Of a stretch of 64,000 nucleotides of DNA, positions 1 to 64,000 are shown piece by piece. The DNA is taken from assembly GCA_003279615.1 (NCBI GenBank), contig QCHM01000004.1, positions 62,001 through 126,000 of the forward strand, read 5' to 3'. Position 1 is the stretch's first letter. The number at the start of each line of letters is the position of its first letter. A model generated the notes under the pieces. The model saw only the letters and a list, made by a program, of their open reading frames with translations, searched no databases and was not told the DNA's origin. A program made the position numbers and the translations under genes. The stretch is from Prochlorococcus sp. AG-402-B19 (lineage in GTDB: Bacteria; Cyanobacteriota; Cyanobacteriia; PCC-6307; Cyanobiaceae).

Positions 1-215
1 TAGGCCCTGCTTCTGTTCTTACAATTCATAGGAGCCAAGGTAGTACTTTTGGAGAGGTTTTCATAACTTCTGATGTTTTTTGGCCTAAAGATCTTGAATT
101 TAGAAGACGTCTTCTTTACGTGGCTGTAAGTAGAGCAAGCAAAGGAGTATGGATTGTTGGCGACAACAAAAACAAAACAAATTTACCCCTTTTAAAGAAA
201 TTATTAATAGGTTAG
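1..215 (+). CDS. C-terminal end of a superfamily I DNA helicase (partial)
   Basis: The window opens inside this gene; the readable frame begins at base 3 and runs about 70 codons to a TAG at 213-215. Two helicase motifs are visible. The first is TIHRSQGSTFGEVF, a motif V-like stretch as in RecD and UvrD C-terminal domains. The second is LLYVAVSRASKGVWIV, the motif VI region. Both couple ATP hydrolysis to DNA movement in this superfamily. The gene converges on cobB with only 17 bases between stop codons. The N-terminal part is outside the window, so the subfamily (RecD-like or UvrD-like) cannot be decided. It is separate from the complete recD at 38.5-40.2 kb. Confidence 0.75.
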   Translation, partial: GPASVLTIHRSQGSTFGEVFITSDVFWPKDLEFRRRLLYVAVSRASKGVWIVGDNKNKTNLPLLKKLLIG

Positions 216-232
216 TCTTTATAAATCTATTT

Positions 233-1603
233 TTAAATAGACTTAATCTTGGAATAATTCATAACACTTTTTTTCCAATTATCTAGAATCTTAGGAGAGC
301 TTGCCCAATGAAGATGAATCCAGCTTGCATGAATTAAATGGTTGCAAAAACCTTCATTATTTATTTTAATATCCCATCCTTTTATATCCCATAAAGGATT
401 AAGTTCTGAATCGTTTTTTTCATTAAATATTTCCCAACGATGAAATTCATGTCCTATTAGTTTATTCCCAGGATTGGTAATAGGACTTTTATTTTTACTT
501 ATAGCTTCTCGATAACCAATCTTTAATTGTCCCTTTTTAGCCCTAAAAGGTAATATCCCTGCCATTTCATATTCTTTTCCTTCTAAATCAAATATACTTT
601 TCCCTAGAAGCATCATTCCTCCACATTCAGCATATATAGGAAACTTTTTTGCAAATAATTTTATTGACATCAAGCTAATTTTCGAATTACTCAATTGTTT
701 TGCATGATTCTCAGGAAAACCACCAGGGATTATTAATCCTCTAGCTTCGTGTGGGATCTGTTTATTTTCAAGAGGTTTCCAAGTGATAGTTGGCATCCCA
801 TTATTTTCTAATAATTCTTTTGTTTCCTGATATCTAAAATGAAAAGCTTCATCTTCAGCGATAGCAATAGGAAGAACTAAGCCTGACTCTTTCTTTTGTA
901 AGAATCCAATTGCATTATTATTAGACTTAGGAGGTAATAAAAGCTTTTTAAAACTTTCAATGTCTAAATAATTTTTTGCTATTGATGCCCATTTTTTAAC
1001 TTTCGTTTCTAAATCTATAACCTCATGAACTGGTGCTAAACCAAGATGCCTAGTTGAAAGATGTAGGTCTTCGCAATTAGGTAGGCAACCTAATGATTTT
1101 ATATTTATTTGATTTAGAACTTCCAATAAAATTTTTTTATGCCTAGAAGTTTGAACATTATTTAGAACAATTCCTTCAATCTTTAATTCCTTATCATGTT
1201 CTTTGAACCCTTTGATTAATGCAGCTAGTGACGCAGCCTTTCCTCTCGCATCAATAATAAGGACAATTGGAAGATCTAAAACCTTTGCTAATTCAGCTGT
1301 GCTTCCTTTTGAAGTACTGCCAATTCCATCGAATAACCCCATTACTCCTTCAACAAAAGAAAAATCTGTTAATCCTCCAAAGTGATTAAAACTTTCTTTT
1401 ATCCATTTCTCACCAGAAAGAATTAAATCTAGATTTCGACAAGCTTTGTTTGATACGGCAGTTAATTGTTGAGGGTCTAAATAGTCTGGCCCAACTTTAA
1501 AAGGTTGAACCGTTTTGCCTAAACTTTTTAACCAAGAAATCAAAAGAAGACTTAAAATTGTTTTTCCACTATTACTTGAAGTCGCAGAAATTATGCATGC
1601 CAT
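233..1603 (-). CDS. cobB: Cobyrinate a,c-diamide synthase
   Basis: This 456-residue enzyme amidates the a and c side chains of cobyrinic acid during (pseudo)cobalamin synthesis, using glutamine and ATP. The N-terminal half is a dethiobiotin-synthetase-like ATPase fold with the P-loop ATSSNSGKT at residues 7-15 and FVEGVMGLFDG downstream. The C-terminal half is a class I glutamine amidotransferase with the nucleophile elbow YAECGGMM (around residue 330) and the late histidine segment HASWIHLHW. Length is normal for the CobB/CbiA family. The start is an ATG, 15 bases after the opcA stop codon on the same strand, so the two are probably co-transcribed (zwf-opcA-cobB). Confidence 0.93.
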   Translation of the reverse strand: MACIISATSSNSGKTILSLLLISWLKSLGKTVQPFKVGPDYLDPQQLTAVSNKACRNLDLILSGEKWIKESFNHFGGLTDFSFVEGVMGLFDGIGSTSKGSTAELAKVLDLPIVLIIDARGKAASLAALIKGFKEHDKELKIEGIVLNNVQTSRHKKILLEVLNQINIKSLGCLPNCEDLHLSTRHLGLAPVHEVIDLETKVKKWASIAKNYLDIESFKKLLLPPKSNNNAIGFLQKKESGLVLPIAIAEDEAFHFRYQETKELLENNGMPTITWKPLENKQIPHEARGLIIPGGFPENHAKQLSNSKISLMSIKLFAKKFPIYAECGGMMLLGKSIFDLEGKEYEMAGILPFRAKKGQLKIGYREAISKNKSPITNPGNKLIGHEFHRWEIFNEKNDSELNPLWDIKGWDIKINNEGFCNHLIHASWIHLHWASSPKILDNWKKSVMNYSKIKSI

Positions 1604-1618
1604 TTATTAATTTTTTTT

Positions 1619-2923
1619 TTATGATTCATTAATTAAATTAAGCATCTCCATGGCTATTGGCGTCGCACTTGCAAGTAATGGACTCGTATTACCTCTGCTG
1701 CTAGAGAGTAAACGAGCAACATCATTTTCTAAAGTGCTTTTTTGAATAGGGACTACTTGCTCTATGAGCTCCATTCTTGCCATACCCCCAGCTTCTAATC
1801 TCATACATTCCCCAGATTCTGAGGCAAGAATTATACAAATATCATTTTTTTGCTTGTTTTTAGCTTTTGCAATTAATCTCAGTCCTACTATTTGACCAGG
1901 ATTAATGCTTGGCTTACCTATTGGTAAAGAAGTTAAGCTAACTGCTACAAGGATGTTATCAGGACGAATAAAATTTACTTTTACGAAATCTTTTTTTGAT
2001 AAGACGCAATTTTTAAGTTTCCAATTAAGGCGATCAGCAATCCATGCAGCGAGTAAGAGCCCTTGTACTGATTGAGAACCCTCAATATCAATATCAATTT
2101 TTTCTAAATTATCAAGAGCGTTTCTTCTTTGAAGGGGATCAAATACCATTGCCAATGTCTCTCTCCAACCTCTGAGACGAAGCCAATTTAGATCATTTAC
2201 AGCTTGTCCAGAATTAATTCTTTGAAGCATCAAATTCAGGCAGTCTTTTGGCTCTCCTAATGCAGTATCAATAATTAATCGTCGATTTGGTAGCGCAAGA
2301 GCATTAAGAAAGTCAGGGGCCTCATCAATTCTTCCATTCCACCATAACCAGGATGGAAGTTCATCTGGAACAAGAGTCTCAACGATTTCAAGTCCATCAT
2401 TAATTGCAGTCTTATTACCTCTTAAAACAATAACGTCGCCACATGCTGTTTTGCCTCCGCCTTCTTCAGGAAGTGGACAATATGCGGCTACTAAAGTCTC
2501 TAAATCATTCTTTTTTTCTATTGTAGGTGCAATTGTAATTAATCTTCTGGGTTGCAAATTACTAATTGAGGTGTCAATGTGTTGCCCTCTGAGGTCTTCT
2601 ACGTCTTTGGTTAATTCATCGCTTTTAATTGAAGATTGAACTTTAAAGTCAAGTGGGGAAGTGCTGTTAGGAAGATCTCCTTCTAAAATAATTTGTCTTG
2701 AAGCTTCTATAAGATCAATTCGTTGGCTCCCAACTATGGGACCAGATAGTTTTCCGCTTTTGACGAGTTTTTGCTCAATCCATGCTGGTTGCCAGATTAT
2801 CAAACAAAAAGTATTAGCTCCTTTATCCCCTCTCTGATCATGGGACCAGAGTTGATCAAGGTACGTGGGGATTTCAGATGGAGGTAGCTGAAGTGGTGTT
2901 TGAAGGGTTAATTGAGGAGACAT
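1619..2923 (-). CDS. opcA: Glucose-6-phosphate dehydrogenase assembly protein OpcA
   Basis: OpcA is a cyanobacterial/actinobacterial factor needed for oligomerisation and redox-linked activation of glucose-6-phosphate dehydrogenase. The 434-residue length and the N-terminal pattern (LTLQTPLQLPPSEIPTYLDQ) fit the family. It lies 37 bases downstream of zwf on the same strand, its classic neighbour in cyanobacteria, which is the strongest support for the call. No catalytic motif is expected. The ATG start is clear. Confidence 0.93.
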   Translation of the reverse strand: MSPQLTLQTPLQLPPSEIPTYLDQLWSHDQRGDKGANTFCLIIWQPAWIEQKLVKSGKLSGPIVGSQRIDLIEASRQIILEGDLPNSTSPLDFKVQSSIKSDELTKDVEDLRGQHIDTSISNLQPRRLITIAPTIEKKNDLETLVAAYCPLPEEGGGKTACGDVIVLRGNKTAINDGLEIVETLVPDELPSWLWWNGRIDEAPDFLNALALPNRRLIIDTALGEPKDCLNLMLQRINSGQAVNDLNWLRLRGWRETLAMVFDPLQRRNALDNLEKIDIDIEGSQSVQGLLLAAWIADRLNWKLKNCVLSKKDFVKVNFIRPDNILVAVSLTSLPIGKPSINPGQIVGLRLIAKAKNKQKNDICIILASESGECMRLEAGGMARMELIEQVVPIQKSTLENDVARLLSSSRGNTSPLLASATPIAMEMLNLINES

Positions 2924-2960
2924 CTATTTGATTTGAGTTAAAGATTTAGATTTAATTTTT

Positions 2961-4484
2961 TTAAGGTCTTCTCCATAAAAGTTGATCTTTGCCAATAAGT
3001 AAATCTGATTCAGTTGGTCCCCATGTCCTTGATTCATATTGATAAACAGGTAACTCCCATGGAGAGTCCTCAATTATCTCAAGAAGAGGAGTATATAAAC
3101 GCCAAGCAGCTTCTACTTCATCACTTCGGGTAAATAAGGTTGGATCTCCCAGCATTGCATCAGCAAGAAGTCTTACATACCCTTCATCTGAAGGCTCTCC
3201 AAAGGATTCGTCATAGGAAAACTCCATATTTACTGGTCTACTTCGCATACCAGAACCTGGAGATTTTACTTCAAAACTAAATTCAGCACCTTCATTGGGT
3301 TGAATTCTAAGAATTAATTGATTTGAAGTTGGACATCCTCCTGCTGCATCGAACAGATGTACGGGAGCTTCTCTGAAAGTTAGAACTACTTCACTCAGCC
3401 TTTTTGCTAGCCGCTTTCCTGTCCTTACATAAAAAGGTACTCCTTGCCATCTCCAATTATCTATGAATAGTTTCATTGCTACATATGTTTCTGTTGTGCT
3501 ATTTGGATTAACTCCTGGTTCTTCCCTATATCCAAGAAGAGGATATTCATTGCTACCTCCCCTTGAATACTGGCCTCTAACGCAGCATTCCCAGGGTTTC
3601 TCTTCATTAGCAAGCTTAACTGCTTGAAGGACTTTGGCCTTTTCATTCCTTATAGCTTCAGGATCAAAATGCCCTGGTGGTTCCATTGCAGTTAATGCAA
3701 GCATTTGAGTAAGATGATTTTGAACCATGTCTCTTAAAGCCCCTGAAGATTCATAATATCCAGCTCGATCTTCGACACCAACTGTCTCGGAACTAGTAAT
3801 TTGAACACTTGAGATATAATTTCTATTCCAGATTGGTTCAAAAATAGTATTGGCAAATCTAAGAACAAGAATATTTTGAACAGTTTCCTTGCCTAGATAA
3901 TGATCTATTCGAAATATCTGACTTTCTTGGGCACAACTTTGAACTAGGGAATTTAGTGACTGGGCACTGTTGAAGTCTCTTCCGAAAGGTTTTTCAATGA
4001 CAACCCTACTTCGTTTGGGATCTTTTAATAATCCAGCTGCAGCTAAAGCTCTACAACCACTTCCATAGAACTTCGGAGAAACTGAAAGGTAAAATGTTCT
4101 ATTACCGTGAGTTGCTCTTAATTTATCAATTACTTCAAGTCTTTTACCAAGTTTTACTAGGTGATCTGGTTGTTGGAGATCTACAGGTTCATAGAAAAGA
4201 TTTTGCGAAAATAATTCCCATTCTTTTGGACTATCTTTTATTTGGGAAGAAAGAGCATCTTCCATCTTCTCTTTAAATATCTCATCAGTCCAAGGTCTTC
4301 TAGCACAGCCTAAAACAGCAAATTCACTTGGCAATCTTCTTTGTTTAAAGAGCTCAAATAAGGCAGGAACAAGTTTCCTATGTGTTAAATCTCCAGAAGC
4401 CCCAAAAATAATCAGGCATTGAGGAGGAACCACTCGCTCTTGGCGAAGCCCAATTCTCAATGGGTTTGTTACTGGCATGCTCAT
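2961..4484 (-). CDS. zwf: Glucose-6-phosphate 1-dehydrogenase
   Basis: This enzyme oxidises glucose-6-phosphate with NADP+ and starts the oxidative pentose phosphate pathway, the main NADPH source at night in cyanobacteria. The nucleotide-binding segment IFGASGDLTHRKLVPALF is near the N terminus and the active-site signature RIDHYLGKE is present. The frame could begin at a TTG at 4502, but I chose the ATG at 4484: an AAGGA ribosome-binding site lies eight bases upstream (4493-4497, minus strand) and family N termini begin close to MxxTNPLR. That gives 507 residues. A further ATG two codons in (4478) is possible. It sits upstream of opcA and downstream of petH. Confidence 0.96.
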   Translation of the reverse strand: MSMPVTNPLRIGLRQERVVPPQCLIIFGASGDLTHRKLVPALFELFKQRRLPSEFAVLGCARRPWTDEIFKEKMEDALSSQIKDSPKEWELFSQNLFYEPVDLQQPDHLVKLGKRLEVIDKLRATHGNRTFYLSVSPKFYGSGCRALAAAGLLKDPKRSRVVIEKPFGRDFNSAQSLNSLVQSCAQESQIFRIDHYLGKETVQNILVLRFANTIFEPIWNRNYISSVQITSSETVGVEDRAGYYESSGALRDMVQNHLTQMLALTAMEPPGHFDPEAIRNEKAKVLQAVKLANEEKPWECCVRGQYSRGGSNEYPLLGYREEPGVNPNSTTETYVAMKLFIDNWRWQGVPFYVRTGKRLAKRLSEVVLTFREAPVHLFDAAGGCPTSNQLILRIQPNEGAEFSFEVKSPGSGMRSRPVNMEFSYDESFGEPSDEGYVRLLADAMLGDPTLFTRSDEVEAAWRLYTPLLEIIEDSPWELPVYQYESRTWGPTESDLLIGKDQLLWRRP

Positions 4485-4492
4485 TAATACTT

Positions 4493-4497
4493 TCCTT
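4493..4497 (-). promoter_or_regulatory. Ribosome-binding site that fixes the zwf start
   Basis: Read on the minus strand these bases are AAGGA, eight bases before the ATG at 4484. The motif lies inside the alternative, longer reading frame that starts with TTG at 4502, so it argues for the shorter protein. Confidence 0.6.
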
Positions 4498-4509
4498 GCC
4501 AATCAAATA

Positions 4510-4535
4510 AGAACTATTTAATCAAAATAGGTTCT
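4510..4535 (-). promoter_or_regulatory. Hairpin in the petH-zwf spacer
   Basis: AGAAC at 4510-4514 pairs with GTTCT at 4531-4535, and TATT at 4515-4518 pairs with AATA at 4526-4529, leaving one bulged G and a 7-base loop. It sits 12 bases upstream of the zwf ribosome-binding site. No T-run follows on the minus strand, so it is not a standard terminator; an mRNA leader or processing structure is possible. Confidence 0.3.
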
Positions 4536-4658
4536 AATTATATAACCACTTTTTGGTGATGGAAAAATTAGAAAAATTATGATTTTGATTGATTAAATAT
4601 AGAAAAAATATTTGGAAAAGTAATTAATAATTATGGCTTTCAATACTTTTTTCTTTAT

Positions 4659-5801
4659 TTAGTAGGTCTCAGCATGCCATCTACCTGCTTTTCTTAGTTT
4701 AGGTCTAAGTTCAGACCAATCTAAACCTTTTGCAGCAGCAGCGGTTGTCATCGCCTCATCTATTCCTGGTTCCATACCTTTTAATCCACATAAGTAAATA
4801 TGAGTTTTAGGATTCTCAATCATGTTGAAAATTTCTTCTGCATATTCAAGTACTCTGTCTTGTATATACATTCTACCTCCTTTGCTATTCTGCTGTTCCC
4901 TGCTGATTGCTTTTGTATATCTAAGATTTTCAGGGAATTTTGATTTGTAGTGTTCAAAATCATCATCGTAAAGCAAGTTTGCTGTTTTAGGTGCACCCAT
5001 AAACAACCAAGCTTTACCTTTGAAATTCCACTGATGTTTTTCTATTTCAGTAGGTTCAAACATTCTTCTTAGATATGCCCTCATTGGAGCTATGCCAGTA
5101 CCAGTAGCAAGCATAATTATGTTGGAATCTTCTTCTTCTGGAAGAAGCATTTCTTTGCCAACTGGCCCGCTAATTTTTACTTTGTCACCAGGGGCTAAAT
5201 TACATAAATAAGTTGAGCAAACACCATTTATTGTTTCGCCATCTTTTTCATATTGAAGTTGGCGCACACATAAAGAAAGTGTATTTCCAGCAAAGTTATC
5301 ACCATACCTTGTGCTTGCAATTGAATATAGTCTTGGCCTATGCGGCTTACCTTTTGCGTCTTCGCCTGCTGCTAGTATTCCGCAACTTTGCCCTTCAACG
5401 TATTTAAATTCAGGATCGCCTCCTGATAGATCAAAAGTTATGTGTTGAACTTTTCCAATTGCTCCTTCTTTGAGTGCCGAATAATTTTCAGTTACAGTTC
5501 CTGTAAAAGGTGCTTTCGGTTTGTAGGTGTTTACTGGGACATCCGCATGTGGTTTTTTAGCAGGGGCAGAAGCTGAAGTTTTAGCAGGAGAAGAAGTTAC
5601 GGGCTTCTTAGGGGCAGCAGGTTTAACAGGAGCTGAAGTTTTTGGAGGTGTAGCTGCCTTAATATTTTCGCTTAGAGCATTTTTACCAGTTCGCAAAATT
5701 GCACCAAAGGAATATTGCCTACGTATTAGATAGAAAAAACCAATGATGATAGGAATATGTGCAAGTCCTCCAATAACTACCTTTGTCTCTGAGTAAGCCA
5801 T
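4659..5801 (-). CDS. petH: Ferredoxin-NADP+ reductase with hydrophobic N-terminal segment
   Basis: PetH passes electrons from ferredoxin to NADP+ at the end of linear photosynthetic electron flow. The 380-residue protein has three parts. Residues about 9-25 (VIGGLAHIPIIIGFFYLI) are hydrophobic and look membrane-associated. Residues about 45-90 form a Pro/Ala/Lys-rich linker. The rest is the catalytic FNR unit, with the FAD motif RPRLYSIAST, the segment GVCSTYLCNL, the NADP-binding motif LATGTGIAPMR and the C-terminal WHAETY. In phycobilisome-bearing cyanobacteria the N-terminal position carries a CpcD-like linker domain; I see none here, in keeping with an organism lacking phycobilisomes. The ATG start is clear. 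Confidence 0.95.
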   Translation of the reverse strand: MAYSETKVVIGGLAHIPIIIGFFYLIRRQYSFGAILRTGKNALSENIKAATPPKTSAPVKPAAPKKPVTSSPAKTSASAPAKKPHADVPVNTYKPKAPFTGTVTENYSALKEGAIGKVQHITFDLSGGDPEFKYVEGQSCGILAAGEDAKGKPHRPRLYSIASTRYGDNFAGNTLSLCVRQLQYEKDGETINGVCSTYLCNLAPGDKVKISGPVGKEMLLPEEEDSNIIMLATGTGIAPMRAYLRRMFEPTEIEKHQWNFKGKAWLFMGAPKTANLLYDDDFEHYKSKFPENLRYTKAISREQQNSKGGRMYIQDRVLEYAEEIFNMIENPKTHIYLCGLKGMEPGIDEAMTTAAAAKGLDWSELRPKLRKAGRWHAETY

Positions 5802-6119
5802 AAAAACTTAAATTTAGAACCTGAGATTACCAATAAGAGGTAACTTTAAGCTGATTTATCTTGATATTACTAATATATTGGTTCACTTTTTGAGACCGTC
5901 ACAAGACCATTTATATTTTTATATTGTTTTATTTTACTGGGTTTTTACCGATTCAATTTTTCTTAGCCGGCTAAATATTATTTTTTCAACAGAATTTTTT
6001 GTAATGCTGTAATTAAAAAAGCTATAAAAAAAACTATCGAATTTTTAACAAATTAAAAATTCCCATAAAGGGTTTTTCCTTGATAGAAAGATTAAAAAAA
6101 CTAAAGATAATTCTTTTTA
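5802..6119. other. Gene-free spacer upstream of petH
   Basis: About 318 AT-rich bases lie between petH and the tRNA-Glu gene. I see no open frame of note. It should hold the petH promoter. One perfect 12-base palindrome, TTAGCCGGCTAA, stands out at 5963-5974 in otherwise AT-rich sequence. Confidence 0.6.
5963..5974. promoter_or_regulatory. 12-base palindrome upstream of petH
   Basis: TTAGCCGGCTAA is a perfect inverted repeat about 160 bases upstream of the petH start. Its GC core contrasts with the surrounding sequence. It could be an operator for a dimeric regulator, but I recognise no specific consensus. Confidence 0.25.
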
Positions 6120-6192
6120 TAGCCCCAAGGGGATTCGAACCCCTGTCGCCTCCGTGAAAGGGAGGTGTCCTAGGCCTCTAGACGATGGGGCC
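6120..6192 (-). tRNA. tRNA-Glu (anticodon TTC)
   Basis: On the minus strand the sequence folds into a full cloverleaf of 73 bases. The acceptor stem GGCCCCA pairs with TGGGGCT (one G-U at the end), the discriminator is A, the anticodon stem CCTCC/GGAGG encloses the loop CTTTCAC with anticodon TTC, and the T arm contains GGTTCGAATCC. CCA is not encoded. In cyanobacteria charged tRNA-Glu also supplies 5-aminolevulinate for chlorophyll synthesis. Confidence 0.97.
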
Positions 6193-6241
6193 AGATGAAG
6201 TGATAGATCACCAAAGAAGTGAAATCAATCACAAATGAAAG

Positions 6242-7399
6242 TTACGGGCCAGACTTGCCACTCGTCAAGACTTCTTGATCCTTCTTTTGACCTCGCCATA
6301 CAGGAACGGTGAAATAGAAGCATGCACCTTCTGTTGGTTTAGAAACAACCCAGATCTTTCCTCCATGGACTTCAACAATTCTTCTACAAACTGAAAGACC
6401 AATGCCAAAGCCGATTGTCTCTTCGGAAGTTTGTGGAAGTCTTACTCTATCGACAAATATTCTTTGTTGTTCTTCTGGAGGTATACCAGGCCCATTATCT
6501 CGAACTATCACTTCAACCCATTGGTTTGTTCTGTGAAGCATTGTTATAAAAATCTCACCTTCGTCCTCGGAAAATTTCAAAGCATTTTCTATGAGATTCA
6601 ACAAAACTTGCATCATTCTTCTTTGATCTGCAAAAACAGAGGGTAAATCAGCTGGTATATCAGTATTTATTTTTATTTTGCGGTTAAGCCATAGTTTTTC
6701 TAGTTCAAGAATCGCTTCGGCGGATATATTTGCAAGATCAATTTTTTGAGGATTAAATAAAGTTTCCCAGCGCGTACTCCCAACTTCTAATAAGTCCTTC
6801 GAAAGCAACTCAATTTCTTCTAGTCTTCTCTTAAGGACCTCTTGAAATTTAGTCATACTGATTTGACCTAGCTTTTGACTTTGAAGAGCTAAACCAGCTG
6901 CAGTTAAAGGAGTTCTCAATTCATGAGCAACCATTCTTAGTAGACTTTCTTGAGAATGTATTTTATTGGTAAGTGTCTCGTTTTCTTGACGAAGAACTAG
7001 AAGATCATCCTCTAGAAGAAGTTCTTTTTGTGTTTGGTTTGATTCGATTGTTTTAGGTCTAAGACTTACTCCGATGCCATTAATTAGCCTTTCATGCTGC
7101 CATCTTGGAAGCCAGGTTTTAACTTGCTCAAGTATCGAACTTCCAGCAAAGATTTGCTTAGGATACGGTTCTAGTTTTATCAAAGCAGGTATTGCTACTA
7201 ATCTGTATAACTCAAGTAATTCTGGGTTCTCACATGGATCTGACAATTCAAGAGTAACGGTAAAGCCACAATCTTCATCTTCTAAATAATCAATTAACGA
7301 GCGAATATCTCCCCTAGAGAGATGGTGACGAGATGCCACTAGCAACAGCTTTAACTGCCGTCTATCGTTAGCTTCGGCACTATTCACAGTGACGAGCAA
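6242..7399 (-). CDS. sasA: Adaptive-response sensory histidine kinase SasA
   Basis: SasA binds KaiC through an N-terminal KaiB-like thioredoxin fold and passes the circadian signal to the response regulator RpaA. The 385 residues show the KaiB-like domain at about 15-105, a short coiled linker, a HisKA dimerisation domain with the phosphorylation box [13 protein letters not shown], and a HATPase domain with the N box ([12 protein letters not shown]), DNGPGIP and [18 protein letters not shown]. The start is uncertain: the longest frame uses TTG at 7399, and a GTG four codons later (7387) is equally possible. Neither has an obvious ribosome-binding site. KaiABC genes are not in this window. Confidence 0.93.
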
Positions 7400-7494
7400 T
7401 TTAAATAATTACGCATACCTTAAGGTAATGAGACTCATTTTAGGTATTAGCTAATAATTAAGTGAATACTTTTTAAATCTTTCGATCCCAGTAA

Positions 7495-8052
7495 ATGGCT
7501 ATTTCTTATTCACCTGGTATTGGGAAAAGTAAAAACTGTTCAGTAGGTATTGACAGACTAAGAATTGATTTTGATAGTAATTTGAGACGATGGTTTGGTA
7601 GGAATATTGGATTGTGGTTTTCTAGAAGACAATATTTTTTTGATGAAGAAAAGGCGATTAATCTGGAAATGTATATTGATGTAGCAAAGTTACATCAAAT
7701 CGAATCTGAATTTGAAAGCTATAGATTTAAGTGGTGGTGTGAAGATGAGAATGATTTCTTTATAAAAAGACCAACTTATAAAAGTAAAGGAGAAATTACT
7801 GCTCGAATCGAAGGCCATCAATTAATTCGAGATTGTTCTTATCTATCTGATTCTGGAGGTATATCAAATATAAGACAAGTTGACGAGCATGAATTGATTT
7901 TTGAGACTAACTATGATAATTGGCATGTATTAGAACATACTCGCTTAATAGATCAGGATAAATTCAGATCAAGAACTATTTATAGTTGGTTTAAGGATAA
8001 GTTGAAGATAGTTGAAAACCATCATGAAATAAGGATTAAGAATCCCAACTGA
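7495..8052 (+). CDS. CpcS/CpeS-family phycobilin lyase-like protein
   Basis: The 185-residue protein shows the pattern of the CpcS/CpeS lipocalin-fold bilin lyases, which attach phycobilins to cysteines of phycobiliproteins. An early GLWFSRRQYFF matches the family's GxWxSxRT segment. The later ELIFETNYDNWHVLEHTRL followed by RSRTIYSW matches the family's T-x-Y...E-x-x...R-x-R block. I see this resemblance by eye only. An extra N-terminal stretch of about 35 residues precedes the lyase-like part. No phycobiliprotein gene is nearby. It diverges from sasA with a 95-base spacer. Confidence 0.55.
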   Translation: MAISYSPGIGKSKNCSVGIDRLRIDFDSNLRRWFGRNIGLWFSRRQYFFDEEKAINLEMYIDVAKLHQIESEFESYRFKWWCEDENDFFIKRPTYKSKGEITARIEGHQLIRDCSYLSDSGGISNIRQVDEHELIFETNYDNWHVLEHTRLIDQDKFRSRTIYSWFKDKLKIVENHHEIRIKNPN

Positions 8053-8089
8053 CTATTTTAAAAACTCTTTTTGGCTGGACCTTAATAGA

Positions 8090-8107
8090 ATATTATATAT
8101 ATAATAT
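8090..8107. repeat. 18-base AT-only perfect palindrome
   Basis: ATATTATATATATAATAT is a perfect inverted repeat in the spacer between the lyase-like gene and the lipoprotein gene. It overlaps plausible -10 sequences, so it may be part of the lipoprotein promoter, but AT-only palindromes also arise by chance in this genome. Confidence 0.3.
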
Positions 8108-8169
8108 GCTAGTGAAAATTTATTTTTTATAAATTTTTCCTGCATAAGATCTTTATGGACTAACAGCAC

Positions 8170-8631
8170 TTGAGGAATATAAAAAAATCTCCAAGAAAAA
8201 ATATCTTGGCCATTTCCATTTTTATCTGTTCAATACTTTTATCAAGTTGTAAGAACTCAGTAAGTTCAGAGTCTAGTCAAAGTAATGTTAGCTCTATCAA
8301 TAATGAGATTAAGTTTATTCCAGCTAGTAAAGAACAAATGAATTTGTATAGGCAGATTGGTGTTAGCTATCTATGTCTTGCAAGGCAAGCTAAGGTTGAG
8401 TTCCCTCAGGCAATTTCAATAGCCTCAAATAATTTTGTTTTATTAGTTTCAAAAAAACATGGCGGTCTTATAGAAGAAATAGGAGATAAAAAATTGACAA
8501 ATGATCAAATTTATCAAGGATCTTATTTGCAATTACTTGAGGGAGCTATCCAACTTTGCCCCGATCAGGTTCCTGAAGAAGATAAGACTAAATTTTCACA
8601 AGCTTTGGAAAAACTTAATCAAAAGGAATAA
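8170..8631 (+). CDS. Predicted lipoprotein of unknown function
   Basis: The protein has 153 residues and starts with TTG. It has a basic N terminus, a hydrophobic stretch and a lipobox LSSC with the lipidation cysteine at residue 27, followed by a Ser/Asn-rich linker, so it should be exported and anchored to a membrane. The mature part is soluble, with two cysteines (in SYLCLARQ and IQLCPDQ) that could form a disulfide. I do not recognise a family. It lies 32 bases upstream of pepN on the same strand. Confidence 0.75.
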   Translation: MRNIKKSPRKNILAISIFICSILLSSCKNSVSSESSQSNVSSINNEIKFIPASKEQMNLYRQIGVSYLCLARQAKVEFPQAISIASNNFVLLVSKKHGGLIEEIGDKKLTNDQIYQGSYLQLLEGAIQLCPDQVPEEDKTKFSQALEKLNQKE

Positions 8632-8663
8632 ATTTAACTTTATGAATTTTTTATTAATTTAAT

Positions 8664-11279
8664 ATGCCAACTACAAAATCTATAAAATTATCAGACTATA
8701 TAGAATATCCTTTTTTGATTAAAAGTATAGATTTAGATTTTAATATTGGTAAGGATTTTGTTGTTGTTAAATCTTCAATGATAATTGAACCAAAGTCCAA
8801 AATATCTTCAAAACTTATTCTTCAAGGTAATCAAATTAAATTATTATCAATTTTAATAAATGGGAATGAATTGAAATCAGAAGAATATAATATTTCTAAT
8901 CAGGAATTGGTTATTTATGCTACTCCCGCGTCGGAATTTGAATTAAAAATAAAATCAGAAATAGATCCATTTAACAATACATCATTAGAAGGATTGTACT
9001 TAAGCTCTGGGCTTCTAACTACACAATGCGAGGCTGAAGGCTTTAGAAGAATATGCTATCATCCTGATAGGCCAGATGTTTTGTCTAAGTATAAAGTAAG
9101 GATCGAAGCTGATAAAAAACAATACCCTGTATTATTGTCAAATGGCAACAAAAAATATTCAGGAAATTTAAATAATAATAGACATGAGATTGTATGGGAA
9201 GATCCATTCCCTAAGCCTTCTTATTTATTTGCTTTGGTTGCTGGTAAATTAAGTTTGATCTCTGATAAACATATCACAAACACTAATAGGGTTATTGATA
9301 TTAAAATATATGTCGAGGCTGGGGATGAAAGATATACACAACATGCGATTGATTCACTAAAGAAGGCTATGAAATGGGACGAGGATAAATATTATCTAGA
9401 GTATGATTTAGATGAATATAAAATTGTTGCTGTAAGGCATTTTAATATGGGTGCAATGGAAAATAAGGGTCTAAATATTTTTAATTCAAAGTTGGTTTTA
9501 GCTGACTCAAAAACAGCAACTGATGATGAATTAGAGAGAGTAGAAAGCGTAATAGCTCACGAGTATTTTCATAATTGGACTGGCAATAGAGTTACATGTC
9601 GTGATTGGTTTCAGCTATCTTTAAAGGAAGGTTTGACAGTTTTTAGAGACCAATCTTTTACAGCAGATCTTCACAGCGCTGGATTAAAAAGAATAGAGGA
9701 TGTATCATTCCTTAGAAATTTCCAATTTGCTGAAGATAAAGGACCTACTTCACACGCTGTTAAACCTAAAGAATATTTAGCTATTGATAATTTTTATACC
9801 ACCACAATATATGAAAAAGGCGCTGAGTTAATAAGAATGCTTGAGCTATTGCTTGGTTATGAAAGATTTATGAAAGGTATTAATGTTTATATAGAAACTT
9901 TCGATGGCAGAGCTGCCACAACCGAAGATTTCATTAACTCAGTTTTTAAAGGTTACTATGGACAAGAAAAGAAATGTAATTTTGATGTTGAGCAGTTTAA
10001 GAATTGGTATTATGAAGCAGGCACTCCAGAAGTTTATGTTAGTCAGGAATGGGATTCAATTAATTCAATTTTAAATGTTTCTTTTGAACAAAAATTAGAT
10101 AGTGCTATTAAGAAAGATAATAAAGAATTCGTTATACCAATTCTTTATTCTTGTTATAGTAAGGAAAAAAACTCCGAAGCTATTGTTGAGGATAATTTAT
10201 TTATCTTAGATAAAAGTAAAAAGAGGCTAACAATTAATTTGTTACCCGGTGAGAAAACCCATCCTGTGTTGTCAATTTTTAGAGGATTCTCTTCACCTGT
10301 TAAATGGCATTCTGATTTATCAATAGATGACTATCTTTTCCTTTTCTTAAATGATAATGACTATTTTACGAGGTGGGATTCTGGCCAGTTTTTGATAAGT
10401 AAGATAATTAAATCTAGGATTAATAAACACTCCAATCATTCTTTAGAAGATAAGTTTATTGATGCTATTAAGCATTCCATAAAAACTTTAGAAAGTAAAG
10501 ATCCTTTTTTCTTAGCATATATATTAACTTTACCAGGCTTGTCAGAATTGGAATCTTTGTTCATCAAAGTTGATCCGATAACAATTTATAATGAGTCTTT
10601 AAAATTTCAAGTTTTAATTGGTGAAAATGTTCTTGAGGATCTAAGACGAATTTCTGAAAGATTATTGGAAAATATTAACCAGGTTTGGCCAAATGGAAGA
10701 GGCGAAAGAAAACTTTTAGGGACAATATGGTCTTATTTAGCTCTTGCTGAAGATGCAAAAGTAAAAATTGATTGCGTTAACTCAATAGATAATTCTTCAA
10801 TGACTATCTCAAGAGCAGCTCTAGCAGCATTGAAGCCACTTGATTGCTCTGAGACGGAGGAGGCTTCGAATTTGTTTTATAACCTTTGGAAAGATAATCC
10901 AGTGGTTTTGGACTCATGGTTTTCATATGAGGCCTCAAGACCTAACAAATATGGAATTGACTTTATTGAAAAATTATTATCACATCCTAAATTTGATTGG
11001 AAAGCGCCAAATGCAATTCGAGCTGTTTTAGGAGGATTTACTAAAAATATCGACTTATTTCATTCTTTAGATGGAAAAGGTTATTTGTTTATGGCTGAAA
11101 AATTAATAGAGGTAGATAAATTTAATCCAATAACAGCATCAAGGCTTGTGAAGGTTTTCAGTAAATGGAATACTTACATCGAAAAAAATCAGGAAGAAAT
11201 GTACAAAGCAATTTTAAAAATAAGTAATGCAAATATATCTTCAAATACAAGAGAGGTAATTGAACTAATCTTAAAGTGA
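8664..11279 (+). CDS. pepN: Aminopeptidase N (M1 zinc metallopeptidase)
   Basis: This enzyme removes N-terminal amino acids from peptides in the cytoplasm. The 871-residue length matches bacterial PepN. The substrate-anchoring GAMEN motif is at residues 263-267 and the zinc motif HEYFHNW begins at H299 (ligands H299, H303 and E322 in LKEGLT). The C-terminal half is the helical domain typical of the family (ERKLLGTIWSYL, DNPVVLDSWFSYEA). The ATG start is clear. It converges on prs with a 9-base gap. Confidence 0.97.
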   Translation: MPTTKSIKLSDYIEYPFLIKSIDLDFNIGKDFVVVKSSMIIEPKSKISSKLILQGNQIKLLSILINGNELKSEEYNISNQELVIYATPASEFELKIKSEIDPFNNTSLEGLYLSSGLLTTQCEAEGFRRICYHPDRPDVLSKYKVRIEADKKQYPVLLSNGNKKYSGNLNNNRHEIVWEDPFPKPSYLFALVAGKLSLISDKHITNTNRVIDIKIYVEAGDERYTQHAIDSLKKAMKWDEDKYYLEYDLDEYKIVAVRHFNMGAMENKGLNIFNSKLVLADSKTATDDELERVESVIAHEYFHNWTGNRVTCRDWFQLSLKEGLTVFRDQSFTADLHSAGLKRIEDVSFLRNFQFAEDKGPTSHAVKPKEYLAIDNFYTTTIYEKGAELIRMLELLLGYERFMKGINVYIETFDGRAATTEDFINSVFKGYYGQEKKCNFDVEQFKNWYYEAGTPEVYVSQEWDSINSILNVSFEQKLDSAIKKDNKEFVIPILYSCYSKEKNSEAIVEDNLFILDKSKKRLTINLLPGEKTHPVLSIFRGFSSPVKWHSDLSIDDYLFLFLNDNDYFTRWDSGQFLISKIIKSRINKHSNHSLEDKFIDAIKHSIKTLESKDPFFLAYILTLPGLSELESLFIKVDPITIYNESLKFQVLIGENVLEDLRRISERLLENINQVWPNGRGERKLLGTIWSYLALAEDAKVKIDCVNSIDNSSMTISRAALAALKPLDCSETEEASNLFYNLWKDNPVVLDSWFSYEASRPNKYGIDFIEKLLSHPKFDWKAPNAIRAVLGGFTKNIDLFHSLDGKGYLFMAEKLIEVDKFNPITASRLVKVFSKWNTYIEKNQEEMYKAILKISNANISSNTREVIELILK

Positions 11280-11288
11280 TTTAATGAA

Positions 11289-12284
11289 TCATCTGAACAT
11301 TGAACTAACAGAACTTTCTTCGTGAATTCTCCAAATAGCTTCACCAAGCATATTCGCAACTGATAAAACCTTTAATTGAGAGAAATGTAAATTATTTGGC
11401 ACTGGGATACTATTCGTGACAATGACTTGTTCAAAAAGACCGTTTTTTGAAAGTCTCTCATAAGCAGGAGGAGAAAATACAGCATGAGATGCACATGCAA
11501 TAACTTTTTTTGCACCTTCTTTCCTTAGTAGTTCTGCTCCAGCACAAATAGTGCCACCTGTATCAATCATGTCATCAATTAATATTGCAGTCTTTCCAGA
11601 TACTTCTCCAATAACTGTAAGGCTTTCAGCAACGTTATGACCTGATCGTCTTTTATCAATAATTGCTAGAGGGGAATCTTTCATTTGTTTGGCAAAAGCC
11701 CTTGCCCTTGCAACACCTCCAACATCCGGAGAGACAACTACTATTTCTTCAAGTTCCATTTTTGATAGGTAATCCACTAAAACTGGTGAACCATATATGT
11801 GATCACACGGAATATCGAAATACCCTTGTATTTGAGCTGAATGTAAATCCATCGCAAGGACTCTATCAACTCCTGATTTGACAAGAATATTTGCGGTTAG
11901 TTTTGCTGTTATTGATTCTCTACCTGCTGTCTTCCTGTCTGCCCTTGCATAACCAAAGTATGGAATCACAGCAGTAATTTGCCTTGCAGATGCCCTTTTG
12001 CAAGCATCAACCATAATCATTAGCTCCATTAAACTGTCATTTACAGGAGCGCAAGTTGGTTGTATTAGAAAAACATCACATCCTCTTATTGATTGCTGGA
12101 TTTGAACATAAAGTTCTCCATCCGCAAACCTTTTTGAAACCAGAGGGACATTAGTAATCCCCATATAAGCTGCAATCTCTTTGGCTAATGCAGTATTAGA
12201 TGTCCCACTTATTAACCTGAGCCTATCAGTGTCATGTGTGAGACTAGTATTTTCAGGATGTGCTGCAGTGATAAAACTGGTCAC
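11289..12284 (-). CDS. prs: Ribose-phosphate pyrophosphokinase
   Basis: Prs makes PRPP from ribose-5-phosphate and ATP for nucleotides, histidine, tryptophan and NAD. The PRPP-binding signature AILIDDMIDTGGT, the flexible loop segment YARADRKTAGRE and the phosphate segment DLHSAQIQGYFDIP are all present. The open frame extends to a TTG at 12317, but I chose the GTG at 12284 because cyanobacterial Prs proteins begin with xTSFxTA and the extra 11 residues (MVCIFLACGGT) do not look like family sequence. That gives 331 residues, the usual length. Confidence 0.95.
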   Translation of the reverse strand: MTSFITAAHPENTSLTHDTDRLRLISGTSNTALAKEIAAYMGITNVPLVSKRFADGELYVQIQQSIRGCDVFLIQPTCAPVNDSLMELMIMVDACKRASARQITAVIPYFGYARADRKTAGRESITAKLTANILVKSGVDRVLAMDLHSAQIQGYFDIPCDHIYGSPVLVDYLSKMELEEIVVVSPDVGGVARARAFAKQMKDSPLAIIDKRRSGHNVAESLTVIGEVSGKTAILIDDMIDTGGTICAGAELLRKEGAKKVIACASHAVFSPPAYERLSKNGLFEQVIVTNSIPVPNNLHFSQLKVLSVANMLGEAIWRIHEESSVSSMFR

Positions 12285-13136
12285 GGTTCCACCGCAAGCA
12301 AGAAATATACAAACCAATCTACAGTTATGTTCGTTACATGATCATGAAAAAGCTTTTTTAAATTACTTCTCAAAAGGATTTATTTTCTCAGATAAAAGAA
12401 AGAATCCTTACGATGACTTATGTTTGAAGCAGTGACGTAAAAGAAATTTATAATGAATAGTTTTCTTTTGAAAACTTTAAAAAAGAATACTACGAGAATG
12501 TACTAGCACTTTTAAAGGAAGATCATGCTAAGAAATACTCAGGGAAAATCCAATGGCTTGAGATTTTGGAGATAAGTATCAAAAGCTCTAATTTTTCTAT
12601 ATAAATCCTATTGCTTAGTAGATGCCCTGGATCAGTACTCGCTTGTTACTTACTATGCAAAAATCATCCTTTCTAATGACAAGATTTTACAAGTTGGATA
12701 GGTAGAGATGAAAATAAAATTCTAAAGACAACATTCTCTGTTTTAGATTTCTTCTTTATGATGTACTGTAAGTTATAAAAAAATGTAATTAAATATACTA
12801 CTTATTAATATGAGTTATTAATATGAGGTGGTTTGAAATTTAACAATAAGCTTAAATTCGATTTACTGAACGTATGTTATTCTTTTATTTATTTATTTAT
12901 TTTGATTTGATTACTAAATAGTCTTAGTTAGGAAAAATTACAGATAATTTCTTGATTCACTAAATTAGATAATTTCGAAATAGGGATAATAAATTATCTC
13001 TATATGATAAATGGAATTTCTTTGATATTTAACTAAAAGATTTTCTATTTCATCTTGGCATTCATTTTGAATTTAGTAAAAAAATAGCTTTATTAGTATT
13101 TCTTTCTTATTTTTTAGTAATAATACAAAGTAAAAA
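12285..13136. other. Gene-poor gap of about 850 bases between prs and malQ
   Basis: The two flanking genes diverge from here, so both promoters should lie inside. I find no convincing open frame on either strand; several frames are interrupted every few codons. The stretch holds a 13-base tandem duplication at 12802-12827 and a TTTA-rich tract near 12884-12905. It may be the remains of a decayed gene or a site of past insertion. Confidence 0.6.
12802..12827. repeat. Perfect 13-base tandem duplication
   Basis: TTATTAATATGAG occurs twice with no gap in the prs-malQ spacer. It may be a slippage product; no function can be read from it. Confidence 0.8.
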
Positions 13137-14627
13137 TTGGAAAGAAATTCAGGAATCCTTCTACATCCAACTTCATTACCTGATAGTCCTATTTGCGGAA
13201 CTTTTGGAACCCCTGCGCGGTCATGGCTCAATAATCTTGCTAAATATGGAATAGGAGTTTGGCAATTTCTACCTTTAGCCCCCCCTGATTCATTGGGCTC
13301 TCCATATAGCTCTCCATCAAGCTTTGCTTTTAATCCATGGTTCTTAGATGAAAACGATTTAGTAAGAGACGGGTTTCTGGAACCTAATTTAGAAAAGTTT
13401 TCTTCAAAGATTGGTGATTTAGAAGAGAGAGTTGATTTTGAATTGGCTAATGCAAGAGTTAAGCTTTTAAGTCTTTCTTTAGTTCATTTCTGGGAAAAAC
13501 AGAATTCAATTATTAAAGAAGAGTTTGATATATGGTGTAAAAAACAATTTTGGTTAGATGATCATTCCATATTTATGGAACTGCGAATCCAGAATAATAA
13601 TCTTCCATGGTGGAAATGGCCTGAAAAATTTGCAATTTACGATAAGAGAGAATTAGCTAATTGGAAAAAAGATAATCAAAAAGAATTATTAGGTCATAAT
13701 TTGATTCAATGGCATTTAGATAGGCAGTGGAAATCAATAAGAGAATTAGCAAAAAATCTAGGAATTAGTTTGTTTGGAGATGTTCCTTTTTATGTTTCTA
13801 AAGACAGTGCAGATGTATGGAGTAATCGATCGTTATTTTCTATCAACACTAATTCAGATACATACCTTCAAAGTGGCGTTCCTCCTGATTATTTCTCTGA
13901 GACTGGTCAACTTTGGGGGAATCCAGTTTATAGATGGAGTAGACACAAAGCTGGTAAATTTAAATGGTGGAGAAAGAGAATTTCAAGACATCTAGAGCAG
14001 GTTGATTTTTTACGTCTTGATCATTTTCGTGCTCTAGAAGCTTTCTGGGCAATTCCGGGGAAAGATCTAACTGCTGAAAATGGATTTTGGTTGCCTTCGC
14101 CAGGGAAGGAGATACTAGCTTTATTAAAGAAAGATTGCGGTGGTTTTCTCCCTTTAGTTGCTGAAGATTTAGGTGTTATCACCTCAAAAGTTGAAAAGTT
14201 AAGGGATGACTATGAATTAGCAGGAATGAAAATACTTCAATTTGCCTTTGATGGGAATTTAGATAATCCCTATTTACCAGAGAATATAAAAGATGAGAAT
14301 TGGATTGTTTATACAGGCACTCATGATAATTCAACTTCGCTTGGCTGGTGGAGAGATATGGATCAAAATAATAAAGAACAAATTAAAGAAAGAATGTTTG
14401 ATTATGAGAATTTCTCTTCTTGGCAGTTGATTCATATTGGTATGGAAACCAAAGCAAAATTATTTGTGGCGCCTATGCAAGATTTGTTAAATCTTGATGA
14501 TTACTCCCGATTAAATAAACCTGGCACAATAGACAATAATTGGTCGTGGAGATTAACTAGTAGTAATTTCATTATAAATGAAGCTTTAAAAAGATATGGA
14601 GATTTAGCTGAAAAATATCAACGATAA
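13137..14627 (+). CDS. malQ: 4-alpha-glucanotransferase (amylomaltase)
   Basis: MalQ (GH77) transfers alpha-1,4-glucan segments during glycogen breakdown. The 496 residues contain the family N terminus (RNSGILLHPTSLP), the nucleophile segment FLRLDHFRALEAFW, the acid/base segment VAEDLGVIT and the third carboxylate in YTGTHDNSTSLGWW. The start must be the TTG at 13137: an in-frame TAA stands at 13131-13133 and the family homology begins at once. No strong ribosome-binding site is seen. It converges on the RodZ-like gene with an 8-base gap. Confidence 0.95.
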   Translation: MERNSGILLHPTSLPDSPICGTFGTPARSWLNNLAKYGIGVWQFLPLAPPDSLGSPYSSPSSFAFNPWFLDENDLVRDGFLEPNLEKFSSKIGDLEERVDFELANARVKLLSLSLVHFWEKQNSIIKEEFDIWCKKQFWLDDHSIFMELRIQNNNLPWWKWPEKFAIYDKRELANWKKDNQKELLGHNLIQWHLDRQWKSIRELAKNLGISLFGDVPFYVSKDSADVWSNRSLFSINTNSDTYLQSGVPPDYFSETGQLWGNPVYRWSRHKAGKFKWWRKRISRHLEQVDFLRLDHFRALEAFWAIPGKDLTAENGFWLPSPGKEILALLKKDCGGFLPLVAEDLGVITSKVEKLRDDYELAGMKILQFAFDGNLDNPYLPENIKDENWIVYTGTHDNSTSLGWWRDMDQNNKEQIKERMFDYENFSSWQLIHIGMETKAKLFVAPMQDLLNLDDYSRLNKPGTIDNNWSWRLTSSNFIINEALKRYGDLAEKYQR

Positions 14628-14635
14628 TAATTTAT

Positions 14636-15166
14636 TTATTTTTGGATATTATTTATATTTTCATTCTCTATGTTTGTCTCATTTATGACAACTGGTTCTG
14701 TGGAGATGCTATGTATTTTTAAAAGATATTTCTGTTGACTGTTAATTGCTAATATTGAGACAAGCATAATTATAAAATACAAAAAACTCCCAATCCAGCT
14801 ATTTAAAAAATCTATATTAATGAAATTAAATTTAAATTTTGATAAACTATTATTTTTAGTTTCTTGAGCTAATAGTCCATTTAAGCTTCCTCTTTCTAAA
14901 TTGAGTTCAATCTCAAGTATTTTGAGCATTGTTATTAAATAAGTATATTCAGGTAAATACTTTTCCCATCCATTCTCAATTGCTATTAATACATTTCTTG
15001 AAATCTTTGTTTTATTTGATAATTCTTCTAATGAAATTCCCAGTTTTTCTCTTTGAGACTTAAATATTTTGATTGTTTTTGAAATCTCTTCATTTGTATC
15101 TTGCTTATCGTTCATGCTTGAGGATTCTGATAGGGGTTTCTTAAAAGGAATAATCATAATATTCAA
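14636..15166 (-). CDS. RodZ-like membrane protein with N-terminal helix-turn-helix
   Basis: Residues about 30-95 form a Xre/RodZ-type helix-turn-helix (FKSQREKLGISLEELSNKTKI, then IENGWEKYLPEYTYLITMLK). A single transmembrane segment follows at about 130-145 (FLYFIIMLVSILAI), then a short tail of about 30 residues. In RodZ this arrangement links MreB to the membrane and helps set cell shape. The protein is much shorter than E. coli RodZ and lacks the large periplasmic domain. The start is unclear: TTG at 15166, ATG at 15157 or ATG at 15115. Confidence 0.65.
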   Translation of the reverse strand: MNIMIIPFKKPLSESSSMNDKQDTNEEISKTIKIFKSQREKLGISLEELSNKTKISRNVLIAIENGWEKYLPEYTYLITMLKILEIELNLERGSLNGLLAQETKNNSLSKFKFNFINIDFLNSWIGSFLYFIIMLVSILAINSQQKYLLKIHSISTEPVVINETNIENENINNIQK

Positions 15167-15175
15167 ATGATTTTT

Positions 15176-15889
15176 TTAATCAAGAAGTGGAATCCATTCT
15201 TTTCTAGCTAGTTCTCGCCATTCCCCTTCCTGTAAACCATTCAATTTAATATTTGAGATCGCTATTCTTTGCAGATCTTGAACTGGATGTCCAATAAGGT
15301 TTGCGATTCGCCTGAGTTGTCGATTACGCCCTTCTTTTAGAATGACTTTAAGAAGCGTCATATGATTAATGATTTCCATAACTTCAATAGTCGCTGGCAT
15401 TGTGATTTTGCCATCAAGTAAAATTCCTGTTCTCCACTTATCTAGTATCGAGCGACTAGGCTGACCAGTTACCCAAATTAAATATGTTTTTGTATGTGAG
15501 TACTTTGGATGCGTAAGTTTTAAAGTGAGGTCTCCATTATTGGTAAGTAGAATTGCTCCTCTGCTCTCTGAATCTAGGCGGCCTACAGGATGTATACCAT
15601 GACGTAGGTTGGAGGGGATTAAACTTAAAATTGTTTTTCTGCCATGATTATCATGGCAAGTAGATATGACTCCATGAGGTTTATTTAATAGTAAAACTTT
15701 ATGATTTGGCTTTTTAGGTAGATGTTTTCCATCAACTAAAATATGATCAGAATATGGGTTCGCTTTCTCTCCAATAATAGCTTGTCTCCCATTCAAGGTT
15801 ACTCGACCTTGTTTTATTAGTAAATCAGCTTTTCGTCTAGATGAAAAGCCAGATTGAGATATTATTTTTTGTAATCTACTAAGTGACAT
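15176..15889 (-). CDS. RsuA/RluB-family pseudouridine synthase
   Basis: The protein isomerises a uridine in ribosomal RNA. The N-terminal S4 RNA-binding domain (residues about 1-50, SGFSSRRKADLLIKQGRV) is followed by the catalytic domain, with the motif GRLDSESRG and its catalytic aspartate at residue 105, and GRNRQLRRI near the C terminus. At 237 residues it is the usual length. The family splits into RsuA (16S), RluB, RluE and RluF (23S); which one this is cannot be told from sequence alone. It is 9 bases upstream of the RodZ-like gene. Confidence 0.9.
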   Translation of the reverse strand: MSLSRLQKIISQSGFSSRRKADLLIKQGRVTLNGRQAIIGEKANPYSDHILVDGKHLPKKPNHKVLLLNKPHGVISTCHDNHGRKTILSLIPSNLRHGIHPVGRLDSESRGAILLTNNGDLTLKLTHPKYSHTKTYLIWVTGQPSRSILDKWRTGILLDGKITMPATIEVMEIINHMTLLKVILKEGRNRQLRRIANLIGHPVQDLQRIAISNIKLNGLQEGEWRELARKEWIPLLD

Positions 15890-15963
15890 TAAAAACTAAA
15901 TTATATTTTTCAATTTAATATTAACCTAATTCATATTGAAGACTAGAGATAATATTTTTCTCA

Positions 15964-16422
15964 TTAGAAAAAATCATCTATTTCTTTAATTGTGCCCGCC
16001 TCTACTTGCATTAATAAGTCTTTTATGGCTTTCCACATGCTGACTCCAAAAAGTATAGAGATTATTGATGAAAAAACAAGAGATTTTATTATGGAGAAAT
16101 TTATCACGCTCAAGGCGCTTACGAATATGATCGTAAGACCTGTGAAGAATGTAAACCAACTTGATACTGTTCTTGGGTTCCTTAGAGGTAGAGGAGATTC
16201 CTTGTTAGTGTTCCAATTATTTAATTTTGTTTTCATTATATCTGCAAATATTAATCCAGACATTAGACAAATAAATGCACCACATGAAAGCCAAAACAAA
16301 GGATCTTGAATTGGCTCTATTGTTTGATAATCAGGAATAAAATCATCTATACTTGTGATAGTTGAATCGTCTATATTAGCTGTAATAAATGTAATGATAT
16401 TTTTAATATTATTATAACTCAT
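15964..16422 (-). CDS. Membrane protein of unknown function
   Basis: The 152-residue protein has about three hydrophobic segments (near residues 43-60, 85-105 and 110-130), an acidic N-terminal region and an acidic C terminus (EAGTIKEIDDFF). I do not recognise a family. It lies between a pseudouridine synthase and an ABC1-family kinase on the same strand, 50 bases after the latter. Cyanobacteria carry many such conserved short membrane proteins. Confidence 0.75.
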   Translation of the reverse strand: MSYNNIKNIITFITANIDDSTITSIDDFIPDYQTIEPIQDPLFWLSCGAFICLMSGLIFADIMKTKLNNWNTNKESPLPLRNPRTVSSWFTFFTGLTIIFVSALSVINFSIIKSLVFSSIISILFGVSMWKAIKDLLMQVEAGTIKEIDDFF

Positions 16423-16472
16423 ATTTACAATTTTTTCTTTAATTATCTTTTAGTATATTTTATAATAATCAT

Positions 16473-18119
16473 CTATGCAACTTGTGTATTGTTTTGTTTT
16501 ATAATACCTGATGCAATCTTGAAAGGATTAAATGTTTTCCTTACTAGTTTGATTAATTGTTTCATGTCTTTAGTGTCAATTTTCTCGTCTTTAATAATAC
16601 TCATTAATAAATTCTTTCTTATTAATGACCCTCTAGAACTTGTTAGTAGCTTAATACCAGCTCCTGCTACAGGGATAAGCTCTTTTGCAGGTGTTGTTGA
16701 ATCTTGTACTAATACATCAAATAAATTTTCTACTCGCTCTACTCTGATATGTCCATTCTTGTCAAATATTACATCTAACAATATATTTAACATCTCATTT
16801 GTATCTGAAGTTAATAATCTTTTCGCTACATAAGGATAGGCTAAATCAATAATTTTAAAATCTGGATCTAATCTTAAAGCAAGTCCCTCTTGGCTGATTA
16901 CTGCTCTTATTATTAAAGCAAATCTTGCTGGAACTCTAAATGGGTAATCAAACATTAATTCTGAAAATTTATTAGTAATTTCTTTGAAATTGAAAGAAGC
17001 AACGTCTTTCCCAATGGCACTTCCTAGCACTTCCTTTAGAACAGGAATTAGAGGTTTTAGATTTTGTTCTTTATTTAGAAAACCTAGCTTTTGGAAATCT
17101 TTTGCAACAGCATGAAAATCATTATTAATCAGGTGAACGATTGCACCTGTAAGAGTTAACCTATCTTCTTCTGATATTGAATCCATCATTCCAAAATCAA
17201 CGTAGGCTATATTCCCTAGATCACCATTATTTCCTTTGAGAGCAAACATATTGCCTGGATGCGGATCTGCATGAAAGTATCCAAACTCTAGTAATTGTTG
17301 TATACCACTTACAACTCCGGTCCTAATTATTTTTGATGGGTTTAAATTATTAGTAATTAACTCTTTTCTATCTTTTAATTTTGTACCATCAATCCAACTT
17401 GTAGTTAATACTCTTACAGATGATAAGTGTTTTTCTACTCTTGGAATTGTGACGGAGTTATTATTGTGGAAAAGTTTGGAAAATTTCTCAGCATTGTTTG
17501 CTTCTTTTTTGTAATCAACTTCATCAAATAAACTTCTTCCAAACTCATCTATTATTTCCCCTAATCCGAATCCAAGATTTAAAGGAAGTATTGGTGCACT
17601 TAAAACACCTAGTATTTTAATAATTACAATATCTCTTCTAATATTAAAAATTAGATTAGGCCTTTGAACTTTTACTGCGACCCAATTATTTTTGGTTAAC
17701 TTTGCTTTGTAAACCTGCCCAAGACTAGCTGAGGCGATAGGTGAGGATGGGAATTCTTCGAATAAATCATTTGCTGGCCTTCCTAGCTGATTTTCAATAA
17801 TTTGAAGTGCTTCTTCGTGGGGAAATGCAGGTAAGTTATCTTGTAAATTTGTTAATTCCTCAAGCCAGTCTTTTCTTATTAAATCAGGCCTAGTTGAAAG
17901 TGCTTGGCCTACTTTTATAAAACAGGGCCCAAGACCAATAAGTGTCTTCAGGAGAAATTTAGCGAGATTCTTTTGAGTCTTATCGTCATTGCTTGAACCT
18001 TGAAAAATTAGTCTTGTTAAAAGAAGTGAGATTGCACCAACTATCTGAATGAATCTAGGCACTAATATCCATGGTCTTAAAATCAACCAGATTAAATCTC
18101 TTCTGAAATCGTATTTCAT
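16473..18119 (-). CDS. ABC1/AarF (UbiB-family) atypical kinase
   Basis: Proteins of this family are unusual protein-like kinases or ATPases tied to ubiquinone, plastoquinone and tocopherol metabolism. The signature KVGQALSTRPDLI (the KxGQ motif), the alanine-rich nucleotide loop ASASLGQVYKAKL, the lysine in VAVKVQRP, the catalytic FHADPHPGNMF and the DFG-like YVDFGMMD are all present. At 548 residues it matches cyanobacterial homologues related to plastid ABC1K proteins. The substrate is not known. Confidence 0.92.
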   Translation of the reverse strand: MKYDFRRDLIWLILRPWILVPRFIQIVGAISLLLTRLIFQGSSNDDKTQKNLAKFLLKTLIGLGPCFIKVGQALSTRPDLIRKDWLEELTNLQDNLPAFPHEEALQIIENQLGRPANDLFEEFPSSPIASASLGQVYKAKLTKNNWVAVKVQRPNLIFNIRRDIVIIKILGVLSAPILPLNLGFGLGEIIDEFGRSLFDEVDYKKEANNAEKFSKLFHNNNSVTIPRVEKHLSSVRVLTTSWIDGTKLKDRKELITNNLNPSKIIRTGVVSGIQQLLEFGYFHADPHPGNMFALKGNNGDLGNIAYVDFGMMDSISEEDRLTLTGAIVHLINNDFHAVAKDFQKLGFLNKEQNLKPLIPVLKEVLGSAIGKDVASFNFKEITNKFSELMFDYPFRVPARFALIIRAVISQEGLALRLDPDFKIIDLAYPYVAKRLLTSDTNEMLNILLDVIFDKNGHIRVERVENLFDVLVQDSTTPAKELIPVAGAGIKLLTSSRGSLIRKNLLMSIIKDEKIDTKDMKQLIKLVRKTFNPFKIASGIIKQNNTQVA

Positions 18120-18218
18120 ATATTCATAATAAGTTCTGTTGGGGGCTCTATAGGGCGTTCACTTGATTTGCTTATCTATTAATTTGATTACATTTATTTT
18201 AGAGAATACTTTTATTCT

Positions 18219-19616
18219 ATGGGGCTAATTACTTTGCTTTCTGGCAATAGGAGCGAAAACCTTTTCTTGCCTGCTCATGGCAGAGGTAATGCTCTTCCGA
18301 GAAAGCTAAGAAAGCTGCTCAATATGAGGCCAGGTGTTTGGGATTTGCCTGAGCTCTTTGAAATTGGTGGACCCTTGATTGCTGAGGGAGCAATAGCAGA
18401 AAGTCAGAAGTGTTCTGCCTGCAAAGTTGGGGTTGATAGATGTTGGTATGGAGTCAACGGTGCAACGGGTTTACTACAAAGTTCATTGCTAGCTCTGGCT
18501 CGACCTGGTCAAGCTGTTCTTATGCCAAGGAATATTCATAAAAGCTGTATTCAAGCATGTTTGTTTGGAGGCCTGATCCCAATACTTTTTGACGTCCCTT
18601 TCCTTTCTGATCGAGGTCATGCGTTTGTCTTTGACAGAAGATGGTTGGAAATTGTTTTTAAAAAAGCAAAAGAATTAGATGAGGACATAGCCGCAGTAGT
18701 TCTAGTTAACCCTACATATCAAGGGTATTCGGCAGATATGGAATCTCTAATCAAAGAGATTCATTCACATTCATTGCCAGTATTGGTTGATGAGGCTCAT
18801 GGTGCTTATCTGATAAGTCAAATCAGAGGGGATTTACCTAAATCAGCTTTATCATTTGGGGCTGATCTTGTTGTGCACTCTCTTCATAAATCTGCACCTG
18901 GATTAGTACAGTCATCGGTTTTATGGTCGCAAGGTGACAAGGTTGATCCATTTAAAATAGAGAGAAGTATAGAGTTGCTTCAAACTTCAAGCCCAAGTGC
19001 TTTGTTGTTGGCTTCTTGTGAAAGCTCAATAAATGAACTTATTGAGTCTAAAGGGCAAAAGAAATTAATTTCGCGTATAGAAGAAGCGGAGTCTTTCTCT
19101 GAATTTTTAATTAGCCATGAAGTACCTCTTCTTAAAAACACAGATCCACTAAGAATTATTCTTCACACGTCTAAATTTGGATTGAGTGGTATTGAAGTTG
19201 ATAAAAAGTTTATAAAAAAAAGAGTAATTGGAGAATTACCTGAACCAGGAACCTTAACTTTTTGTCTTGGTTTTTCTTCTCACAGGGGATTAGACAAAAG
19301 ATTTGTAAGCATTTGGAATGAAGTTCTTAAATCTTCTCTTGCTCAACAAAAATGTTTTGTATTTACAAGACCACCTTTTGAACTCGTTTCTAAGCCATAC
19401 AAGCCATGTTCTTTATCTTGGGGATCGAATTTCGAAAAAGTAAAATTGAAGGATTCAATAGGAAGAATTTCTGTCGAGATGGTTTGCCCTTATCCTCCAG
19501 GTATCCCTTTATTAGTTCCTGGCGAGATTTTGGACGAAGCTCGTGTTGATTGGTTGATGGAGCAAAGATCCTTATGGCCTGAGCAAATACCTGATTTTGT
19601 AAGAGTTATTTGTTGA
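18219..19616 (+). CDS. Orn/Lys/Arg decarboxylase family protein (PLP)
   Basis: The 465 residues form a fold-type I PLP enzyme of the Orn/Lys/Arg decarboxylase class. PLP would be bound by K224 in VVHSLHKSAPG; the cofactor-binding segments VNGATGLLQSSLLAL and VLVDEAHGAY are in place. It is much shorter than the inducible E. coli decarboxylases (over 700 residues) and matches the compact cyanobacterial form. Arginine or lysine is the likely substrate, but a role in polyamine synthesis is inference. It lies about 100 bases upstream of cdsA. Confidence 0.88.
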   Translation: MGLITLLSGNRSENLFLPAHGRGNALPRKLRKLLNMRPGVWDLPELFEIGGPLIAEGAIAESQKCSACKVGVDRCWYGVNGATGLLQSSLLALARPGQAVLMPRNIHKSCIQACLFGGLIPILFDVPFLSDRGHAFVFDRRWLEIVFKKAKELDEDIAAVVLVNPTYQGYSADMESLIKEIHSHSLPVLVDEAHGAYLISQIRGDLPKSALSFGADLVVHSLHKSAPGLVQSSVLWSQGDKVDPFKIERSIELLQTSSPSALLLASCESSINELIESKGQKKLISRIEEAESFSEFLISHEVPLLKNTDPLRIILHTSKFGLSGIEVDKKFIKKRVIGELPEPGTLTFCLGFSSHRGLDKRFVSIWNEVLKSSLAQQKCFVFTRPPFELVSKPYKPCSLSWGSNFEKVKLKDSIGRISVEMVCPYPPGIPLLVPGEILDEARVDWLMEQRSLWPEQIPDFVRVIC

Positions 19617-19714
19617 TTAGTAATATCTACTTGTCAGCTATAATGAATTTATTATTAATAAGCCTGTTAAAGAATGTTTTATAAAAGAAAGCTATATTTT
19701 TTTAATCTAATTTA

Positions 19715-20602
19715 ATGTTTTTAGCTGTTTCGAAAAAAAGATTATTGAGTGGCCTATTAATTGGAGCTTTTGGGATTTTTATAGTCTCTCTTGGTAATTG
19801 GTGGTTTTCTATTTCATTAAGCTTGATTGTCCATTTAGCTCTTCTAGAATTCTTCCGAATGGCAGAATTTACTGGTATAAGACCAGCTACTAAGACAACA
19901 TTAGTAGCTTGTCAAATATTACTTTTCTTCACTCAATTATCTTCTCGTGGACATTTGTCAATTGAAATATCAGATGCAATATTACCATTATCGGGTGCTG
20001 CTATTTGTGGTTGGTTATTGCTACAACCAGTTACAGGTTCAATAGCTGATATTGCAGCATCAATATTTGGATTGTTTTATTTGGGATTCTTACCTAGTCA
20101 TTGGATTAAATTAAGAAATCTTTTAGAGACTGATTTAACAAATAATTTCAATTTGATCCCTTCGGATTGGTCGCCAAGTATTACTTTTGGGATGCTAATA
20201 ACTTTTTCTACTTGTTTGATGATAGTTGGATTTGATATTGGATCTTATTTTGTAGGTAAGAAGTTCGGTAATCATTCATTGTCACCAATTTCACCGTCTA
20301 AAACTATTGAAGGTGTTTTCGGTGGATTATTATGTTCAATATTAATAGGAGCTTTTTGTGGGTATTTACTTAGATGGGAGTTTGGAATTTTAATCGGTAT
20401 TTTTATTGGCGTATTGGTTGCAATATTTTCTCTTGTTGGTGACTTGACTGAATCAATGATGAAAAGAAATGCAGGATTAAAAGACTCAGGAGATTTCTTG
20501 CCTGGCCATGGAGGGATTCTTGATAGAATAGATAGTTATTTGTTTACACCAGCTATAGTTTTTTATATAGTAATTCTACTTTCCCCATTAATTATTTCAT
20601 AA
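19715..20602 (+). CDS. cdsA: Phosphatidate cytidylyltransferase (CDP-diglyceride synthase)
   Basis: CdsA makes CDP-diacylglycerol from phosphatidate and CTP at the membrane, the branch point to phosphatidylglycerol. The 295-residue protein has seven or eight hydrophobic segments and the C-terminal family signature MKRNAGLKDSGDFLPGHGG followed by ILDRIDS. The ATG start is clear. It converges on the DUF2993 gene with a 5-base gap. Confidence 0.95.
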   Translation: MFLAVSKKRLLSGLLIGAFGIFIVSLGNWWFSISLSLIVHLALLEFFRMAEFTGIRPATKTTLVACQILLFFTQLSSRGHLSIEISDAILPLSGAAICGWLLLQPVTGSIADIAASIFGLFYLGFLPSHWIKLRNLLETDLTNNFNLIPSDWSPSITFGMLITFSTCLMIVGFDIGSYFVGKKFGNHSLSPISPSKTIEGVFGGLLCSILIGAFCGYLLRWEFGILIGIFIGVLVAIFSLVGDLTESMMKRNAGLKDSGDFLPGHGGILDRIDSYLFTPAIVFYIVILLSPLIIS

Positions 20603-20607
20603 TTAAA

Positions 20608-21240
20608 TTATAAACTAACTGATGATTTTGCGTAAATATTAATTAAATTATTGTTTATATTTATTTTTTCAATAAAGACTTTATCTTCGATAGGGATCTT
20701 CACGAATTTACTATTTTCTTTGCTCTCTAGATATAGTTTTCCTTTTTTTATCATTATATAAACCTTTCCTCCTTTATTGTTATTTGTTTGTTCTTTTGAG
20801 GTTTTAATTATGATCTGATCATTTTTTATGCTTATATCTTCCAATTTGTCTTGATTAAATATTTCCTTGCTTATTATAGACCCAATCCAATTCCAATTGT
20901 TAGATAGCAAAATTGTTTTTAGTGAATTTTCAGATAATGATATTTTAAATTGAATTGAAAAATTGTTTTTCAAATTTAATTCTTTATTATGTAGATTGAA
21001 TATGATATTAATATCATTAGCTTCTAATTCAATTTTATCAAAAAATAGATCTTTATAATTTATATCTTCAGCTATAATTTGTATTTTTTTTATTATCCCC
21101 TTAATGACTTGTGTGGAACTAGCGGCAATATCTATTTTAATTTTTCCAATTTTTTTGCACTCTTTCTTTAGAAAAATTTCGATACCTTTTTCTAATAATT
21201 TTGCAAGTATTCCTTTTTCTTTAATCTGCTTGGCTATCAT
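20608..21240 (-). CDS. DUF2993 family protein
   Basis: The 210-residue lysine- and isoleucine-rich protein resembles the DUF2993 (LmeA-like) family common in cyanobacteria: an N-terminal helical segment (LLEKGIEIFLKKECKKIGKI), a central beta-rich region (IELEANDINIIF) and a C-terminal strand pair. Related proteins bind lipids or sit at membranes, but no function is established here. I chose the ATG at 21240 over the TTG one codon upstream. It follows the hydrolase gene by 4 bases. Confidence 0.65.
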   Translation of the reverse strand: MIAKQIKEKGILAKLLEKGIEIFLKKECKKIGKIKIDIAASSTQVIKGIIKKIQIIAEDINYKDLFFDKIELEANDINIIFNLHNKELNLKNNFSIQFKISLSENSLKTILLSNNWNWIGSIISKEIFNQDKLEDISIKNDQIIIKTSKEQTNNNKGGKVYIMIKKGKLYLESKENSKFVKIPIEDKVFIEKININNNLINIYAKSSVSL

Positions 21241-21244
21241 CAAA

Positions 21245-22150
21245 TTATTGAAATCTTCTCCAGGTCTCAGCGACTAATCTTGGCTCTTCCAGGTGAGGTA
21301 GATGTCCTGATTTCGTTGCTGTTTTTATGTCATTGCTATAGGTGCTATTTGTCTCTTTCTTTTCGTTTTCTGGAATAATTCTATCGTGCTTCCCTAAAAT
21401 AATTTTGAGAGGTTGAGTTGGTTTTGGACGTCCGCAATTAGATACTCCTCCCTGCGCAGCAAACTCTGCAAGTGATGATTGCCAACCAGGAACTTTTAAA
21501 TGTATGGATGCAATTTGTTCTTCTGCTGGGCCAACGCTTCTTGTTGGATCTGCAAATGCTTGTCTGCATAATCCTTTACGAACAAAAGGTTGGCTAAGGA
21601 AGTAGGCTCCAAAATGATTTAACGGCCAGGGTATCTTTGGGTTTTTACCTGCTAACCCTGCTGGTGATAAAAGAAGTAACTTATTGATTTTTTGGGGGTT
21701 TTGTCTTGCAAGCTCCAGAGCTAACGCTCCTCCCATTGAGGCGCCTATTAACCCTATAGATTGATCTTCTGAAAAATAGTTTAAAACAGAATTCAAATGT
21801 TTCATTAAATATTTAAATCCATATTTGTTGCCAGTAGATCTTGGACAAAAACCAAATCCATATAGGTCTGGAATAATCAATCTATTACTCTTTTTCAGAA
21901 AAGGAGTGAGACGCCTATATTCAAGAAAGCAACTATCAAAACCGTGAAGGAGAATAACTTTTTCCCCATTGCCCGTTAAAACTATTGGAAATAATTCTGA
22001 CTTATTTTGTGAAACCCCTTCTAGATGTATCCACTTAAGATCTTCAAAAAGTGTACATGCTTGCTTATCAATGATTTGATCTTTTATAGTTTTTATGTAG
22101 GCTTTAGAAGCATTTGTTGGACTTATATAATCACTTTTTTCTTGATTCAA
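21245..22150 (-). CDS. Alpha/beta-fold hydrolase
   Basis: The 301 residues carry the oxyanion segment VILLHGFDSCFLEYRRL, the nucleophile elbow IGASMGGALALEL (serine) and a late histidine in SGHLPHLEEP, the full triad of the family. The substrate is unknown. The start codon is TTG. It sits 12 bases after the GldA-like gene and 4 bases before the DUF2993 gene, so the three probably form one transcription unit. Confidence 0.88.
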   Translation of the reverse strand: MNQEKSDYISPTNASKAYIKTIKDQIIDKQACTLFEDLKWIHLEGVSQNKSELFPIVLTGNGEKVILLHGFDSCFLEYRRLTPFLKKSNRLIIPDLYGFGFCPRSTGNKYGFKYLMKHLNSVLNYFSEDQSIGLIGASMGGALALELARQNPQKINKLLLLSPAGLAGKNPKIPWPLNHFGAYFLSQPFVRKGLCRQAFADPTRSVGPAEEQIASIHLKVPGWQSSLAEFAAQGGVSNCGRPKPTQPLKIILGKHDRIIPENEKKETNSTYSNDIKTATKSGHLPHLEEPRLVAETWRRFQ

Positions 22151-22162
22151 AATTCTTAAATA

Positions 22163-23275
22163 TTATTTTAATCTTAGGTTAGAAGTTGTTGGTAAGGATT
22201 TATAACTTTGAATTGCTTCTAAAAGATCTTTTTCATTTATTGTAAAAGGTAATTTATGTATGTCTGAGTCATTCTTGCATGCAAACTCGCATGCCTTATA
22301 TATTTCATTTGTAGTAGCATTCCTTAGAGATATAGACTCGATAGAAATAGGTAGATTTAATTGCGATAAAAAATTAATAAGTTGTGATTTAGCTTGTTTT
22401 GGTAATTGACTATTTGAATTTTTTTCTTCTAAATATAATTGTACGAGCAGACCAAATCCAACTAGTTCCCCATGAAGTGGTTTGCTTTTATATGAAAGTT
22501 GAGTTAATCCATTATGTATAGGATGCGCTGCAGCTGTTCTGCATCTAACACCTCCTAGACCACCAATAATACCAGCAGTGAGAGCACATCCTTCTGCAAC
22601 AATTTCCCAGGAATTGCTTAGTGGATCTTTGAAAGCATTATGGCCGTTTAGAAATAACTGATCTCTTAAAACCCTAGCCATTTGAACTGCTTGTTGTACG
22701 AAACCATCTTGGCTTGTACTACTTGTTAAGGATGATTCATACCATTTGGCAACAGCATCTGCTATACCGCTAGCAAGCGTTCTTGGGGGGGCAGTTCGAA
22801 CAATGCTGTGATCAAAAATCAATAAGTTAGGACATCTTTTTAAAGCTACGTCTTTAATAAATTTTCCATCAGGGGTATAGATATTAGATAAAGCAGTCCA
22901 TCCAGCACAAGTAGAAGCGCTCAAAGGAACAGTAATACAATTAACGTCAAGTAAATCAGCTATTAATTTGCCTGCATCAAGAACCTTTCCTCCCCCTGCT
23001 GCAATAATTGCATCGCAATTATTGTTTTTTGAGAATTTATATGCTTTTTGGATATCTAATTCACAACAATCGTGATGTAAATCTAAAGATAATGCTTGAA
23101 TTCCTTTTAATAGAAGATCTTTTTTAAAAGAAGTTCTTAATCTCTTTGTAGTGCTACTTCTACCTAATATTAAAGGTTTTTTGCATAATTTAGTAATTAA
23201 TTCTAATGATTTATGCCAAGCCCCTTCTCCTCTAATTACATTTAATGGCGATATGTTGTGAATATTTAGAGACAT
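22163..23275 (-). CDS. GldA-like iron-containing polyol dehydrogenase
   Basis: The 370-residue protein matches glycerol dehydrogenase-type members of the iron-containing alcohol dehydrogenase superfamily. It has the NAD-binding GGGKVLDAGKLIAD, the segment TVPLSASTCAGWTALSNIY and metal-ligand candidates in SGIADAVAKWYE (Asp), AAAHPIHNGL (His) and SKPLHGELVGFGL (His). Glycerol or a related polyol is the expected substrate. It is 29 bases downstream of clpC on the same strand. Confidence 0.85.
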   Translation of the reverse strand: MSLNIHNISPLNVIRGEGAWHKSLELITKLCKKPLILGRSSTTKRLRTSFKKDLLLKGIQALSLDLHHDCCELDIQKAYKFSKNNNCDAIIAAGGGKVLDAGKLIADLLDVNCITVPLSASTCAGWTALSNIYTPDGKFIKDVALKRCPNLLIFDHSIVRTAPPRTLASGIADAVAKWYESSLTSSTSQDGFVQQAVQMARVLRDQLFLNGHNAFKDPLSNSWEIVAEGCALTAGIIGGLGGVRCRTAAAHPIHNGLTQLSYKSKPLHGELVGFGLLVQLYLEEKNSNSQLPKQAKSQLINFLSQLNLPISIESISLRNATTNEIYKACEFACKNDSDIHKLPFTINEKDLLEAIQSYKSLPTTSNLRLK

Positions 23276-23304
23276 ATAATGTAGGTATCTTTTCTATTCA
23301 GTAT

Positions 23305-25872
23305 TTAGACAGTTGCACCTGCTAATTCGGGTGTGGAACTATCTTTGCCAAGATGTTTAACAATTACTTTTTTACTCTCATCAATATCAACCTCAGCTTT
23401 GTCTCCATCTTTTATCCTTCCTGACAAAAACTCTTCAGCAAGACTATCTTCTAGAAGTCTCATTACTGCTCGCCTTAGAGGTCTTGCTCCATAAGAGGGG
23501 TTGTAACCTTCTTCAACTAATCTTTCTTTGAAATCTTCAGACACAGTCAAGGATATTCCTTTCTCTTTTATTCTTAAAAATACTTCTTTTAACATTATTT
23601 CGGCAATATCTTTAACTTCATTTCTGGATAGTTGTCTGAATACAATAATCTCATCTAACCTATTAAGAAATTCAGGTCGGAAATATTGTTTTAGCTCTTC
23701 ATTTACTAACGATTTAATTCGATTGTATTGACTGTCTTCTAAATTCTCACCTGAGAATTCAAAGCCTAATCCTCCCCCTCCTTTTTCTATAACTTTTGAC
23801 CCAATATTTGAAGTCATAATTATTAATGTGTTTTTGAAATCAACAGTTCTTCCTTTTGAGTCAGTCAATCTACCTTCTTCAAGTAATTGCAGGAGAAGAT
23901 TAAAAACATCTGGGTGTGCTTTCTCTATTTCATCAAACAAAACGACTGTATAAGGTCTTCTTCTAACAGCTTCTGTTAATTGTCCCCCTTCATTGAAACC
24001 AACATAGCCAGGAGGAGAGCCTATTAGCTTGCTAACGGTATGCCTTTCCATGAATTCAGACATATCAAGTCGAATCATTGCTTCTTCACTACCAAAGAAG
24101 TATGCAGCTAAAGCCTTAGTTAGTTCAGTTTTTCCTACACCAGTTGGACCAGAAAAAATAAAACTAGCGATTGGTCTATTTGGATTTTTAAGACCAACTC
24201 TTGCTCTTCTAATAGCTTTTGAAACAGCCTTTACAGCTTCATCTTGTCCTATCAATCTTTGATGTAATGTTTCTTCCATGTTTAAAAGTTTAACTGATTC
24301 ACTTTCAGTTAATTTCTGCACAGGAACACCTGTCCATGATGCAACAATATGAGCAATATCTTCTTCATTAACAATAGGTTGTGAGACTTTTAATTCATTA
24401 CTCTTGTTAACACCTTGATCAGCACTTTCTGTTTTTAACTCTGCATTATTATTTGAATTGGAATCAGAATTTATTGAAGTTTTTTGTCTTATATTTTGTA
24501 AAAGGTTTCTGATTTTTTCTCTAAGTTCTACCTCTTTTTCCCTAAGTTCACCAGCCTGAGTGAAGTTTTGATCTCTTATTGCTTCTTCTTTATTCTTTTG
24601 TATTTCTCTTAATTCTTTATCAACTTCTTTAGCTTCTGGGGGTAATTTGGAGTTAAGTAATCTTACCCTGCTACCGGCTTCGTCAATTAGATCAATGGCT
24701 TTGTCAGGTAAAAAACGATCTGAAATGTATCTATCTCCAAGATTCGCAGCAGCGTTTAAAGCTTCGTCTGTAATTTTTAATCTGTGATGCTGCTCGTATC
24801 TTTCTCTTAATCCTTTAAGTATTTCAATAGTATCTGTAATTGAAGGTTCTCCAATCATTACAGGCTGGAATCTTCTTTCTAGGGCAGCATCTCTTTCAAT
24901 ATGCTTTCGGTATTCATCCAAAGTTGTAGCTCCAATGCATTGAAGCTCTCCTCTGGCTAAAGCAGGCTTTAAGATGTTTGCGGCGTCAATTGCACCCTCC
25001 GCAGCTCCTGCTCCAATTAATGTATGAACTTCATCTATAACTAAAATAACGTTCCCAGCAGATTTAATTTCCTCCATTATCTTTTTCAATCTTTCTTCAA
25101 ATTCACCTCTATATTTCGTTCCAGCTACAAGTAGACCAATATCAAGTGTTAAGACTCTTTTCTCTTCAAGAATGTCTGGTATGTTTCCCTGTTGAATTCT
25201 TTGTGCAAGTCCTTCAGCAATTGCTGTCTTTCCTACTCCTGGTTCTCCAATTAAAACTGGATTATTTTTAGTTCTTCTTCCCAATATTTGAATTACACGG
25301 TCGATTTCTTCATGTCTTCCTACTACTGGATCAAGTTTTGATTCACTAGCTAATTTTGTTAGGTTAGTGCCAAATTCATCGAGAGTCGCCGTTTTGGCTG
25401 ATCCTTTAGATGTGCCTGCACCAGTTGTTACCTCTGCTGTTTCTCCGAGCATTCGAACAACTTGCGTTCTAACTTTTGTTAGATCAACCCCTAGATTTTC
25501 TAAAACTCTTGCGGCTACTCCTTCTCCCTCTCTTATCAGACCAAGTAATAAATGTTCAGTACCTATGTAGTTATGACCTAATTGACGAGCTTCTTCTAAG
25601 GAAAGTTCTAGAACTCTTTTAGCTCTTGGAGTAAAGGGAATTTCTACAGCAACAAATCCTGATCCTCTACCTATAATTTTTTCAACTTCTACTCTTGAAT
25701 CTTTAAGGTTGACCCCCATTGATTTAAGAACTTTTGCGGCGACTCCAGTTCCTTCTCCTATAAGACCTAAAAGAATTTGTTCGGTTCCAACAAAGTTATG
25801 CCCTAGGCGTCTTGCCTCTTCTTGAGCAAGCATGATCACTTTTATTGCCTTTTCTGTAAACCTCTCAAACAT
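23305..25872 (-). CDS. clpC: ATP-dependent Clp protease ATP-binding subunit ClpC
   Basis: ClpC unfolds proteins and feeds them to ClpP. The 855 residues contain two N-domain repeats (residues 1-150), a first AAA module with [12 protein letters not shown], a UVR-like coiled region ([17 protein letters not shown]), and a second AAA module with [16 protein letters not shown]. The ATG start is clear. In cyanobacteria and plastids ClpC is essential. A spacer of about 190 bases separates it from rimI and must hold its promoter. Confidence 0.97.
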
Positions 25873-26064
25873 TTAGCTTTGACCATTTACTATTTAACCC
25901 AATTTATCAGGGTTAAGTGTGAAATGTGTACGGTTAGGTTTTTTTTTATAAAGGGTAAATAATAAATGTTCATTGAAAAATAATAAAAAGTACTTATTAA
26001 TGCAAAATTGATGCAAAGCGGTCAATTTATTTGTTTAAGTTTCGGTAAACCGTACTTATTTATT

Positions 26065-26520
26065 TCATTTATGTTTTTTGAATTGTTTAGTGAAGATAAT
26101 GGCATTACTTCCGTCTTTGTAAAAATTGGATCTATACCTTTCAATTTTAAAGCCCATGGATTTGTAAAAAGCTTTAGCTTGTTCATTTGTGTCTTTAACT
26201 TCTAAATACATTTGATTTGTTCGAAGTACTTTTGGATGTTTGATTAAGTTTGATATGAGAAGTTTTCCTAGACCTTTTCTTTGTTCTGTGGGATGCACAG
26301 CTAGGGATGTTATATGTAATTCGTCTATTATTAACCAGGCTGAACATAATCCTAATAATTTCTTAGTTTCAAGGTCTATGACTCCAAGGCAAATTCTTTT
26401 GGGGTTAGTAAGTTCATCTTCCCATTGAGATTTAGACCAAAGACCTTTTAATGATTTTTGATCTAGATCGATACAAGCATTTAAATGCATTATTCCAAGT
26501 TGGATTATTGTGAGTTTCAT
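26065..26520 (-). CDS. rimI: GNAT N-acetyltransferase, RimI-like
   Basis: The 151-residue protein has the acetyl-CoA loop VHPTEQRKGLGKLLISNLI and the C-terminal NEQAKAFYKSMGFK typical of RimI, which acetylates the N-terminal alanine of ribosomal protein bS18 in E. coli. The frame extends two codons further to a TTG, but the ATG at 26520 is preferred. It diverges from lysA with a 97-base shared spacer. Confidence 0.85.
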   Translation of the reverse strand: MKLTIIQLGIMHLNACIDLDQKSLKGLWSKSQWEDELTNPKRICLGVIDLETKKLLGLCSAWLIIDELHITSLAVHPTEQRKGLGKLLISNLIKHPKVLRTNQMYLEVKDTNEQAKAFYKSMGFKIERYRSNFYKDGSNAIIFTKQFKKHK

Positions 26521-26617
26521 TTCCAACTTTTAATTGATTCATTCCTCTTTCTTCAAAAAGAATAGCAATTGGTTGATTGATCTCTAGATTGGCTAAATAT
26601 TCAAGTAAAAACTTTCT

Positions 26618-27982
26618 ATGCTTGGCTCAAAAGCTTTTGAACCCAATAGGGATATTGATAGTCCAAATCGAAATATAGCTCCAATCACATCAGAAATTAA
26701 TGATAGTGAAAAATTATTGGTTGGAGGCTGTCAATTAAGTGAACTTGCTAAAAAATATGGAACACCTCTTTATGTTTTTGATGAGTTGTCACTTAGGACT
26801 GCATGCAAAACTTATATTTCTTCTTTAAAGAAGCATTATCCTGGCGATTATCTTCCTTTATATGCATCAAAAGCTAATAGTTCGTTAGCGATATGTGCAA
26901 TTATTGCCTCAGAAGGTTTTGGACTTGACGCTGTATCAGAAGGTGAATTGCTAACTGCCTTAAAGGGTGGCGTCAAAGGTGAGAATATTGTTTTTCATGG
27001 AAATAACAAGTCTCGTGATGAATTGTTTTTTGCTTATCAAAATAATGTGACTATTGTTTTAGATAATAATCACGATATTGAATTACTAAAAAATATTGCT
27101 TCTGAAGGAAAACCAGCAAAGTTAATGTTGCGGTTTACCCCCGGTATTGAGTGCCATACTCATGAATATATTAGAACTGGCCATTTAGATAGCAAATTTG
27201 GATTTGACCCTGATCAGGTTGAGTCTGTTTTACAAGAATTAAAAATGTATAAGTGGGCAAATTTAACTGGTTTACATGCTCATATAGGGTCTCAAATCTT
27301 CGAGGTTCAACCTCATGTCGATCTTGCTGGTGTTATGGCTGATACTTTAAAGCTTGCTAGAAAAATTGGTCATCCAATCGCTGATTTAAATCTAGGCGGA
27401 GGTCTAGGTATTAAATATGTACAAGAAGATAATCCACCATCTATTGATAAATGGGTTGAAGTTATATCTAAGGCTGTTGTCATCGCTTGTAGTGAAAGAA
27501 ATCTAGATTTACCAAGATTAATGTGTGAACCTGGCAGATCTCTTGTTGCTAATTCTTGTCTAACTATCTATAAGATTGGAGCAAAAAAAATTGTTCCTGG
27601 AATTAGAACTTATTTATCTGTTGATGGAGGGATGAGTGATAATCCTCGTCCAATAACTTATCAATCTCTATATAGTTCCTGCTTGGTGGATAAACCATTG
27701 GATTCAAATTGTGAAAAAGTTACTATTGCAGGTAAGCATTGTGAATCTGGAGATATCTTGTTGAAAGATTTTTCTCTTCCTTCTTGCGAAAGTGGCGATT
27801 TCCTTGCTGTATTTGGAACAGGAGCATATAACTATTCTATGAGTTCTAATTACAATAGAATTCCTAGACCTGCCACAGTTATTGTTGGAGACGGTTGCGT
27901 CGACTTAATACAAAGGAGAGAGCTTCCAGAAGACCTATTGCAATTAGATGTATTACCTGATCGCTTTATTACCAACAATTAG
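26618..27982 (+). CDS. lysA: Diaminopimelate decarboxylase
   Basis: LysA makes lysine from meso-diaminopimelate. The PLP lysine is K85 in YASKANSSLAI; the glycine-rich phosphate segment NLGGGLGIKY, the substrate segment CEPGRSLVAN and the active-site ESGDIL (GKHCESGDIL) are present. At 454 residues it is normal. The ATG start is clear. It is the first gene of a tight rightward run with dacA (29-base gap) and uppS. Confidence 0.96.
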   Translation: MLGSKAFEPNRDIDSPNRNIAPITSEINDSEKLLVGGCQLSELAKKYGTPLYVFDELSLRTACKTYISSLKKHYPGDYLPLYASKANSSLAICAIIASEGFGLDAVSEGELLTALKGGVKGENIVFHGNNKSRDELFFAYQNNVTIVLDNNHDIELLKNIASEGKPAKLMLRFTPGIECHTHEYIRTGHLDSKFGFDPDQVESVLQELKMYKWANLTGLHAHIGSQIFEVQPHVDLAGVMADTLKLARKIGHPIADLNLGGGLGIKYVQEDNPPSIDKWVEVISKAVVIACSERNLDLPRLMCEPGRSLVANSCLTIYKIGAKKIVPGIRTYLSVDGGMSDNPRPITYQSLYSSCLVDKPLDSNCEKVTIAGKHCESGDILLKDFSLPSCESGDFLAVFGTGAYNYSMSSNYNRIPRPATVIVGDGCVDLIQRRELPEDLLQLDVLPDRFITNN

Positions 27983-28011
27983 GTAAGTTAAAATAACGTT
28001 GGGGTATAGGA

Positions 28012-28914
28012 GTGAATTTTTGGTGGTTTATAAACTTGCGAGTACTCCTTGATGTCTTATTTGCTTCTGCTTTAGGTGTCCTCCTTTTTACAAGAGTTAA
28101 AGAGCAAAGGACATTATGGCTTTTAAGAGGTTATCTCTTTTTAGTTTCATTGGCTTGGTTTGTTCAGAGATTTGCGAATTTACCAATTACTTCAAAACTT
28201 GTTGACGCATTGGTTTTAGCTTGTTCATTATCTTTAGCAATTTTATGGCAAGGAGAATTACGAAGATTAATGGAATTATTAGGTACAGGAAGACTAGCTG
28301 TGATTCTTGGCAATACACAAAAAGAATTTAGGGCAAGTTCTAATACTTTTGCTCAACTAACTGAAGCTGCAGGTCGATTATCACAAAATAGAAAAGGTGC
28401 ACTAATTGTTGTTGATATGGGTAGTGACTTACGCCCTGAGGACTTCCTTTTCCCTGGAGTTCCAATAGATGCTCAATTATCATCAGAATTGCTATTAAAT
28501 CTTTTTGCGGCAGATACTCCTCTTCATGATGGAGCTGTTTTGGTCAAGGGAAATAGAATTATTTCAGCAGGAGTAATATTGCCTCTTTCAAGACAAGGAA
28601 TTAGCAGATATGGAACTAGACATTTGGCGGCCTTGGGCATAACTGAACGATTTGATCGATGTATTTGTGTTGTCGTTTCAGAAGAATCAGGTACCTTATC
28701 TTTAGCTAGTCAGGGACGACTTGAACGACCTATAACAAGCAGTCGTTTGCTTGATCTTTTAAAAGAATTGTTGGATCCTTCAAATTCATCTTCATCTAAG
28801 TCCACCAGCATTAATTCTTCATTGAAAAACAATTCCACTAATATTGAACCTAAAGTTGGCCAATCTAGGTCTAATCTTGGGAAAACCAATGACAGTAAGG
28901 AGTCTTTGAATTGA
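28012..28914 (+). CDS. dacA: Diadenylate cyclase (c-di-AMP synthase), CdaA type
   Basis: The enzyme joins two ATP into the second messenger c-di-AMP. Three N-terminal hydrophobic segments (within residues 1-75) anchor it in the membrane. The DAC domain has the catalytic DGA at residues 173-175 and the GTRH motif at 201-204. A Ser/Asn-rich C-terminal tail of about 45 residues follows. Start is GTG with GGAG five bases upstream. Its TGA overlaps the TTG of uppS by four bases, so the two should be translationally coupled. In cyanobacteria c-di-AMP is linked to potassium, osmotic and night-time control. Confidence 0.95.
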
Positions 28915-29681
28915 CTTACCCTTCTGTAATAAGCTCTAAAAATGCCAGAAAGGTATCCACATTACCTGCAGGATTGGATAGTCTTCGGATGCCTGAACAC
29001 ATTGCGATAATTATGGATGGCAATGGTAGATGGGCAAAAGCAAAGGGTTTACCAAGATCAATGGGGCATACATCAGGGGTTGAGTCTCTAAAAAATACTC
29101 TGCATTTATGTAGTGACTGGGGAATAGGCGCTTTAACTGTTTATGCTTTTTCAACTGAAAATTGGTCAAGGCCTAGCGAAGAAGTTAATGTCTTAATGAC
29201 ACTTTTTGAAAGCGTTCTTAAGCGTGAGTTGACTAATTTAAAACTTGAAGAAGTAAAAATTAATTTTTTAGGTGATCTTGATCCATTGCCCATTGCCTTA
29301 AAAGAATTAATTAATGAGTCGGTTGAATTAACTAAAAAAAACAAAGGAATACGTTTTAATGTGTGTACTAATTATGGAGGACGAAGAGAATTAGTACTTG
29401 CAGCTCAAAAGTTGGCAGAAAGATCGGTTAAAGGAGAATTGGATCCTTCTTGTATAGATGAAAATGTTTTTGCTTCTGAACTGTTTACAGCAAGTGAGGT
29501 TGATCCAGACTTGCTTATTAGAACTAGTGGTGAAAAAAGAATAAGTAATTTTCTACTATGGCAATTAGCTTATGCTGAGATACATGTTACAGATGTATTA
29601 TGGCCAGATTTCAATGCAGATGCTCTTAAAAAGGCACTTCTTGACTATCAATCAAGAAGTAGGAGATTTGGAGGGGTGTGA
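28911..29681 (+). CDS. uppS: Isoprenyl transferase (undecaprenyl diphosphate synthase)
   Basis: UppS builds the C55 carrier lipid for peptidoglycan from farnesyl diphosphate and isopentenyl diphosphate. The catalytic motif [16 protein letters not shown] (Asp at residue 36), the segment [11 protein letters not shown] and the C-terminal [18 protein letters not shown] are present. The 256-residue frame starts with TTG overlapping the dacA stop (TTGA); an internal ATG at residue 27 is a less likely start. Confidence 0.95.
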
Positions 29682-29775
29682 CTAAATTAATTGGATATCT
29701 TGAGTTCTATGATTTTTTATAGATTATCAGCTAAAACTAAATAACAATAAAAACTTTTCATATTCAAATCCTTTT

Positions 29776-30819
29776 ATGACACTAATCAATCCAAATATTC
29801 GGGAATCTAATAAATTCTCCAAAGAAGATGACTCATATTTAGATTTTAATTCCATAAAAGGAGGCGATCTTAGGCATGATTGGTCTTTAGAGGAAGTTAA
29901 AGAGATACTTGATTTGCCATTAATGGATTTGTTGTGGAGAGCTCAAATAGTTCATAGGTCTTATAATCCAGGTTATAAAGTCCAACTTGCCTCTCTCCTA
30001 AGTGTGAAGACTGGTGGATGCTCAGAAGACTGTTCATATTGTCCTCAGTCTGCACACAACGCAACTAAGGTTGAACCTATTCCTGCACTTCAAGTTAAGT
30101 CTGTCCTGGATAGAGCGAGAGCGGCTAAAGACAATGGAGCAGATAGATTTTGTATGGGTTGGGCTTGGCGTGAGATCAAAGATGGAAACGCTTTTGATTC
30201 AATGCTTGAAATGGTTAGAGGTGTCAGAAAACTTGGCCTTGAAGCATGTGTTACAGCTGGAATGCTTACTGATTCTCAGGCTTCTAAATTGGCAGAGGCA
30301 GGTTTGACAGCCTATAACCACAATTTAGATACTAGCCCTGAGCACTATTCCAATATTATTTCAACTAGAACATATCAAGATCGACTTGAAACATTGAGAA
30401 GAGTTCGTATGGCTGGAATTACAGTGTGTTGTGGTGGAATTATAGGGATGGGAGAATCTACCACTGATAGAGCATCTTTGCTAAAAGTTTTGGCAACTTT
30501 AGATCCGCATCCTGAGAGTGTTCCTATTAATGCGTTGGTTGCGGTAGAAGGGACGCCTATGCAGGATTTGTCTTCTATTGATCCATTGGAGATGGTTCGG
30601 ATGGTTGCGACAGCAAGAATCATTATGCCTAAGAGTCGAATTAGACTTAGTGCAGGAAGACAACAATTAGGTAGGGAAGCTCAGATACTATGTCTACAAT
30701 CCGGCGCTGATTCTATATTTTATGGAGATACACTTTTGACAACAAGTAATCCGGAAGTGGAGGCAGACCGTAGACTTTTAGCAGATGCTGGAATTACTGC
30801 CAATTTCTCACAAGAATAA
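29776..30819 (+). CDS. bioB: Biotin synthase
   Basis: BioB inserts sulfur into dethiobiotin using radical SAM chemistry. The radical SAM cluster cysteines are C82, C86 and C89 in [13 protein letters not shown]. Ligands of the second cluster lie further on, with the C-terminal motif [14 protein letters not shown]. At 347 residues it is the usual length. The ATG start is clear. It lies 94 bases after uppS and 6 bases before trhO. Confidence 0.97.
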
Positions 30820-30825
30820 GTAGTT

Positions 30826-31785
30826 ATGAAAACAGAGGATAGCCTCAAGAATTTCAAATATAAAGTTGCTGCCTTTTACAAGTTTATAACGATTATTGAT
30901 CAAGAAATTCTTTTGATTAAAGAAGAACTAACGAACATAGCAACGGATCAGGAAATAAAAGGCACTATTTTATTAGCTTCTGAAGGTGTTAACGGTACGG
31001 TTTGTGGAACTGAAAATGCCATAGTTCAATTTATTGAAACCTTGGAGAAACTTTTAAAGGTATCGAAAATTAATGTTAAATATAGTTGGACCGAAAAGCA
31101 GGCATTTAGACGTTTTAAAGCTCGTCAGAAAAAAGAAATTGTCACGATTGGGCTAAAACAAGTTAATCCTGCTAAATCTGTAGGTAAATATATAAAAAGC
31201 TGTGAATGGAATGAGTTCCTAGAAGATCCTGATAGTGTTGTTATTGATACTCGTAATGATTATGAAATAAAAATTGGAAATTTTGCAGGAGCTCTAAATC
31301 CACACACAAGCTCATTTCGTGAATTTCCTGCATGGGTTCAAAAGCATTTAAAACCTTTAATCGAGGAGAATCCATCTTTGAAAATAGGGATGTATTGTAC
31401 AGGAGGGATAAGATGCGAAAAAGCTACTTCTTATTTGATAGATGAAGGCTTTTCCGATGTACATCATCTTGAAGGTGGGATTCTGAAATATCTAGAAGAT
31501 GTTTCTCCTGAGAAGAGTTTATGGGAAGGTGAGTGCTTTGTTTTTGATCAACGTGTCTCTTTAGATCATGACCTCTCACCAGGTTCACACACGATGTGTC
31601 ATGCTTGTGGATTGCCTATCTCCCCTGAGGATTTAAAAAAGCCAACCTATATTAAAGGCTTGCAATGTGAGGCTTGTGTGAATAAATTTACAGATAGCGA
31701 TAGAGCAAGATTTGCAGAAAGACAACGTCAAATTGATGAAATAATGAAACGTCTACCTGAAAATTCTATATGGCCAGTCTCATGA
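30826..31785 (+). CDS. trhO: tRNA uridine hydroxylase / rhodanese-domain protein TrhO
   Basis: Members of the TrhO (YceA) family hydroxylate uridine 34 of tRNA in an oxygen-dependent way. The protein has the N-terminal acylphosphatase-like domain (EGVNGTVCGT) and a rhodanese domain with the active cysteine C191 in YCTGGIRCEKA. Beyond it are paired cysteines (CHACGLPI, LQCEACV) that could bind zinc. At 319 residues it is typical. The start ATG follows bioB by 6 bases. Its stop overlaps the next gene by four bases. Confidence 0.9.
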   Translation: MKTEDSLKNFKYKVAAFYKFITIIDQEILLIKEELTNIATDQEIKGTILLASEGVNGTVCGTENAIVQFIETLEKLLKVSKINVKYSWTEKQAFRRFKARQKKEIVTIGLKQVNPAKSVGKYIKSCEWNEFLEDPDSVVIDTRNDYEIKIGNFAGALNPHTSSFREFPAWVQKHLKPLIEENPSLKIGMYCTGGIRCEKATSYLIDEGFSDVHHLEGGILKYLEDVSPEKSLWEGECFVFDQRVSLDHDLSPGSHTMCHACGLPISPEDLKKPTYIKGLQCEACVNKFTDSDRARFAERQRQIDEIMKRLPENSIWPVS

Positions 31786-32282
31786 CGAAAACTAATTTAA
31801 CTCTATTAGAAAAAGAAGCATCTGATAGAGGTTTTTTGCTGCGAATACAAGTTAGGAGACCTCTCAATATTTGGTCGTTTAGGTTGGTTGTTGGTGAATT
31901 AACTAGTAATGATAAAATTCAATTATGGGGTGAAATGAAAGGATGGGCGTATCAAAATACTAAAGGACTTCAGCTTGATACCATGAAGGTTAGTAAGAAC
32001 GCCAATTCTAAAGTAGGTGATTTGATTTGGGCTGCAACTATGGCTTGGACTTTAGAAGAGACTCCATGTCGAAGTGCGAGATTATTGGCTATTTATGATG
32101 AGAACAATCAACATGAAATTTTGCAACGTTACTTTCGGAGGCGTGGATTTAATACTGTGCGTAAAGTGGGATCTTCTCCCTTGGACTTGCCTTTGAGACT
32201 TGTATGGGGAGGTGCAGGTGCATTTATGGTAGGTGATTGTGAGACTGTCCTTGAAAAAAGTTATCGGAGTTGGTCGGAGTAA
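31782..32282 (+). CDS. Conserved hypothetical protein (possibly GNAT-like fold)
   Basis: I chose the ATG at 31782, which overlaps the trhO stop as ATGA; an upstream in-frame ATG at 31770 is also possible. The 166-residue product is soluble and has no motif I can name. The central part (DLIWAATMAWTLEETPCRSARL, then ILQRYFRRRGFNTV) has the helix-strand pattern seen in acetyltransferase-like folds, which is only a guess. Coupling to trhO suggests a linked function. Confidence 0.75.
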   Translation: MTKTNLTLLEKEASDRGFLLRIQVRRPLNIWSFRLVVGELTSNDKIQLWGEMKGWAYQNTKGLQLDTMKVSKNANSKVGDLIWAATMAWTLEETPCRSARLLAIYDENNQHEILQRYFRRRGFNTVRKVGSSPLDLPLRLVWGGAGAFMVGDCETVLEKSYRSWSE

Positions 32283-32292
32283 TTAAATTTTT

Positions 32293-33225
32293 TTAGGAGA
32301 CTAAATCTAAGGTGTCATTAGCATGGTAACTGCTTCTTACTAATGGACCGCTGTTTACTTTTTTAAAACCTAATCCCTTTGCTATTTCTGCAAAATCATT
32401 GAATTTTGTAGGTGACCAGTAATGAGAAACTGGAATATGAGCAAGTGAAGGTCGTAAATATTGACCGATAGTTAGATATTGGCAATCGACTTCTCTTAGG
32501 TCTTTAAGGGTTTGAATTATTTCATGAAACTTTTCTCCTAGTCCAAGCATTATTCCTGATTTTGTAGGAATCTTTGGAGCAATTTCCCTAGCAGATTTAA
32601 GAAGGTTTAGTGAATGTTCGTAAGTAGCTCCTCTCCTTACTTCTCTTTGAAGTCTCTTGACAGTCTCAAGATTATGGTTGAAGCAAATAGGATCAGCCGA
32701 GAGAACTAGATTAAGTCGCTCTCTTTGTTTTTTGTTATTGTCCTTGTTGTTTCCACCCCAGAAATCTGGTGTTAGTACCTCTATCGCGACACCAGGATTC
32801 AATGATCTAATTGCTTCCATTGTTGTCGTGAATAGACTTGCGCCGTGATCAGGTAAATCATCTCTTGCGACTGCGGTTAGTACCACATACTTGAGTTTTA
32901 AGACTTGAACAGCCTTTGCAACTTTTTTTGCTTCAAAAAGATTTACTTTCTCGGGTGACTTTCCTTTCTCTACTTGGCAGAATGCACAGCTCCTTGTACA
33001 GATTGAGCCACCTAATAAGAAAGTAGCCGTACCAGCGGCGTAACATTCACCTCTGTTTGGACATCTACCTTCCTCACAGATTGTATGTAATCTATTTTCC
33101 TTTACTAGCTTTTGAACTTTTTCTAGTTGAGATGCGTTTCCTATGGATGGTTTGATCCAATTAGGTAAACGTTCTTCTGGAAGGGATCTACTATATTTTG
33201 TTGTTTTTCTTGTGGTTGTGGTCAT
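32293..33225 (-). CDS. lipA: Lipoyl synthase
   Basis: LipA inserts two sulfurs into octanoyl groups on lipoyl proteins. The auxiliary cluster motif [12 protein letters not shown] and the radical SAM motif [16 protein letters not shown] are intact, and the C-terminal [10 protein letters not shown] is typical. At 310 residues it is normal. The ATG start is clear. It is 13 bases downstream of recR. Confidence 0.97.
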
Positions 33226-33238
33226 TTTGGTTTGATGA

Positions 33239-33838
33239 TTAATCTAAATCTCTGCGTCCTTCTAAAGCACGCGAAAGTGTTACCTCATCGGCATATTCCA
33301 ACTCACTTCCAACAGGAAGTCCATAAGCAATACGAGTGACTTTTGTGAAAGGTTTTAATAATCTTCCAACATAAAGACTCGTAGTATCCCCTTCAATACT
33401 TGGAGTTAAGGCAAGTATGACTTCTTTTATATTTTCTTTATCCACTCTTCTTACAAGACTTGATATTTCAAGCATCTCTGGTCCAATGCCATCCATAGGA
33501 GAAATCAGTCCACCAATAACATGATAAAGGCCTTTGTACTCGCGAGTTCGCTCAAGTGCAAGTAAATCTCTTGACTCGGAAACAACGCAAATCAGATCTT
33601 GATTTCTTTCTTTGTTTAAACAAATTTCGCATAGTTCTCCTGCAGTTAAATGAAAACACTTCTTGCATTGACCTACTTGACTTTTCGCATTAATTAGAGC
33701 TTCTGCAAACAATTTTATTTTGTCTTCTGGCTGACGCAAAAGATGAAGAGCTAATCTTTGAGCAGTTCTGGGGCCGATACCAGGTAATTGCTCAAACTGA
33801 TCAATTAATTTAGATAATGGTCTAGTGAAGCCGCTCAG
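33239..33838 (-). CDS. recR: Recombination protein RecR, non-canonical start
   Basis: RecR acts with RecFO in gap repair. The zinc finger [16 protein letters not shown], the Toprim segment [16 protein letters not shown] and the C-terminal RALEGRRDL are present. The helix-hairpin-helix [19 protein letters not shown] is encoded upstream of the first standard start codon (TTG at 33739). The open frame runs back to an in-frame TGA at 33844-33842, and in that interval there is no ATG, GTG or TTG. I give the CTG at 33838 as the start because it restores 199 residues, the family length. An ATT further in is the alternative. See findings. Confidence 0.85.
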
Positions 33839-33957
33839 AGTTCAGAAGCAATTAACTTGAATGTAGTCAGACTTTTATCTGGGTTGCAGTAATTTAAAGA
33901 AGATTTTCGTCAGTTAAATTAGAAATGTATCAAAATAGTGATGCTTGAGTCTCCAAA

Positions 33958-34503
33958 ATGATCAATTTTTTTCGAACATCTCTTAAATCCCTTTTGGCTA
34001 TAGCGTTGATCTTGACGCTTGGAGCTTGCTCTACAGGGGGAGCGGCAGGGTTGGAACCTTTTAAAAGTCAAGATGGACGATATGGTTTTCTTTTCCCAAC
34101 AGGGTGGACGAGAGTGGCTGTCGATAATGGGCCAGAGGTTGTTTATCATGATTTGATCAATTCCGATGAAACTCTCAGTCTTGTAATTTCTAAATTGGAA
34201 AATGAAGTTGATTTAGATGATTTGGGTGGAGCGGATGCTGTAGGGGAAAGACTTTTCGGTGAAAAAAATAGTAATAATCCTATTCAATTAATTGATGCTT
34301 CAGAAAGGGAAGTTGATAATCGCAAATTCTATGATCTTGAATACTCTATTGATTTAGAAGAAAAGAGTAGGCACGAAATCGCTACTGTCGTAGTGTATAG
34401 AGGTTATTTATATACACTTGCTGCTAGCACTAATGAACAACGCTGGTCAAAAATGCAAGACACTTTTAAAAGAGTAGTTAGTTCTTTCACTTTCTTTATA
34501 TAA
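33958..34503 (+). CDS. PsbP-family (CyanoP) photosystem II lipoprotein
   Basis: The 181-residue protein starts with a lipoprotein signal (lipobox LGAC, lipidation cysteine C24) and continues with a PsbP fold (GRYGFLFPTGWTRVAVDNGPE, then DETLSLVISKL). CyanoP associates with photosystem II on the lumenal side of the thylakoid and is thought to help assembly. The ATG start is clear. Its stop is separated from the stop of the convergent ABC transporter gene by a single base. Confidence 0.9.
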   Translation: MINFFRTSLKSLLAIALILTLGACSTGGAAGLEPFKSQDGRYGFLFPTGWTRVAVDNGPEVVYHDLINSDETLSLVISKLENEVDLDDLGGADAVGERLFGEKNSNNPIQLIDASEREVDNRKFYDLEYSIDLEEKSRHEIATVVVYRGYLYTLAASTNEQRWSKMQDTFKRVVSSFTFFI

Positions 34504-34504
34504 C

Positions 34505-36286
34505 TTAAGTATGATTTTCACCAGCTTGAATTTTCCACAGGTAGTAATAGAAATCTCTATTTTTTAGAAGAGAAATATGTGTTCCTTTCTCAATAATTTT
34601 ACCTTTATCTAAAACTATAATTTCGTCAGCATCTATTACTGTGCTTAAACGATGTGCAATAACAATTGTTGTACAACTATTTGTTATCTTCTTTAAAGAT
34701 CTTTGAATCGCGGCTTCAGTTTCATTGTCTACAGATGCTGTTGCCTCATCTAATATTAATATTGGTGCGTTTTTTAAGATTGCCCTCGCGATAGCAATTC
34801 TTTGTCTTTGTCCGCCTGATAACTTTTGGCCTCTTTCTCCCACTATTGTTTTTAACCCTTCTGGCAGTTGACTAATAAATTCAGTTGCTTCGGCAATGTC
34901 TGCAGCTTTTATAATTTTTGATTTATCAATATTTTGTGATCCATATGAAATATTTTCTTCAATTGAGCCTTGGAATAAATATGTTTCCTGGCTTACTAAT
35001 GCAATACATCGTCGTAGACTTTTTAAATCTAATGATTCAATTGAGTTTCCATCAATTTCTATTGAACCTTTACTGATTTTATACAGCCTTAATAATAGTT
35101 TTACCAGTGTACTTTTACCAGAACCGGTAGCACCTACAATGCCTATTTTCTTGCCGGGACTAATATTTAAATTGAAGTTTTTTATAACTTGAAATCGACC
35201 TTGATATGTAAAATCAACATTTTTAAATTTGATTTCACCTTTGATATTATTTGGATGTAATTTGACTTTGCCAGTTTTAATTTTTATTGGAGTATCTATT
35301 AAATCTAAAACTCTATTTGTTGAGGCCATTGATCTTTGATAATCATCTAAAATATGCCCTAGTGTTGTTAAGGGCCATAATAATCTTTGAGTAATAAATA
35401 CTAAAAAACTATAAGTTCCAACTGGCATTAATCCTTTCCAAGTCTGGAAACCGCCAGCAATTAATATTGCAAGGAATGCAAATAGGATTGCGAATCTAAT
35501 TAATGGGATAAATGCAGCTGATAACTTAATTGCTTTTCTATTACTTTCTTGATATAAATTGCTATCAAGCCTTAATCTTTCAAGTTCCCAATCTTCAGTA
35601 GCGAAACTTTTTATAGTAAGCATTCCACTGAGGTTGTTATTAAGTCTTGAGGCAAGATCTCCAGCTCTATCTCTAACTTCACGGTAACGAGGAGCTAGAC
35701 TCTTCTGAAAATTAATTGAACCCCATAAAATAAATGGAATTGGGATGAATGCTAGTAATGCAATTCCTGGAGCTAAGAAAATCATTGCTCCTCCAACAAT
35801 ACAAACAGTAATTATTAGCTGAATAATTTTATTAGCCCCTTCATCTAAGAATCTTTCTAGTTGATTGATATCATCGTTAAGTACTGTCATTAGCCTTCCT
35901 GTATTGTCTGATTCGAAAAATGTCATCTCTAGCTGTTGCAAATGATCATATGCCTTGATCCTCAAATAGTGTTGTGTTTTTTGTGCTAAATTCCTCCACA
36001 TTAATCCATATAAATATTCAAAGAATGATTCAGCGCTCCATATTAAAAAGGAGATAAATGCAAGCGCAAGAAGCTGATCTGGGACTGTATTAAATCCAAT
36101 AGAACCAAGCCATGAACTCTCTTTTCTTACTACAACATCAACTGATATGCCAATCAGGACAGGTGGTGCTAGATCAAAAAATTTATTTAATATAGAGCAT
36201 GTAATAGCTGAGTAGATTAGATGCTTTTGACTTTTAAGATTATCCAAAAGTCTTATTAGTGGTTTTTTCGATTTTGAATCAATCAT
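34505..36286 (-). CDS. ABC exporter, fused permease and ATPase (MsbA-like)
   Basis: The 593 residues hold six transmembrane segments (about 20-310) and one nucleotide-binding domain, with Walker A GATGSGKSTLVKLL, signature LSGGQRQRIAIARAI, Walker B ILILDEATASVD and the H-loop IAHRLST. Such half-transporters act as dimers to export lipids, peptides or drugs. The substrate cannot be read from sequence. It lies 20 bases after a small secreted-protein gene on the same strand. Confidence 0.93.
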   Translation of the reverse strand: MIDSKSKKPLIRLLDNLKSQKHLIYSAITCSILNKFFDLAPPVLIGISVDVVVRKESSWLGSIGFNTVPDQLLALAFISFLIWSAESFFEYLYGLMWRNLAQKTQHYLRIKAYDHLQQLEMTFFESDNTGRLMTVLNDDINQLERFLDEGANKIIQLIITVCIVGGAMIFLAPGIALLAFIPIPFILWGSINFQKSLAPRYREVRDRAGDLASRLNNNLSGMLTIKSFATEDWELERLRLDSNLYQESNRKAIKLSAAFIPLIRFAILFAFLAILIAGGFQTWKGLMPVGTYSFLVFITQRLLWPLTTLGHILDDYQRSMASTNRVLDLIDTPIKIKTGKVKLHPNNIKGEIKFKNVDFTYQGRFQVIKNFNLNISPGKKIGIVGATGSGKSTLVKLLLRLYKISKGSIEIDGNSIESLDLKSLRRCIALVSQETYLFQGSIEENISYGSQNIDKSKIIKAADIAEATEFISQLPEGLKTIVGERGQKLSGGQRQRIAIARAILKNAPILILDEATASVDNETEAAIQRSLKKITNSCTTIVIAHRLSTVIDADEIIVLDKGKIIEKGTHISLLKNRDFYYYLWKIQAGENHT

Positions 36287-36306
36287 TGTATGAAGATTTC
36301 TTTTAA

Positions 36307-36582
36307 TTAGAGATTATATTTCTCTGTAGCTATATCTTTGCAGTAATCACGTGAGCTTTTTATAGAAGATCCAGATCTATATCTTTCCATGAAACATTTA
36401 CATGTAAAATGACTAATGTTATCTGAAAGTTTCTTATCCTCAAATTTAAGTTTTGATTTTATTGATGCAATGCAGAATCTATTGATTAGATTATTTTTAT
36501 GTGCTGCCTTATTCTCTAAAGGACTACTGATTATTAAAATCAAATATGTAATTATGCTTCTGAAAAATATTTTATAAACCAT
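36307..36582 (-). CDS. Small secreted protein with four cysteines
   Basis: The 91-residue protein starts with a signal-like hydrophobic segment (residues 5-20) and carries four cysteines at 37, 61, 63 and 81 in an otherwise Lys/Ser-rich chain. Such spacing could form two disulfides or bind a metal after export. I do not recognise the family. It lies 12 bases after the DEAD-box helicase gene and 20 bases before the ABC exporter gene, all on one strand. Confidence 0.65.
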   Translation of the reverse strand: MVYKIFFRSIITYLILIISSPLENKAAHKNNLINRFCIASIKSKLKFEDKKLSDNISHFTCKCFMERYRSGSSIKSSRDYCKDIATEKYNL

Positions 36583-36594
36583 ATTTATTCTTTT

Positions 36595-38361
36595 TTAGTC
36601 AGTTCTGTTTATCTGTAATTCTCTATTCATTACTTTGACTTTTTTTAAAGCTTGAAAAACTTTATCAGGCATTTGTTTCGGCAAATCTACTAGGCTGTAA
36701 TTTTCAAATATTCTTATTCTGCCAATTGATCTCCCTTTTAATCCTGCTTCATTAGCAATTGCGCCAACTAAATTTCCTGGCTTCACTCTGTCTCGGTGCC
36801 CAACTTCAACTCTGAATCTTTCCATTGCATCTTCAAGTCTGTTGTTATCAAAATCACCTCTTCGACGTTGTTTGAATTTATTGTCTCGTCGATCGTTTCT
36901 TATATTCCTTTGAGCTGATTGCCTGATCCAATCCTCATTCCCATTCTCAAGGAGTGCATTAAAACCAACTGCTAAATTTAATGCGGCAAGTGTTAAATCT
37001 TTTTGATCTATATCTATTTCCTTCTCAACATTTTTTATTAATTCTTCTAAAATATGAACCTCTTGTGGGTTGTCTCTTTCCGTTGAGGCGGCTTTTATTA
37101 ATTTTTCTTTAAGCTTCTTAATTCGATTGCTGTTTATAAGTTCATTGTCTGGGATATCCATTTTCTCAATTGGTTGACCTACAGCTCTTTCAAGATTACT
37201 TAAAAATGATCTTTCTCTTGGATTAACAAAAAGAATAGCTTCACCATTCCTTCCTGCCCGGCCAGTTCTGCCAATTCTATGAACGTATGCTTCGCGATCA
37301 AATGGCATATCATAATTTATTACTAAACCAATTCGATCAACATCAAGACCTCTTGCTGCGACATCTGTCGCTACTAAAATATTGATAGAACCCTGTCTTA
37401 ATCTTTCAACAGTTCGTTCCCTTTGATTTTGAGGAATATCTCCATTCAAAACAGCTACATTATATCCATATGATTCTAATTTTTCAGCTACTACAATTGT
37501 AATAGCTTTTGTTCTAGCAAATATTATTACTCCTTCTTCTGATACAGCTTCAAGTACTCTTTGAAGGGCATTAACTTTATATACATTTTGAACGCTTATA
37601 TACCTTTGCCTGATAAGTCTTTCCTTCAATTCAGTTGCTTTTATAGTTATTTCCGCAGGACTGTTTAAATATTTTTTTGATAATCTTCTTATCTCAGATG
37701 GCATTGTTGCTGAGAATAGAACCAATTGTCTCTCCTCTGGCAATTGTTCTAAAATCCACTCAACATCATCAATGAATCCCATTCTTAACATTTCATCAGC
37801 TTCATCTAGAACTAAACAACTTAAACGACTAGTATTTAGAGTCTTTTGTCGCATATGATCCATGACTCGCCCAGGAGTCCCAACGACTACATCAACTCCC
37901 CTCCTAAGAGTGTTGATTTGACTTCGGAAATCAGAGCCTCCATATATTGCTAGTACTTTAAAATGTGGATGACCTGCGGAATATGTGCGAAATGATTCAG
38001 CCACTTGCATAGCCAACTCGCGAGTTGGAGCTAGAACTAAAACTTGTGGATGTCCAACATTCTTTTTTAGTCTTTCAAGGATTGGCAATGCAAATGCTGC
38101 TGTTTTACCTGTACCTGTTTGAGCTTGTCCAACTAAATCTCTACCAAGAAGTAATTCAGGAATTGCAGCTTTTTGAATCGGAGTGGGTGATGAGTAGCCT
38201 TTATCAGAGATTGTTTGAATTAGTTCTTCACTAAAATTAAATTCAGAAAATCCATTCTCTGAATTTTGATCACCTTCATCCAATATTTCTTCAGTAGATT
38301 CCTCGAGAACATCTTGATCTACTGGACATGAGGAATCCTCATGTAGATTTTTAGTTGTCAT
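36595..38361 (-). CDS. deaD: DEAD-box ATP-dependent RNA helicase (DeaD/CsdA type)
   Basis: The 588 residues show the helicase core: Q motif region, AQTGTGKTAAF, PTRELAMQV, VLDEADEML, SAT, and HRIGRTGRAGR. After a variable region comes a DbpA-like RNA-binding domain near the C terminus (GNLVGAIANEAGLKGRSIG). Such helicases help ribosome assembly and mRNA decay, often in the cold; CrhR is the best-known cyanobacterial example. A charged N-terminal extension of about 45 residues precedes the core. The ATG start is clear. Confidence 0.95.
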   Translation of the reverse strand: MTTKNLHEDSSCPVDQDVLEESTEEILDEGDQNSENGFSEFNFSEELIQTISDKGYSSPTPIQKAAIPELLLGRDLVGQAQTGTGKTAAFALPILERLKKNVGHPQVLVLAPTRELAMQVAESFRTYSAGHPHFKVLAIYGGSDFRSQINTLRRGVDVVVGTPGRVMDHMRQKTLNTSRLSCLVLDEADEMLRMGFIDDVEWILEQLPEERQLVLFSATMPSEIRRLSKKYLNSPAEITIKATELKERLIRQRYISVQNVYKVNALQRVLEAVSEEGVIIFARTKAITIVVAEKLESYGYNVAVLNGDIPQNQRERTVERLRQGSINILVATDVAARGLDVDRIGLVINYDMPFDREAYVHRIGRTGRAGRNGEAILFVNPRERSFLSNLERAVGQPIEKMDIPDNELINSNRIKKLKEKLIKAASTERDNPQEVHILEELIKNVEKEIDIDQKDLTLAALNLAVGFNALLENGNEDWIRQSAQRNIRNDRRDNKFKQRRRGDFDNNRLEDAMERFRVEVGHRDRVKPGNLVGAIANEAGLKGRSIGRIRIFENYSLVDLPKQMPDKVFQALKKVKVMNRELQINRTD

Positions 38362-38405
38362 CTAATAATGGCTGCCTTTTGTCCTTCAAATTAGGCAGAC
38401 AACTT

Positions 38406-38413
38406 CCGATCGG
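38406..38413. promoter_or_regulatory. GC-rich 8-base palindrome in the deaD leader region
   Basis: CCGATCGG is a perfect inverted repeat about 45 bases upstream of the deaD start, inside the 147-base deaD-recD spacer, which is more GC-rich than most spacers here. It may be an operator or part of an mRNA leader structure; helicase genes of this type are often controlled through their leaders. Confidence 0.25.
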
Positions 38414-38508
38414 TGTATTACCGTGCTTTGCTGACTCGCCTTGTTAAAGGGATATAATTTTTATTTTATCATCTCAAAATTCCTTTTAGGAATAAGTTGC
38501 CCACATCT

Positions 38509-40218
38509 TTAAAAGTCCTCTTCTTTATTAGTAATTACCAGTAATTGTTTTTTTGCACGAGTTATTGCTGTGTAAAGCATTCTTTTTTCATAATCATCAG
38601 AAAAACTTTTTTTGAGAGTTTTCTCTTCTGAAACTTTTGAGGTGCTTGGCCAAAGTAAAAGGACTTGATCAGCTTCACTTCCCTGTGCTTTATGAATTGT
38701 CATTGCATATGCCGCATCAAATATATTTAACCTTGATGGGTTTATTAATCGTGTTACTAGTCTTTGTTCCTCAGAAAAAACATTAAATAAAAAGCGTCTT
38801 TTCTCACCGTTTCCAATAATTATCCCAACGTCTCCATTGGCTAAGCCTATTTCTGGTTGATTACTTTTTGCCATGATTGGTGTTCCCTCCCCCCACTTGT
38901 GTACTTCCTCCTCAAATCTCTTTCCTAAAATGAACTCGTGGATTTTTTTTACACCCCAGGGACCATATCTTTGCGGACAAAGTATAAGAAGATTATCTAT
39001 GAATTTAAAGAGTTTTAGTATCTCAACTGATTGTTCTACCTCAATCATGCTTGATTGCCAGGCTTCATTTGGAATATGATTAATACAATTTTCTGTTAAC
39101 TTTTTAAGCTTCTTTCTATAGTTGAAAAGAGTCCTTACTACGGGATCTGGAATACTTTTTAGGGATGAAAGGTACTGAGTTGTATTTGATGAATCTTCTT
39201 TCATTGAAAGCAGGTGCCAAAAGGCATCAACCCCCTCATCTTTTAGAGTATTTCTTAATAAAGCGATATCTCCTTTGTTTCGGTATGACTTTGTAAGTTT
39301 GACTGAGTTTGATTGAAGGTTTGTTTTCGTTTCTTTCTCTTGTAAAATTTGCCATATACCACCACTTCCTATTGGTAACAATTGGTCAGGATCACCTACT
39401 AAGATTATTTGACATGATTTTGTTAATGCATCGAGCAGTCCATTAATGGTTGACAAGTCAACCATTGACATCTCATCTATGACTATTAGATCTAATTTTA
39501 ATAGACGTTGAGAGTTTCTTCTGAAGCCATTTGCTCCTGCTTCTAACCATTTATGTAATGTTTTAGAAGGAATATTAGAAAGTTTATCCTTTATAGGATC
39601 TTCAAAATCAACAATACCCGCCTGAATAGTATCTTTTAGTTTTTTCGCGGCTTTCCCTGTTGGAGCAGCCATTGCAATATTAAGAGTTGGATTCCTTGTT
39701 AGTGCTTGTAAAAGCATTTGAAGGATGGTACTAGTTTTACCTGTGCCGGGGCCACCACTTAATAAGATGATTTGTTGACTTTTAACTAGATTAACAGCTT
39801 CTATTTGTTGAATATTTAAATGCTCTAGACTTCTAGAATTAATTCGACCAGCTAATTGTTTAGATAAGTGATTAATAGGTTGATTCCTTAATAGTATTTT
39901 TTGAATGGTCTCTACTATCTCATTATGTGTACGCCGCCAACTAATCAAATCTCCATTTAAAACTATTGGGGAGTTATCTCCTTTAGTCCAGCCACTCTCT
40001 AATAATGCTTTCATATGATAGCTTGGCCAATCTTTATATTTAAGTTCAAGATTTTTAGGGATTTTTTTCATGTCTATGTAAACATCGCCTCTTGATAGTC
40101 CATCCATTAATACATTTACAACATCTATTAAAGCTTCATTAATCTCTATAGGTGGGAAATAGCGAATTAGAGTAGCTAATAATGATTTATTTAAATCAGT
40201 TGAAAAAATTTCTTTCAA
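38509..40218 (-). CDS. recD: Exodeoxyribonuclease V alpha subunit RecD
   Basis: RecD is the 5'-3' helicase motor of RecBCD. The 569 residues contain Walker A LLSGGPGTGKTSTIL, motif II LIVIDEMSMVDL, motif V MTIHKAQGSEADQV and motif VI YTAITRAKKQLLVI. The start is a TTG whose last two bases lie in the recB stop (TTGA overlap) and which has GGAG about seven bases upstream, so it is translationally coupled to recB. Confidence 0.95.
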   Translation of the reverse strand: MKEIFSTDLNKSLLATLIRYFPPIEINEALIDVVNVLMDGLSRGDVYIDMKKIPKNLELKYKDWPSYHMKALLESGWTKGDNSPIVLNGDLISWRRTHNEIVETIQKILLRNQPINHLSKQLAGRINSRSLEHLNIQQIEAVNLVKSQQIILLSGGPGTGKTSTILQMLLQALTRNPTLNIAMAAPTGKAAKKLKDTIQAGIVDFEDPIKDKLSNIPSKTLHKWLEAGANGFRRNSQRLLKLDLIVIDEMSMVDLSTINGLLDALTKSCQIILVGDPDQLLPIGSGGIWQILQEKETKTNLQSNSVKLTKSYRNKGDIALLRNTLKDEGVDAFWHLLSMKEDSSNTTQYLSSLKSIPDPVVRTLFNYRKKLKKLTENCINHIPNEAWQSSMIEVEQSVEILKLFKFIDNLLILCPQRYGPWGVKKIHEFILGKRFEEEVHKWGEGTPIMAKSNQPEIGLANGDVGIIIGNGEKRRFLFNVFSEEQRLVTRLINPSRLNIFDAAYAMTIHKAQGSEADQVLLLWPSTSKVSEEKTLKKSFSDDYEKRMLYTAITRAKKQLLVITNKEEDF

Positions 40219-43200
40219 GGGTTATCTCCTCTATGTTGTCTTTTAATCAATAAATCTAATTTTCTTATTCTTTCAATAGGAGCAGCTTCGACAATTAAGC
40301 CTGGAGTCCATTTCAGAAAACTCTTTTCTTCTAACTCTTCTTTATCTGGAACCCCTCTCAAAAATACGTAAATGTAACCTCCGAGATGTTTTTGAGGTGA
40401 ATAATCGGGGAGCCTCCAATTTAAAAATCTATGTAAAGCAAGTAAATATATGTGGGCTTGTAGTGGATAGTGATGATGGTACATTTCTTCATCCATTTTG
40501 GAAATTGAATAATTTGAGGGACCACAAGAAGAACTATGCTCTTTTGATAGGGGACTTCCTATCCAGTTACTTTTCCAATCTAAAACCCACCATTTAGCAA
40601 TTTCATGATTTGGGTTGTCTGCAAAAACTTGGTCTATGGATCCGGTTAGGAAACCGCTGCTATTGATATTTAGATCTTTCAGTTTATTTATATAGTCTGA
40701 GCCATATTTATTTTGAACATCTTCTCTAAATATTGATGATAATTCGAGAGTATTAATTGGATTAGCTTCATGACAAATTGGAATATCAAATTTTAATTCT
40801 TTGATAGAGCTTTTAGCATTTAAATTTTTCATTTTAAATTTACCTAAAGGACCTCCTAAAGGGATATTTGCAATTCTCTTTAATAAAATATTAATTGGTT
40901 CAATAAATGAATTACTTATATTAACCATATTTAATTCTTCTTCTATTATAGTTGAAACTTTTAGTTGATTTTCAATATCATTGAAATCTATTTTTTCAAG
41001 TATTTTATGAAGACAAGTCCCTGCTATAGGCCCTCTTGGGAAATTACCAATAGGACTTTCTTTAGACCATATCTGATCTTCTAATCTGTTAATACTTTGA
41101 CCTTCCTCTACAAGTACTTGATCAACTTCTTGGAAAGATATATCCTCAATTTCATCCTTAAATGAATGATCTTCATTTAACTCGTCTGATAAGTCTTTTA
41201 GAATTAATTCGTCATTTTTTTGTGTTATCCATTTTGAAAAACTATACCTTCCCCAACTATTCTCAAATTGATGGGTAGGAATTGCTCCAAGCGATAATTT
41301 GACTTCACTTTTAGGTTGTGTCCATGTCTTATTTGTTTCAATTGTTTTTATATCTTGAATATCAACTTTTAGTTCTCTTTTCGTGAATAAATTTTCCATC
41401 ATTTCCTTTGTGTGGTCTTCTATCTTTAGATTTATTGATTCAGAGCCAAATAAAAATCCTGAAAGAGGGTTCCCTTCTTGACCAGCAGCATTTGTCCACA
41501 GGACTATTAATTGTTTTTTAGCTCTTGTAAAAGCAACGTAAGCTAACCGCTCTGCTTCATTTAAGGATTCTTTTTTAATAAAATCTTGGTATGAACTATA
41601 TTTTTTATGCCATTTATACTTTTTAGAAATCAATAGATTTTGATTATCTTTCCATAAATGACTTTTTCTTTCTGGTGGCTTTTGCCACAAGTATGGACAA
41701 ATCACTATTTTAAATTGAAGTCCTTTACTCTTGTGAATTGTAATTATATTTACGGAGCGATTACTAATGGCACTGTTAGGTTGATATTCTTCAGGTATTT
41801 GCTCAATGGACTGGAACCTTTGACTACTAAGCCATTGCGATGCTCTTAAGGCATTAAATTTCTGCCGATGGATCTGTTCATCTACTAATTGAGAGCTTTG
41901 GTAAAGATCACCTAATAAAGTTCCTCTATTAGAAAGATCAGCTATTGATTTCCCTTCTAGAAAGTTAGACAAGCAGCCTAATAATCCAATCTTTGGAAAT
42001 AATTTTGAAAGTTCATAGAACTTCGAAGATAATGTATCAAAATCGCCATCAAGTTTTGATTTAATAAGCCTTTCCTTTTTCCATTGCATTAGCTCAGAGC
42101 AAGCTAGTAGAGCAAGTTTTTGTTGATTATGTGGACTGACGATACAGTTAATGAAAATCTGTAGGATTTGAGCACCCTCTCTAGTAAATATATTTTCATT
42201 ACTTAAGAGTTGCGAAGGAATTTTTATTTTTGATAAATAGCTATGGATGTTTTTAGCTTGATCGTGTCTATTGACTAATATACAAATATCTGAGGGGTTT
42301 AAATCTTTGGGATTATTGCTTAAAAGCTCTAACAAATAAGATCCAATAACTTTTGGAATCTTATCCTCTATTTTGCTTTTTGAATCTAATTTTATTCTTT
42401 GAGCTTTTCCTTTTTGATTATTATTTATTAGATTTATTATCTTAAAAGGTTCTTTTATTCCATTTAGTTCTAGTAGATCTTCTTGCGAACATGGATTAAG
42501 TTCTTGAGTTGATAGATTTGATCTTATTAAACCATCAAGAAATAATTTATTGAGTGTTAAAATTAGAGGTTTTGTACTTCTATAATTAGCATTCATTAAA
42601 TGAATTTGATCACAAGCTTCTCTTGCTTTCATATATGTATTTAAGCTTCCACCTCTGAAACTATAGATTGCTTGCTTTGGATCTCCAATCATTAGTAATA
42701 GATGTGATGAACGGTTGCCAAAGGCTTTTTTTAGTAATCTTAACTGGACTGGGTCAGTATCTTGGAATTCATCGATTAAGGCTACTTTATATCTTTGCTC
42801 TAGATTTCTATAGATATTATTTGGATTAACTTTATCTTTAATTTCATTACTATTTAGGTTTTTGGGATCTAATAATTTAAGTAGATCAGAATAATTTATC
42901 AAACCCTTTTTAGATTTTCTTTTTTCAAGCTCTCTTTTAGTCCATAACAAAGCATGCTCCCAAACGAATTCACTGGGACTATCATATAAATCTCCTATAA
43001 TATCAAGAATTTGCTCCATTTCTTGTGAACATGAATCAATTTTATACTTCATATCTAGTTGGTAAATATTTTTTGGATGAAAATATTTATTTATAAGGTC
43101 TTGATTTTGAATATCTTCGTATGATGGTCGTTTTTTCTTTTTATATTCTTCAATCCAGTTACTTAAAAGCTCATAACGATTTTTTCTGGGCTTGGATGAG

Positions 43201-44012
43201 TATGGCTTTGTATCTTTAATACCCTGAGATCTTAGATCCTTGGCAATCTCTATGAAGCTATCTTCAAGCTCCTGGCCCTTCTCTTCCCATGCAGTAGTAA
43301 ATTTTATCCATAATGATTCAATATAGTTGTTTAATTGATTTGAAAGACTTTCTTCTATTTTTAAGTCATTAAAAGTTTTTTTAAAACTATTATTTGGATC
43401 ATTATCCAATGAACTAAGAACTTCAATCAAATTCTTACGATTAAAATTACTTTTAAATAAACCTTTTAATTCTGAAATTTCTATTTCTAATATCTCTTTT
43501 TTCCAATATTCTTCAACAATTTCATTTATTAGTGATTTTGAATCTTTTTCGATGGTTGGGTTTAAATTATTTCCATTCTCAATAGCTTCTCTAAGAAGTG
43601 TTTTACTGCAAAAACCATGAATTGTTGTAATATCTGCATTGTCAATTCTCTCTAATGCTTCTAAGAGTAGTGATGCTATATATAAAGCTCTTTCTTTAGA
43701 TGTTATATTTAATTCGACCCATTCATTTAGTACATTATCAATCTGATATGGCTTTACGTTTGTATTTATCGATTCAATTATTTTTAATGCAAGAATTAAT
43801 CTTTCAATAATTCTTGCTTTTATTTCTGATGCTGTTGCTTCTGTAAAGCTAACAACTAGTATTTCATTTATTGAATATTCTTTTTCAGTTAATAACCTTA
43901 AGACAAGATGAGAAAGAGAAAATGTTTTCCCTGTTCCAGCACTTGCTTCTATTAGACGCATTCCATTCGATAAAGGATATTTATTCGCTTGAAATAATTC
44001 TATATTAGTCAT
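40215..44012 (-). CDS. recB: Exodeoxyribonuclease V beta subunit RecB
   Basis: RecB is the 3'-5' helicase and the nuclease of RecBCD. The 1265 residues show Walker A IEASAGTGKTFSLSHL, motif II ALIDEFQDTDPVQL, QAIYSFRGG, TIHKSKGLQF and YVAFTRAKKQL. The C-terminal nuclease domain is intact, with GSIDQVFAD and the metal-binding WVLDWKSNW. It is somewhat longer than E. coli RecB (about 1180). The ATG start is clear. Confidence 0.96.
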   Translation of the reverse strand: MTNIELFQANKYPLSNGMRLIEASAGTGKTFSLSHLVLRLLTEKEYSINEILVVSFTEATASEIKARIIERLILALKIIESINTNVKPYQIDNVLNEWVELNITSKERALYIASLLLEALERIDNADITTIHGFCSKTLLREAIENGNNLNPTIEKDSKSLINEIVEEYWKKEILEIEISELKGLFKSNFNRKNLIEVLSSLDNDPNNSFKKTFNDLKIEESLSNQLNNYIESLWIKFTTAWEEKGQELEDSFIEIAKDLRSQGIKDTKPYSSKPRKNRYELLSNWIEEYKKKKRPSYEDIQNQDLINKYFHPKNIYQLDMKYKIDSCSQEMEQILDIIGDLYDSPSEFVWEHALLWTKRELEKRKSKKGLINYSDLLKLLDPKNLNSNEIKDKVNPNNIYRNLEQRYKVALIDEFQDTDPVQLRLLKKAFGNRSSHLLLMIGDPKQAIYSFRGGSLNTYMKAREACDQIHLMNANYRSTKPLILTLNKLFLDGLIRSNLSTQELNPCSQEDLLELNGIKEPFKIINLINNNQKGKAQRIKLDSKSKIEDKIPKVIGSYLLELLSNNPKDLNPSDICILVNRHDQAKNIHSYLSKIKIPSQLLSNENIFTREGAQILQIFINCIVSPHNQQKLALLACSELMQWKKERLIKSKLDGDFDTLSSKFYELSKLFPKIGLLGCLSNFLEGKSIADLSNRGTLLGDLYQSSQLVDEQIHRQKFNALRASQWLSSQRFQSIEQIPEEYQPNSAISNRSVNIITIHKSKGLQFKIVICPYLWQKPPERKSHLWKDNQNLLISKKYKWHKKYSSYQDFIKKESLNEAERLAYVAFTRAKKQLIVLWTNAAGQEGNPLSGFLFGSESINLKIEDHTKEMMENLFTKRELKVDIQDIKTIETNKTWTQPKSEVKLSLGAIPTHQFENSWGRYSFSKWITQKNDELILKDLSDELNEDHSFKDEIEDISFQEVDQVLVEEGQSINRLEDQIWSKESPIGNFPRGPIAGTCLHKILEKIDFNDIENQLKVSTIIEEELNMVNISNSFIEPINILLKRIANIPLGGPLGKFKMKNLNAKSSIKELKFDIPICHEANPINTLELSSIFREDVQNKYGSDYINKLKDLNINSSGFLTGSIDQVFADNPNHEIAKWWVLDWKSNWIGSPLSKEHSSSCGPSNYSISKMDEEMYHHHYPLQAHIYLLALHRFLNWRLPDYSPQKHLGGYIYVFLRGVPDKEELEEKSFLKWTPGLIVEAAPIERIRKLDLLIKRQHRGDNP

Positions 44013-44107
44013 ATTTATTTCATATATATAATTATAAAATAAGAACTAATCCTTTCGCTTTCTATTATTCCTTGATATTTATGTTTTAAATTTCTTATAA
44101 TTAACAT

Positions 44108-44665
44108 TTAGGATCTCCAGTCTAAATATTTTATTTTTTTTATAATAGCTGGTACTTCTTTTATATATTTTTTGTATTCAGGAAACTTAATTTTCAACCT
44201 TTCTTCTTCCTTTAAGGCTTTTATTTTTAAAATGTAAGCTAATGATATTAGTAGAGATAGATGTATTATGCTTAATGAAAAAATACATATTCCTAAAGAA
44301 ATATATAATAATCCCTTATACAAGGGATGCCTAACATTTTGATATGAATTATTTTTTATCAGACTTGATTGATTCATTGGATAAGGGAGCGGTGTTAGAT
44401 TTTCTCCTAAATCTATAAATGCTTTAATGACAATGAATAGACCTAGAATTGAAATTGCTAATCCAAGAATTATACAAAAAGCATTTATTGAAAATGGTAT
44501 TTGCTTTATTTCTGGGTAGGGAGGTATTAAATGAAGGAGAATTAAAACTATTTGAGAAAATAAATACCACTCTCCTTTTGAATTATTAAACAGACCCTGC
44601 TTACTAAATCCCCATTTTGATAAGAGAGTTATAATATTCTTATAGAGATTGCTGTTAAGCTTCAT
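44108..44665 (-). CDS. Isoprenylcysteine carboxyl methyltransferase-family membrane protein
   Basis: The 185-residue protein has four or five hydrophobic segments and the ICMT/PEMT C-terminal signature: NVRHPLYKGLLYISLG followed by EEERLKIKFPEYKKY. Bacterial members methylate small molecules or lipids with SAM; the substrate here is unknown. It sits between recC and recB on the same strand, 12 bases after recC and 95 bases before recB, an unexpected place for a membrane methyltransferase. Confidence 0.8.
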   Translation of the reverse strand: MKLNSNLYKNIITLLSKWGFSKQGLFNNSKGEWYLFSQIVLILLHLIPPYPEIKQIPFSINAFCIILGLAISILGLFIVIKAFIDLGENLTPLPYPMNQSSLIKNNSYQNVRHPLYKGLLYISLGICIFSLSIIHLSLLISLAYILKIKALKEEERLKIKFPEYKKYIKEVPAIIKKIKYLDWRS

Positions 44666-44677
44666 TTTAGTTATTAG

Positions 44678-47600
44678 TTAGTTCGTGTTTTTTAGGATTG
44701 GTTCATAGAGGCTCATCAATACATCATTAAATGATTCAAAATCTAAAAAAGTAGAGGCTTTGCATTTTTTGCCAAAACAAAGTTCCATTGCTAGCGTCTC
44801 TCTTTCTCCTTGCATATATAAATCACCTTCCCATTTCTTTTGAAATAAATCTTGCTCATTCTTATTATTGCCTTTTGTAGCAAGGGCATAATCAAGCCCA
44901 CTTTCTGGTGGTATGGGCCAACAATTATTTCTTCCTGCGGTTGCTAATTGATGTATCTTCTTTAAAATTTTTGTCGCTTCTTTGGTATTGATTGGTAAAA
45001 TCTCCTTGCTTACTTTGAATTGAATTTTTTTCTTATAATCTGTTTTTTTAGAAATTATCAGTGTTTTAAAGTTAAATGAACTATTTGCAGATAAATATAA
45101 ATGATTTAGCCATGCATTCATAAGAGTCTTATATTTTAAACTCCCAACTTCAATCTGTATTAAATTCTTCCCTCCAAAGTAAAATTCACCCTCTAAATCT
45201 TGCATCTCTATACTCCTTTTCGTGATTTGACCTGTAGCGTATATTGCGGATACTAAATTATTCCATCGCTCTTGAAGTAGTTCCTTCTCTAGTAATCCAG
45301 AGCCTTTTGGAGGAAAAACACCTTTGCCAGAATAGTTCTCTTCCCAGTAGTTTGAGTTATTTTTTATATCCTTAATATTTAAGAGATCACTACTTTCCAG
45401 TCGATGTTTAAGAATTTTATATCTGTCTAATTCTGAAAGCTCGAGAGAATCATTGTCTTCAATAAGATTGACAAATTCTCTTGATTGGATTTCGTGCTCT
45501 TTTAACCATGTCATTTGTGGATTGAGTAACCATTCTTTGGTTTTCTCGAAGGAATAAGATTTTAATTCGCTTACGTTTATTTCTTTCCACTTTAGCGGTA
45601 ATGCTAGTGAGATATTTTTAGTCGGGATTGATTTTTCAAGCCATTCTCTAGCGTCTAGATTCTTCCTATCACAACTCATGATTTGTGAGTTTTCGGTTTC
45701 TATAAAGTTGAAATGATCAAGAGGATTTGCTGGTGGCTCAATGAGAATCTCTTGAAAGGTATTGGCTCCTAATTTAATTTTTAAGTAATTCAGCCATTGT
45801 TGAATAGGGCTTGGAGGTTCAAGATCTTCTCCTGTCTTTTCATCTTTTGAATTCCAAGAAACCAAAAGGTTTTGACGAGTTGAGATTAAAGCTTCTAACA
45901 ATGAATAGCGGTCTTTATCATATTGGTTTGGATCTCCAAGCTCTCTTTTTCTTTCTAGGAGATTAAAACTTCTTCTCTTCTCTATTCTTGGAAAAGTTTT
46001 ACTTTCTAGTCCCATGATGATGATGATTTGATGAGGGATTGCTCTCATTGGTTCTAAGGCACTGATCGTAATTTTCCCTGTCCTATGACCAAATTTGCCA
46101 TTTGTAGAACTTAATGCTTTAGTGATAATGTCTTTGACTATTAGGCAATCAATCTCTAGTTCACAATTAGCTGTTATGAGCCCCCAATTATTAACAACAG
46201 TTAGTAGTTGTTGCTCTTCCCATGCCCATTCTCCACCATCTCCAAATAAATCCTTTACGAGCGATGTTATAAGTTTTATCCATTCTTTACATGAACGTTG
46301 ACTGCGAAACGTATCGATATAATTGCAAAGTTTTGAAAGGATACCCCAAGCTTTTATAAACTCTGTATTTGAAATATTCTCGGAATAAGGGGAGATATTG
46401 GTTATTCCATTAATTGGATTATCTGGTAAAACAAGACCAAGTAGAAACCTTTCTAGACACCAACATAGGCTATGAGTTTCTTCCCCAAATCTTTCTGAGG
46501 AATTAAGTCCCCAGGTAAAGCCAGCGGATTGAAGGCTGTTGATTATGTCACTCACGTCGTCAATACTTATATTCTGTTGCCTTAGTAATGCTGGATTAGT
46601 TAATAAGTTTTCAAAAATTGATGCGGTTAGACGAGATGCAGAAACCTCTAATAGGTTTAACACAAAATGTATTAAACCTACTTTATCTTCTTGACTTTTA
46701 TCTGTGATTACCCAGGGTAGCTGTGTAGTATTGTTATCTATATTATTAAACACTGAGGTAATTATTGGTGCATAGCTATCAACTTGTGGTGTCATTATTA
46801 AAATGTCTCTTGGTTGAATTTTCTTGTCATTGCTGAAGAGCTGTAATATATGGTCCCGTATTAATTCCACTTGTCGATACTTTCCTGGAGATTTAAGGAA
46901 AAGGAGTGATTTGTCAGATTTTTCTTTGGTTAAAATACTTTCACTTTTTGTGGATAACAACTCTTGTTGTAGTTGTTCTAATAAATTTGGTTTGTTCCCT
47001 TTATTATTGGCGATATCTGCTGTAAGAGAAAAAATATCTTCCTCATTTCTATCTCCCAATTGATATTCACCACTCCCTTCTAGTAACTGTTGATATTCAG
47101 CACCCATCCGTCCAAGGAAGGCTTCAAGTCTTGGAGACTCTAGTAACCATTGCCTTTCGGGAGGCGTATTCCATGTGTTTCTAAATTGCAGTCTTCTTGC
47201 TTCACATCTTTGCCAAAGATCATTGCAAGGGGAAATTATATAAATTTTTATATTTATTACTTTTGAAAATGCTTGAATTAAATCTATTTGCAGTGGTGCC
47301 AGACTACTAAGTCCGTAGACGTATAGATTTTTTGGATAATCTAGTTTAGGAATATCATCTTTCTTTAAACATTCAATAGCTTTTTCGGCCTGGATGCAGA
47401 ACGGATCTTTGTTTATCTTTTTATATAATAAATTAAATAATATTTCTTGCCAAAGGATATTTTTATTAACACTAATTTCTCTATAATTTTTCTTAGTTTT
47501 CTTGCTTAACCATTGCTTGATAATTTCAGGTCTATAAAGAATATAATCATCAAATGTCTCTGCAATATGATTCGCAAGATCCCATGAACTCAGATTGATT

Positions 47601-47971
47601 TGTGCATTTTCTTTATCGTTTATTTCTAGCCAGGAACGAATTACTTGAGCTTCTTCCTCTTTCATTAATTCTGGTAATAATTCTAAAATATTCCAAGCCA
47701 GATGATGTTTTTCCCATGGATCTTTTTCATTGGGATCAATACCAATAGATTTCTTTACTAGCCTTTTTAAATATGTACCAGGGTAAGGGTATTTAACTAA
47801 TGCATTGATATTATTAATAATTGATAGTTTTTCACTTAGCCATCTGCTTGATGGCCATGTACTTACAATAATGTTAACTTCTTCAGTTATTGCAGGAGGG
47901 TTTAATCGGAGTTCCTGTCCCAATATCTCTGCTAACCATTCGGCTTTATTACTTCGATAAATTGTTAACAA
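44678..47971 (-). CDS. recC: Exodeoxyribonuclease V gamma subunit RecC
   Basis: RecC is the third subunit of RecBCD and reads the Chi sequence. The 1097-residue length and the N terminus (LTIYRSNKAEWLAEIL) match the family. Conserved family segments include SPCNDLWQRCE, FRNTWNTPPERQW and MTPQVDSYAPII, and MRAIPHQIIIIMGL. The start is TTG at 47971. With recB and recD downstream this is a complete RecBCD set. Confidence 0.95.
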   Translation of the reverse strand: MLTIYRSNKAEWLAEILGQELRLNPPAITEEVNIIVSTWPSSRWLSEKLSIINNINALVKYPYPGTYLKRLVKKSIGIDPNEKDPWEKHHLAWNILELLPELMKEEEAQVIRSWLEINDKENAQINLSSWDLANHIAETFDDYILYRPEIIKQWLSKKTKKNYREISVNKNILWQEILFNLLYKKINKDPFCIQAEKAIECLKKDDIPKLDYPKNLYVYGLSSLAPLQIDLIQAFSKVINIKIYIISPCNDLWQRCEARRLQFRNTWNTPPERQWLLESPRLEAFLGRMGAEYQQLLEGSGEYQLGDRNEEDIFSLTADIANNKGNKPNLLEQLQQELLSTKSESILTKEKSDKSLLFLKSPGKYRQVELIRDHILQLFSNDKKIQPRDILIMTPQVDSYAPIITSVFNNIDNNTTQLPWVITDKSQEDKVGLIHFVLNLLEVSASRLTASIFENLLTNPALLRQQNISIDDVSDIINSLQSAGFTWGLNSSERFGEETHSLCWCLERFLLGLVLPDNPINGITNISPYSENISNTEFIKAWGILSKLCNYIDTFRSQRSCKEWIKLITSLVKDLFGDGGEWAWEEQQLLTVVNNWGLITANCELEIDCLIVKDIITKALSSTNGKFGHRTGKITISALEPMRAIPHQIIIIMGLESKTFPRIEKRRSFNLLERKRELGDPNQYDKDRYSLLEALISTRQNLLVSWNSKDEKTGEDLEPPSPIQQWLNYLKIKLGANTFQEILIEPPANPLDHFNFIETENSQIMSCDRKNLDAREWLEKSIPTKNISLALPLKWKEINVSELKSYSFEKTKEWLLNPQMTWLKEHEIQSREFVNLIEDNDSLELSELDRYKILKHRLESSDLLNIKDIKNNSNYWEENYSGKGVFPPKGSGLLEKELLQERWNNLVSAIYATGQITKRSIEMQDLEGEFYFGGKNLIQIEVGSLKYKTLMNAWLNHLYLSANSSFNFKTLIISKKTDYKKKIQFKVSKEILPINTKEATKILKKIHQLATAGRNNCWPIPPESGLDYALATKGNNKNEQDLFQKKWEGDLYMQGERETLAMELCFGKKCKASTFLDFESFNDVLMSLYEPILKNTN

Positions 47972-47998
47972 GATTCAAAATGCGATTTAAGGGTATTT

Positions 47999-48736
47999 TT
48001 AAATTAAGAATTTGTCTTTTCTTGGATTGATAATTAGGCTTTTCATTTCTTTTACTGCTTGAGATAGGCCTACTGAAAGGGCTCTAGAAATAATTGTATG
48101 GCCAATATTTAATTCTTCAATCCCTTCTATAGCTGCAATCGGTTCAACGTTTTGATAAGTTAATCCATGCCCTGCGTTTACTCTCAAGCCATAGGATTTT
48201 GCTTTGGCTGTGCTTTCTTTAAGAATGGATAATTCCAAGCCTCGTTCTTGGTTTTTGGTTTCTGCATATTTACCTGTGTGCAGTTCAATCCAAGCTGCCT
48301 TAACTTCAGCGCAATTTTCCAACTGCGCTTGGACTGGATCAACAAAAATACTCACTGGAATACCAGCATCTGATAGAACTTGAATTATTTCTTTTAATTT
48401 GTTTTTGTGCTTAATTACATCTAGTCCTCCTTCTGTGGTGATTTCTTCTCTTTTCTCTGGAACTAATGTAACCATATCTGGCCTCGTATTAAGAGCTATT
48501 GAAGTCATTTCCTCAGTAGCCGCCATTTCTAGATTTAGTCGAGAATGCACAGTCTCTTTTAGAAGATTTAGATCTCTATCTTGAATATGCCTTCTATCTT
48601 CTCTTAGGTGAACTGTAATGCCGTCAGCTCCGCCTAATTCCGCCAAAAGTGCCATTGTTACTGGATCAGGTTCAAATGTTTTACGGGCTTCTCGAACATT
48701 TGCTATGTGATCAATGTTTACGCCAAGGCTTGTCAT
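47999..48736 (-). CDS. pdxJ: Pyridoxine 5'-phosphate synthase
   Basis: PdxJ closes the pyridoxine ring in the DXP-dependent vitamin B6 pathway. The N terminus [18 protein letters not shown], the segment [14 protein letters not shown] and the C-terminal [13 protein letters not shown] are family signatures. At 245 residues it is normal. The ATG start is clear. It is 27 bases upstream of recC. Confidence 0.97.
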
Positions 48737-48874
48737 AGGTATTTAAATTTACCCTGATTGTATTCATTAAAAGCAAATTAAGGTTTAGCCGCTGGAGTAA
48801 CTGCCCAGTCCGACCATTGATTATAAAGCTTTCGGAGTTAACTTCATTACATAGCTTTTTAGTGAGGGAGTTTT

Positions 48875-49555
48875 TTGCCCCTTCTCCAGCGAGAAAAAAA
48901 AATATGTCTTGGGGTTGATCCTTTCTGGAGTCGATTGGCTATGGTGGCGACTCAGGATCTTGTTTTAAATAATTTTTTTAGAAGAAGAATAATTATTGGC
49001 GTTGAAAATTTACCGTTCAAAGGCTCCGTTGTGCTTGCCCCTACTCACAGATCAAGATGGGATGCTTTGATGTTAACTATGGCTGCTGGAAGAAGAATCA
49101 CTAGCAGAGATTGTAGATTTATGGTCACTCTTTCAGAAATGAAAGGCATTCAAGGGTGGTTCTTAAATAGGTTGGGTTGTTTCCCAATAGATCAAGGAAG
49201 CCCATCTCTGACTACTCTTAGATATGCAGTGGATTTGTTGATATCTCGTCAGCAATTAGTTGTATTTCCAGAGGGTAAGATTAATCGGTTTGGCGAACCT
49301 GTAAAACTCAAAAAAGGATTGATTCGTCTGGCTCAACTAGCTTCAAATAGAGATATAGATATAAAAATTGTTCCAGTTGGATTGGCTTACAGTGAAGTTA
49401 TTCCGAAGCTCTGTGGAACTGCATCAATTTGTTTCTCTAAACCAATAACTATTTCCAAAAAATTTAAGCAATCTACAAATGATTTTAATATTGCACTCTC
49501 TAAAAGTATGCATTCTGCTGAACAATCAGCATTGTTAGCTGTTGGTCGAAGATAA
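48875..49555 (+). CDS. plsC: 1-acyl-sn-glycerol-3-phosphate acyltransferase (PlsC family)
   Basis: The protein acylates lysophosphatidate to phosphatidate in membrane lipid synthesis. The 226 residues hold the catalytic HRSRWD (HX4D) motif in APTHRSRWDALM and the substrate motif VVFPEGKINR. The start is TTG with GGGAG about six bases upstream, which supports it over an internal ATG. Cyanobacteria have several such enzymes, so the exact substrate is inferred. Confidence 0.88.
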   Translation: MPLLQREKKICLGVDPFWSRLAMVATQDLVLNNFFRRRIIIGVENLPFKGSVVLAPTHRSRWDALMLTMAAGRRITSRDCRFMVTLSEMKGIQGWFLNRLGCFPIDQGSPSLTTLRYAVDLLISRQQLVVFPEGKINRFGEPVKLKKGLIRLAQLASNRDIDIKIVPVGLAYSEVIPKLCGTASICFSKPITISKKFKQSTNDFNIALSKSMHSAEQSALLAVGRR

Positions 49556-49635
49556 TATGATTATGTTAGTTCTTTCTTTAGAAGTAACTTTGGAATTTGT
49601 TTCTCTTTAATTCATTCTTAATTACCTATTAGAAA

Positions 49636-49866
49636 ATGATTACAGCCAATGAAGTCACTCTACTAATTAAGCAATCTATTCCTGATGCTCAAATTGATGT
49701 GAAAGATTTAGGAGGAGGGGATCATCTTGAAGTAAATGTAGTATCTGCAAAATTCAATGGGTTAACTCTTGTACAGCAACACCAACTTGTTTATGGTGCA
49801 TTAAAAAATGAATTGAAAACTGAAACAATTCATGCTCTCGCTCTGACAACTTCAACTCCTCATTAA
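49636..49866 (+). CDS. BolA-family protein
   Basis: The 76-residue protein has the compact BolA fold pattern (VKDLGGGDHLEVNVVSAKF, then QQHQLVYGALKNEL with the conserved histidine-containing region). BolA proteins partner with monothiol glutaredoxins to bind a [2Fe-2S] cluster. The gene for that partner starts 10 bases downstream. The ATG start is clear. Confidence 0.93.
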   Translation: MITANEVTLLIKQSIPDAQIDVKDLGGGDHLEVNVVSAKFNGLTLVQQHQLVYGALKNELKTETIHALALTTSTPH

Positions 49867-49876
49867 ATTTTCCATC

Positions 49877-50200
49877 ATGGATTCCAACACTCGTTCCAAA
49901 ATTGAACTTTTAATCAATTCGAAACCAATATTTGTTTTTATGAAAGGTAATAAGTTGATGCCTCAGTGCGGTTTTTCCAATAATGTTGTTCAAATTCTCA
50001 ATTCATTGGGAATGACCTTTGAGACTTTTGATGTGCTTTCGGATATGGAAATACGGGAAGGGATAAAGGAGTATTCAAATTGGCCGACAATACCCCAAGT
50101 TTATGTAAAAGGAGAATTTATTGGCGGATCCGATATTTTGATAAGCATGTATAACTCTGGTGAATTGAAGGAAAAGCTTGAAATAGCACTAGCTTCATAA
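49877..50200 (+). CDS. grxD: Monothiol glutaredoxin (CGFS type)
   Basis: The 107-residue protein has the CGFS active site (C31 in MPQCGFSNNVVQIL) and glutathione-binding segments WPTIPQVYVKGEFIGG and SDI. CGFS glutaredoxins carry and transfer iron-sulfur clusters rather than reduce disulfides. Pairing with the bolA-like gene immediately upstream is a known functional link. It converges on the next gene with a 23-base gap. Confidence 0.96.
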   Translation: MDSNTRSKIELLINSKPIFVFMKGNKLMPQCGFSNNVVQILNSLGMTFETFDVLSDMEIREGIKEYSNWPTIPQVYVKGEFIGGSDILISMYNSGELKEKLEIALAS

Positions 50201-50223
50201 GTTGTTACTTTTCCCTTTATATT

Positions 50224-50490
50224 TTACGTTTCTCTTTGGAAAAATAGGTTATTAATATCACCATCTGGACCAATAAAGCTTGAGGGATCCATGATCCATC
50301 GATCAATTAAGGCCTCTAATTTCTCTTGATCTCGAGAACCTAACCTATTGCAATTCCTTAAAGAATGCAGATACCCATCTGCATAGATTCTCAGCTCAGA
50401 GGGACTGTGATAACGACTAGTCAGCTCTTGACAGGCATCACAAATTGATTGGAAGTGTTTTATGGCTTCTGGAGCATCAAAAGATGTCAT
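50224..50490 (-). CDS. Conserved cyanobacterial protein, DUF6761-like
   Basis: The 88-residue soluble protein (IKHFQSICDACQELTSRYHSP, then LRIYADGYLHSLRN) looks like a short conserved cyanobacterial family I associate with DUF6761. It has two cysteines three apart (CDAC) and another in RNCNR. Function is unknown. It diverges from the response regulator gene. Confidence 0.75.
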   Translation of the reverse strand: MTSFDAPEAIKHFQSICDACQELTSRYHSPSELRIYADGYLHSLRNCNRLGSRDQEKLEALIDRWIMDPSSFIGPDGDINNLFFQRET

Positions 50491-50578
50491 GGTTTGCTAA
50501 GACACTGACTATTCTTGGTAGTCCGTGAACAGTTTGCTTTAGTATTCCATCTAGTCTAAGGGTCTACTTTTCTGGCTT

Positions 50579-51343
50579 GTGACATTAACACCTGCAGATC
50601 AGCTTGCTACTGAGCAAATTCAAGGATCTCCTTCAGGTTCTTCTTCTATTCAAGCAACCACGCAATCACCTTCTAAGGTGCTTGTTGTAGAGCCACATCC
50701 AACCCTCAGAACTGTTTTGGTTCAGAGGCTAAGGCAGGATGGTCAGTTGGCCGCAGCAGTAAGTTCTGCTGAAGAGGCAGTGGACCTTTGTCGGGATCAA
50801 TCACCGGATTTATTAGTTAGTGCTGAGTTGTTAGAAAAAAGTTCAGCCCTACGACTTGCACAACAATTGGGGTGTTCAGTTATTGTGCTTACCGCTCGAA
50901 CAGGCGTTGAGCCCGTTGTAGGTCTTTTAGATGACGGAGCAGATGATGTTTTAAGAAAACCATTTGGCTTAGAAGAATTAGCTGCAAGATGCAGGACTTT
51001 GCTTAAAAGAGGAAGAATTGGTTTACAGGAACGAGTTGCGGTAGGTCCTTTGGAAGTTCACCTTCTTCTCAGGCAGGTCACCTTGAGAGAGAAACCAGTA
51101 GAACTAAGTCCACGAGAATTTGCTTTGTTGTGTGCTTTGTTGATGCCCCCTGGGATGGTAAGGAGCCGTCATGAACTTTTACGAATGGCTTGGCCTCCAT
51201 TTAGTGGTGGTCCTCGGTCAGTTGATACTCAGGTTTTAACGCTTAGGAGAAAATTAGAGCAAGCAGGCCTTGGCGATGGAGGAGGAATAACAACTGTTCG
51301 CCAACAGGGATATAGGTTTAGCCTTGATAACTTGCCTTCATAG
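50579..51343 (+). CDS. OmpR-type DNA-binding regulator with atypical receiver
   Basis: The 254-residue protein has an unstructured N-terminal tail (1-32), a receiver-like domain (33-145) and a winged-helix DNA-binding domain (about 155-250, with SVDTQVLTLRRKLEQAGL and TTVRQQGYRF). The receiver lacks key residues. The usual acidic pair is E38-P39, the phospho-accepting aspartate position is A82 (in PDLLVSAELLEK), and about seven residues are missing after it. The conserved threonine (T105) and lysine (K127) remain. Phosphorylation by a kinase is therefore unlikely. The start is GTG. The base composition is richer in GC than its neighbours. Confidence 0.9.
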   Translation: MTLTPADQLATEQIQGSPSGSSSIQATTQSPSKVLVVEPHPTLRTVLVQRLRQDGQLAAAVSSAEEAVDLCRDQSPDLLVSAELLEKSSALRLAQQLGCSVIVLTARTGVEPVVGLLDDGADDVLRKPFGLEELAARCRTLLKRGRIGLQERVAVGPLEVHLLLRQVTLREKPVELSPREFALLCALLMPPGMVRSRHELLRMAWPPFSGGPRSVDTQVLTLRRKLEQAGLGDGGGITTVRQQGYRFSLDNLPS

Positions 51344-51367
51344 CTTTCAAAGATTTTTACTGATTAG

Positions 51368-52930
51368 TTATCCAGGCAGCTCCCATTTGTTTATTCCTAG
51401 TTTTGTGCCAATTATATGAGCACATGCGTAACCGCTAAAAGCGACAGCATTTAAGCCCTGACCTGGAAAACACGAATCACCAACACAATAGAGTCCTTTG
51501 ATTTTTGTTGTATTAAACGGCATAGGAAGAAGTCCAGGCAATCTTGTGGATGGAATTGGCCCATAACTTCCTTCGTTCCTGGAGAGAAACCTTTTATGTG
51601 TTCTTGGACTTCCTACTTCTTTGTGAAGTATATTTTGACTTAGATTAGGAATTAATTTCTCTAATTTTGAAATAAGTTTGTCTCCATCATATTTTTTCTT
51701 TGCAAGATATTCTTTGTTGCTTAAGCCTTCCCAGCAATCTATTGAAGAAGGAGTAAAGGCATGAATAATATGACTACCGGCTGGTGCTAATGTTGGATCT
51801 AGCAGGGTTGGTATTGATAGAAAAGTAACTCCTTGCTCGGATTCCATTTCTTCCCATGAATCTAAAAGTAAGTGATGACAATGTGTTTTAGAAGGAATAG
51901 ATCCTACATCTACTCCTAAATGGAGAGATAGAAATGAAGGCGAAGAAGTATATCTTCTTTTCCATTTTGTTTCAGATGAAGGGGTTATATCAGTGTCTAC
52001 GAGTGGATCGTCAACTCCCTTGCCACCAAATGTGTCCCATCTTGTTGCATTGGAAATGATGGTTTTGCCAAAAATTTCTTCACCATTTGCCAGGGAAACA
52101 CCTATGGCTTGTCCTTGGTCAAAAATTATTTTTTTAACCTTAGATTTGTATCTTATTTCCCCCCCTAAATTTTCTATACCATTCACTAATTTTTCTGCAA
52201 TAATTCCTACACCTCCTTTCGGATAGTTAATGCCTCCATAATGTCTATCAGAAAAGACCATACCAGCATTTATCATTGGAGTTAGATTCGCGGGCATGAC
52301 TGACCAGCAAAAACATTCAATATCAATAAATTTTAAAAGATCAGGATCTTTTATATATCGTCTAGCAACATCACCGGCATTTACTGGCAACCATCTGGCC
52401 AGGCCAAGACATGACAGGGGTGATTTGAAGAAAACTTTAATTAGATATGCGGGATCCTCTATTGAAAGTAAAGGCATAGAATCTAGACAATTAAATACAT
52501 CCCAGCATTTCTGATAAAAGTGATTTATTCCTTTCTCTTCGTGGGGAAATAAATTTATTAACTTAGTAATGAATGTTTGATAGTCTCTATCAACTGTAAT
52601 TTCAAATTGACCTGGTAGATGATATGCCAATTGTGTTGGGTCAGGAATTGTTTCACATTCTTGTCCAACATCCTTAAGTGCTCTCGTTAGTAAATTGGTG
52701 TATCCCTTATTACCAAATCCAAATATCATGGATGCTCCAACATCAAAGGTATATCCTTTTCTTTTAAATGAACCACCACTTCCACCAGGGATTTTATATT
52801 GTTCAAGTATAAGAACTTTTGCACCCTTGCTTGCTAATTGACTTGCAGTAACTAATCCACCAAGACCGGAACCAATAACTATTGAATCCCAGTCGCAAGT
52901 TGCTTTGTTTTTATTTTGTATTTGAGTCAT
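51368..52930 (-). CDS. crtH: Carotenoid cis-trans isomerase (prolycopene isomerase)
   Basis: CrtH converts poly-cis lycopene to all-trans lycopene in the plant/cyanobacterial carotenoid pathway. The 520 residues begin with the FAD-binding VIGSGLGGLVTASQLASKG and continue with EQYKIPGGSGGSFKRKGYTF, matching CRTISO rather than phytoene desaturase CrtP/CrtQ. The C terminus GQGLNAVAFSGYACAHI is typical. The ATG start is clear. It follows trmFO by 16 bases. Confidence 0.93.
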   Translation of the reverse strand: MTQIQNKNKATCDWDSIVIGSGLGGLVTASQLASKGAKVLILEQYKIPGGSGGSFKRKGYTFDVGASMIFGFGNKGYTNLLTRALKDVGQECETIPDPTQLAYHLPGQFEITVDRDYQTFITKLINLFPHEEKGINHFYQKCWDVFNCLDSMPLLSIEDPAYLIKVFFKSPLSCLGLARWLPVNAGDVARRYIKDPDLLKFIDIECFCWSVMPANLTPMINAGMVFSDRHYGGINYPKGGVGIIAEKLVNGIENLGGEIRYKSKVKKIIFDQGQAIGVSLANGEEIFGKTIISNATRWDTFGGKGVDDPLVDTDITPSSETKWKRRYTSSPSFLSLHLGVDVGSIPSKTHCHHLLLDSWEEMESEQGVTFLSIPTLLDPTLAPAGSHIIHAFTPSSIDCWEGLSNKEYLAKKKYDGDKLISKLEKLIPNLSQNILHKEVGSPRTHKRFLSRNEGSYGPIPSTRLPGLLPMPFNTTKIKGLYCVGDSCFPGQGLNAVAFSGYACAHIIGTKLGINKWELPG

Positions 52931-52946
52931 GATGTTTAAAACATTT

Positions 52947-54350
52947 TTAAATGGTTGTGGTTAAAGATTTTGTTTCAAAAAATGATTCTTTAAACTTGTT
53001 TATTTGCTCTAAGGATCTATCTCTATATTTCTTGTATCTTTCTCGTTTGTTATTAATTCTATTATCGAGTTCAGGTAGTAACCCAAAATTAGCTGGCATA
53101 GGTTGAAAATTTTTTTTATTTTGAACTCGTGAACTTGCTTGACTATTACTCACAAAGTTTGTCAATGCTCCAATCATGGTAGACGATGGCAAAGTAATTG
53201 TGTTTAATCCTTTGGCTAGCAATGCTGCGTTAGTTCCTGCCAACCAGCCTCCAGCAATAGCAGCCGCATACCCTTCTGTACCAGTAAGTTGTCCAGCAGC
53301 AAACAAAGTTTTTCTATTTGTAAACTGGAGTGATGGCTCTATGAGCTTTGGTGATTCAAGGAACGTATTTCTATGCATAACTCCAAATCGAATAAACTCT
53401 GCTTTCGACAAACCAGGAATCATTCTGAATACACGTTTTTGCTCTCCCCATTTTAAATTTGTTTGAAATCCAACGAGATTCCATAATTGACCTGCTCTAT
53501 CTTCTTGTCTTAATTGAACGACAGCGTGAGCTCTTTTAAGGATTCGGACACTTTTGTCGTTTACATCTCCCCATCTTGGATCCCATAGTCCTATTGGTTT
53601 TAATGGGCCATAACGCATGGTCTCTATTCCTCTTCTTGCAAGTTGCTCTATAGGAAGGCATCCCTCAAAGAAAAGAGCTGATTCTTTTTCAAAATCCTTT
53701 AATTGAGCCTGTTCTGCTTTGATTAACTCTGAGTGAAATTTTAAATATGAGCCTTTATCCATTGGGCAATTAACATAATCAGCATCACCTTTGTCGTATC
53801 TGCTTGCAAGAAAGGCTGTTGAAAAATCAATACTTTCTCCTGTAATTATTGGACTAGCTGCATCAAAAAAATGACATTCTTTTCTCCCTGTGAATTCTTG
53901 TATGTCTTCGGCTAGCGATTCGCTTGTTAAAGGACCTGTGGCCAGAATTGTTATTTGGTTTGCCTGAGGTAAACGAGGGCATTCTTCTCTTAAAACATTA
54001 ATAAGAGGATGTGAAGATAGTTCATTTGTTATTGATTGGCTGAATTGACTTCTGTCTACTGCAAGTGCCCCTCCAGCAGGAACAGAGTGTTTATCAGCTT
54101 TAGATATGACAATAGAGTTTAATTTTCTTAGCTCCTCATGTAGGAGCCCTGCTGCTCTGTCACTACTAAGCGCGCCGAAGCTATTGCTGCAAACAAGTTC
54201 TGCGAATGCGGATGAATGGTGAGCTGGGGATTTCTTCTTTGGACGCATTTCAAAGAGGTTTACCTTTATTCCAGCACTTGCTATTTGCCATGCTGCTTCA
54301 GAGCCTGCAAGACCAGCACCTATAACGATTACCGAGGGATCTTCTTTCAA
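52947..54350 (-). CDS. trmFO: Methylenetetrahydrofolate-tRNA-(uracil-5-)-methyltransferase
   Basis: TrmFO makes ribothymidine at position 54 of tRNA using folate and FAD. The FAD motif [16 protein letters not shown], the family segments [16 protein letters not shown] and [15 protein letters not shown], and [12 protein letters not shown] are present. At 467 residues it is normal. The start is TTG. It reads away from tRNA-Lys. Confidence 0.95.
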
Positions 54351-54563
54351 ACTGTTGTACTTTTTCTTTTAAGAAGCTTAATTAAATAATATTCTTATGT
54401 CCTTCAACTATTTATTAAGACATCAAAAATATCTAAGAAATCAATGAGGAAGGGAAAAAAATATCTTTTTATTTTTTTTTAGTCCTCAAAAAGGAACATT
54501 AAGGTCATTAATGCTTCTGCAACGTGATATTTTTCATATTGGACTTTATTATTGGTCTCAGAA

Positions 54564-54635
54564 GGGTCGCTAGCTCAGTGGTAGAGCATCCGGCTTTTAA
54601 CCGGCTGGTCCTGAGTTCGAATCTCAGGCGACCCA
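54564..54635 (+). tRNA. tRNA-Lys (anticodon TTT)
   Basis: The 72-base sequence folds into a cloverleaf: acceptor GGGTCGC pairs with GCGACCC, the D arm holds AGCTCAGTGGTAGAGC, the anticodon stem CCGGC/GCCGG encloses CTTTTAA with anticodon TTT, and the T arm has GAGTTCGAATCTC. The discriminator is A; CCA is not encoded. Confidence 0.97.
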
Positions 54636-54667
54636 TATAAATTTAAGAAATTTGCTGGATTCCCGAA

Positions 54668-55021
54668 GTGACTAACACTTCTAGAGCTTTAAAGACTCAA
54701 TTATTTCTGGCACTCTTTGTATGCAGCTGTACTTCTGTTAACGCGGGTTTAAATAAATTCACCGATTTGATTCTTGTTGAAGAATGGCTTATCGAAAGAA
54801 AGATTGATTTAACCTTTGAGGAGATTGAATGCAGAGCTTCAATACCTTCTCATGCAAACTGGTTTGGTGCCCGAGTAAGACTTGGACCTAATAATGAATT
54901 AATAAAACCTATTTGGATCACTCTAAAAGCTAATCAATTGCTTGAATCGAAATTAGCTAAGGTTAGGGAACTACTTGATAATTGCAGGTCAGATTTTCTT
55001 TTCCTCCCTAATAATCTTTGA
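54668..55021 (+). CDS. Exported small protein of unknown function
   Basis: The 117-residue protein begins (GTG start) with a signal-like hydrophobic stretch (residues 10-26, ending near SVNA). The mature part has two cysteines (IECRAS and DNCRSD) that could pair. I do not recognise the family. It follows tRNA-Lys by 32 bases and begins the region rich in small genes. Confidence 0.65.
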   Translation: MTNTSRALKTQLFLALFVCSCTSVNAGLNKFTDLILVEEWLIERKIDLTFEEIECRASIPSHANWFGARVRLGPNNELIKPIWITLKANQLLESKLAKVRELLDNCRSDFLFLPNNL

Positions 55022-55111
55022 ATGCCAAATACTAATGTGTTGATGAGAATATAAATACTTTCTAAAAAGAAATTTTGTTGCTGAATTATAAATATAGTAA
55101 TTTAATTTTTT

Positions 55112-55201
55112 ATGAAGAAACTTTCTGTAGGAGCTGCAATTGCTATAAATGTATCTTTGTATGCTTGGGCTTTAATGGAGTTGCCTTTGAGCTTTAATTA
55201 G
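55112..55201 (+). CDS. 29-residue single-span membrane micro-protein
   Basis: A short frame with an ATG start encodes a basic start (MKKLSVGAA), a hydrophobic span (IAINVSLYAWALMELPL) and a short tail. The size and topology are like those of small thylakoid subunits of photosystems and cytochrome b6f, but it matches none I know. It is too short to be certain without conservation. Confidence 0.45.
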   Translation: MKKLSVGAAIAINVSLYAWALMELPLSFN

Positions 55202-55464
55202 TAAACAAAGGATCAAATTTTTAATTCCCTCATTGATTTTTTAAAGATCCTGCAATTTTAGTTGTTCTCAATTATTTTTTTTTTAATGAATTTATCTATA
55301 TATAAAAACTTGTATCTGATGTAATTAATTTTCCAGACTTTGTCTTTTTAAGCACTTTTTTAACTTTCATTTTTTTTTTGCTCTTTAATCCATTTTTTTT
55401 ACCAGTAGCGGTTAGGGTCGTCTTGAGGTGAATATTTGCCTCTTCGTTATATGGAAATGGGGGA

Positions 55465-55788
55465 ATGGTTAAGAAATCTTCTTCAATTACAAAATCCAAT
55501 TCTAATTGGTTATGGAGGTGGGCAGAACCTGAAAGCGAGCTCTCAGTTATTCCAAAATCAAAAACTAAACGTTTGGCTCAACAAGCTAAGTTGGCTAATG
55601 TTGATGCGGAAAGGGCGGTTAGTAGGGCATATCAAATTGAACTATCAAGAACGAAGGCAATTGGAGAAGCAATGTTTAAATCTGGTAAAGCATTGAGATT
55701 TACTCTTTCAAGTTCAGGAAGGCAGTTAATATTAAGAACACAGGCAGCAAGAAGACAATTTGAACCAGGTTTTAGGAATAAAAAATAA
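55465..55788 (+). CDS. Basic conserved hypothetical protein
   Basis: The 107-residue protein is rich in Lys, Arg, Ser and Gln, with a helical middle (RLAQQAKLANVDAERAVSRAY) and a basic C terminus (RTQAARRQFEPGFRNKK). GGGGGA precedes the ATG. No membrane span is seen. Composition suggests nucleic-acid or ribosome binding, which is inference. A shorter lysine-rich frame lies on the opposite strand across its start. Confidence 0.65.
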   Translation: MVKKSSSITKSNSNWLWRWAEPESELSVIPKSKTKRLAQQAKLANVDAERAVSRAYQIELSRTKAIGEAMFKSGKALRFTLSSSGRQLILRTQAARRQFEPGFRNKK

Positions 55789-55824
55789 TTCTCAGATAGA
55801 ATATGATTCCTATCAAAACTAAAA

Positions 55825-56127
55825 ATGCAGCTTTATATTGTTACTTGGAGATTTGAATCTTCTGAGGACCAACTTTATTCTTCAGAAGCATTCGTAGACT
55901 ACATTGAAAGTGGTAAATCTGAAGATCTTATTGATGGCTATGAAAGAATTGCATGGGCTCATACACCTCAAGATGGAACAGGTGTAATAATTTGTAGGGC
56001 AGGTAGTGCATCGATTTTGTTTAAGGTTTTTGGATCCTGGAGAGATAAATATGGAATGATTTGGGAGTATAAACCTGCTTTAACTACTGATGAATTTGTT
56101 AGCTTAATCAAAGAAAAATCAAAATAA
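55825..56127 (+). CDS. DUF3303-like protein
   Basis: The 100-residue soluble protein starts MQLYIVTWRFESSED and has the compact alpha-beta pattern of the DUF3303 family (ferredoxin-like fold; GTGVIICRAGSASILFKVFG, then KYGMIWEYKPAL). Function is unknown. It follows the basic hypothetical gene by 36 bases, on the same strand. Confidence 0.65.
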   Translation: MQLYIVTWRFESSEDQLYSSEAFVDYIESGKSEDLIDGYERIAWAHTPQDGTGVIICRAGSASILFKVFGSWRDKYGMIWEYKPALTTDEFVSLIKEKSK

Positions 56128-56235
56128 ATTTTTAGTATTTTTTGATTTAACTTGTCTTTAAAATAAACTTCTGTCTAAAAAACTTTGCCGCTTGGTTACT
56201 TCAACTTAGGCTTGTTAAAATTATGTTTGCAATTA

Positions 56236-56415
56236 ATGCCTGTTCGTATTTTCTTTGCTTTGACTGCTAGTGAAATGGGCCTTAGTCCAACAATACTTGC
56301 TTTAATTATAGTTTCATCTATTGTTTTTATTGTCGGCTTTGCAAAAAGCTCAAGAGAGAATGAGTACAAAAAATTAATGGATTCATTTATTGAGAAGAGG
56401 GAAGAATCTGATTGA
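56236..56415 (+). CDS. Small single-span membrane protein
   Basis: I chose the ATG at 56236, giving 59 residues; a TTG at 56185 would add 17 less convincing residues. One transmembrane segment ([19 protein letters not shown]) is followed by a charged tail ([20 protein letters not shown]). I do not recognise it. It lies 92 bases before the SulP transporter. Confidence 0.55.
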
Positions 56416-56507
56416 ACATTGATTTATTCATATTAGTACGAAGATCTTCTTGAAAATATAGATTCTCATATCTAATAAGGCAGGATGGTAGAAGAGTAAT
56501 TTCGCAA

Positions 56508-58046
56508 TTGAACAAGTTTTTAGCAAAGGAGAGATTTATCTCTCCTTCTCGTGATGTTCTCGCTGGTCTTGTTGTCGCATTTGCAATGATTCCAGAGGCA
56601 ATAGCTTTTTCTGGTATCGCAGGAGTTGATCCAAGAGTTGGTTTATTTGGAGCCTTTTTACTCTCTGTTACCCTCGCAATTTTTGGTGGCAGAATGGCCA
56701 TGATTACTTCGGTAACTGGTTCAACTGCTCTTTTGATGACTGGGATTGTTCAACAAGGGGAAAATATCAGTCCTGGTCTTGGTTTGCAATATCTTTTAGC
56801 TGCTGGATTGCTTACAGGAGTTCTTCAGATTGCTTGGGGGTATTTAAGACTTGCACATCAGATGAGATTTGTACCTCAGCCTGTTATGGATGGTTTTGTG
56901 AACGGGCTGGCTATTTTGATTTTCCTTGCTCAATTGCCTCATTTAGGGATTGACATCGCTCATTCATCAAATGATATTTCGGTAGTTCAATTACCGGCGA
57001 TTTGGGGAATGACCTTGCTTACTTTATTAATTATCTATTTACTGCCAAAAGTTACCAAACTTTTGCCTTCAGCATTAGTCGCAATTTTTATTTGCACTGC
57101 AATTTCGATTGGTTTTAAATTAAATGTTCCAACTGTTTCGGATTTAGGGATTCTTCCAAATGGATTGCCTGGTTTTGGTTTCCCTAAAGTTCCATTTAAT
57201 TTCGAAACACTTGGTTTAATTCTTCCGACAGCTTTAGCAATTTCTTTGGTAGGGCTTATGGAGACTTTTCTCACACAAGATATTCTTGATGATTTGACAG
57301 ACAAAAGTACAAATAAAAATATTGAGGCTCGAGGTCAAGGTATTGGAAATATTGTTAGTTCTCTTTTTGGAGGCATGGCTGGATGCGCTTTGGTTGGTCA
57401 ATCGGTTATGAATGTGGGGTACGGAGGAAAGACTCGTCTCTCGACCTTAAGCTCTGGGGTTTGTTTAATAGGAATGATTCTTGCTGCTAAGGATTGGGTT
57501 AATCAAATTCCAATGGCTACATTGGTTGGAGTAATGATAATGATTGCAATCAATACTGCTAATTGGACTTCAATTAAAGATATACGCAGAATTCCCCGAA
57601 GTGATAGTTCAGTTATGCTTTTGACTGTTTTCGTAACTGTTATTACACACAATTTAGCTTTAGGACTTTTATCTGGCGTAGGGCTTGCAGCTATATTGTT
57701 TAGCAGAAAGGTTGCAAAAGTTATTAAGGTTGAATCTTCCTTGAATGGAGAAAATCACAGGGTTTATAAAGTTAAAGGCCAATTGTTTTTTGTTAGCAGT
57801 ATTTACTTCAGGCAAGGATTTGAACTACATGAACATCCTGAAAAAATCACAATCGATATGGCTGAGGCTCATATTTGGGATCAAAGCGGTGTAGCTGTAC
57901 TTGATCAAGTGATCAGAAGAATAAAATTAGGTGGATCAAAGGTTGAAGTAATTAATTTAAATAATGAAAGCCTGAACTTATTTTCTCGAATAGGGCAAGC
58001 AATCGAAGCAGGAGGAAGAGGTGGAGAATTTAAATCTTCACATTAA
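56508..58046 (+). CDS. SulP-family anion transporter with STAS domain
   Basis: The 512-residue protein has about 10-12 membrane segments, the SulP signature near the N terminus ([20 protein letters not shown]) and a C-terminal STAS domain ([21 protein letters not shown]). SulP proteins move sulfate, bicarbonate or other anions. In marine cyanobacteria some act as low-affinity bicarbonate uptake systems (BicA). Its N-terminal sequence does not closely follow the BicA pattern I know, so the substrate stays open. The start is TTG. Confidence 0.9.
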
Positions 58047-58104
58047 ATTTCTAAAACCTTTTACTTGAAATTTTTATAGATTTTTTGAATAGCTTGTAAG
58101 AAAG

Positions 58105-58168
58105 GCTTATACGGATTCATTTCCATTTAATTAGATTTGTAAACTTTGTTGCTTATGAATGTATAAGC
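58105..58168. repeat. Imperfect inverted repeat
   Basis: GCTTATACGGATTCAT at 58105-58120 is complementary to ATGAATGTATAAGC at 58155-58168 apart from a two-base bulge, with about 34 bases between. It could form a stem of 14 pairs in RNA. Confidence 0.5.
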
Positions 58169-58421
58169 TAGAGCCACAACTAATCAAGCTTTATATCTAA
58201 CAATCATATATGACATAAGATTAGCTTATGTAAGGAATCGTCTTTGGATTGTCTGATCTTAGAAAATTTCAGATAGTAATTTAATTGTTCAGAATTTTTT
58301 TATTTGTAGTTTTTATAGCTTTTCAACTTATCATTTTTTTAATTAAGCTAAAAAAAACAAATTCCACCAAGTGTGTAGTCACCTAATGGAATTGGATTTT
58401 TTAAGTAATTTACTTACTATT

Positions 58422-58454
58422 GATAGATTTTTTAAAATTTAAAATCTATCTTTT
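58422..58454 (+). terminator. Terminator-like hairpin
   Basis: GATAGATTTT (58422-58431) pairs perfectly with AAAATCTATC (58441-58450), separated by nine bases and followed by TTTT. Read on the plus strand this is a plausible Rho-independent terminator, although the stem is AT-rich. It is about 375 bases after the SulP stop. Confidence 0.45.
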
Positions 58455-58457
58455 AAT

Positions 58458-58500
58458 GAGGGTTTTGGCTAGTAGATTTGTCTACTTGCTATCTTCCCTC
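58458..58500 (-). terminator. Hairpin directly after the 47-residue micro-protein stop
   Basis: On the plus strand, GAGGG (58458-58462) pairs with CCCTC (58496-58500) and the inner AGTAGA pairs with TCTACT around the loop TTTG. It abuts the TAG stop (58501-58503) of the minus-strand micro-gene, so it is probably its 3' end structure, though no strong T-run follows. Confidence 0.4.
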
Positions 58501-58644
58501 CTAAGCTTCAGAATCGAATTTAGATAGATTTGGTCCTGCAATAAAACCAACTAATCCAAACAGAACAAGGGATACAACACCGACAATAGTCGCTGAGAGG
58601 CTTCCCCCTCCCAAAGCAAAGGTTAAGAATGGCAAATGAAGCAT
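58501..58644 (-). CDS. 47-residue single-span membrane micro-protein
   Basis: The ATG start at 58644 opens a 47-residue frame: a short N terminus (MLHLPFLTFALGGGS), a glycine/valine-rich membrane span (ATIVGVVSLVLFGLVGFIAG) and a soluble tail (PNLSKFDSEA). Codon use is regular and the GC content is higher than in the flanks. It has the look of a small thylakoid protein, but I cannot assign it. Confidence 0.6.
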   Translation of the reverse strand: MLHLPFLTFALGGGSLSATIVGVVSLVLFGLVGFIAGPNLSKFDSEA

Positions 58645-58749
58645 TTTTTTTTAGATGCAGGTATATATATAAACCTAAAATTGCCCAAATTTAGTGAAGT
58701 TGTAGCACCTTGATAAATTCAGACATTTTTTAAGCGGCTTAAGAAAAAG

Positions 58750-59025
58750 TTAAGCAGTAGGAAAATTGTTTGGAAACCTAGTTGCTAGTTCGTCTTTGGT
58801 TGAGTTAGTTTCTCCCTTTAGCCAATCCTTTACTCCATTAGGCTTCACTATCTGAGCATTACGGGCTGCGAAAATAATCACATGAAAGGGTATGACTATT
58901 GCGAAAAAGAAGAAATGAAGTAAATATAAATCCCAAGGTATGCCTTGGTAACCATAGTCCGGGAAAAATATTGCAGTAATAAAAGGAAGCACCATGTTGT
59001 TCAAATTATTTACTGTATTAATCAT
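58750..59025 (-). CDS. Small membrane protein of unknown function
   Basis: The 91-residue protein has a proline- and aromatic-rich N-terminal part (FFPDYGYQGIPWDLYLLHFF), a membrane span (FFFAIVIPFHVIIFAA) and a polar C terminus. No family is recognised. It is followed on the same strand by the 47-residue micro-gene, 105 bases on. Confidence 0.65.
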   Translation of the reverse strand: MINTVNNLNNMVLPFITAIFFPDYGYQGIPWDLYLLHFFFFAIVIPFHVIIFAARNAQIVKPNGVKDWLKGETNSTKDELATRFPNNFPTA

Positions 59026-59182
59026 TATCCATAAAGCATGAATTCTCTCACTAAGGCAAGATATTTTAACTTCTAGAAATGCTAATGAATTTGTATATGC
59101 TTGTTATCAGAACTGCCCAATTAGACTTTTAAGTGAAGTTATTGATGGATTGACCATTACTGTGACCCGTTTGCTCAAAACA

Positions 59183-59458
59183 TTAATTAATACGGTTTTC
59201 TATTAATTTAACTAGCCTAAAACTAAAATATATACTTGTTATTATCCATATCGGTAGAATTATATTCCAGGCTTTTTGATGTTTTAAAAGAATAAGCTTA
59301 TCTAGAAGATAGGCTCCAACTATTGGAATAGATATTAGTAATGTCATTTTTAAAAATACTTCAAGGAATGCTTCTGCAGCTACTGGGTTAATAAGCCATG
59401 CTATTAATATTCCACTTAGTAGGTATCCCCCATACTGTCCTAGTTTTCTTATCATCAT
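59183..59458 (-). CDS. Small membrane protein of unknown function
   Basis: The 91-residue protein has about three hydrophobic segments (GGYLLSGILIAWLI, FLKMTLLISIPIVGAYLL and WNIILPIWIITSIYFSF). Start is ATG, with a second ATG directly after it. I do not recognise a family. Confidence 0.55.
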   Translation of the reverse strand: MMIRKLGQYGGYLLSGILIAWLINPVAAEAFLEVFLKMTLLISIPIVGAYLLDKLILLKHQKAWNIILPIWIITSIYFSFRLVKLIENRIN

Positions 59459-59653
59459 TAATACTTTCTGGTTTTTTGTCTTTGTCCATTATATCTTTTA
59501 AGACAATTAAGGACAAAAGATTATTTTAGTATTTATTTTATATCAGTAACCCTATCAAAAGTTATTTAAGCGATAAATAAACTATAAGAATAAATAACAA
59601 AGCGTATAAGAGATGAATTTATTTGGTTAGAATTATATTGAGATCTACTTCAT

Positions 59654-59881
59654 TCAATCTTTAGACTTAGGATAGAGTTTTTGAATAGCATCAGCTTGCC
59701 TTTTCTCTGTTTTCTTTTTTAGCTTTATTTCGTTAAATCTCCTGACTATAATCCCTGGTATGAACCAAATTACAGTTATCAAAGAAAAGATAAAGATCGG
59801 ATTATTTATTGTCATATCAATTAATGCATTCTTTACTAAAAGAAAATAAAAATTGTTAATCAACAATAATAGATAGTACAT
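59654..59881 (-). CDS. Small membrane protein with basic tail
   Basis: The frame spans 75 residues; an internal ATG at 59815 (MTINNPIFIF) may be the true start. A membrane span (FIFSLITVIWFIPGIIV) is followed by a highly charged tail (RRFNEIKLKKKTEKRQADAI). The function is unknown. Confidence 0.5.
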   Translation of the reverse strand: MYYLLLLINNFYFLLVKNALIDMTINNPIFIFSLITVIWFIPGIIVRRFNEIKLKKKTEKRQADAIQKLYPKSKD

Positions 59882-59930
59882 TGATGTTAAATGATAAAAA
59901 TTACTATAAAAAGATTATTTGTACTTGCTT

Positions 59931-60200
59931 TCATTCTTCTTCCTTAGACTGATTATCTAAATATATTTTAGATTCATCAGCAATAATTTTTAGGAAATTA
60001 TCATTATCATTAGATTCTATCAGTTCTATTGAGTTATTATATTTTATTTTTATATCCTTACCAGACCATGCTGCTTGGTCTTTGAAAAGATTTCTTTTTG
60101 CTGAATTAAAAGCTTTTCTCCCGAGAAATATTATGGCTATTATTATTATGGATATTAGAAAAAATATTTTCATTATTATAAGATCTAATTTTTCAATCAT
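59931..60200 (-). CDS. Small membrane-anchored protein
   Basis: The 89-residue protein has one N-terminal span (KIFFLISIIIIAIIFLG) and a soluble acidic C-terminal part (SNDNDNFLKIIADESKIYL). Starts are ATG at 60200 or 60173. No family is recognised. Confidence 0.5.
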   Translation of the reverse strand: MIEKLDLIIMKIFFLISIIIIAIIFLGRKAFNSAKRNLFKDQAAWSGKDIKIKYNNSIELIESNDNDNFLKIIADESKIYLDNQSKEEE

Positions 60201-60256
60201 AACACTTTTGAACTTATATTTGATAGTTGAAAAAAAACTAAATAAATAGAGGCTAG

Positions 60257-60370
60257 ATGATTCGGTGTTCTCTTAAGCTTTGTCTTCTGACTCTCTTGTT
60301 TTTATATATTAGCTATTTAGATTCTATTCTTAAGCTGTTTGGTTTTTATTTCTTCTCAATCTTTAATTAA
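60257..60370 (+). CDS. 37-residue hydrophobic micro-protein
   Basis: An ATG preceded by AGAGG at five bases opens a short frame: basic start (MIRCSLKLC), then hydrophobic residues (LLTLLFLYISYLDSILKLFG). The good ribosome-binding site supports translation, but length and AT-rich composition leave doubt. Confidence 0.35.
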   Translation: MIRCSLKLCLLTLLFLYISYLDSILKLFGFYFFSIFN

Positions 60371-60426
60371 AATTTGCCATTCTTTTAATTGTTTGCTAAA
60401 GATATGTTTGTAACAGTATTGACAAA

Positions 60427-60768
60427 ATGTTGTCTTGGCTAAATCTTAGCAAAGTTACTTATATATTATCTAATTTACTGGTTTTACCTGCTATTTTTAT
60501 TCCATATATTGATTTTCTGGCAAATTTATCTTTTGTCATTTCCACCTTTTTGTTGATAAATAAAAACCTGTTACTTTTATTTGGTGTTTGCATTTTATTT
60601 ATTATTAAAAATAATTGGAATTATAGATTTAACCTTTTATTAAAGATAAAAGGTGAGGAAGTCTCTAAGTCAGATAATGAATGTGTTTATTTATATGCTT
60701 GGTGCACATTACTAAGATATTTATTGATTGGAATTGCATTCAATCAAGTATTAATACTTTTAAAATGA
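60427..60768 (+). CDS. Small multi-span membrane protein
   Basis: The 113-residue protein has about four hydrophobic segments and a short polar stretch in the middle (KIKGEEVSKSDNECVYLY). Two cysteines lie near the C-terminal span. The ATG start is clear. No family is recognised. Confidence 0.6.
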   Translation: MLSWLNLSKVTYILSNLLVLPAIFIPYIDFLANLSFVISTFLLINKNLLLLFGVCILFIIKNNWNYRFNLLLKIKGEEVSKSDNECVYLYAWCTLLRYLLIGIAFNQVLILLK

Positions 60769-60811
60769 TTAATTTATCCACATAATCATCAAGAGTATAA
60801 AAACAGTTTTT

Positions 60812-61069
60812 TTAATTATTTTTAGGTGGATTAATCACTCCTGTATTTTTATTTATTCGGCGTTTGATGTCTTCTATGATTTTATTACGTTGCTTTTCAT
60901 TATTGTCTGGATCTAATGAAGCGAACCAATTTTCTAAATACCAAGACTGATAACCTTTTTTATCCACCTCAACTTTTACAAACCCCTCTTGACCTGAAAA
61001 GTAATAAACCCCTTCGGGGAGTTTTTCGAAATCAAACTCCTCGTTTTCTTTCTTTTGGATATATACCAT
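60812..61069 (-). CDS. Small soluble acidic protein
   Basis: The 85-residue protein is charged and aromatic-rich (NEEFDFEKLPEGVYYFSGQE, then YQSWYLENWFASLDPDNNE), with a basic stretch near the end (RNKIIEDIKRRINKNTG). The start is ATG. I do not recognise the family. Confidence 0.6.
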   Translation of the reverse strand: MVYIQKKENEEFDFEKLPEGVYYFSGQEGFVKVEVDKKGYQSWYLENWFASLDPDNNEKQRNKIIEDIKRRINKNTGVINPPKNN

Positions 61070-61300
61070 GCTTATTTTAAAAGGTCTCTCTAATCTTTGT
61101 ATCCTATATCAGCGATCTAATGGAAGTAATGTCTGATTATTTTTAGATAACGTTTTTTCTATAATATTAAGTAGAATTTCTTTATATATCTATGCTTTTT
61201 AGGGGTTCTGATCAAATGTTTATCTAAATATTTAGGAAATATAATGTTTAGTTGCTTTTATCTTTATAAATGTGAATGATTGAGTATATACATAAATTTT

Positions 61301-61477
61301 ATGTGCCCTTTTAGTAAAGAGTTCTCACTTCTTGCCAAAACGTTTGAGTACTCAGATTATCTGGAAGATTCAGATTGGAAATTTCAGAAATATAATTTGG
61401 TAAATGCTTCAGGTTACTCTGATCTTTTGGAAGATACTGAATGGGGAACTAGATCTGATGATTTAACTATTGCTTGA
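61301..61477 (+). CDS. Small protein with an internal repeat
   Basis: I chose the ATG at 61301 (58 residues); a TTG at 61280 would add seven. The unit YSDxLED[ST][DE]W occurs twice, at residues 17-26 and 39-48, 22 residues apart, suggesting an internal duplication. The protein is acidic, with a single cysteine at residue 2. The function is unknown. Confidence 0.55.
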   Translation: MCPFSKEFSLLAKTFEYSDYLEDSDWKFQKYNLVNASGYSDLLEDTEWGTRSDDLTIA

Positions 61478-61506
61478 TAAAAGATCTAAAATTTGCTGCT
61501 TCTGTT

Positions 61507-62007
61507 TTAATCTGAGATTATAAATTCAGAAATGAATTTTTCGCTTATCCATTCAAGCTCGTGATTTTCTTTTTGGTTTCTAGCTAAAATTATTATAGGT
61601 ATATTAATATTGTTATTTTCAATTGTTTTTCTGTATCCAATTAAAAGTTCTACGTATTTTTTAAATGTCCATCCATTGTTACCTTTTGATTCCCATTTTG
61701 ATGAGTTTCTAAGAGATCGATGAAAATCTTCAATACCAAATTCATTCCAACATTCTTGTATTGCAAGTAAAGGTTCATGACCTTCTTTGAGTAATTGTTG
61801 GTATTGAATTATTTCTGGAGCTTCTTTTGAGTTGTCTGGTTTAAGTTCTTTAGCTAAATCATATAACGTAATTTTTTTTAGCTTGAACCAATCTCGATCA
61901 AAAAGAAAAACCGGGAAATCTAATGACCATTTGTTATCCTTTAAGCTTTTGTAGGTTTCAGTAAATTCATTAATATGTTTTGGGAGAAACTTATAGTATT
62001 TTTTCAT
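61507..62007 (-). CDS. Hypothetical soluble protein
   Basis: The frame reaches a GTG at 62013, but AAAGGTG just upstream favours the ATG at 62007, giving 166 residues. The protein is rich in Trp, Lys and Glu (NKWSLDFPVFLFDRDWFKLKK; EPLLAIQECWNEFGIEDFH). No motif or membrane span is seen, and I do not recognise a family. Confidence 0.6.
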   Translation of the reverse strand: MKKYYKFLPKHINEFTETYKSLKDNKWSLDFPVFLFDRDWFKLKKITLYDLAKELKPDNSKEAPEIIQYQQLLKEGHEPLLAIQECWNEFGIEDFHRSLRNSSKWESKGNNGWTFKKYVELLIGYRKTIENNNINIPIIILARNQKENHELEWISEKFISEFIISD

Positions 62008-62134
62008 AAACACCTTTTCTTCTGTAATTTCTTTTAGTTTTAACTTTTAGAAGTTACGTATAATTATTATAATTCTAAAGGAAAATCATTGATATTTTGA
62101 TTATATTATGTTTAATTAGGATTTATCAAATTTA

Positions 62135-62254
62135 ATGAATAAAAATAATAAGCGTCCTGCATGGCTCAACTGGGTTTATCTTGGAATATTTTTATATTCT
62201 TCTTATTTCTTATTTAATTATTGGTCAGTTATTTTGGAAAATAATATTTCATAA
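62135..62254 (+). CDS. 39-residue single-span membrane micro-protein
   Basis: The ATG opens a short frame with a basic N terminus (MNKNNKRPAWLNW), an aromatic-rich span (VYLGIFLYSSYFLFNYW) and a short tail. It has the layout of other picocyanobacterial micro-proteins. It is not assigned. Confidence 0.45.
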   Translation: MNKNNKRPAWLNWVYLGIFLYSSYFLFNYWSVILENNIS

Positions 62255-62309
62255 AAATATAACCAAATCTGTTAAAACATAACTACGGTTTATTTTATTT
62301 TGAATTAAA

Positions 62310-62402
62310 TCATCCAGCAAAGACTGGCAACCCTAGGGTGGCTGTGCTGATTAATGCTCCTGCAAATAGAATGAAAGGAAGGAAGGGATACTTTTCAATC
62401 AT
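62310..62402 (-). CDS. 30-residue single-span micro-protein
   Basis: The ATG at 62402 opens a frame that is almost entirely one hydrophobic span (FLPFILFAGALISTATLGL), with a charged start (MIEKYP). The start of the span recalls the 47-residue protein at 58.6 kb. GC content is higher than in the flanks, which supports coding. Confidence 0.45.
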   Translation of the reverse strand: MIEKYPFLPFILFAGALISTATLGLPVFAG

Positions 62403-62434
62403 AAATTGGATTGCTGCTTATAGGTAATTATACC

Positions 62435-62560
62435 ATGCTAAGTATTTATACTCCAGCCATGGCTGAAGATTGTCATTATTGCTTATTCGTTCATTTGAGT
62501 GAGATTCGACTTTTTATGTGTTCAATTGCCTTTTTGTGCTATCGATATTTTCTTTGGTGA
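62435..62560 (+). CDS. Possible 41-residue cysteine-rich micro-protein
   Basis: An ATG opens a 41-codon frame with four cysteines (DCHYC, FMC and FLC) and a hydrophobic C terminus. It overlaps a 12-base palindrome and has no clear ribosome-binding site. It may be chance. Confidence 0.25.
   Translation: MLSIYTPAMAEDCHYCLFVHLSEIRLFMCSIAFLCYRYFLW
62454..62465. promoter_or_regulatory. 12-base palindrome
   Basis: CAGCCATGGCTG is a perfect inverted repeat with a GC-rich edge in an AT-rich region. It may be an operator, but it could also be coding sequence of the small frame that covers it. Confidence 0.2.
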
Positions 62561-62576
62561 GTGCTTAAAAACTAAA

Positions 62577-62714
62577 TCACGCGCCAATTGCCTGTAAGGA
62601 ATTTTTTTCAAGTTCAAATGAGAGCGCACAGCTCACTATCCATTTCTCAATGAATTGCTCATCGCCAACTTCAACAACAAAAACTTTTTTCTGGTGATGG
62701 TAATTTAATTTCAT
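62577..62714 (-). CDS. 45-residue soluble micro-protein
   Basis: The ATG at 62714 opens a regular frame: a basic start (MKLNYHHQKK), a hydrophobic strand-like part (VFVVEVGDEQFIEKWIVSC) and a short tail. The amino-acid mix is that of a real protein rather than a chance frame. The family is unknown. Confidence 0.5.
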   Translation of the reverse strand: MKLNYHHQKKVFVVEVGDEQFIEKWIVSCALSFELEKNSLQAIGA

Positions 62715-63250
62715 GCAGCAGCTCAGCAAAGTTAGGAATTAGTCTCAATTTCTTGGCTTGTATACAAATTAGGAAATATTTTTATTCTTTTTGTGACATA
62801 ATCAGAAAAATTTACTTACATTATTTCTAATATATGTAACTAATGATCTTATCTCATTTTTAAATAGATATGAGGTAATTAATGAATGTAAGTATTTCAG
62901 AATTTATAAAATGCTTATAATTTGTTTCTGGAGATTTACAGAAGATTAAATTTAGCATCTCGATTTTTTTTATAACTATTATAAGTATTAAGGGTTTCTA
63001 CCACTCTATAAGATAATATTCTTTGGATGTTTTTCATTATTAAATATAGAATATTTTCCAATATCATAAAGAAATAAGGTTAATTTTAGATTGAGTTGAT
63101 ATCGTAAATTTTTAGAGTGATTTAAATAACAATTAAAATTGGATTCATAAATAATTGTTAGAAATGATTTGCTCTTAAATGTCTAGAAATCTTTATCAAC
63201 AAGCAATCTCTTGGATAAAATTCGCAACCATTTATACTAATGTGATAGTT
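62715..63250. other. Gene-free AT-rich stretch
   Basis: About 540 bases with no frame longer than about 20 codons that looks coding on either strand. I see no tRNA or clear hairpin-terminator here. Confidence 0.5.
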
Positions 63251-63367
63251 TCATAAGAGGCCTAGGTTTCCAGCTGTAAAACCAACAGCGCAGAAAAAAA
63301 CAAATTCAATTAAATCACGACTCCCTGAGGGAATTGAATTCAAAACAACGTTAATTCGTTGAGCCAT
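63251..63367 (-). CDS. 38-residue micro-protein
   Basis: The ATG at 63367 opens a frame with a polar N terminus (MAQRINVVLNSIPSGSRD) and a hydrophobic C-terminal span (FVFFCAVGFTAGNLGLL). GC content rises over the frame compared with the flanks. Unassigned. Confidence 0.5.
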   Translation of the reverse strand: MAQRINVVLNSIPSGSRDLIEFVFFCAVGFTAGNLGLL

Positions 63368-63604
63368 TTGACCTTGTACTCGCAGGTGAAAGAAAAAGAT
63401 AATACAAAATTTCCAAAATTGAGGTCTGTTTTATTGGGTCTAACCGTACTTTTATAATTTCTACTTATTTGTCCTTGAGTTGCGTTGAAGCAAAATTATA
63501 CGTAAATATTAAAATAGGCTTCTTTTATTTATTAGTTTTCAAAAAGAAATAAATATATTTTTATCTATTTATTTAAACTTTTCTAATAGTATATTTTTTA
63601 ATTG

Positions 63605-63778
63605 TTAGCCAAATATTTTTCCTCGAATTTGATCAAGAGATGAGCCCCTTTTTTTCTCCTCTTTTGTTAAAGGAATCCAGTTCCAGTCAATACTGACAGT
63701 AAGTAGATACCCAACGAGTATGTGCCAAATCAAAATTAAAAGTGGATGGTCTAAATGAGGACTCAAAGTAGTCTCCAA
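63605..63778 (-). CDS. 57-residue membrane micro-protein
   Basis: A TTG at 63778 (or another two codons upstream) opens a frame with a polar start (ETTLSPHLDHP), a membrane span (LLILIWHILVGYLLTVSIDW) and a soluble basic tail (LTKEEKKRGSSLDQIRGKIF). The lack of an ATG lowers confidence. The amino-acid pattern is convincing and the tail is rich in charged residues. Confidence 0.5.
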   Translation of the reverse strand: METTLSPHLDHPLLILIWHILVGYLLTVSIDWNWIPLTKEEKKRGSSLDQIRGKIFG

Positions 63779-64000
63779 TAACAAATTTTAATCTTAACCA
63801 ATCATGTGGATTGCTACGAGTTTATAAAACAAAAATGACTATATATTGCTTCATTTTAGGCCCCCAACAATCTTTAACAACAAGGAAAGCGCTTTATATT
63901 TCTTAGCCTAGCTGTTAATATTCCTTAATATATCCATTCGTGATGGCTTCTCGGCGGAAGATTCTTATGGTTGGCTGGGATTTTCTCGTTTTGCTGTAGT

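What the first reader, a model, noticed from the sequence alone, without database searches (positions are those of the whole stretch)
50579..51343. Response regulator with a receiver that cannot be phosphorylated at the usual site
Aligned by eye with PhoB (E9, D10, D53, T83, K105), this OmpR-type regulator has E38-P39 for the acidic pair and A82 for the phospho-accepting aspartate. The spacing from the acidic pair to that position (44) is exactly that of PhoB, so the missing aspartate is not an alignment slip. About seven residues are missing between position 82 and the conserved T105, while the T-to-K spacing (22) is normal. Receivers like this usually act without a kinase, through dimerisation, redox or ligand binding. 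In a genome with very few regulators, a kinase-free one would be notable.
Basis: partly seen in the sequence, partly recalled or inferred. Interest (0 to 1): 0.6.

Follow-up and report, generated by a model that had tools for sequence, protein, structure and literature searches.

The report
Kinase-blind gene regulator of cyanobacteria
A gene switch of tiny ocean cyanobacteria has lost, in every relative checked in its family, the chemical handle that such switches normally use, yet it is strongly preserved, and across cyanobacteria it tends to come and go with a disabled-looking sensor protein, which suggests the pair may signal by touch rather than by phosphate.

Summary
Window 50579-51343 (+) encodes an OmpR/PhoB-type regulator whose receiver lacks the second acidic residue (P39), the phospho-acceptor (A82) and the switch tyrosine (V124), while T105 and K127 remain. 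In 78 non-redundant Cyanobiaceae rows position 82 is A72/T4/S2, never D, yet the receiver is under strong purifying selection. It is the Cyanobiaceae member of a regulator found in 136 of 146 cyanobacterial genomes, often divergent from a DUF6761 gene and near bolA-grx4. Outside the family 64 of 79 keep the aspartate but nearly all have lost the second acid; aspartate changes map to at least six events. So this is an old, stepwise pseudo-receiver, not a local oddity. 'Kinase-free' needs a qualification: a HisKA protein with an eroded ATP site, encoded elsewhere, is present or absent together with the regulator (135 both, 7 neither, 4 discordant of 146; about two independent co-losses). I propose non-phosphorylating control by docking to this pseudo-kinase; thiol redox and simple abundance control are live rivals. 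Nothing was tested biochemically. New variant of a known kind (pseudo-receiver regulators).

The parts
50579..51343 (+). Pseudo-receiver OmpR/PhoB-type regulator, 254 aa, GTG start
   Evidence: a GTGAC start at the same place is visible in many family orthologues
50678..50989 (+). Receiver domain (aa 34-137): E38, P39, A82, E83, T105, V124, K127; four-residue deletion in alpha-3
51092..51319 (+). Winged-helix DNA-binding domain (aa 172-247); predicted recognition helix aa 212-228, mean conservation 1.00 in 57 thinned family rows
50491..50578 (.). Divergent intergenic region shared with the DUF6761 gene; holds a small inverted repeat at 50507-50523 (GACTA...TAGTC), function unknown
50224..50490 (-). 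DUF6761 protein, 88 aa, divergently transcribed; present in 86 of 88 Cyanobiaceae loci
49877..50200 (+). Grx4-family monothiol glutaredoxin, conserved neighbour (83 of 88 Cyanobiaceae loci)
49636..49866 (+). BolA-like protein, conserved neighbour (83 of 88 Cyanobiaceae loci)

Best explanation
The protein is a DNA-binding regulator whose receiver is a true pseudo-receiver: it keeps the fold, T105 and K127 but cannot be phosphorylated at the conserved aspartate (strong inference from sequence; about 0.92 for this part alone). It descends from a phylum-wide cyanobacterial regulator that first lost the second metal-binding acid and later, in several lineages, the aspartate; the Cyanobiaceae form also lost the Y-T coupling tyrosine. 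Its activity is set without phosphoryl transfer, by protein contact: the strongly conserved alpha-1 face of the receiver docks on the HisKA dimer of a soluble pseudo-kinase (own genome, contig C1 79764-81170, outside the window) whose histidine is kept but whose ATP-binding motifs are gone, and this contact gates dimerisation or DNA binding. Shown by computation: residue losses, purifying selection, gene-neighbourhood conservation, pseudo-kinase erosion, presence/absence association. Inferred: docking, gating and direction of control.
For: Position 82 never D in 78 family rows; K-3 V in 78 of 78, D+4 acidic in 77 of 78. Receiver pN/pS 0.023, DNA-binding domain 0.020 within the genus. Alpha-1, the helix that docks histidine kinases in ordinary response regulators (recalled), is the best-conserved receiver helix: mean 0.93 in the family, 0.92 outside. 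One genome (G381) has both strongly diverged. HATPase_c scores nothing to 17 bits in pseudo-kinase members against 104.5 in SasA (in one search, 4 of 9 members match, best E 0.0019); N, G1 and G2 boxes absent by eye in 30 plus 14 aligned members, including lineages whose regulator keeps Asp. The other two HisKA sensors found in this genome are an NblS relative and a SasA-type kinase; their pairing with RpaB and RpaA is recalled.
Against: The co-occurrence rests on about two independent joint losses (one genus of family f16; one genome of f31); four genomes are discordant, all drafts with 110 to 1150 contigs. No unrelated HisKA gene was run through the same 146 genomes as a control, so losses in those lineages may be coincidental. 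The two genes are not neighbours in this genome. The bit-score correlation (Spearman 0.52, 112 genomes) is not corrected for phylogeny or model bias. Alpha-1 conservation could reflect packing. Cysteine and glutaredoxin evidence points to redox instead. No interaction or structure of a complex was computed.
Confidence: 0.4

Rival explanations
1. Thiol redox switch: cysteines 71, 99, 138 and 185 set the oligomeric state, reduced by thioredoxin or glutaredoxin, so that photosynthetic redox state controls DNA binding.
For: C71 and C185 in 78 of 78, C138 in 75 and C99 in 72 of 78 Cyanobiaceae rows; among the four commonest residues printed for the 79 outside rows at these columns there is a single Cys. 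Neighbours are a monothiol glutaredoxin and BolA. Rre1, RpaA and RpaB of Synechocystis change oligomeric state with thiol redox (PMC9321951, passages). Foldseek lists a structure titled as a streptococcal redox sensor evolved from response regulators, and RitR mutants.
Against: The cysteines are absent in orthologues that share the bolA-grx4 neighbourhood, so neighbourhood and cysteines do not track each other. Cys in helices may simply pack. No disulfide geometry was measured.
Confidence: 0.22
2. Constitutively active dimer controlled only by its amount, perhaps with autoregulation through the divergent promoter.
For: A conserved divergent promoter with a small inverted repeat and a near-invariant DNA-binding domain. 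The 2025 review lists expression control of a constitutively active protein as one route for pseudo-receivers (PMC12632262).
Against: It does not explain conserved alpha-1 or the association with the pseudo-kinase. A related promoter repeat of Cyanobium-like genomes is nearly unique in those genomes, so no regulon or autoregulation is shown.
Confidence: 0.25
3. The divergently encoded DUF6761 protein is the direct partner or antagonist.
For: Divergent DUF6761 in 86 of 88 Cyanobiaceae loci and in 38 of 83 further loci (80 class loci plus L038, L199, L239).
Against: No DUF6761 was found beside 44 of those 83 loci, among them all from families f13, f26, f23 and f4, with flanks of about 1.5 kb only. 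It may be a shared promoter and nothing more.
Confidence: 0.08
4. Phosphorylated at another residue (for example E83, or Ser/Thr), so still kinase-controlled.
For: E83 is invariant in 78 of 78; T105 and K127 are kept.
Against: P39 removes the direct metal ligand (role of that position from PMC12632262) and V124 removes the usual read-out; outside the family position 83 is mostly S, A or T.
Confidence: 0.04

Closest known systems
Pseudo-receiver (PsR) / aspartate-less receiver regulators: ChxR, HP1043, RitR
   Same: OmpR/PhoB architecture, receiver fold without the phospho-aspartate; RitR mutants and 2hqr, titled an atypical orphan regulator (HP1043 by recall), are among the Foldseek matches
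   Different: Here it is family-wide in Cyanobiaceae, descends from orthologues that mostly keep the Asp, and co-occurs with a pseudo-kinase. ChxR was not among the matches shown; its nature is from papers
NblR of Synechococcus elongatus
   Same: Cyanobacterial OmpR-type regulator reported to need no phosphorylation (PMC12632262)
   Different: Different family: 75.4 bits against the NblR cut-off of 300
RpaA / RpaB / PhoB
   Same: Same domain architecture; PhoB (115.7) and RpaB (93) are among its best-scoring curated models
   Different: Far below their cut-offs (296.2 and 330); two RpaB-model and one further OmpR-type regulator are separate genes here, all with the Asp
DivL, pseudo-histidine kinase of Caulobacterales and Rhizobiales
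   Same: A histidine-kinase relative that regulates rather than phosphorylates, within a response-regulator circuit (search listing only; details recalled)
   Different: DivL acts on a kinase in a circuit with phosphorylatable receivers; here the proposed partner is itself a pseudo-receiver

Membership tests
OmpR/PhoB response regulators | N-terminal receiver fold | tested here: met
   PF00072 47.5 bits over 30.2; model pLDDT 87.8, Foldseek OmpR/PhoB matches
OmpR/PhoB response regulators | C-terminal winged helix | tested here: met
   PF00486 57.4 bits over 26.2
Canonical phospho-receiver | Two metal-binding acids | tested here: not met
   E38 kept, P39 in place of the second; family P74 A4 of 78
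Canonical phospho-receiver | Phospho-acceptor Asp | tested here: not met
   A72 T4 S2 of 78
Canonical phospho-receiver | Conserved Thr/Ser and Lys | tested here: met
   T77 S1; K78 of 78
Canonical phospho-receiver | Aromatic residue at K-3 (Y-T coupling) | tested here: not met
   V in 78 of 78; Y in 79 of 79 outside the family
[quoted passage not shown]
   Lacks two of five (second acid, Asp); definition read
NblR, RpaB, PhoB equivalogs | Score over NCBIfam cut-off | tested here: not met
   75.4/300, 93/330, 115.7/296.2
Pseudo-histidine kinase (proposed partner) | HisKA with phospho-accepting His | tested here: met
   HisKA hit in 9 of 9 members; His column invariant in A4
Pseudo-histidine kinase (proposed partner) | ATP-binding N, G1, G2 motifs missing | tested here: met
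   Alignments to SasA and NblS by eye; HATPase_c 0-17 bits against 104.5 in SasA
Pseudo-histidine kinase (proposed partner) | Binds the regulator without phosphoryl transfer | not testable with these tools
   Needs binding assays

The most novel reading that the evidence does not exclude
Cyanobacteria carry an ancient, nearly universal 'pseudo two-component system': a HisKA protein that cannot bind ATP and a regulator whose receiver has been losing its phosphorylation chemistry step by step, still working as a sensor-regulator pair through docking alone and completed in Cyanobiaceae by loss of Asp, second acid and switch tyrosine.
Probability: 0.3. Interest if true: 0.85.

Novelty: new variant of a known kind. 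Interest (0 to 1): 0.6.

Why it matters
How bacterial pseudo-receivers are switched on and off is called a mystery in a 2025 review (PMC12632262, abstract). This regulator gives a natural series: orthologues with the full active site (family f13), with Asp but no second acid (most families), with A, S, E or N at the Asp, and the Cyanobiaceae end state, all with a traceable candidate partner. It lies in some of the most streamlined free-living phototrophs, where only five response-regulator loci were found in this genome, and is retained in 193 of 196 near-complete family genomes searched.

Tried and rejected
The single named-genome scan used patterns shared by all OmpR-type regulators and brought mainly paralogues; L199 (Nostoc) and L239 (Synechococcus) were the clear orthologues, so most organisms in this report are unnamed group codes. 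A viral-contig scan found no relative; a phage-record search gave only matches under 60% identity. Promoter repeat as regulon marker: in six Cyanobium-like genomes ('Cyanobium-like' is my guess from genome size) exact copies were confined to the regulator locus, so dropped. PMT9312_0717 (PMC6365647) was considered as this gene; it lies near a DedA gene, which I did not see near this locus, so identity is neither shown nor excluded. Pseudogene: rejected by pN/pS and by 97-99% identity within the genus. A phosphorylatable Asp elsewhere in the pocket: rejected. Co-degeneration (kinase catalytic wherever the Asp is kept) was tested and failed: the HisKA protein is already eroded in f13, whose regulator has the full active site.

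Rows dropped: L077-L079 (truncated or interrupted; L077 has an in-frame stop in an 84%-complete genome) from the family counts; 84 loci gave 78 non-redundant rows with the window. Outside the family I took 80 of the 119 matches that passed and dropped truncated L194 from column counts (79 left); the element table also drops L193 (78 left) and thins the genus (57 family rows). The tree used 18 family rows, 79 outside rows and 3 paralogues with the active-site columns removed; 44 of 96 inner branches are poorly supported.

Literature: ten searches showed no paper that I recognised as being on this regulator, on DUF6761 or on this pseudo-kinase; only open-licence PMC text was searched, by title and abstract listing. 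Papers seen: PMC12632262 outline, abstract, sections 4, 5, 6, 7, 19 and passages; PMC6365647, PMC4395418, PMC9321951, PMC2663038, PMC13421787, PMC4633512 passages only; the rest search listings.

Full report
What is there. The ORF at 50579-51343 (+) encodes 254 aa with receiver and winged-helix domains over their Pfam cut-offs. The window is G000:C4:62001-126000 of a 1.55 Mb, 87.5% complete draft. The genome shows five response-regulator loci: two RpaB-model proteins, a further OmpR-type protein (RpaA by recall), one without a match at that limit in NCBIfam (LuxR-type by recall) and this one.

The active site. E38 is kept, the second acid is P39, the acceptor is A82, T105 and K127 are kept. 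Among 78 non-redundant Cyanobiaceae rows: 38 E61/D17, 39 P74/A4, 82 A72/T4/S2, 83 E78, 105 T77/S1, 127 K78. Position 124 (K-3), the Y-T coupling site described in PMC12632262, is V in 78 of 78; outside the family it is Y in 79 of 79. Pro at D+4 is E67/D10/A1 in the family and P in 52 of 79 outside. Spacing from 82 to 105 is 23 in all 78, against 27 in 74 of 79 outside: a four-residue deletion in the short alpha-3 of the AlphaFold model (residues 90-97; mean pLDDT 87.8, pTM 0.59). The model's best Foldseek matches are OmpR/PhoB regulators, with the atypical RitR and 2hqr further down; sequence alone gives the same architecture.

Selection. Within the genus pN/pS is 0.023 for the receiver and 0.020 for the DNA-binding domain (21 comparisons with the window). 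Alpha-1 is the best-conserved receiver helix in the family and outside it (0.93 and 0.92); the recognition helix averages 1.00 in the family. The gene has 45.9% GC in a 33.8% GC window with GC3 of 29.1%, which I read as protein conservation, not as recent transfer.

Distribution and orthology. A match at E<=1e-40 is in 275 of 300 family genomes and 193 of 196 near-complete ones. With a six-row profile, 136 of 146 class genomes have a match at E<=1e-60. In the ten genomes under that limit the best matches score about 190-208 bits, the level of paralogues, against 386 and 396 bits for two genomes with a clear orthologue. Gene order supports orthology: DUF6761 divergent in 86 of 88 family loci, grx4 and bolA in 83 of 88 (several misses are short or contig-end loci); outside the family bolA-grx4-DUF6761-regulator is complete in 15 of 80 loci and DUF6761 is next door in 36 of 80; a profile found 38 divergent in 83 loci.

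History. Outside the family position 82 is D64, S7, E5, A2, N1 of 79; the second acid is G57, S13, D4, T3, A1, P1. The four with D at both sites are family f13. A tree without the active-site columns needs at least six D/non-D changes and puts Cyanobiaceae on a very long stem (3.58 changes per column) joined to the long branch L193, a join flagged as unsafe. I read this as second acid first, then several losses of Asp, then tyrosine loss in Cyanobiaceae; order and count rest on a weakly supported tree.

A possible partner. HisKA finds three loci in the genome: an NblS relative (916 bits, cut-off 1000), a SasA-type kinase (539.8, cut-off 342) with a KaiB domain, and a 469-aa protein without HATPase_c at E<=10. 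In three closed genomes of the genus HATPase_c finds five loci each, with open frames near 388, 690, 376, 669 and 635 aa; the last two have the sizes of a gyrase-type protein and HSP90 (guess, not tested), so about three catalytic kinases face four canonical regulators. The 469-aa protein has orthologues across cyanobacteria: His kept, N, G1 and G2 motifs gone, in the 30 members and the 14 (by eye). Nine members scanned: HisKA in 9, HATPase_c in 4 with best E 0.0019. Over the same 146 genomes, regulator at E<=1e-60 and this protein at E<=1e-30 (my cut; G360 and G379 have only 1e-16 matches): both 135; neither 7 (G051, G348, G360, G372, G389, G396, all f16/g16, and G379, f31); regulator only 1 (G373); HisKA protein only 3 (G038, G056, G443). 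Fisher p 3.9e-9 ignores kinship; the joint absences amount to about two events. I first expected the kinase to be intact where the Asp is kept; it is not, not even in f13. So erosion of the kinase is older than loss of the Asp, or the ATP site was never canonical.

Mechanism. Most likely the receiver no longer uses phosphate and the DNA-binding form is set by contact, with the pseudo-kinase as leading candidate. Docking through alpha-1 is the usual kinase contact (recalled) and alpha-1 is what selection preserves here. Redox control is the main rival: four cysteines conserved in the family are nearly absent outside, the neighbours are BolA and a monothiol glutaredoxin, and other cyanobacterial regulators respond to thiols (PMC9321951). 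Control by amount alone cannot be excluded. None of this was tested at the bench.

Verdict. Real, conserved, a new variant of a known kind.

Noticed in passing
own genome contig C1 79764-81170 (L279, outside the window): HisKA protein of 469 aa with unrecognisable ATPase domain; orthologues in 138 of 146 cyanobacterial genomes by my cut of E<=1e-30. No Pfam domain over its cut-off in its N-terminal half.
   Followed up: partly
window 50507-50523: Inverted repeat GACTA...TAGTC in the divergent promoter; the only match in the window at up to 2 mismatches (expected 0.06). Some larger-genome relatives have a different repeat (AAGGCATCGCCTGNTACC) in the same place.
   Followed up: partly
window 50224-50490: DUF6761 protein, divergent partner of the regulator over much of the phylum; no paper in the library names it.
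   Followed up: partly
window 50579-51343, regulator residues 71, 99, 138, 185: Four cysteines conserved in Cyanobiaceae (78, 72, 75 and 78 of 78) and almost absent outside.
   Followed up: partly
genomes of f16/g16 and G379 (f31): Cyanobacterial lineages that lack both the regulator and the HisKA protein; a genome of the same family f16 (G381) has both strongly diverged.
   Followed up: partly
orthologues in family f12 (L154, L176, L178, L179, L197): Glu at the phospho-acceptor site, as in phosphomimetic mutants: natural variants that might be locked on.
   Followed up: no
window 6242-7399 (-): SasA-type clock output kinase with KaiB-like domain.
   Followed up: no
window 54564-54635 (+) and 6120-6192 (-): Two tRNA genes, the only Rfam matches at gathering score.
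   Followed up: no
own genome contig C1 35565-36278 (L001): A second regulator scoring over the RpaB equivalog cut-off (355 bits, cut-off 330) besides the RpaB-like protein of L003.
   Followed up: no

Follow-up and report, generated by a model that had tools for sequence, protein, structure and literature searches.

The region described here lies between positions 58501 and 63784 of the window, the 64,000-nt stretch of DNA analysed, whose source genome is a NATL-like (low-light I) Prochlorococcus. A first-pass annotation had described it as a concentration of small, mostly hydrophobic genes and had proposed conservation and synonymous/non-synonymous ratios across strains as one test. We compared the small frames with up to 25 congeneric loci, using an excess of third-position substitutions, dN/dS and an intact frame as criteria. 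Thirteen frames passed, showing codon-phased substitutions with dN/dS of 0.04-0.28. These genes, designated A to M, are listed below with a gene remnant and a conserved leader.

58501-58644, minus strand: A, 47-aa one-helix protein; dN/dS 0.10 in 25 congeners, with near-identical sequence
58750-58995, minus strand: B, 81-aa membrane protein (ORF 58750-59025, conserved start at 58995); dN/dS 0.04
59183-59458, minus strand: C, 91-aa two-helix membrane protein; dN/dS 0.11, intact in 22 of 25
59654-59881, minus strand: D, 75-aa one-helix protein with a basic tail; dN/dS 0.14
59931-60200, minus strand: E, small protein with an N-terminal membrane anchor, conserved start near 60158; dN/dS 0.22
60427-60768, plus strand: F, 113-aa polytopic membrane protein; dN/dS 0.28
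60812-61069, minus strand: G, 85-aa soluble protein; dN/dS 0.19
61301-61477, plus strand: H, 58-aa acidic soluble protein, almost invariant; dN/dS 0.05
61507-62007, minus strand: I, 166-aa soluble protein; dN/dS 0.14
62135-62254, plus strand: J, one-helix protein of 36-39 aa; dN/dS 0.14
62310-62402, minus strand: K, 30-aa one-helix protein; dN/dS 0.09
62577-62714 (or 62729), minus strand: remnant of a gene of ~132 aa, in two fragments that differ in frame; about half of the congeners keep the gene intact
63251-63367, minus strand: L, 38-aa one-helix protein of a Prochlorococcus-cyanophage family; dN/dS 0.11
63368-63386, minus strand: conserved non-coding 5' leader of L, CCTGCGAGTACAAGGTCAA
63605-63784, minus strand: M, one-helix protein of ~53-59 aa, start codon uncertain; dN/dS 0.11 in 23 congeners

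Most other overlapping or antisense frames of at least 28 codons in the region failed the same coding test, so the thirteen coding frames stand above chance. All frames named in the first-pass annotation were found at their coordinates, with slightly shifted ends for two of them (62577-62729 and 63605-63784). Five of its eight very short frames are genes, but two are spurious and one is the remnant of the decayed ~132-aa gene. The spurious frames are 60257-60370 (plus strand), without a match in any congener, and 62435-62560 (plus strand, tested as 62411-62560), which is disrupted in 22 of 22 relatives and has a dN/dS of 0.76. We counted eight longer small genes rather than the seven reported. 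The description as mostly hydrophobic was borne out, with ten of the thirteen genes being of membrane type and G, H and I soluble. A local rise in GC content was present over 58501, 60812, 61301, 62310 and 63605 but not over the true genes at 59183, 59931 and 60427; it was absent or slight over the three false frames. The region is shown to hold genuine small-protein genes specific to the lineage, clustered in the genome of a low-light Prochlorococcus, and is not a run of chance frames. Searches of single proteins against Pfam and NCBIfam, where tested, gave chance-level matches only, none of them credible, and profiles of A, B, J, K, L and M found no credible relative among solved protein chains. 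The expectation of undescribed micro-proteins is supported in part: most of the genes are real, purifying selection acts on them, and no credible family match was found where tested. The proposed link to photosynthesis and phages was supported for 63251-63367 only, by genomic context; for the other genes there was no evidence of a photosynthetic role.

Several genes of the cluster have a narrow distribution, and gene content varies among genera. A and B were found in Prochlorococcus-type genomes only, in 14 and 18 of 59 genera of the family, respectively. K is limited to two genera (g1 and g18) and showed a single second-position change across comparisons with 25 relatives. H, found in four genera, carries two similar motifs, YSDYLEDSDW and YSDLLEDTEW. 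One congener has a second B-A-D-L cluster at another place (locus L065). A and L also occur as pairs at most 1 kb apart in four other Prochlorococcus genera (binomial P ~2e-9 under random placement, with genera taken as independent), a hint that A probably works with L. J occurs almost throughout the picocyanobacterial family, in 92 of 99 family genomes of good quality, and when 244 genomes were drawn from across the phylum, only family members matched it. Its neighbourhood varies and gives no function; a gene for a Rieske-type oxygenase lies upstream in ~7 of 19 loci. Family-wide conservation fits a core membrane role, and J may, tentatively, be a subunit of a picocyanobacterial membrane complex. 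In phages, no relatives were found for A, B, H and J, nor for the decayed ~132-aa gene.

L has homologs in both host and phage genomes, as expected of an auxiliary gene that cyanophages have in common with their host. With a NATL-type consensus copy as query, it matched the PHROG family phrog_17067 ('T4-GC 594') with an E value of 5.4e-11 over residues 9-38, and tblastn gave 59-65% identity to annotated T4-GC 594 phage genes over 34 aligned residues. Relatives were present in 216 viral contigs, among them P-SSM2, P-SSM5, P-SSM7, P-HM2, P-TIM68 and S-SSM7. L is present across Prochlorococcus, often in multiple copies at different loci, and several congeners lack it or have a broken copy at the window's site. 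Within host leader-type copies and within viral copies, pN/pS was ~0.32-0.34. AF2 predicted a helix at residues 14-34. Note that the gene is left unannotated in many records. Two identities for L were rejected. It is not the Yfr6 peptide, as MED4 Yfr14/Yfr6 lies near 628 kb and the MED4 copy of L at 1,070,566. Nor is it a degenerate HLIP (high-light-inducible protein): the ExxNGRxAMxG motif is absent, none of 11 members matched Pfam and profile comparison gave a probability of 0.7%.

Host photosynthesis genes, psbA and hli among them, are known from cyanophage genomes. The phage copies of L sit 3' of the hli cluster in the photosynthesis cassette, near the ferredoxin gene in P-SSM2, near ferredoxin and psbA in P-SSM7, and near heme oxygenase, psbA and psbD in P-HM2. 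Of the 58 viral loci with sufficient sequence, 57 had an hli gene no more than 1.5 kb from L, at a median of 324 nt upstream; because phage cassettes share ancestry, these are not 58 independent events. In host chromosomes, hli lay within 1 kb of L at 5 of 14 loci, against one hli motif in 294 kb of control host DNA; none was near the window copy, and 9 of the 14 host copies had none. During P-HM2 infection of MED4, host hli transcripts go up in the light (PMC5082946). Sequence and neighbourhood together identify L as a predicted single-helix microprotein of the light-stress gene neighbourhood in the T4-like phages of Prochlorococcus and, at some loci, in the host.

Directly 5' of the start codon, L is preceded by a non-coding leader of ~19 nt that is conserved across genera. 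The leader pattern had one match in the window and none in 100 shuffles, and blind scans with it led to L in 18 of 18 Prochlorococcus and 12 of 12 viral contigs. An N-terminal extension of L was rejected, since the leader of genus g1 and that of the other genera differ in length by 1 nt, which shifts the frame. No known RNA family was found at the leader in an Rfam search of 63150-63600 up to an E value of 5. The high-light form of the leader contains TGAGGAG, 7 nt complementary to the Yfr1 core; complementarity is 6 nt in most low-light forms and shorter in the window's form. A role as Yfr1 target was checked by eye only and was not supported.

Most likely, L would act in photoprotection and photosystem II repair as a one-helix partner of HLIPs in the thylakoid, and phages would have taken it up. 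It would insert in the thylakoid membrane next to HLIPs and assist them in binding, assembling or stabilising a complex, either of pigment and protein or for photosystem II repair; the leader would set or control how L is translated. The cyanophage copy in the psbA/hli cassette would keep photosynthesis running during infection. To the reading of the region as a real small-gene cluster with L as an HLIP-linked thylakoid microprotein also carried by cyanophages we give about an even chance, with the HLIP partnership inferred from neighbourhood alone. Somewhat short of that, we hold it possible that L is an undescribed, widespread one-helix HLIP partner, translated under a leader common to high-light Prochlorococcus and phages, and a light-protection component that phages carry with hli.

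Other readings are less probable. The region could be an accessory island of real but dispensable small genes in turnover, without a common function, the A-L-B neighbourhood being a recombination hot spot. The differing gene content among genera, the decay of one gene in several lineages, the second B-A-D-L cluster in one congener and the frequent multiple copies of L at different loci are all in keeping with such turnover. The very low dN/dS of A, B, H, J, K, L and M (0.04-0.14), the near-universal presence of J and the conserved leader of L argue against dispensability, and we consider this account rather unlikely. Less plausible still is a role for L in regulation or toxicity, as a small membrane peptide resembling a type I toxin or a holin that phages keep for host takeover, its hli adjacency reflecting only a phage insertion hot spot for host genes. 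L is indeed a 38-aa one-helix peptide whose tightly conserved leader covers the ribosome-binding site, it is patchy and lost in some congeners at the window's site, and the psbA region is among the cyanophage hot spots of variable genes (PMC3037559). Moreover, Steglich et al. suggested that Yfr6 and Yfr9, other small peptides of Prochlorococcus, have toxin-antitoxin roles (PMC2518516). However, L is under purifying selection in both host and phage, hli adjacency is seen in host chromosomes too, no known RNA family is present at the site and the MED4 position of L is not that of Yfr6.

Chance frames were the alternative raised in the first-pass annotation. A reading as ORFs that arose by chance in AT-rich non-coding DNA is true of 60257-60370, 62435-62560 and most other frames of at least 28 codons in the region; chance frames or the remnant make up three of the eight shortest frames. 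For the thirteen coding frames this reading is already refuted by codon-phased substitutions, intact frames and cross-genus homologs, and as a general explanation we regard it as extremely improbable.

Compared with known systems, the small subunits of the photosystems, cytochrome b6f and NDH-1 (PsbT, PetN, NdhP, NdhQ) share size and a single span with these proteins, but A, B, J, K, L and M have no sequence relation to any solved chain. The Norf and HliR1 micro-proteins (PMC5126843), likened here by description, were likewise formerly unannotated, some being one-helix; they belong to Synechocystis, whereas J had no match beyond the picocyanobacterial family in the phylum-wide draw. PSHCP, the hyper-conserved protein of Prochlorococcus and marine Synechococcus, is like J small, clade-specific and without homologs outside its clade, but is proposed to be ribosome-associated (PMC4215834), whereas J is a 36-aa membrane-type protein. 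As a membrane protein of very small size, J would be a marker of the picocyanobacterial family as a whole. L belongs to the same protein family as the cyanomyovirus hypothetical proteins of T4-GC 594/phrog_17067 (PSSM2_279.1, PHM2_203), in the records examined an unnamed phage cluster only; a host counterpart, hli linkage across many contigs and a leader were not found described for it in the open papers searched. HLIPs differ from L in carrying ExxNGRxAMxG, and L has no Pfam or HLIP profile match; like L, they are small one-helix proteins found in host and phage, and L lies next to hli in phages and at some host loci. Since the relatives of L lie almost always beside viral hli genes, our results suggest that L may be a new small part of light protection taken over by viruses. 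If so, L would be a missing part in the model of how phage and host maintain photosystem II under light and infection.

Synteny of the small-gene stretch (~58501–63784), which comes after a SulP transporter gene, holds in ~25 congeners (genomes of the same genus) at 70–85% DNA identity. The draft genome carrying it measures 1.55 Mb (87.5% complete), and gene content, among other grounds, suggests that the source organism is a low-light I Prochlorococcus. A 1,842,899-bp genome in the same genus is presumably Prochlorococcus NATL2A, and we take the compared genomes to include strains MED4, MIT9301, MIT9312, SS120 and MIT9313. Beyond the window, further small uncharacterised genes lie downstream (L057, 8164–15920). 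The features are:

A: 58501–58644, minus strand, small gene
B: 58750–58995, minus strand, small gene
C: 59183–59458, minus strand, small gene
D: 59654–59881, minus strand, small gene
E: 59931–60200, minus strand, small gene
F: 60427–60768, plus strand, small gene
G: 60812–61069, minus strand, small gene
H: 61301–61477, plus strand, small gene
I: 61507–62007, minus strand, small gene
J: 62135–62254, plus strand, gene for 36 residues
K: 62310–62402, minus strand, small gene
L: 63251–63367, minus strand, gene for 38 residues
Leader: 63368–63386, minus strand, conserved, directly before the L start codon
M: 63605–63784, minus strand, small gene

All frames of at least 28 codons in 58040–64000 were projected onto congener DNA alignments. 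Thirteen frames showed a third-position excess with dN/dS of 0.04–0.28, and protein alignments confirmed that these genes keep their reading frames. Note that frameshift counts were too high for some true genes, owing to genuine length changes at the ends and local-alignment gaps. Two frames proposed in the first-pass annotation did not hold up: 60257–60370 had no match among congeners, and 62435–62560 was broken in every congener compared. GC content rose over several true genes but barely over false frames. By hydropathy, ten proteins are membrane-type and three soluble; J falls under the usual cut-off, yet its single span with many aromatic residues suggests a membrane protein. The small genes are under selection, and the set is real and in part overlooked.

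A third frame, 62577–62729, matched part of a ~132-aa protein in protein alignments. About half of the congeners carry an intact copy of its gene. The copy is broken in several others and in this genome, where two leftover fragments lie in differing frames. For the remnant gene (62411–62740), neither a known family nor a phage relative was found.

Pfam and NCBIfam held nothing credibly related to any of the small proteins tested against them, and no solved chain matched the profile built for A, B, J, K, L or M. J is present in 130 of 161 genomes of the picocyanobacterial family (92 of the 99 good ones); across 244 genomes drawn from the whole phylum, its 24 matches were all family members. Roughly one sampled J locus in three has a Rieske-type oxygenase gene next to J. 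L occurs in 55 of the 161, almost all small Prochlorococcus-type genomes, and A and B (14 and 18 of 59 genera) again in small ones; small family genomes are probably Prochlorococcus, large ones Synechococcus or Cyanobium. H occurs in four genera and K in two. The acidic H protein (58 aa) contains a repeat within its sequence, and this genome has a partial H paralog on a different contig (L126, 3062–3169). L or J may be among the 113 new short ORFs found in MED4 (PMC2518516).

L is common to Prochlorococcus and phages. It matched phrog_17067, and tblastn gave matches in 24 phage records, among them P-SSM2, P-SSM5, P-SSM7, P-HM2, P-TIM68, S-SSM7 and P-RSM1; the gene is labelled a hypothetical protein (T4-GC 594) in P-SSM2 and P-HM2 and has no annotation in many other phages. 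An IMG/VR profile scan found 216 contigs encoding L. In the AlphaFold2 model a short N-terminal helix precedes a long helix (14–34; pLDDT ~80–90). Membership of the high-light-inducible protein (HLIP) family was rejected by Pfam and profile comparison.

L is also linked to the HLIP genes (hli). The phage copies follow an hli cluster in P-SSM2 (ferredoxin nearby), P-SSM7 (ferredoxin and psbA) and P-HM2 (heme oxygenase, psbA and psbD). Eighty viral loci were fetched, and 58 with at least 1.2 kb upstream were used; 57 had an hli motif within 1.5 kb of L, at a median of 324 nt upstream. In host loci, hli lay within 1 kb of L in 5 of 14, against a single motif in 294 kb of control host DNA. P-HM2 also has, just upstream of L, a frame for another short peptide whose C-terminus resembles that of L (L133, 3893). 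The MED4 copy lies ~1.1 kb from a porin-like gene (L120, 275–1420 and 2566). PMM1119 and PMM1121 are, we assume, porins. Both are Yfr1 targets (PMC6778093).

The final ~20 nt 5' of the L start codon are almost invariant across genera. Mean column identity fell from 0.88 (-22 to -1) to 0.63 (-45 to -23) and 0.47 (farther upstream); the leader value also exceeds that at third codon positions (0.63). Its low-light form is CCTGYGAGTACAAGGTYCAA and its high-light form CCTGAGGAGCACAAGGTAAA. Because a one-base length difference moves its frame between genera, the leader is non-coding. Used blind on genome contigs, the leader pattern occurred in 19 stretches, 18 of them Prochlorococcus, with an L frame next in 18/18; the nineteenth, a Pseudomonadota bin, had no L frame. 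On viral contigs, the high-light leader occurred in 12, with an L-type frame next in 12/12 and hli upstream in most. No leader was found at hli-adjacent low-light host copies or at the P-SSM2, P-SSM7 and P-HM2 copies, and there are therefore at least two forms of the L locus.

A and L lie <1 kb apart in SS120 and seven other genomes (four genera), and in several of them B comes next, within ~0.5–4 kb. Under random placement this pairing has P ~2e-9 at genus level, a value that ignores shared ancestry of the genera. One congener carries a second, paralogous B-A-D-L cluster (L065, G005:C1:589000–597000, 1800–4066).

All that we say on the function of the small genes we infer. L would sit in the thylakoid as a partner of HLIP, and may aid photosystem II protection or repair under light stress and infection. 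In MED4 infected in the light by P-HM2, whose genome includes L, hli is induced (PMC5082946). One small gene raises a testable question on light protection in phage and host.
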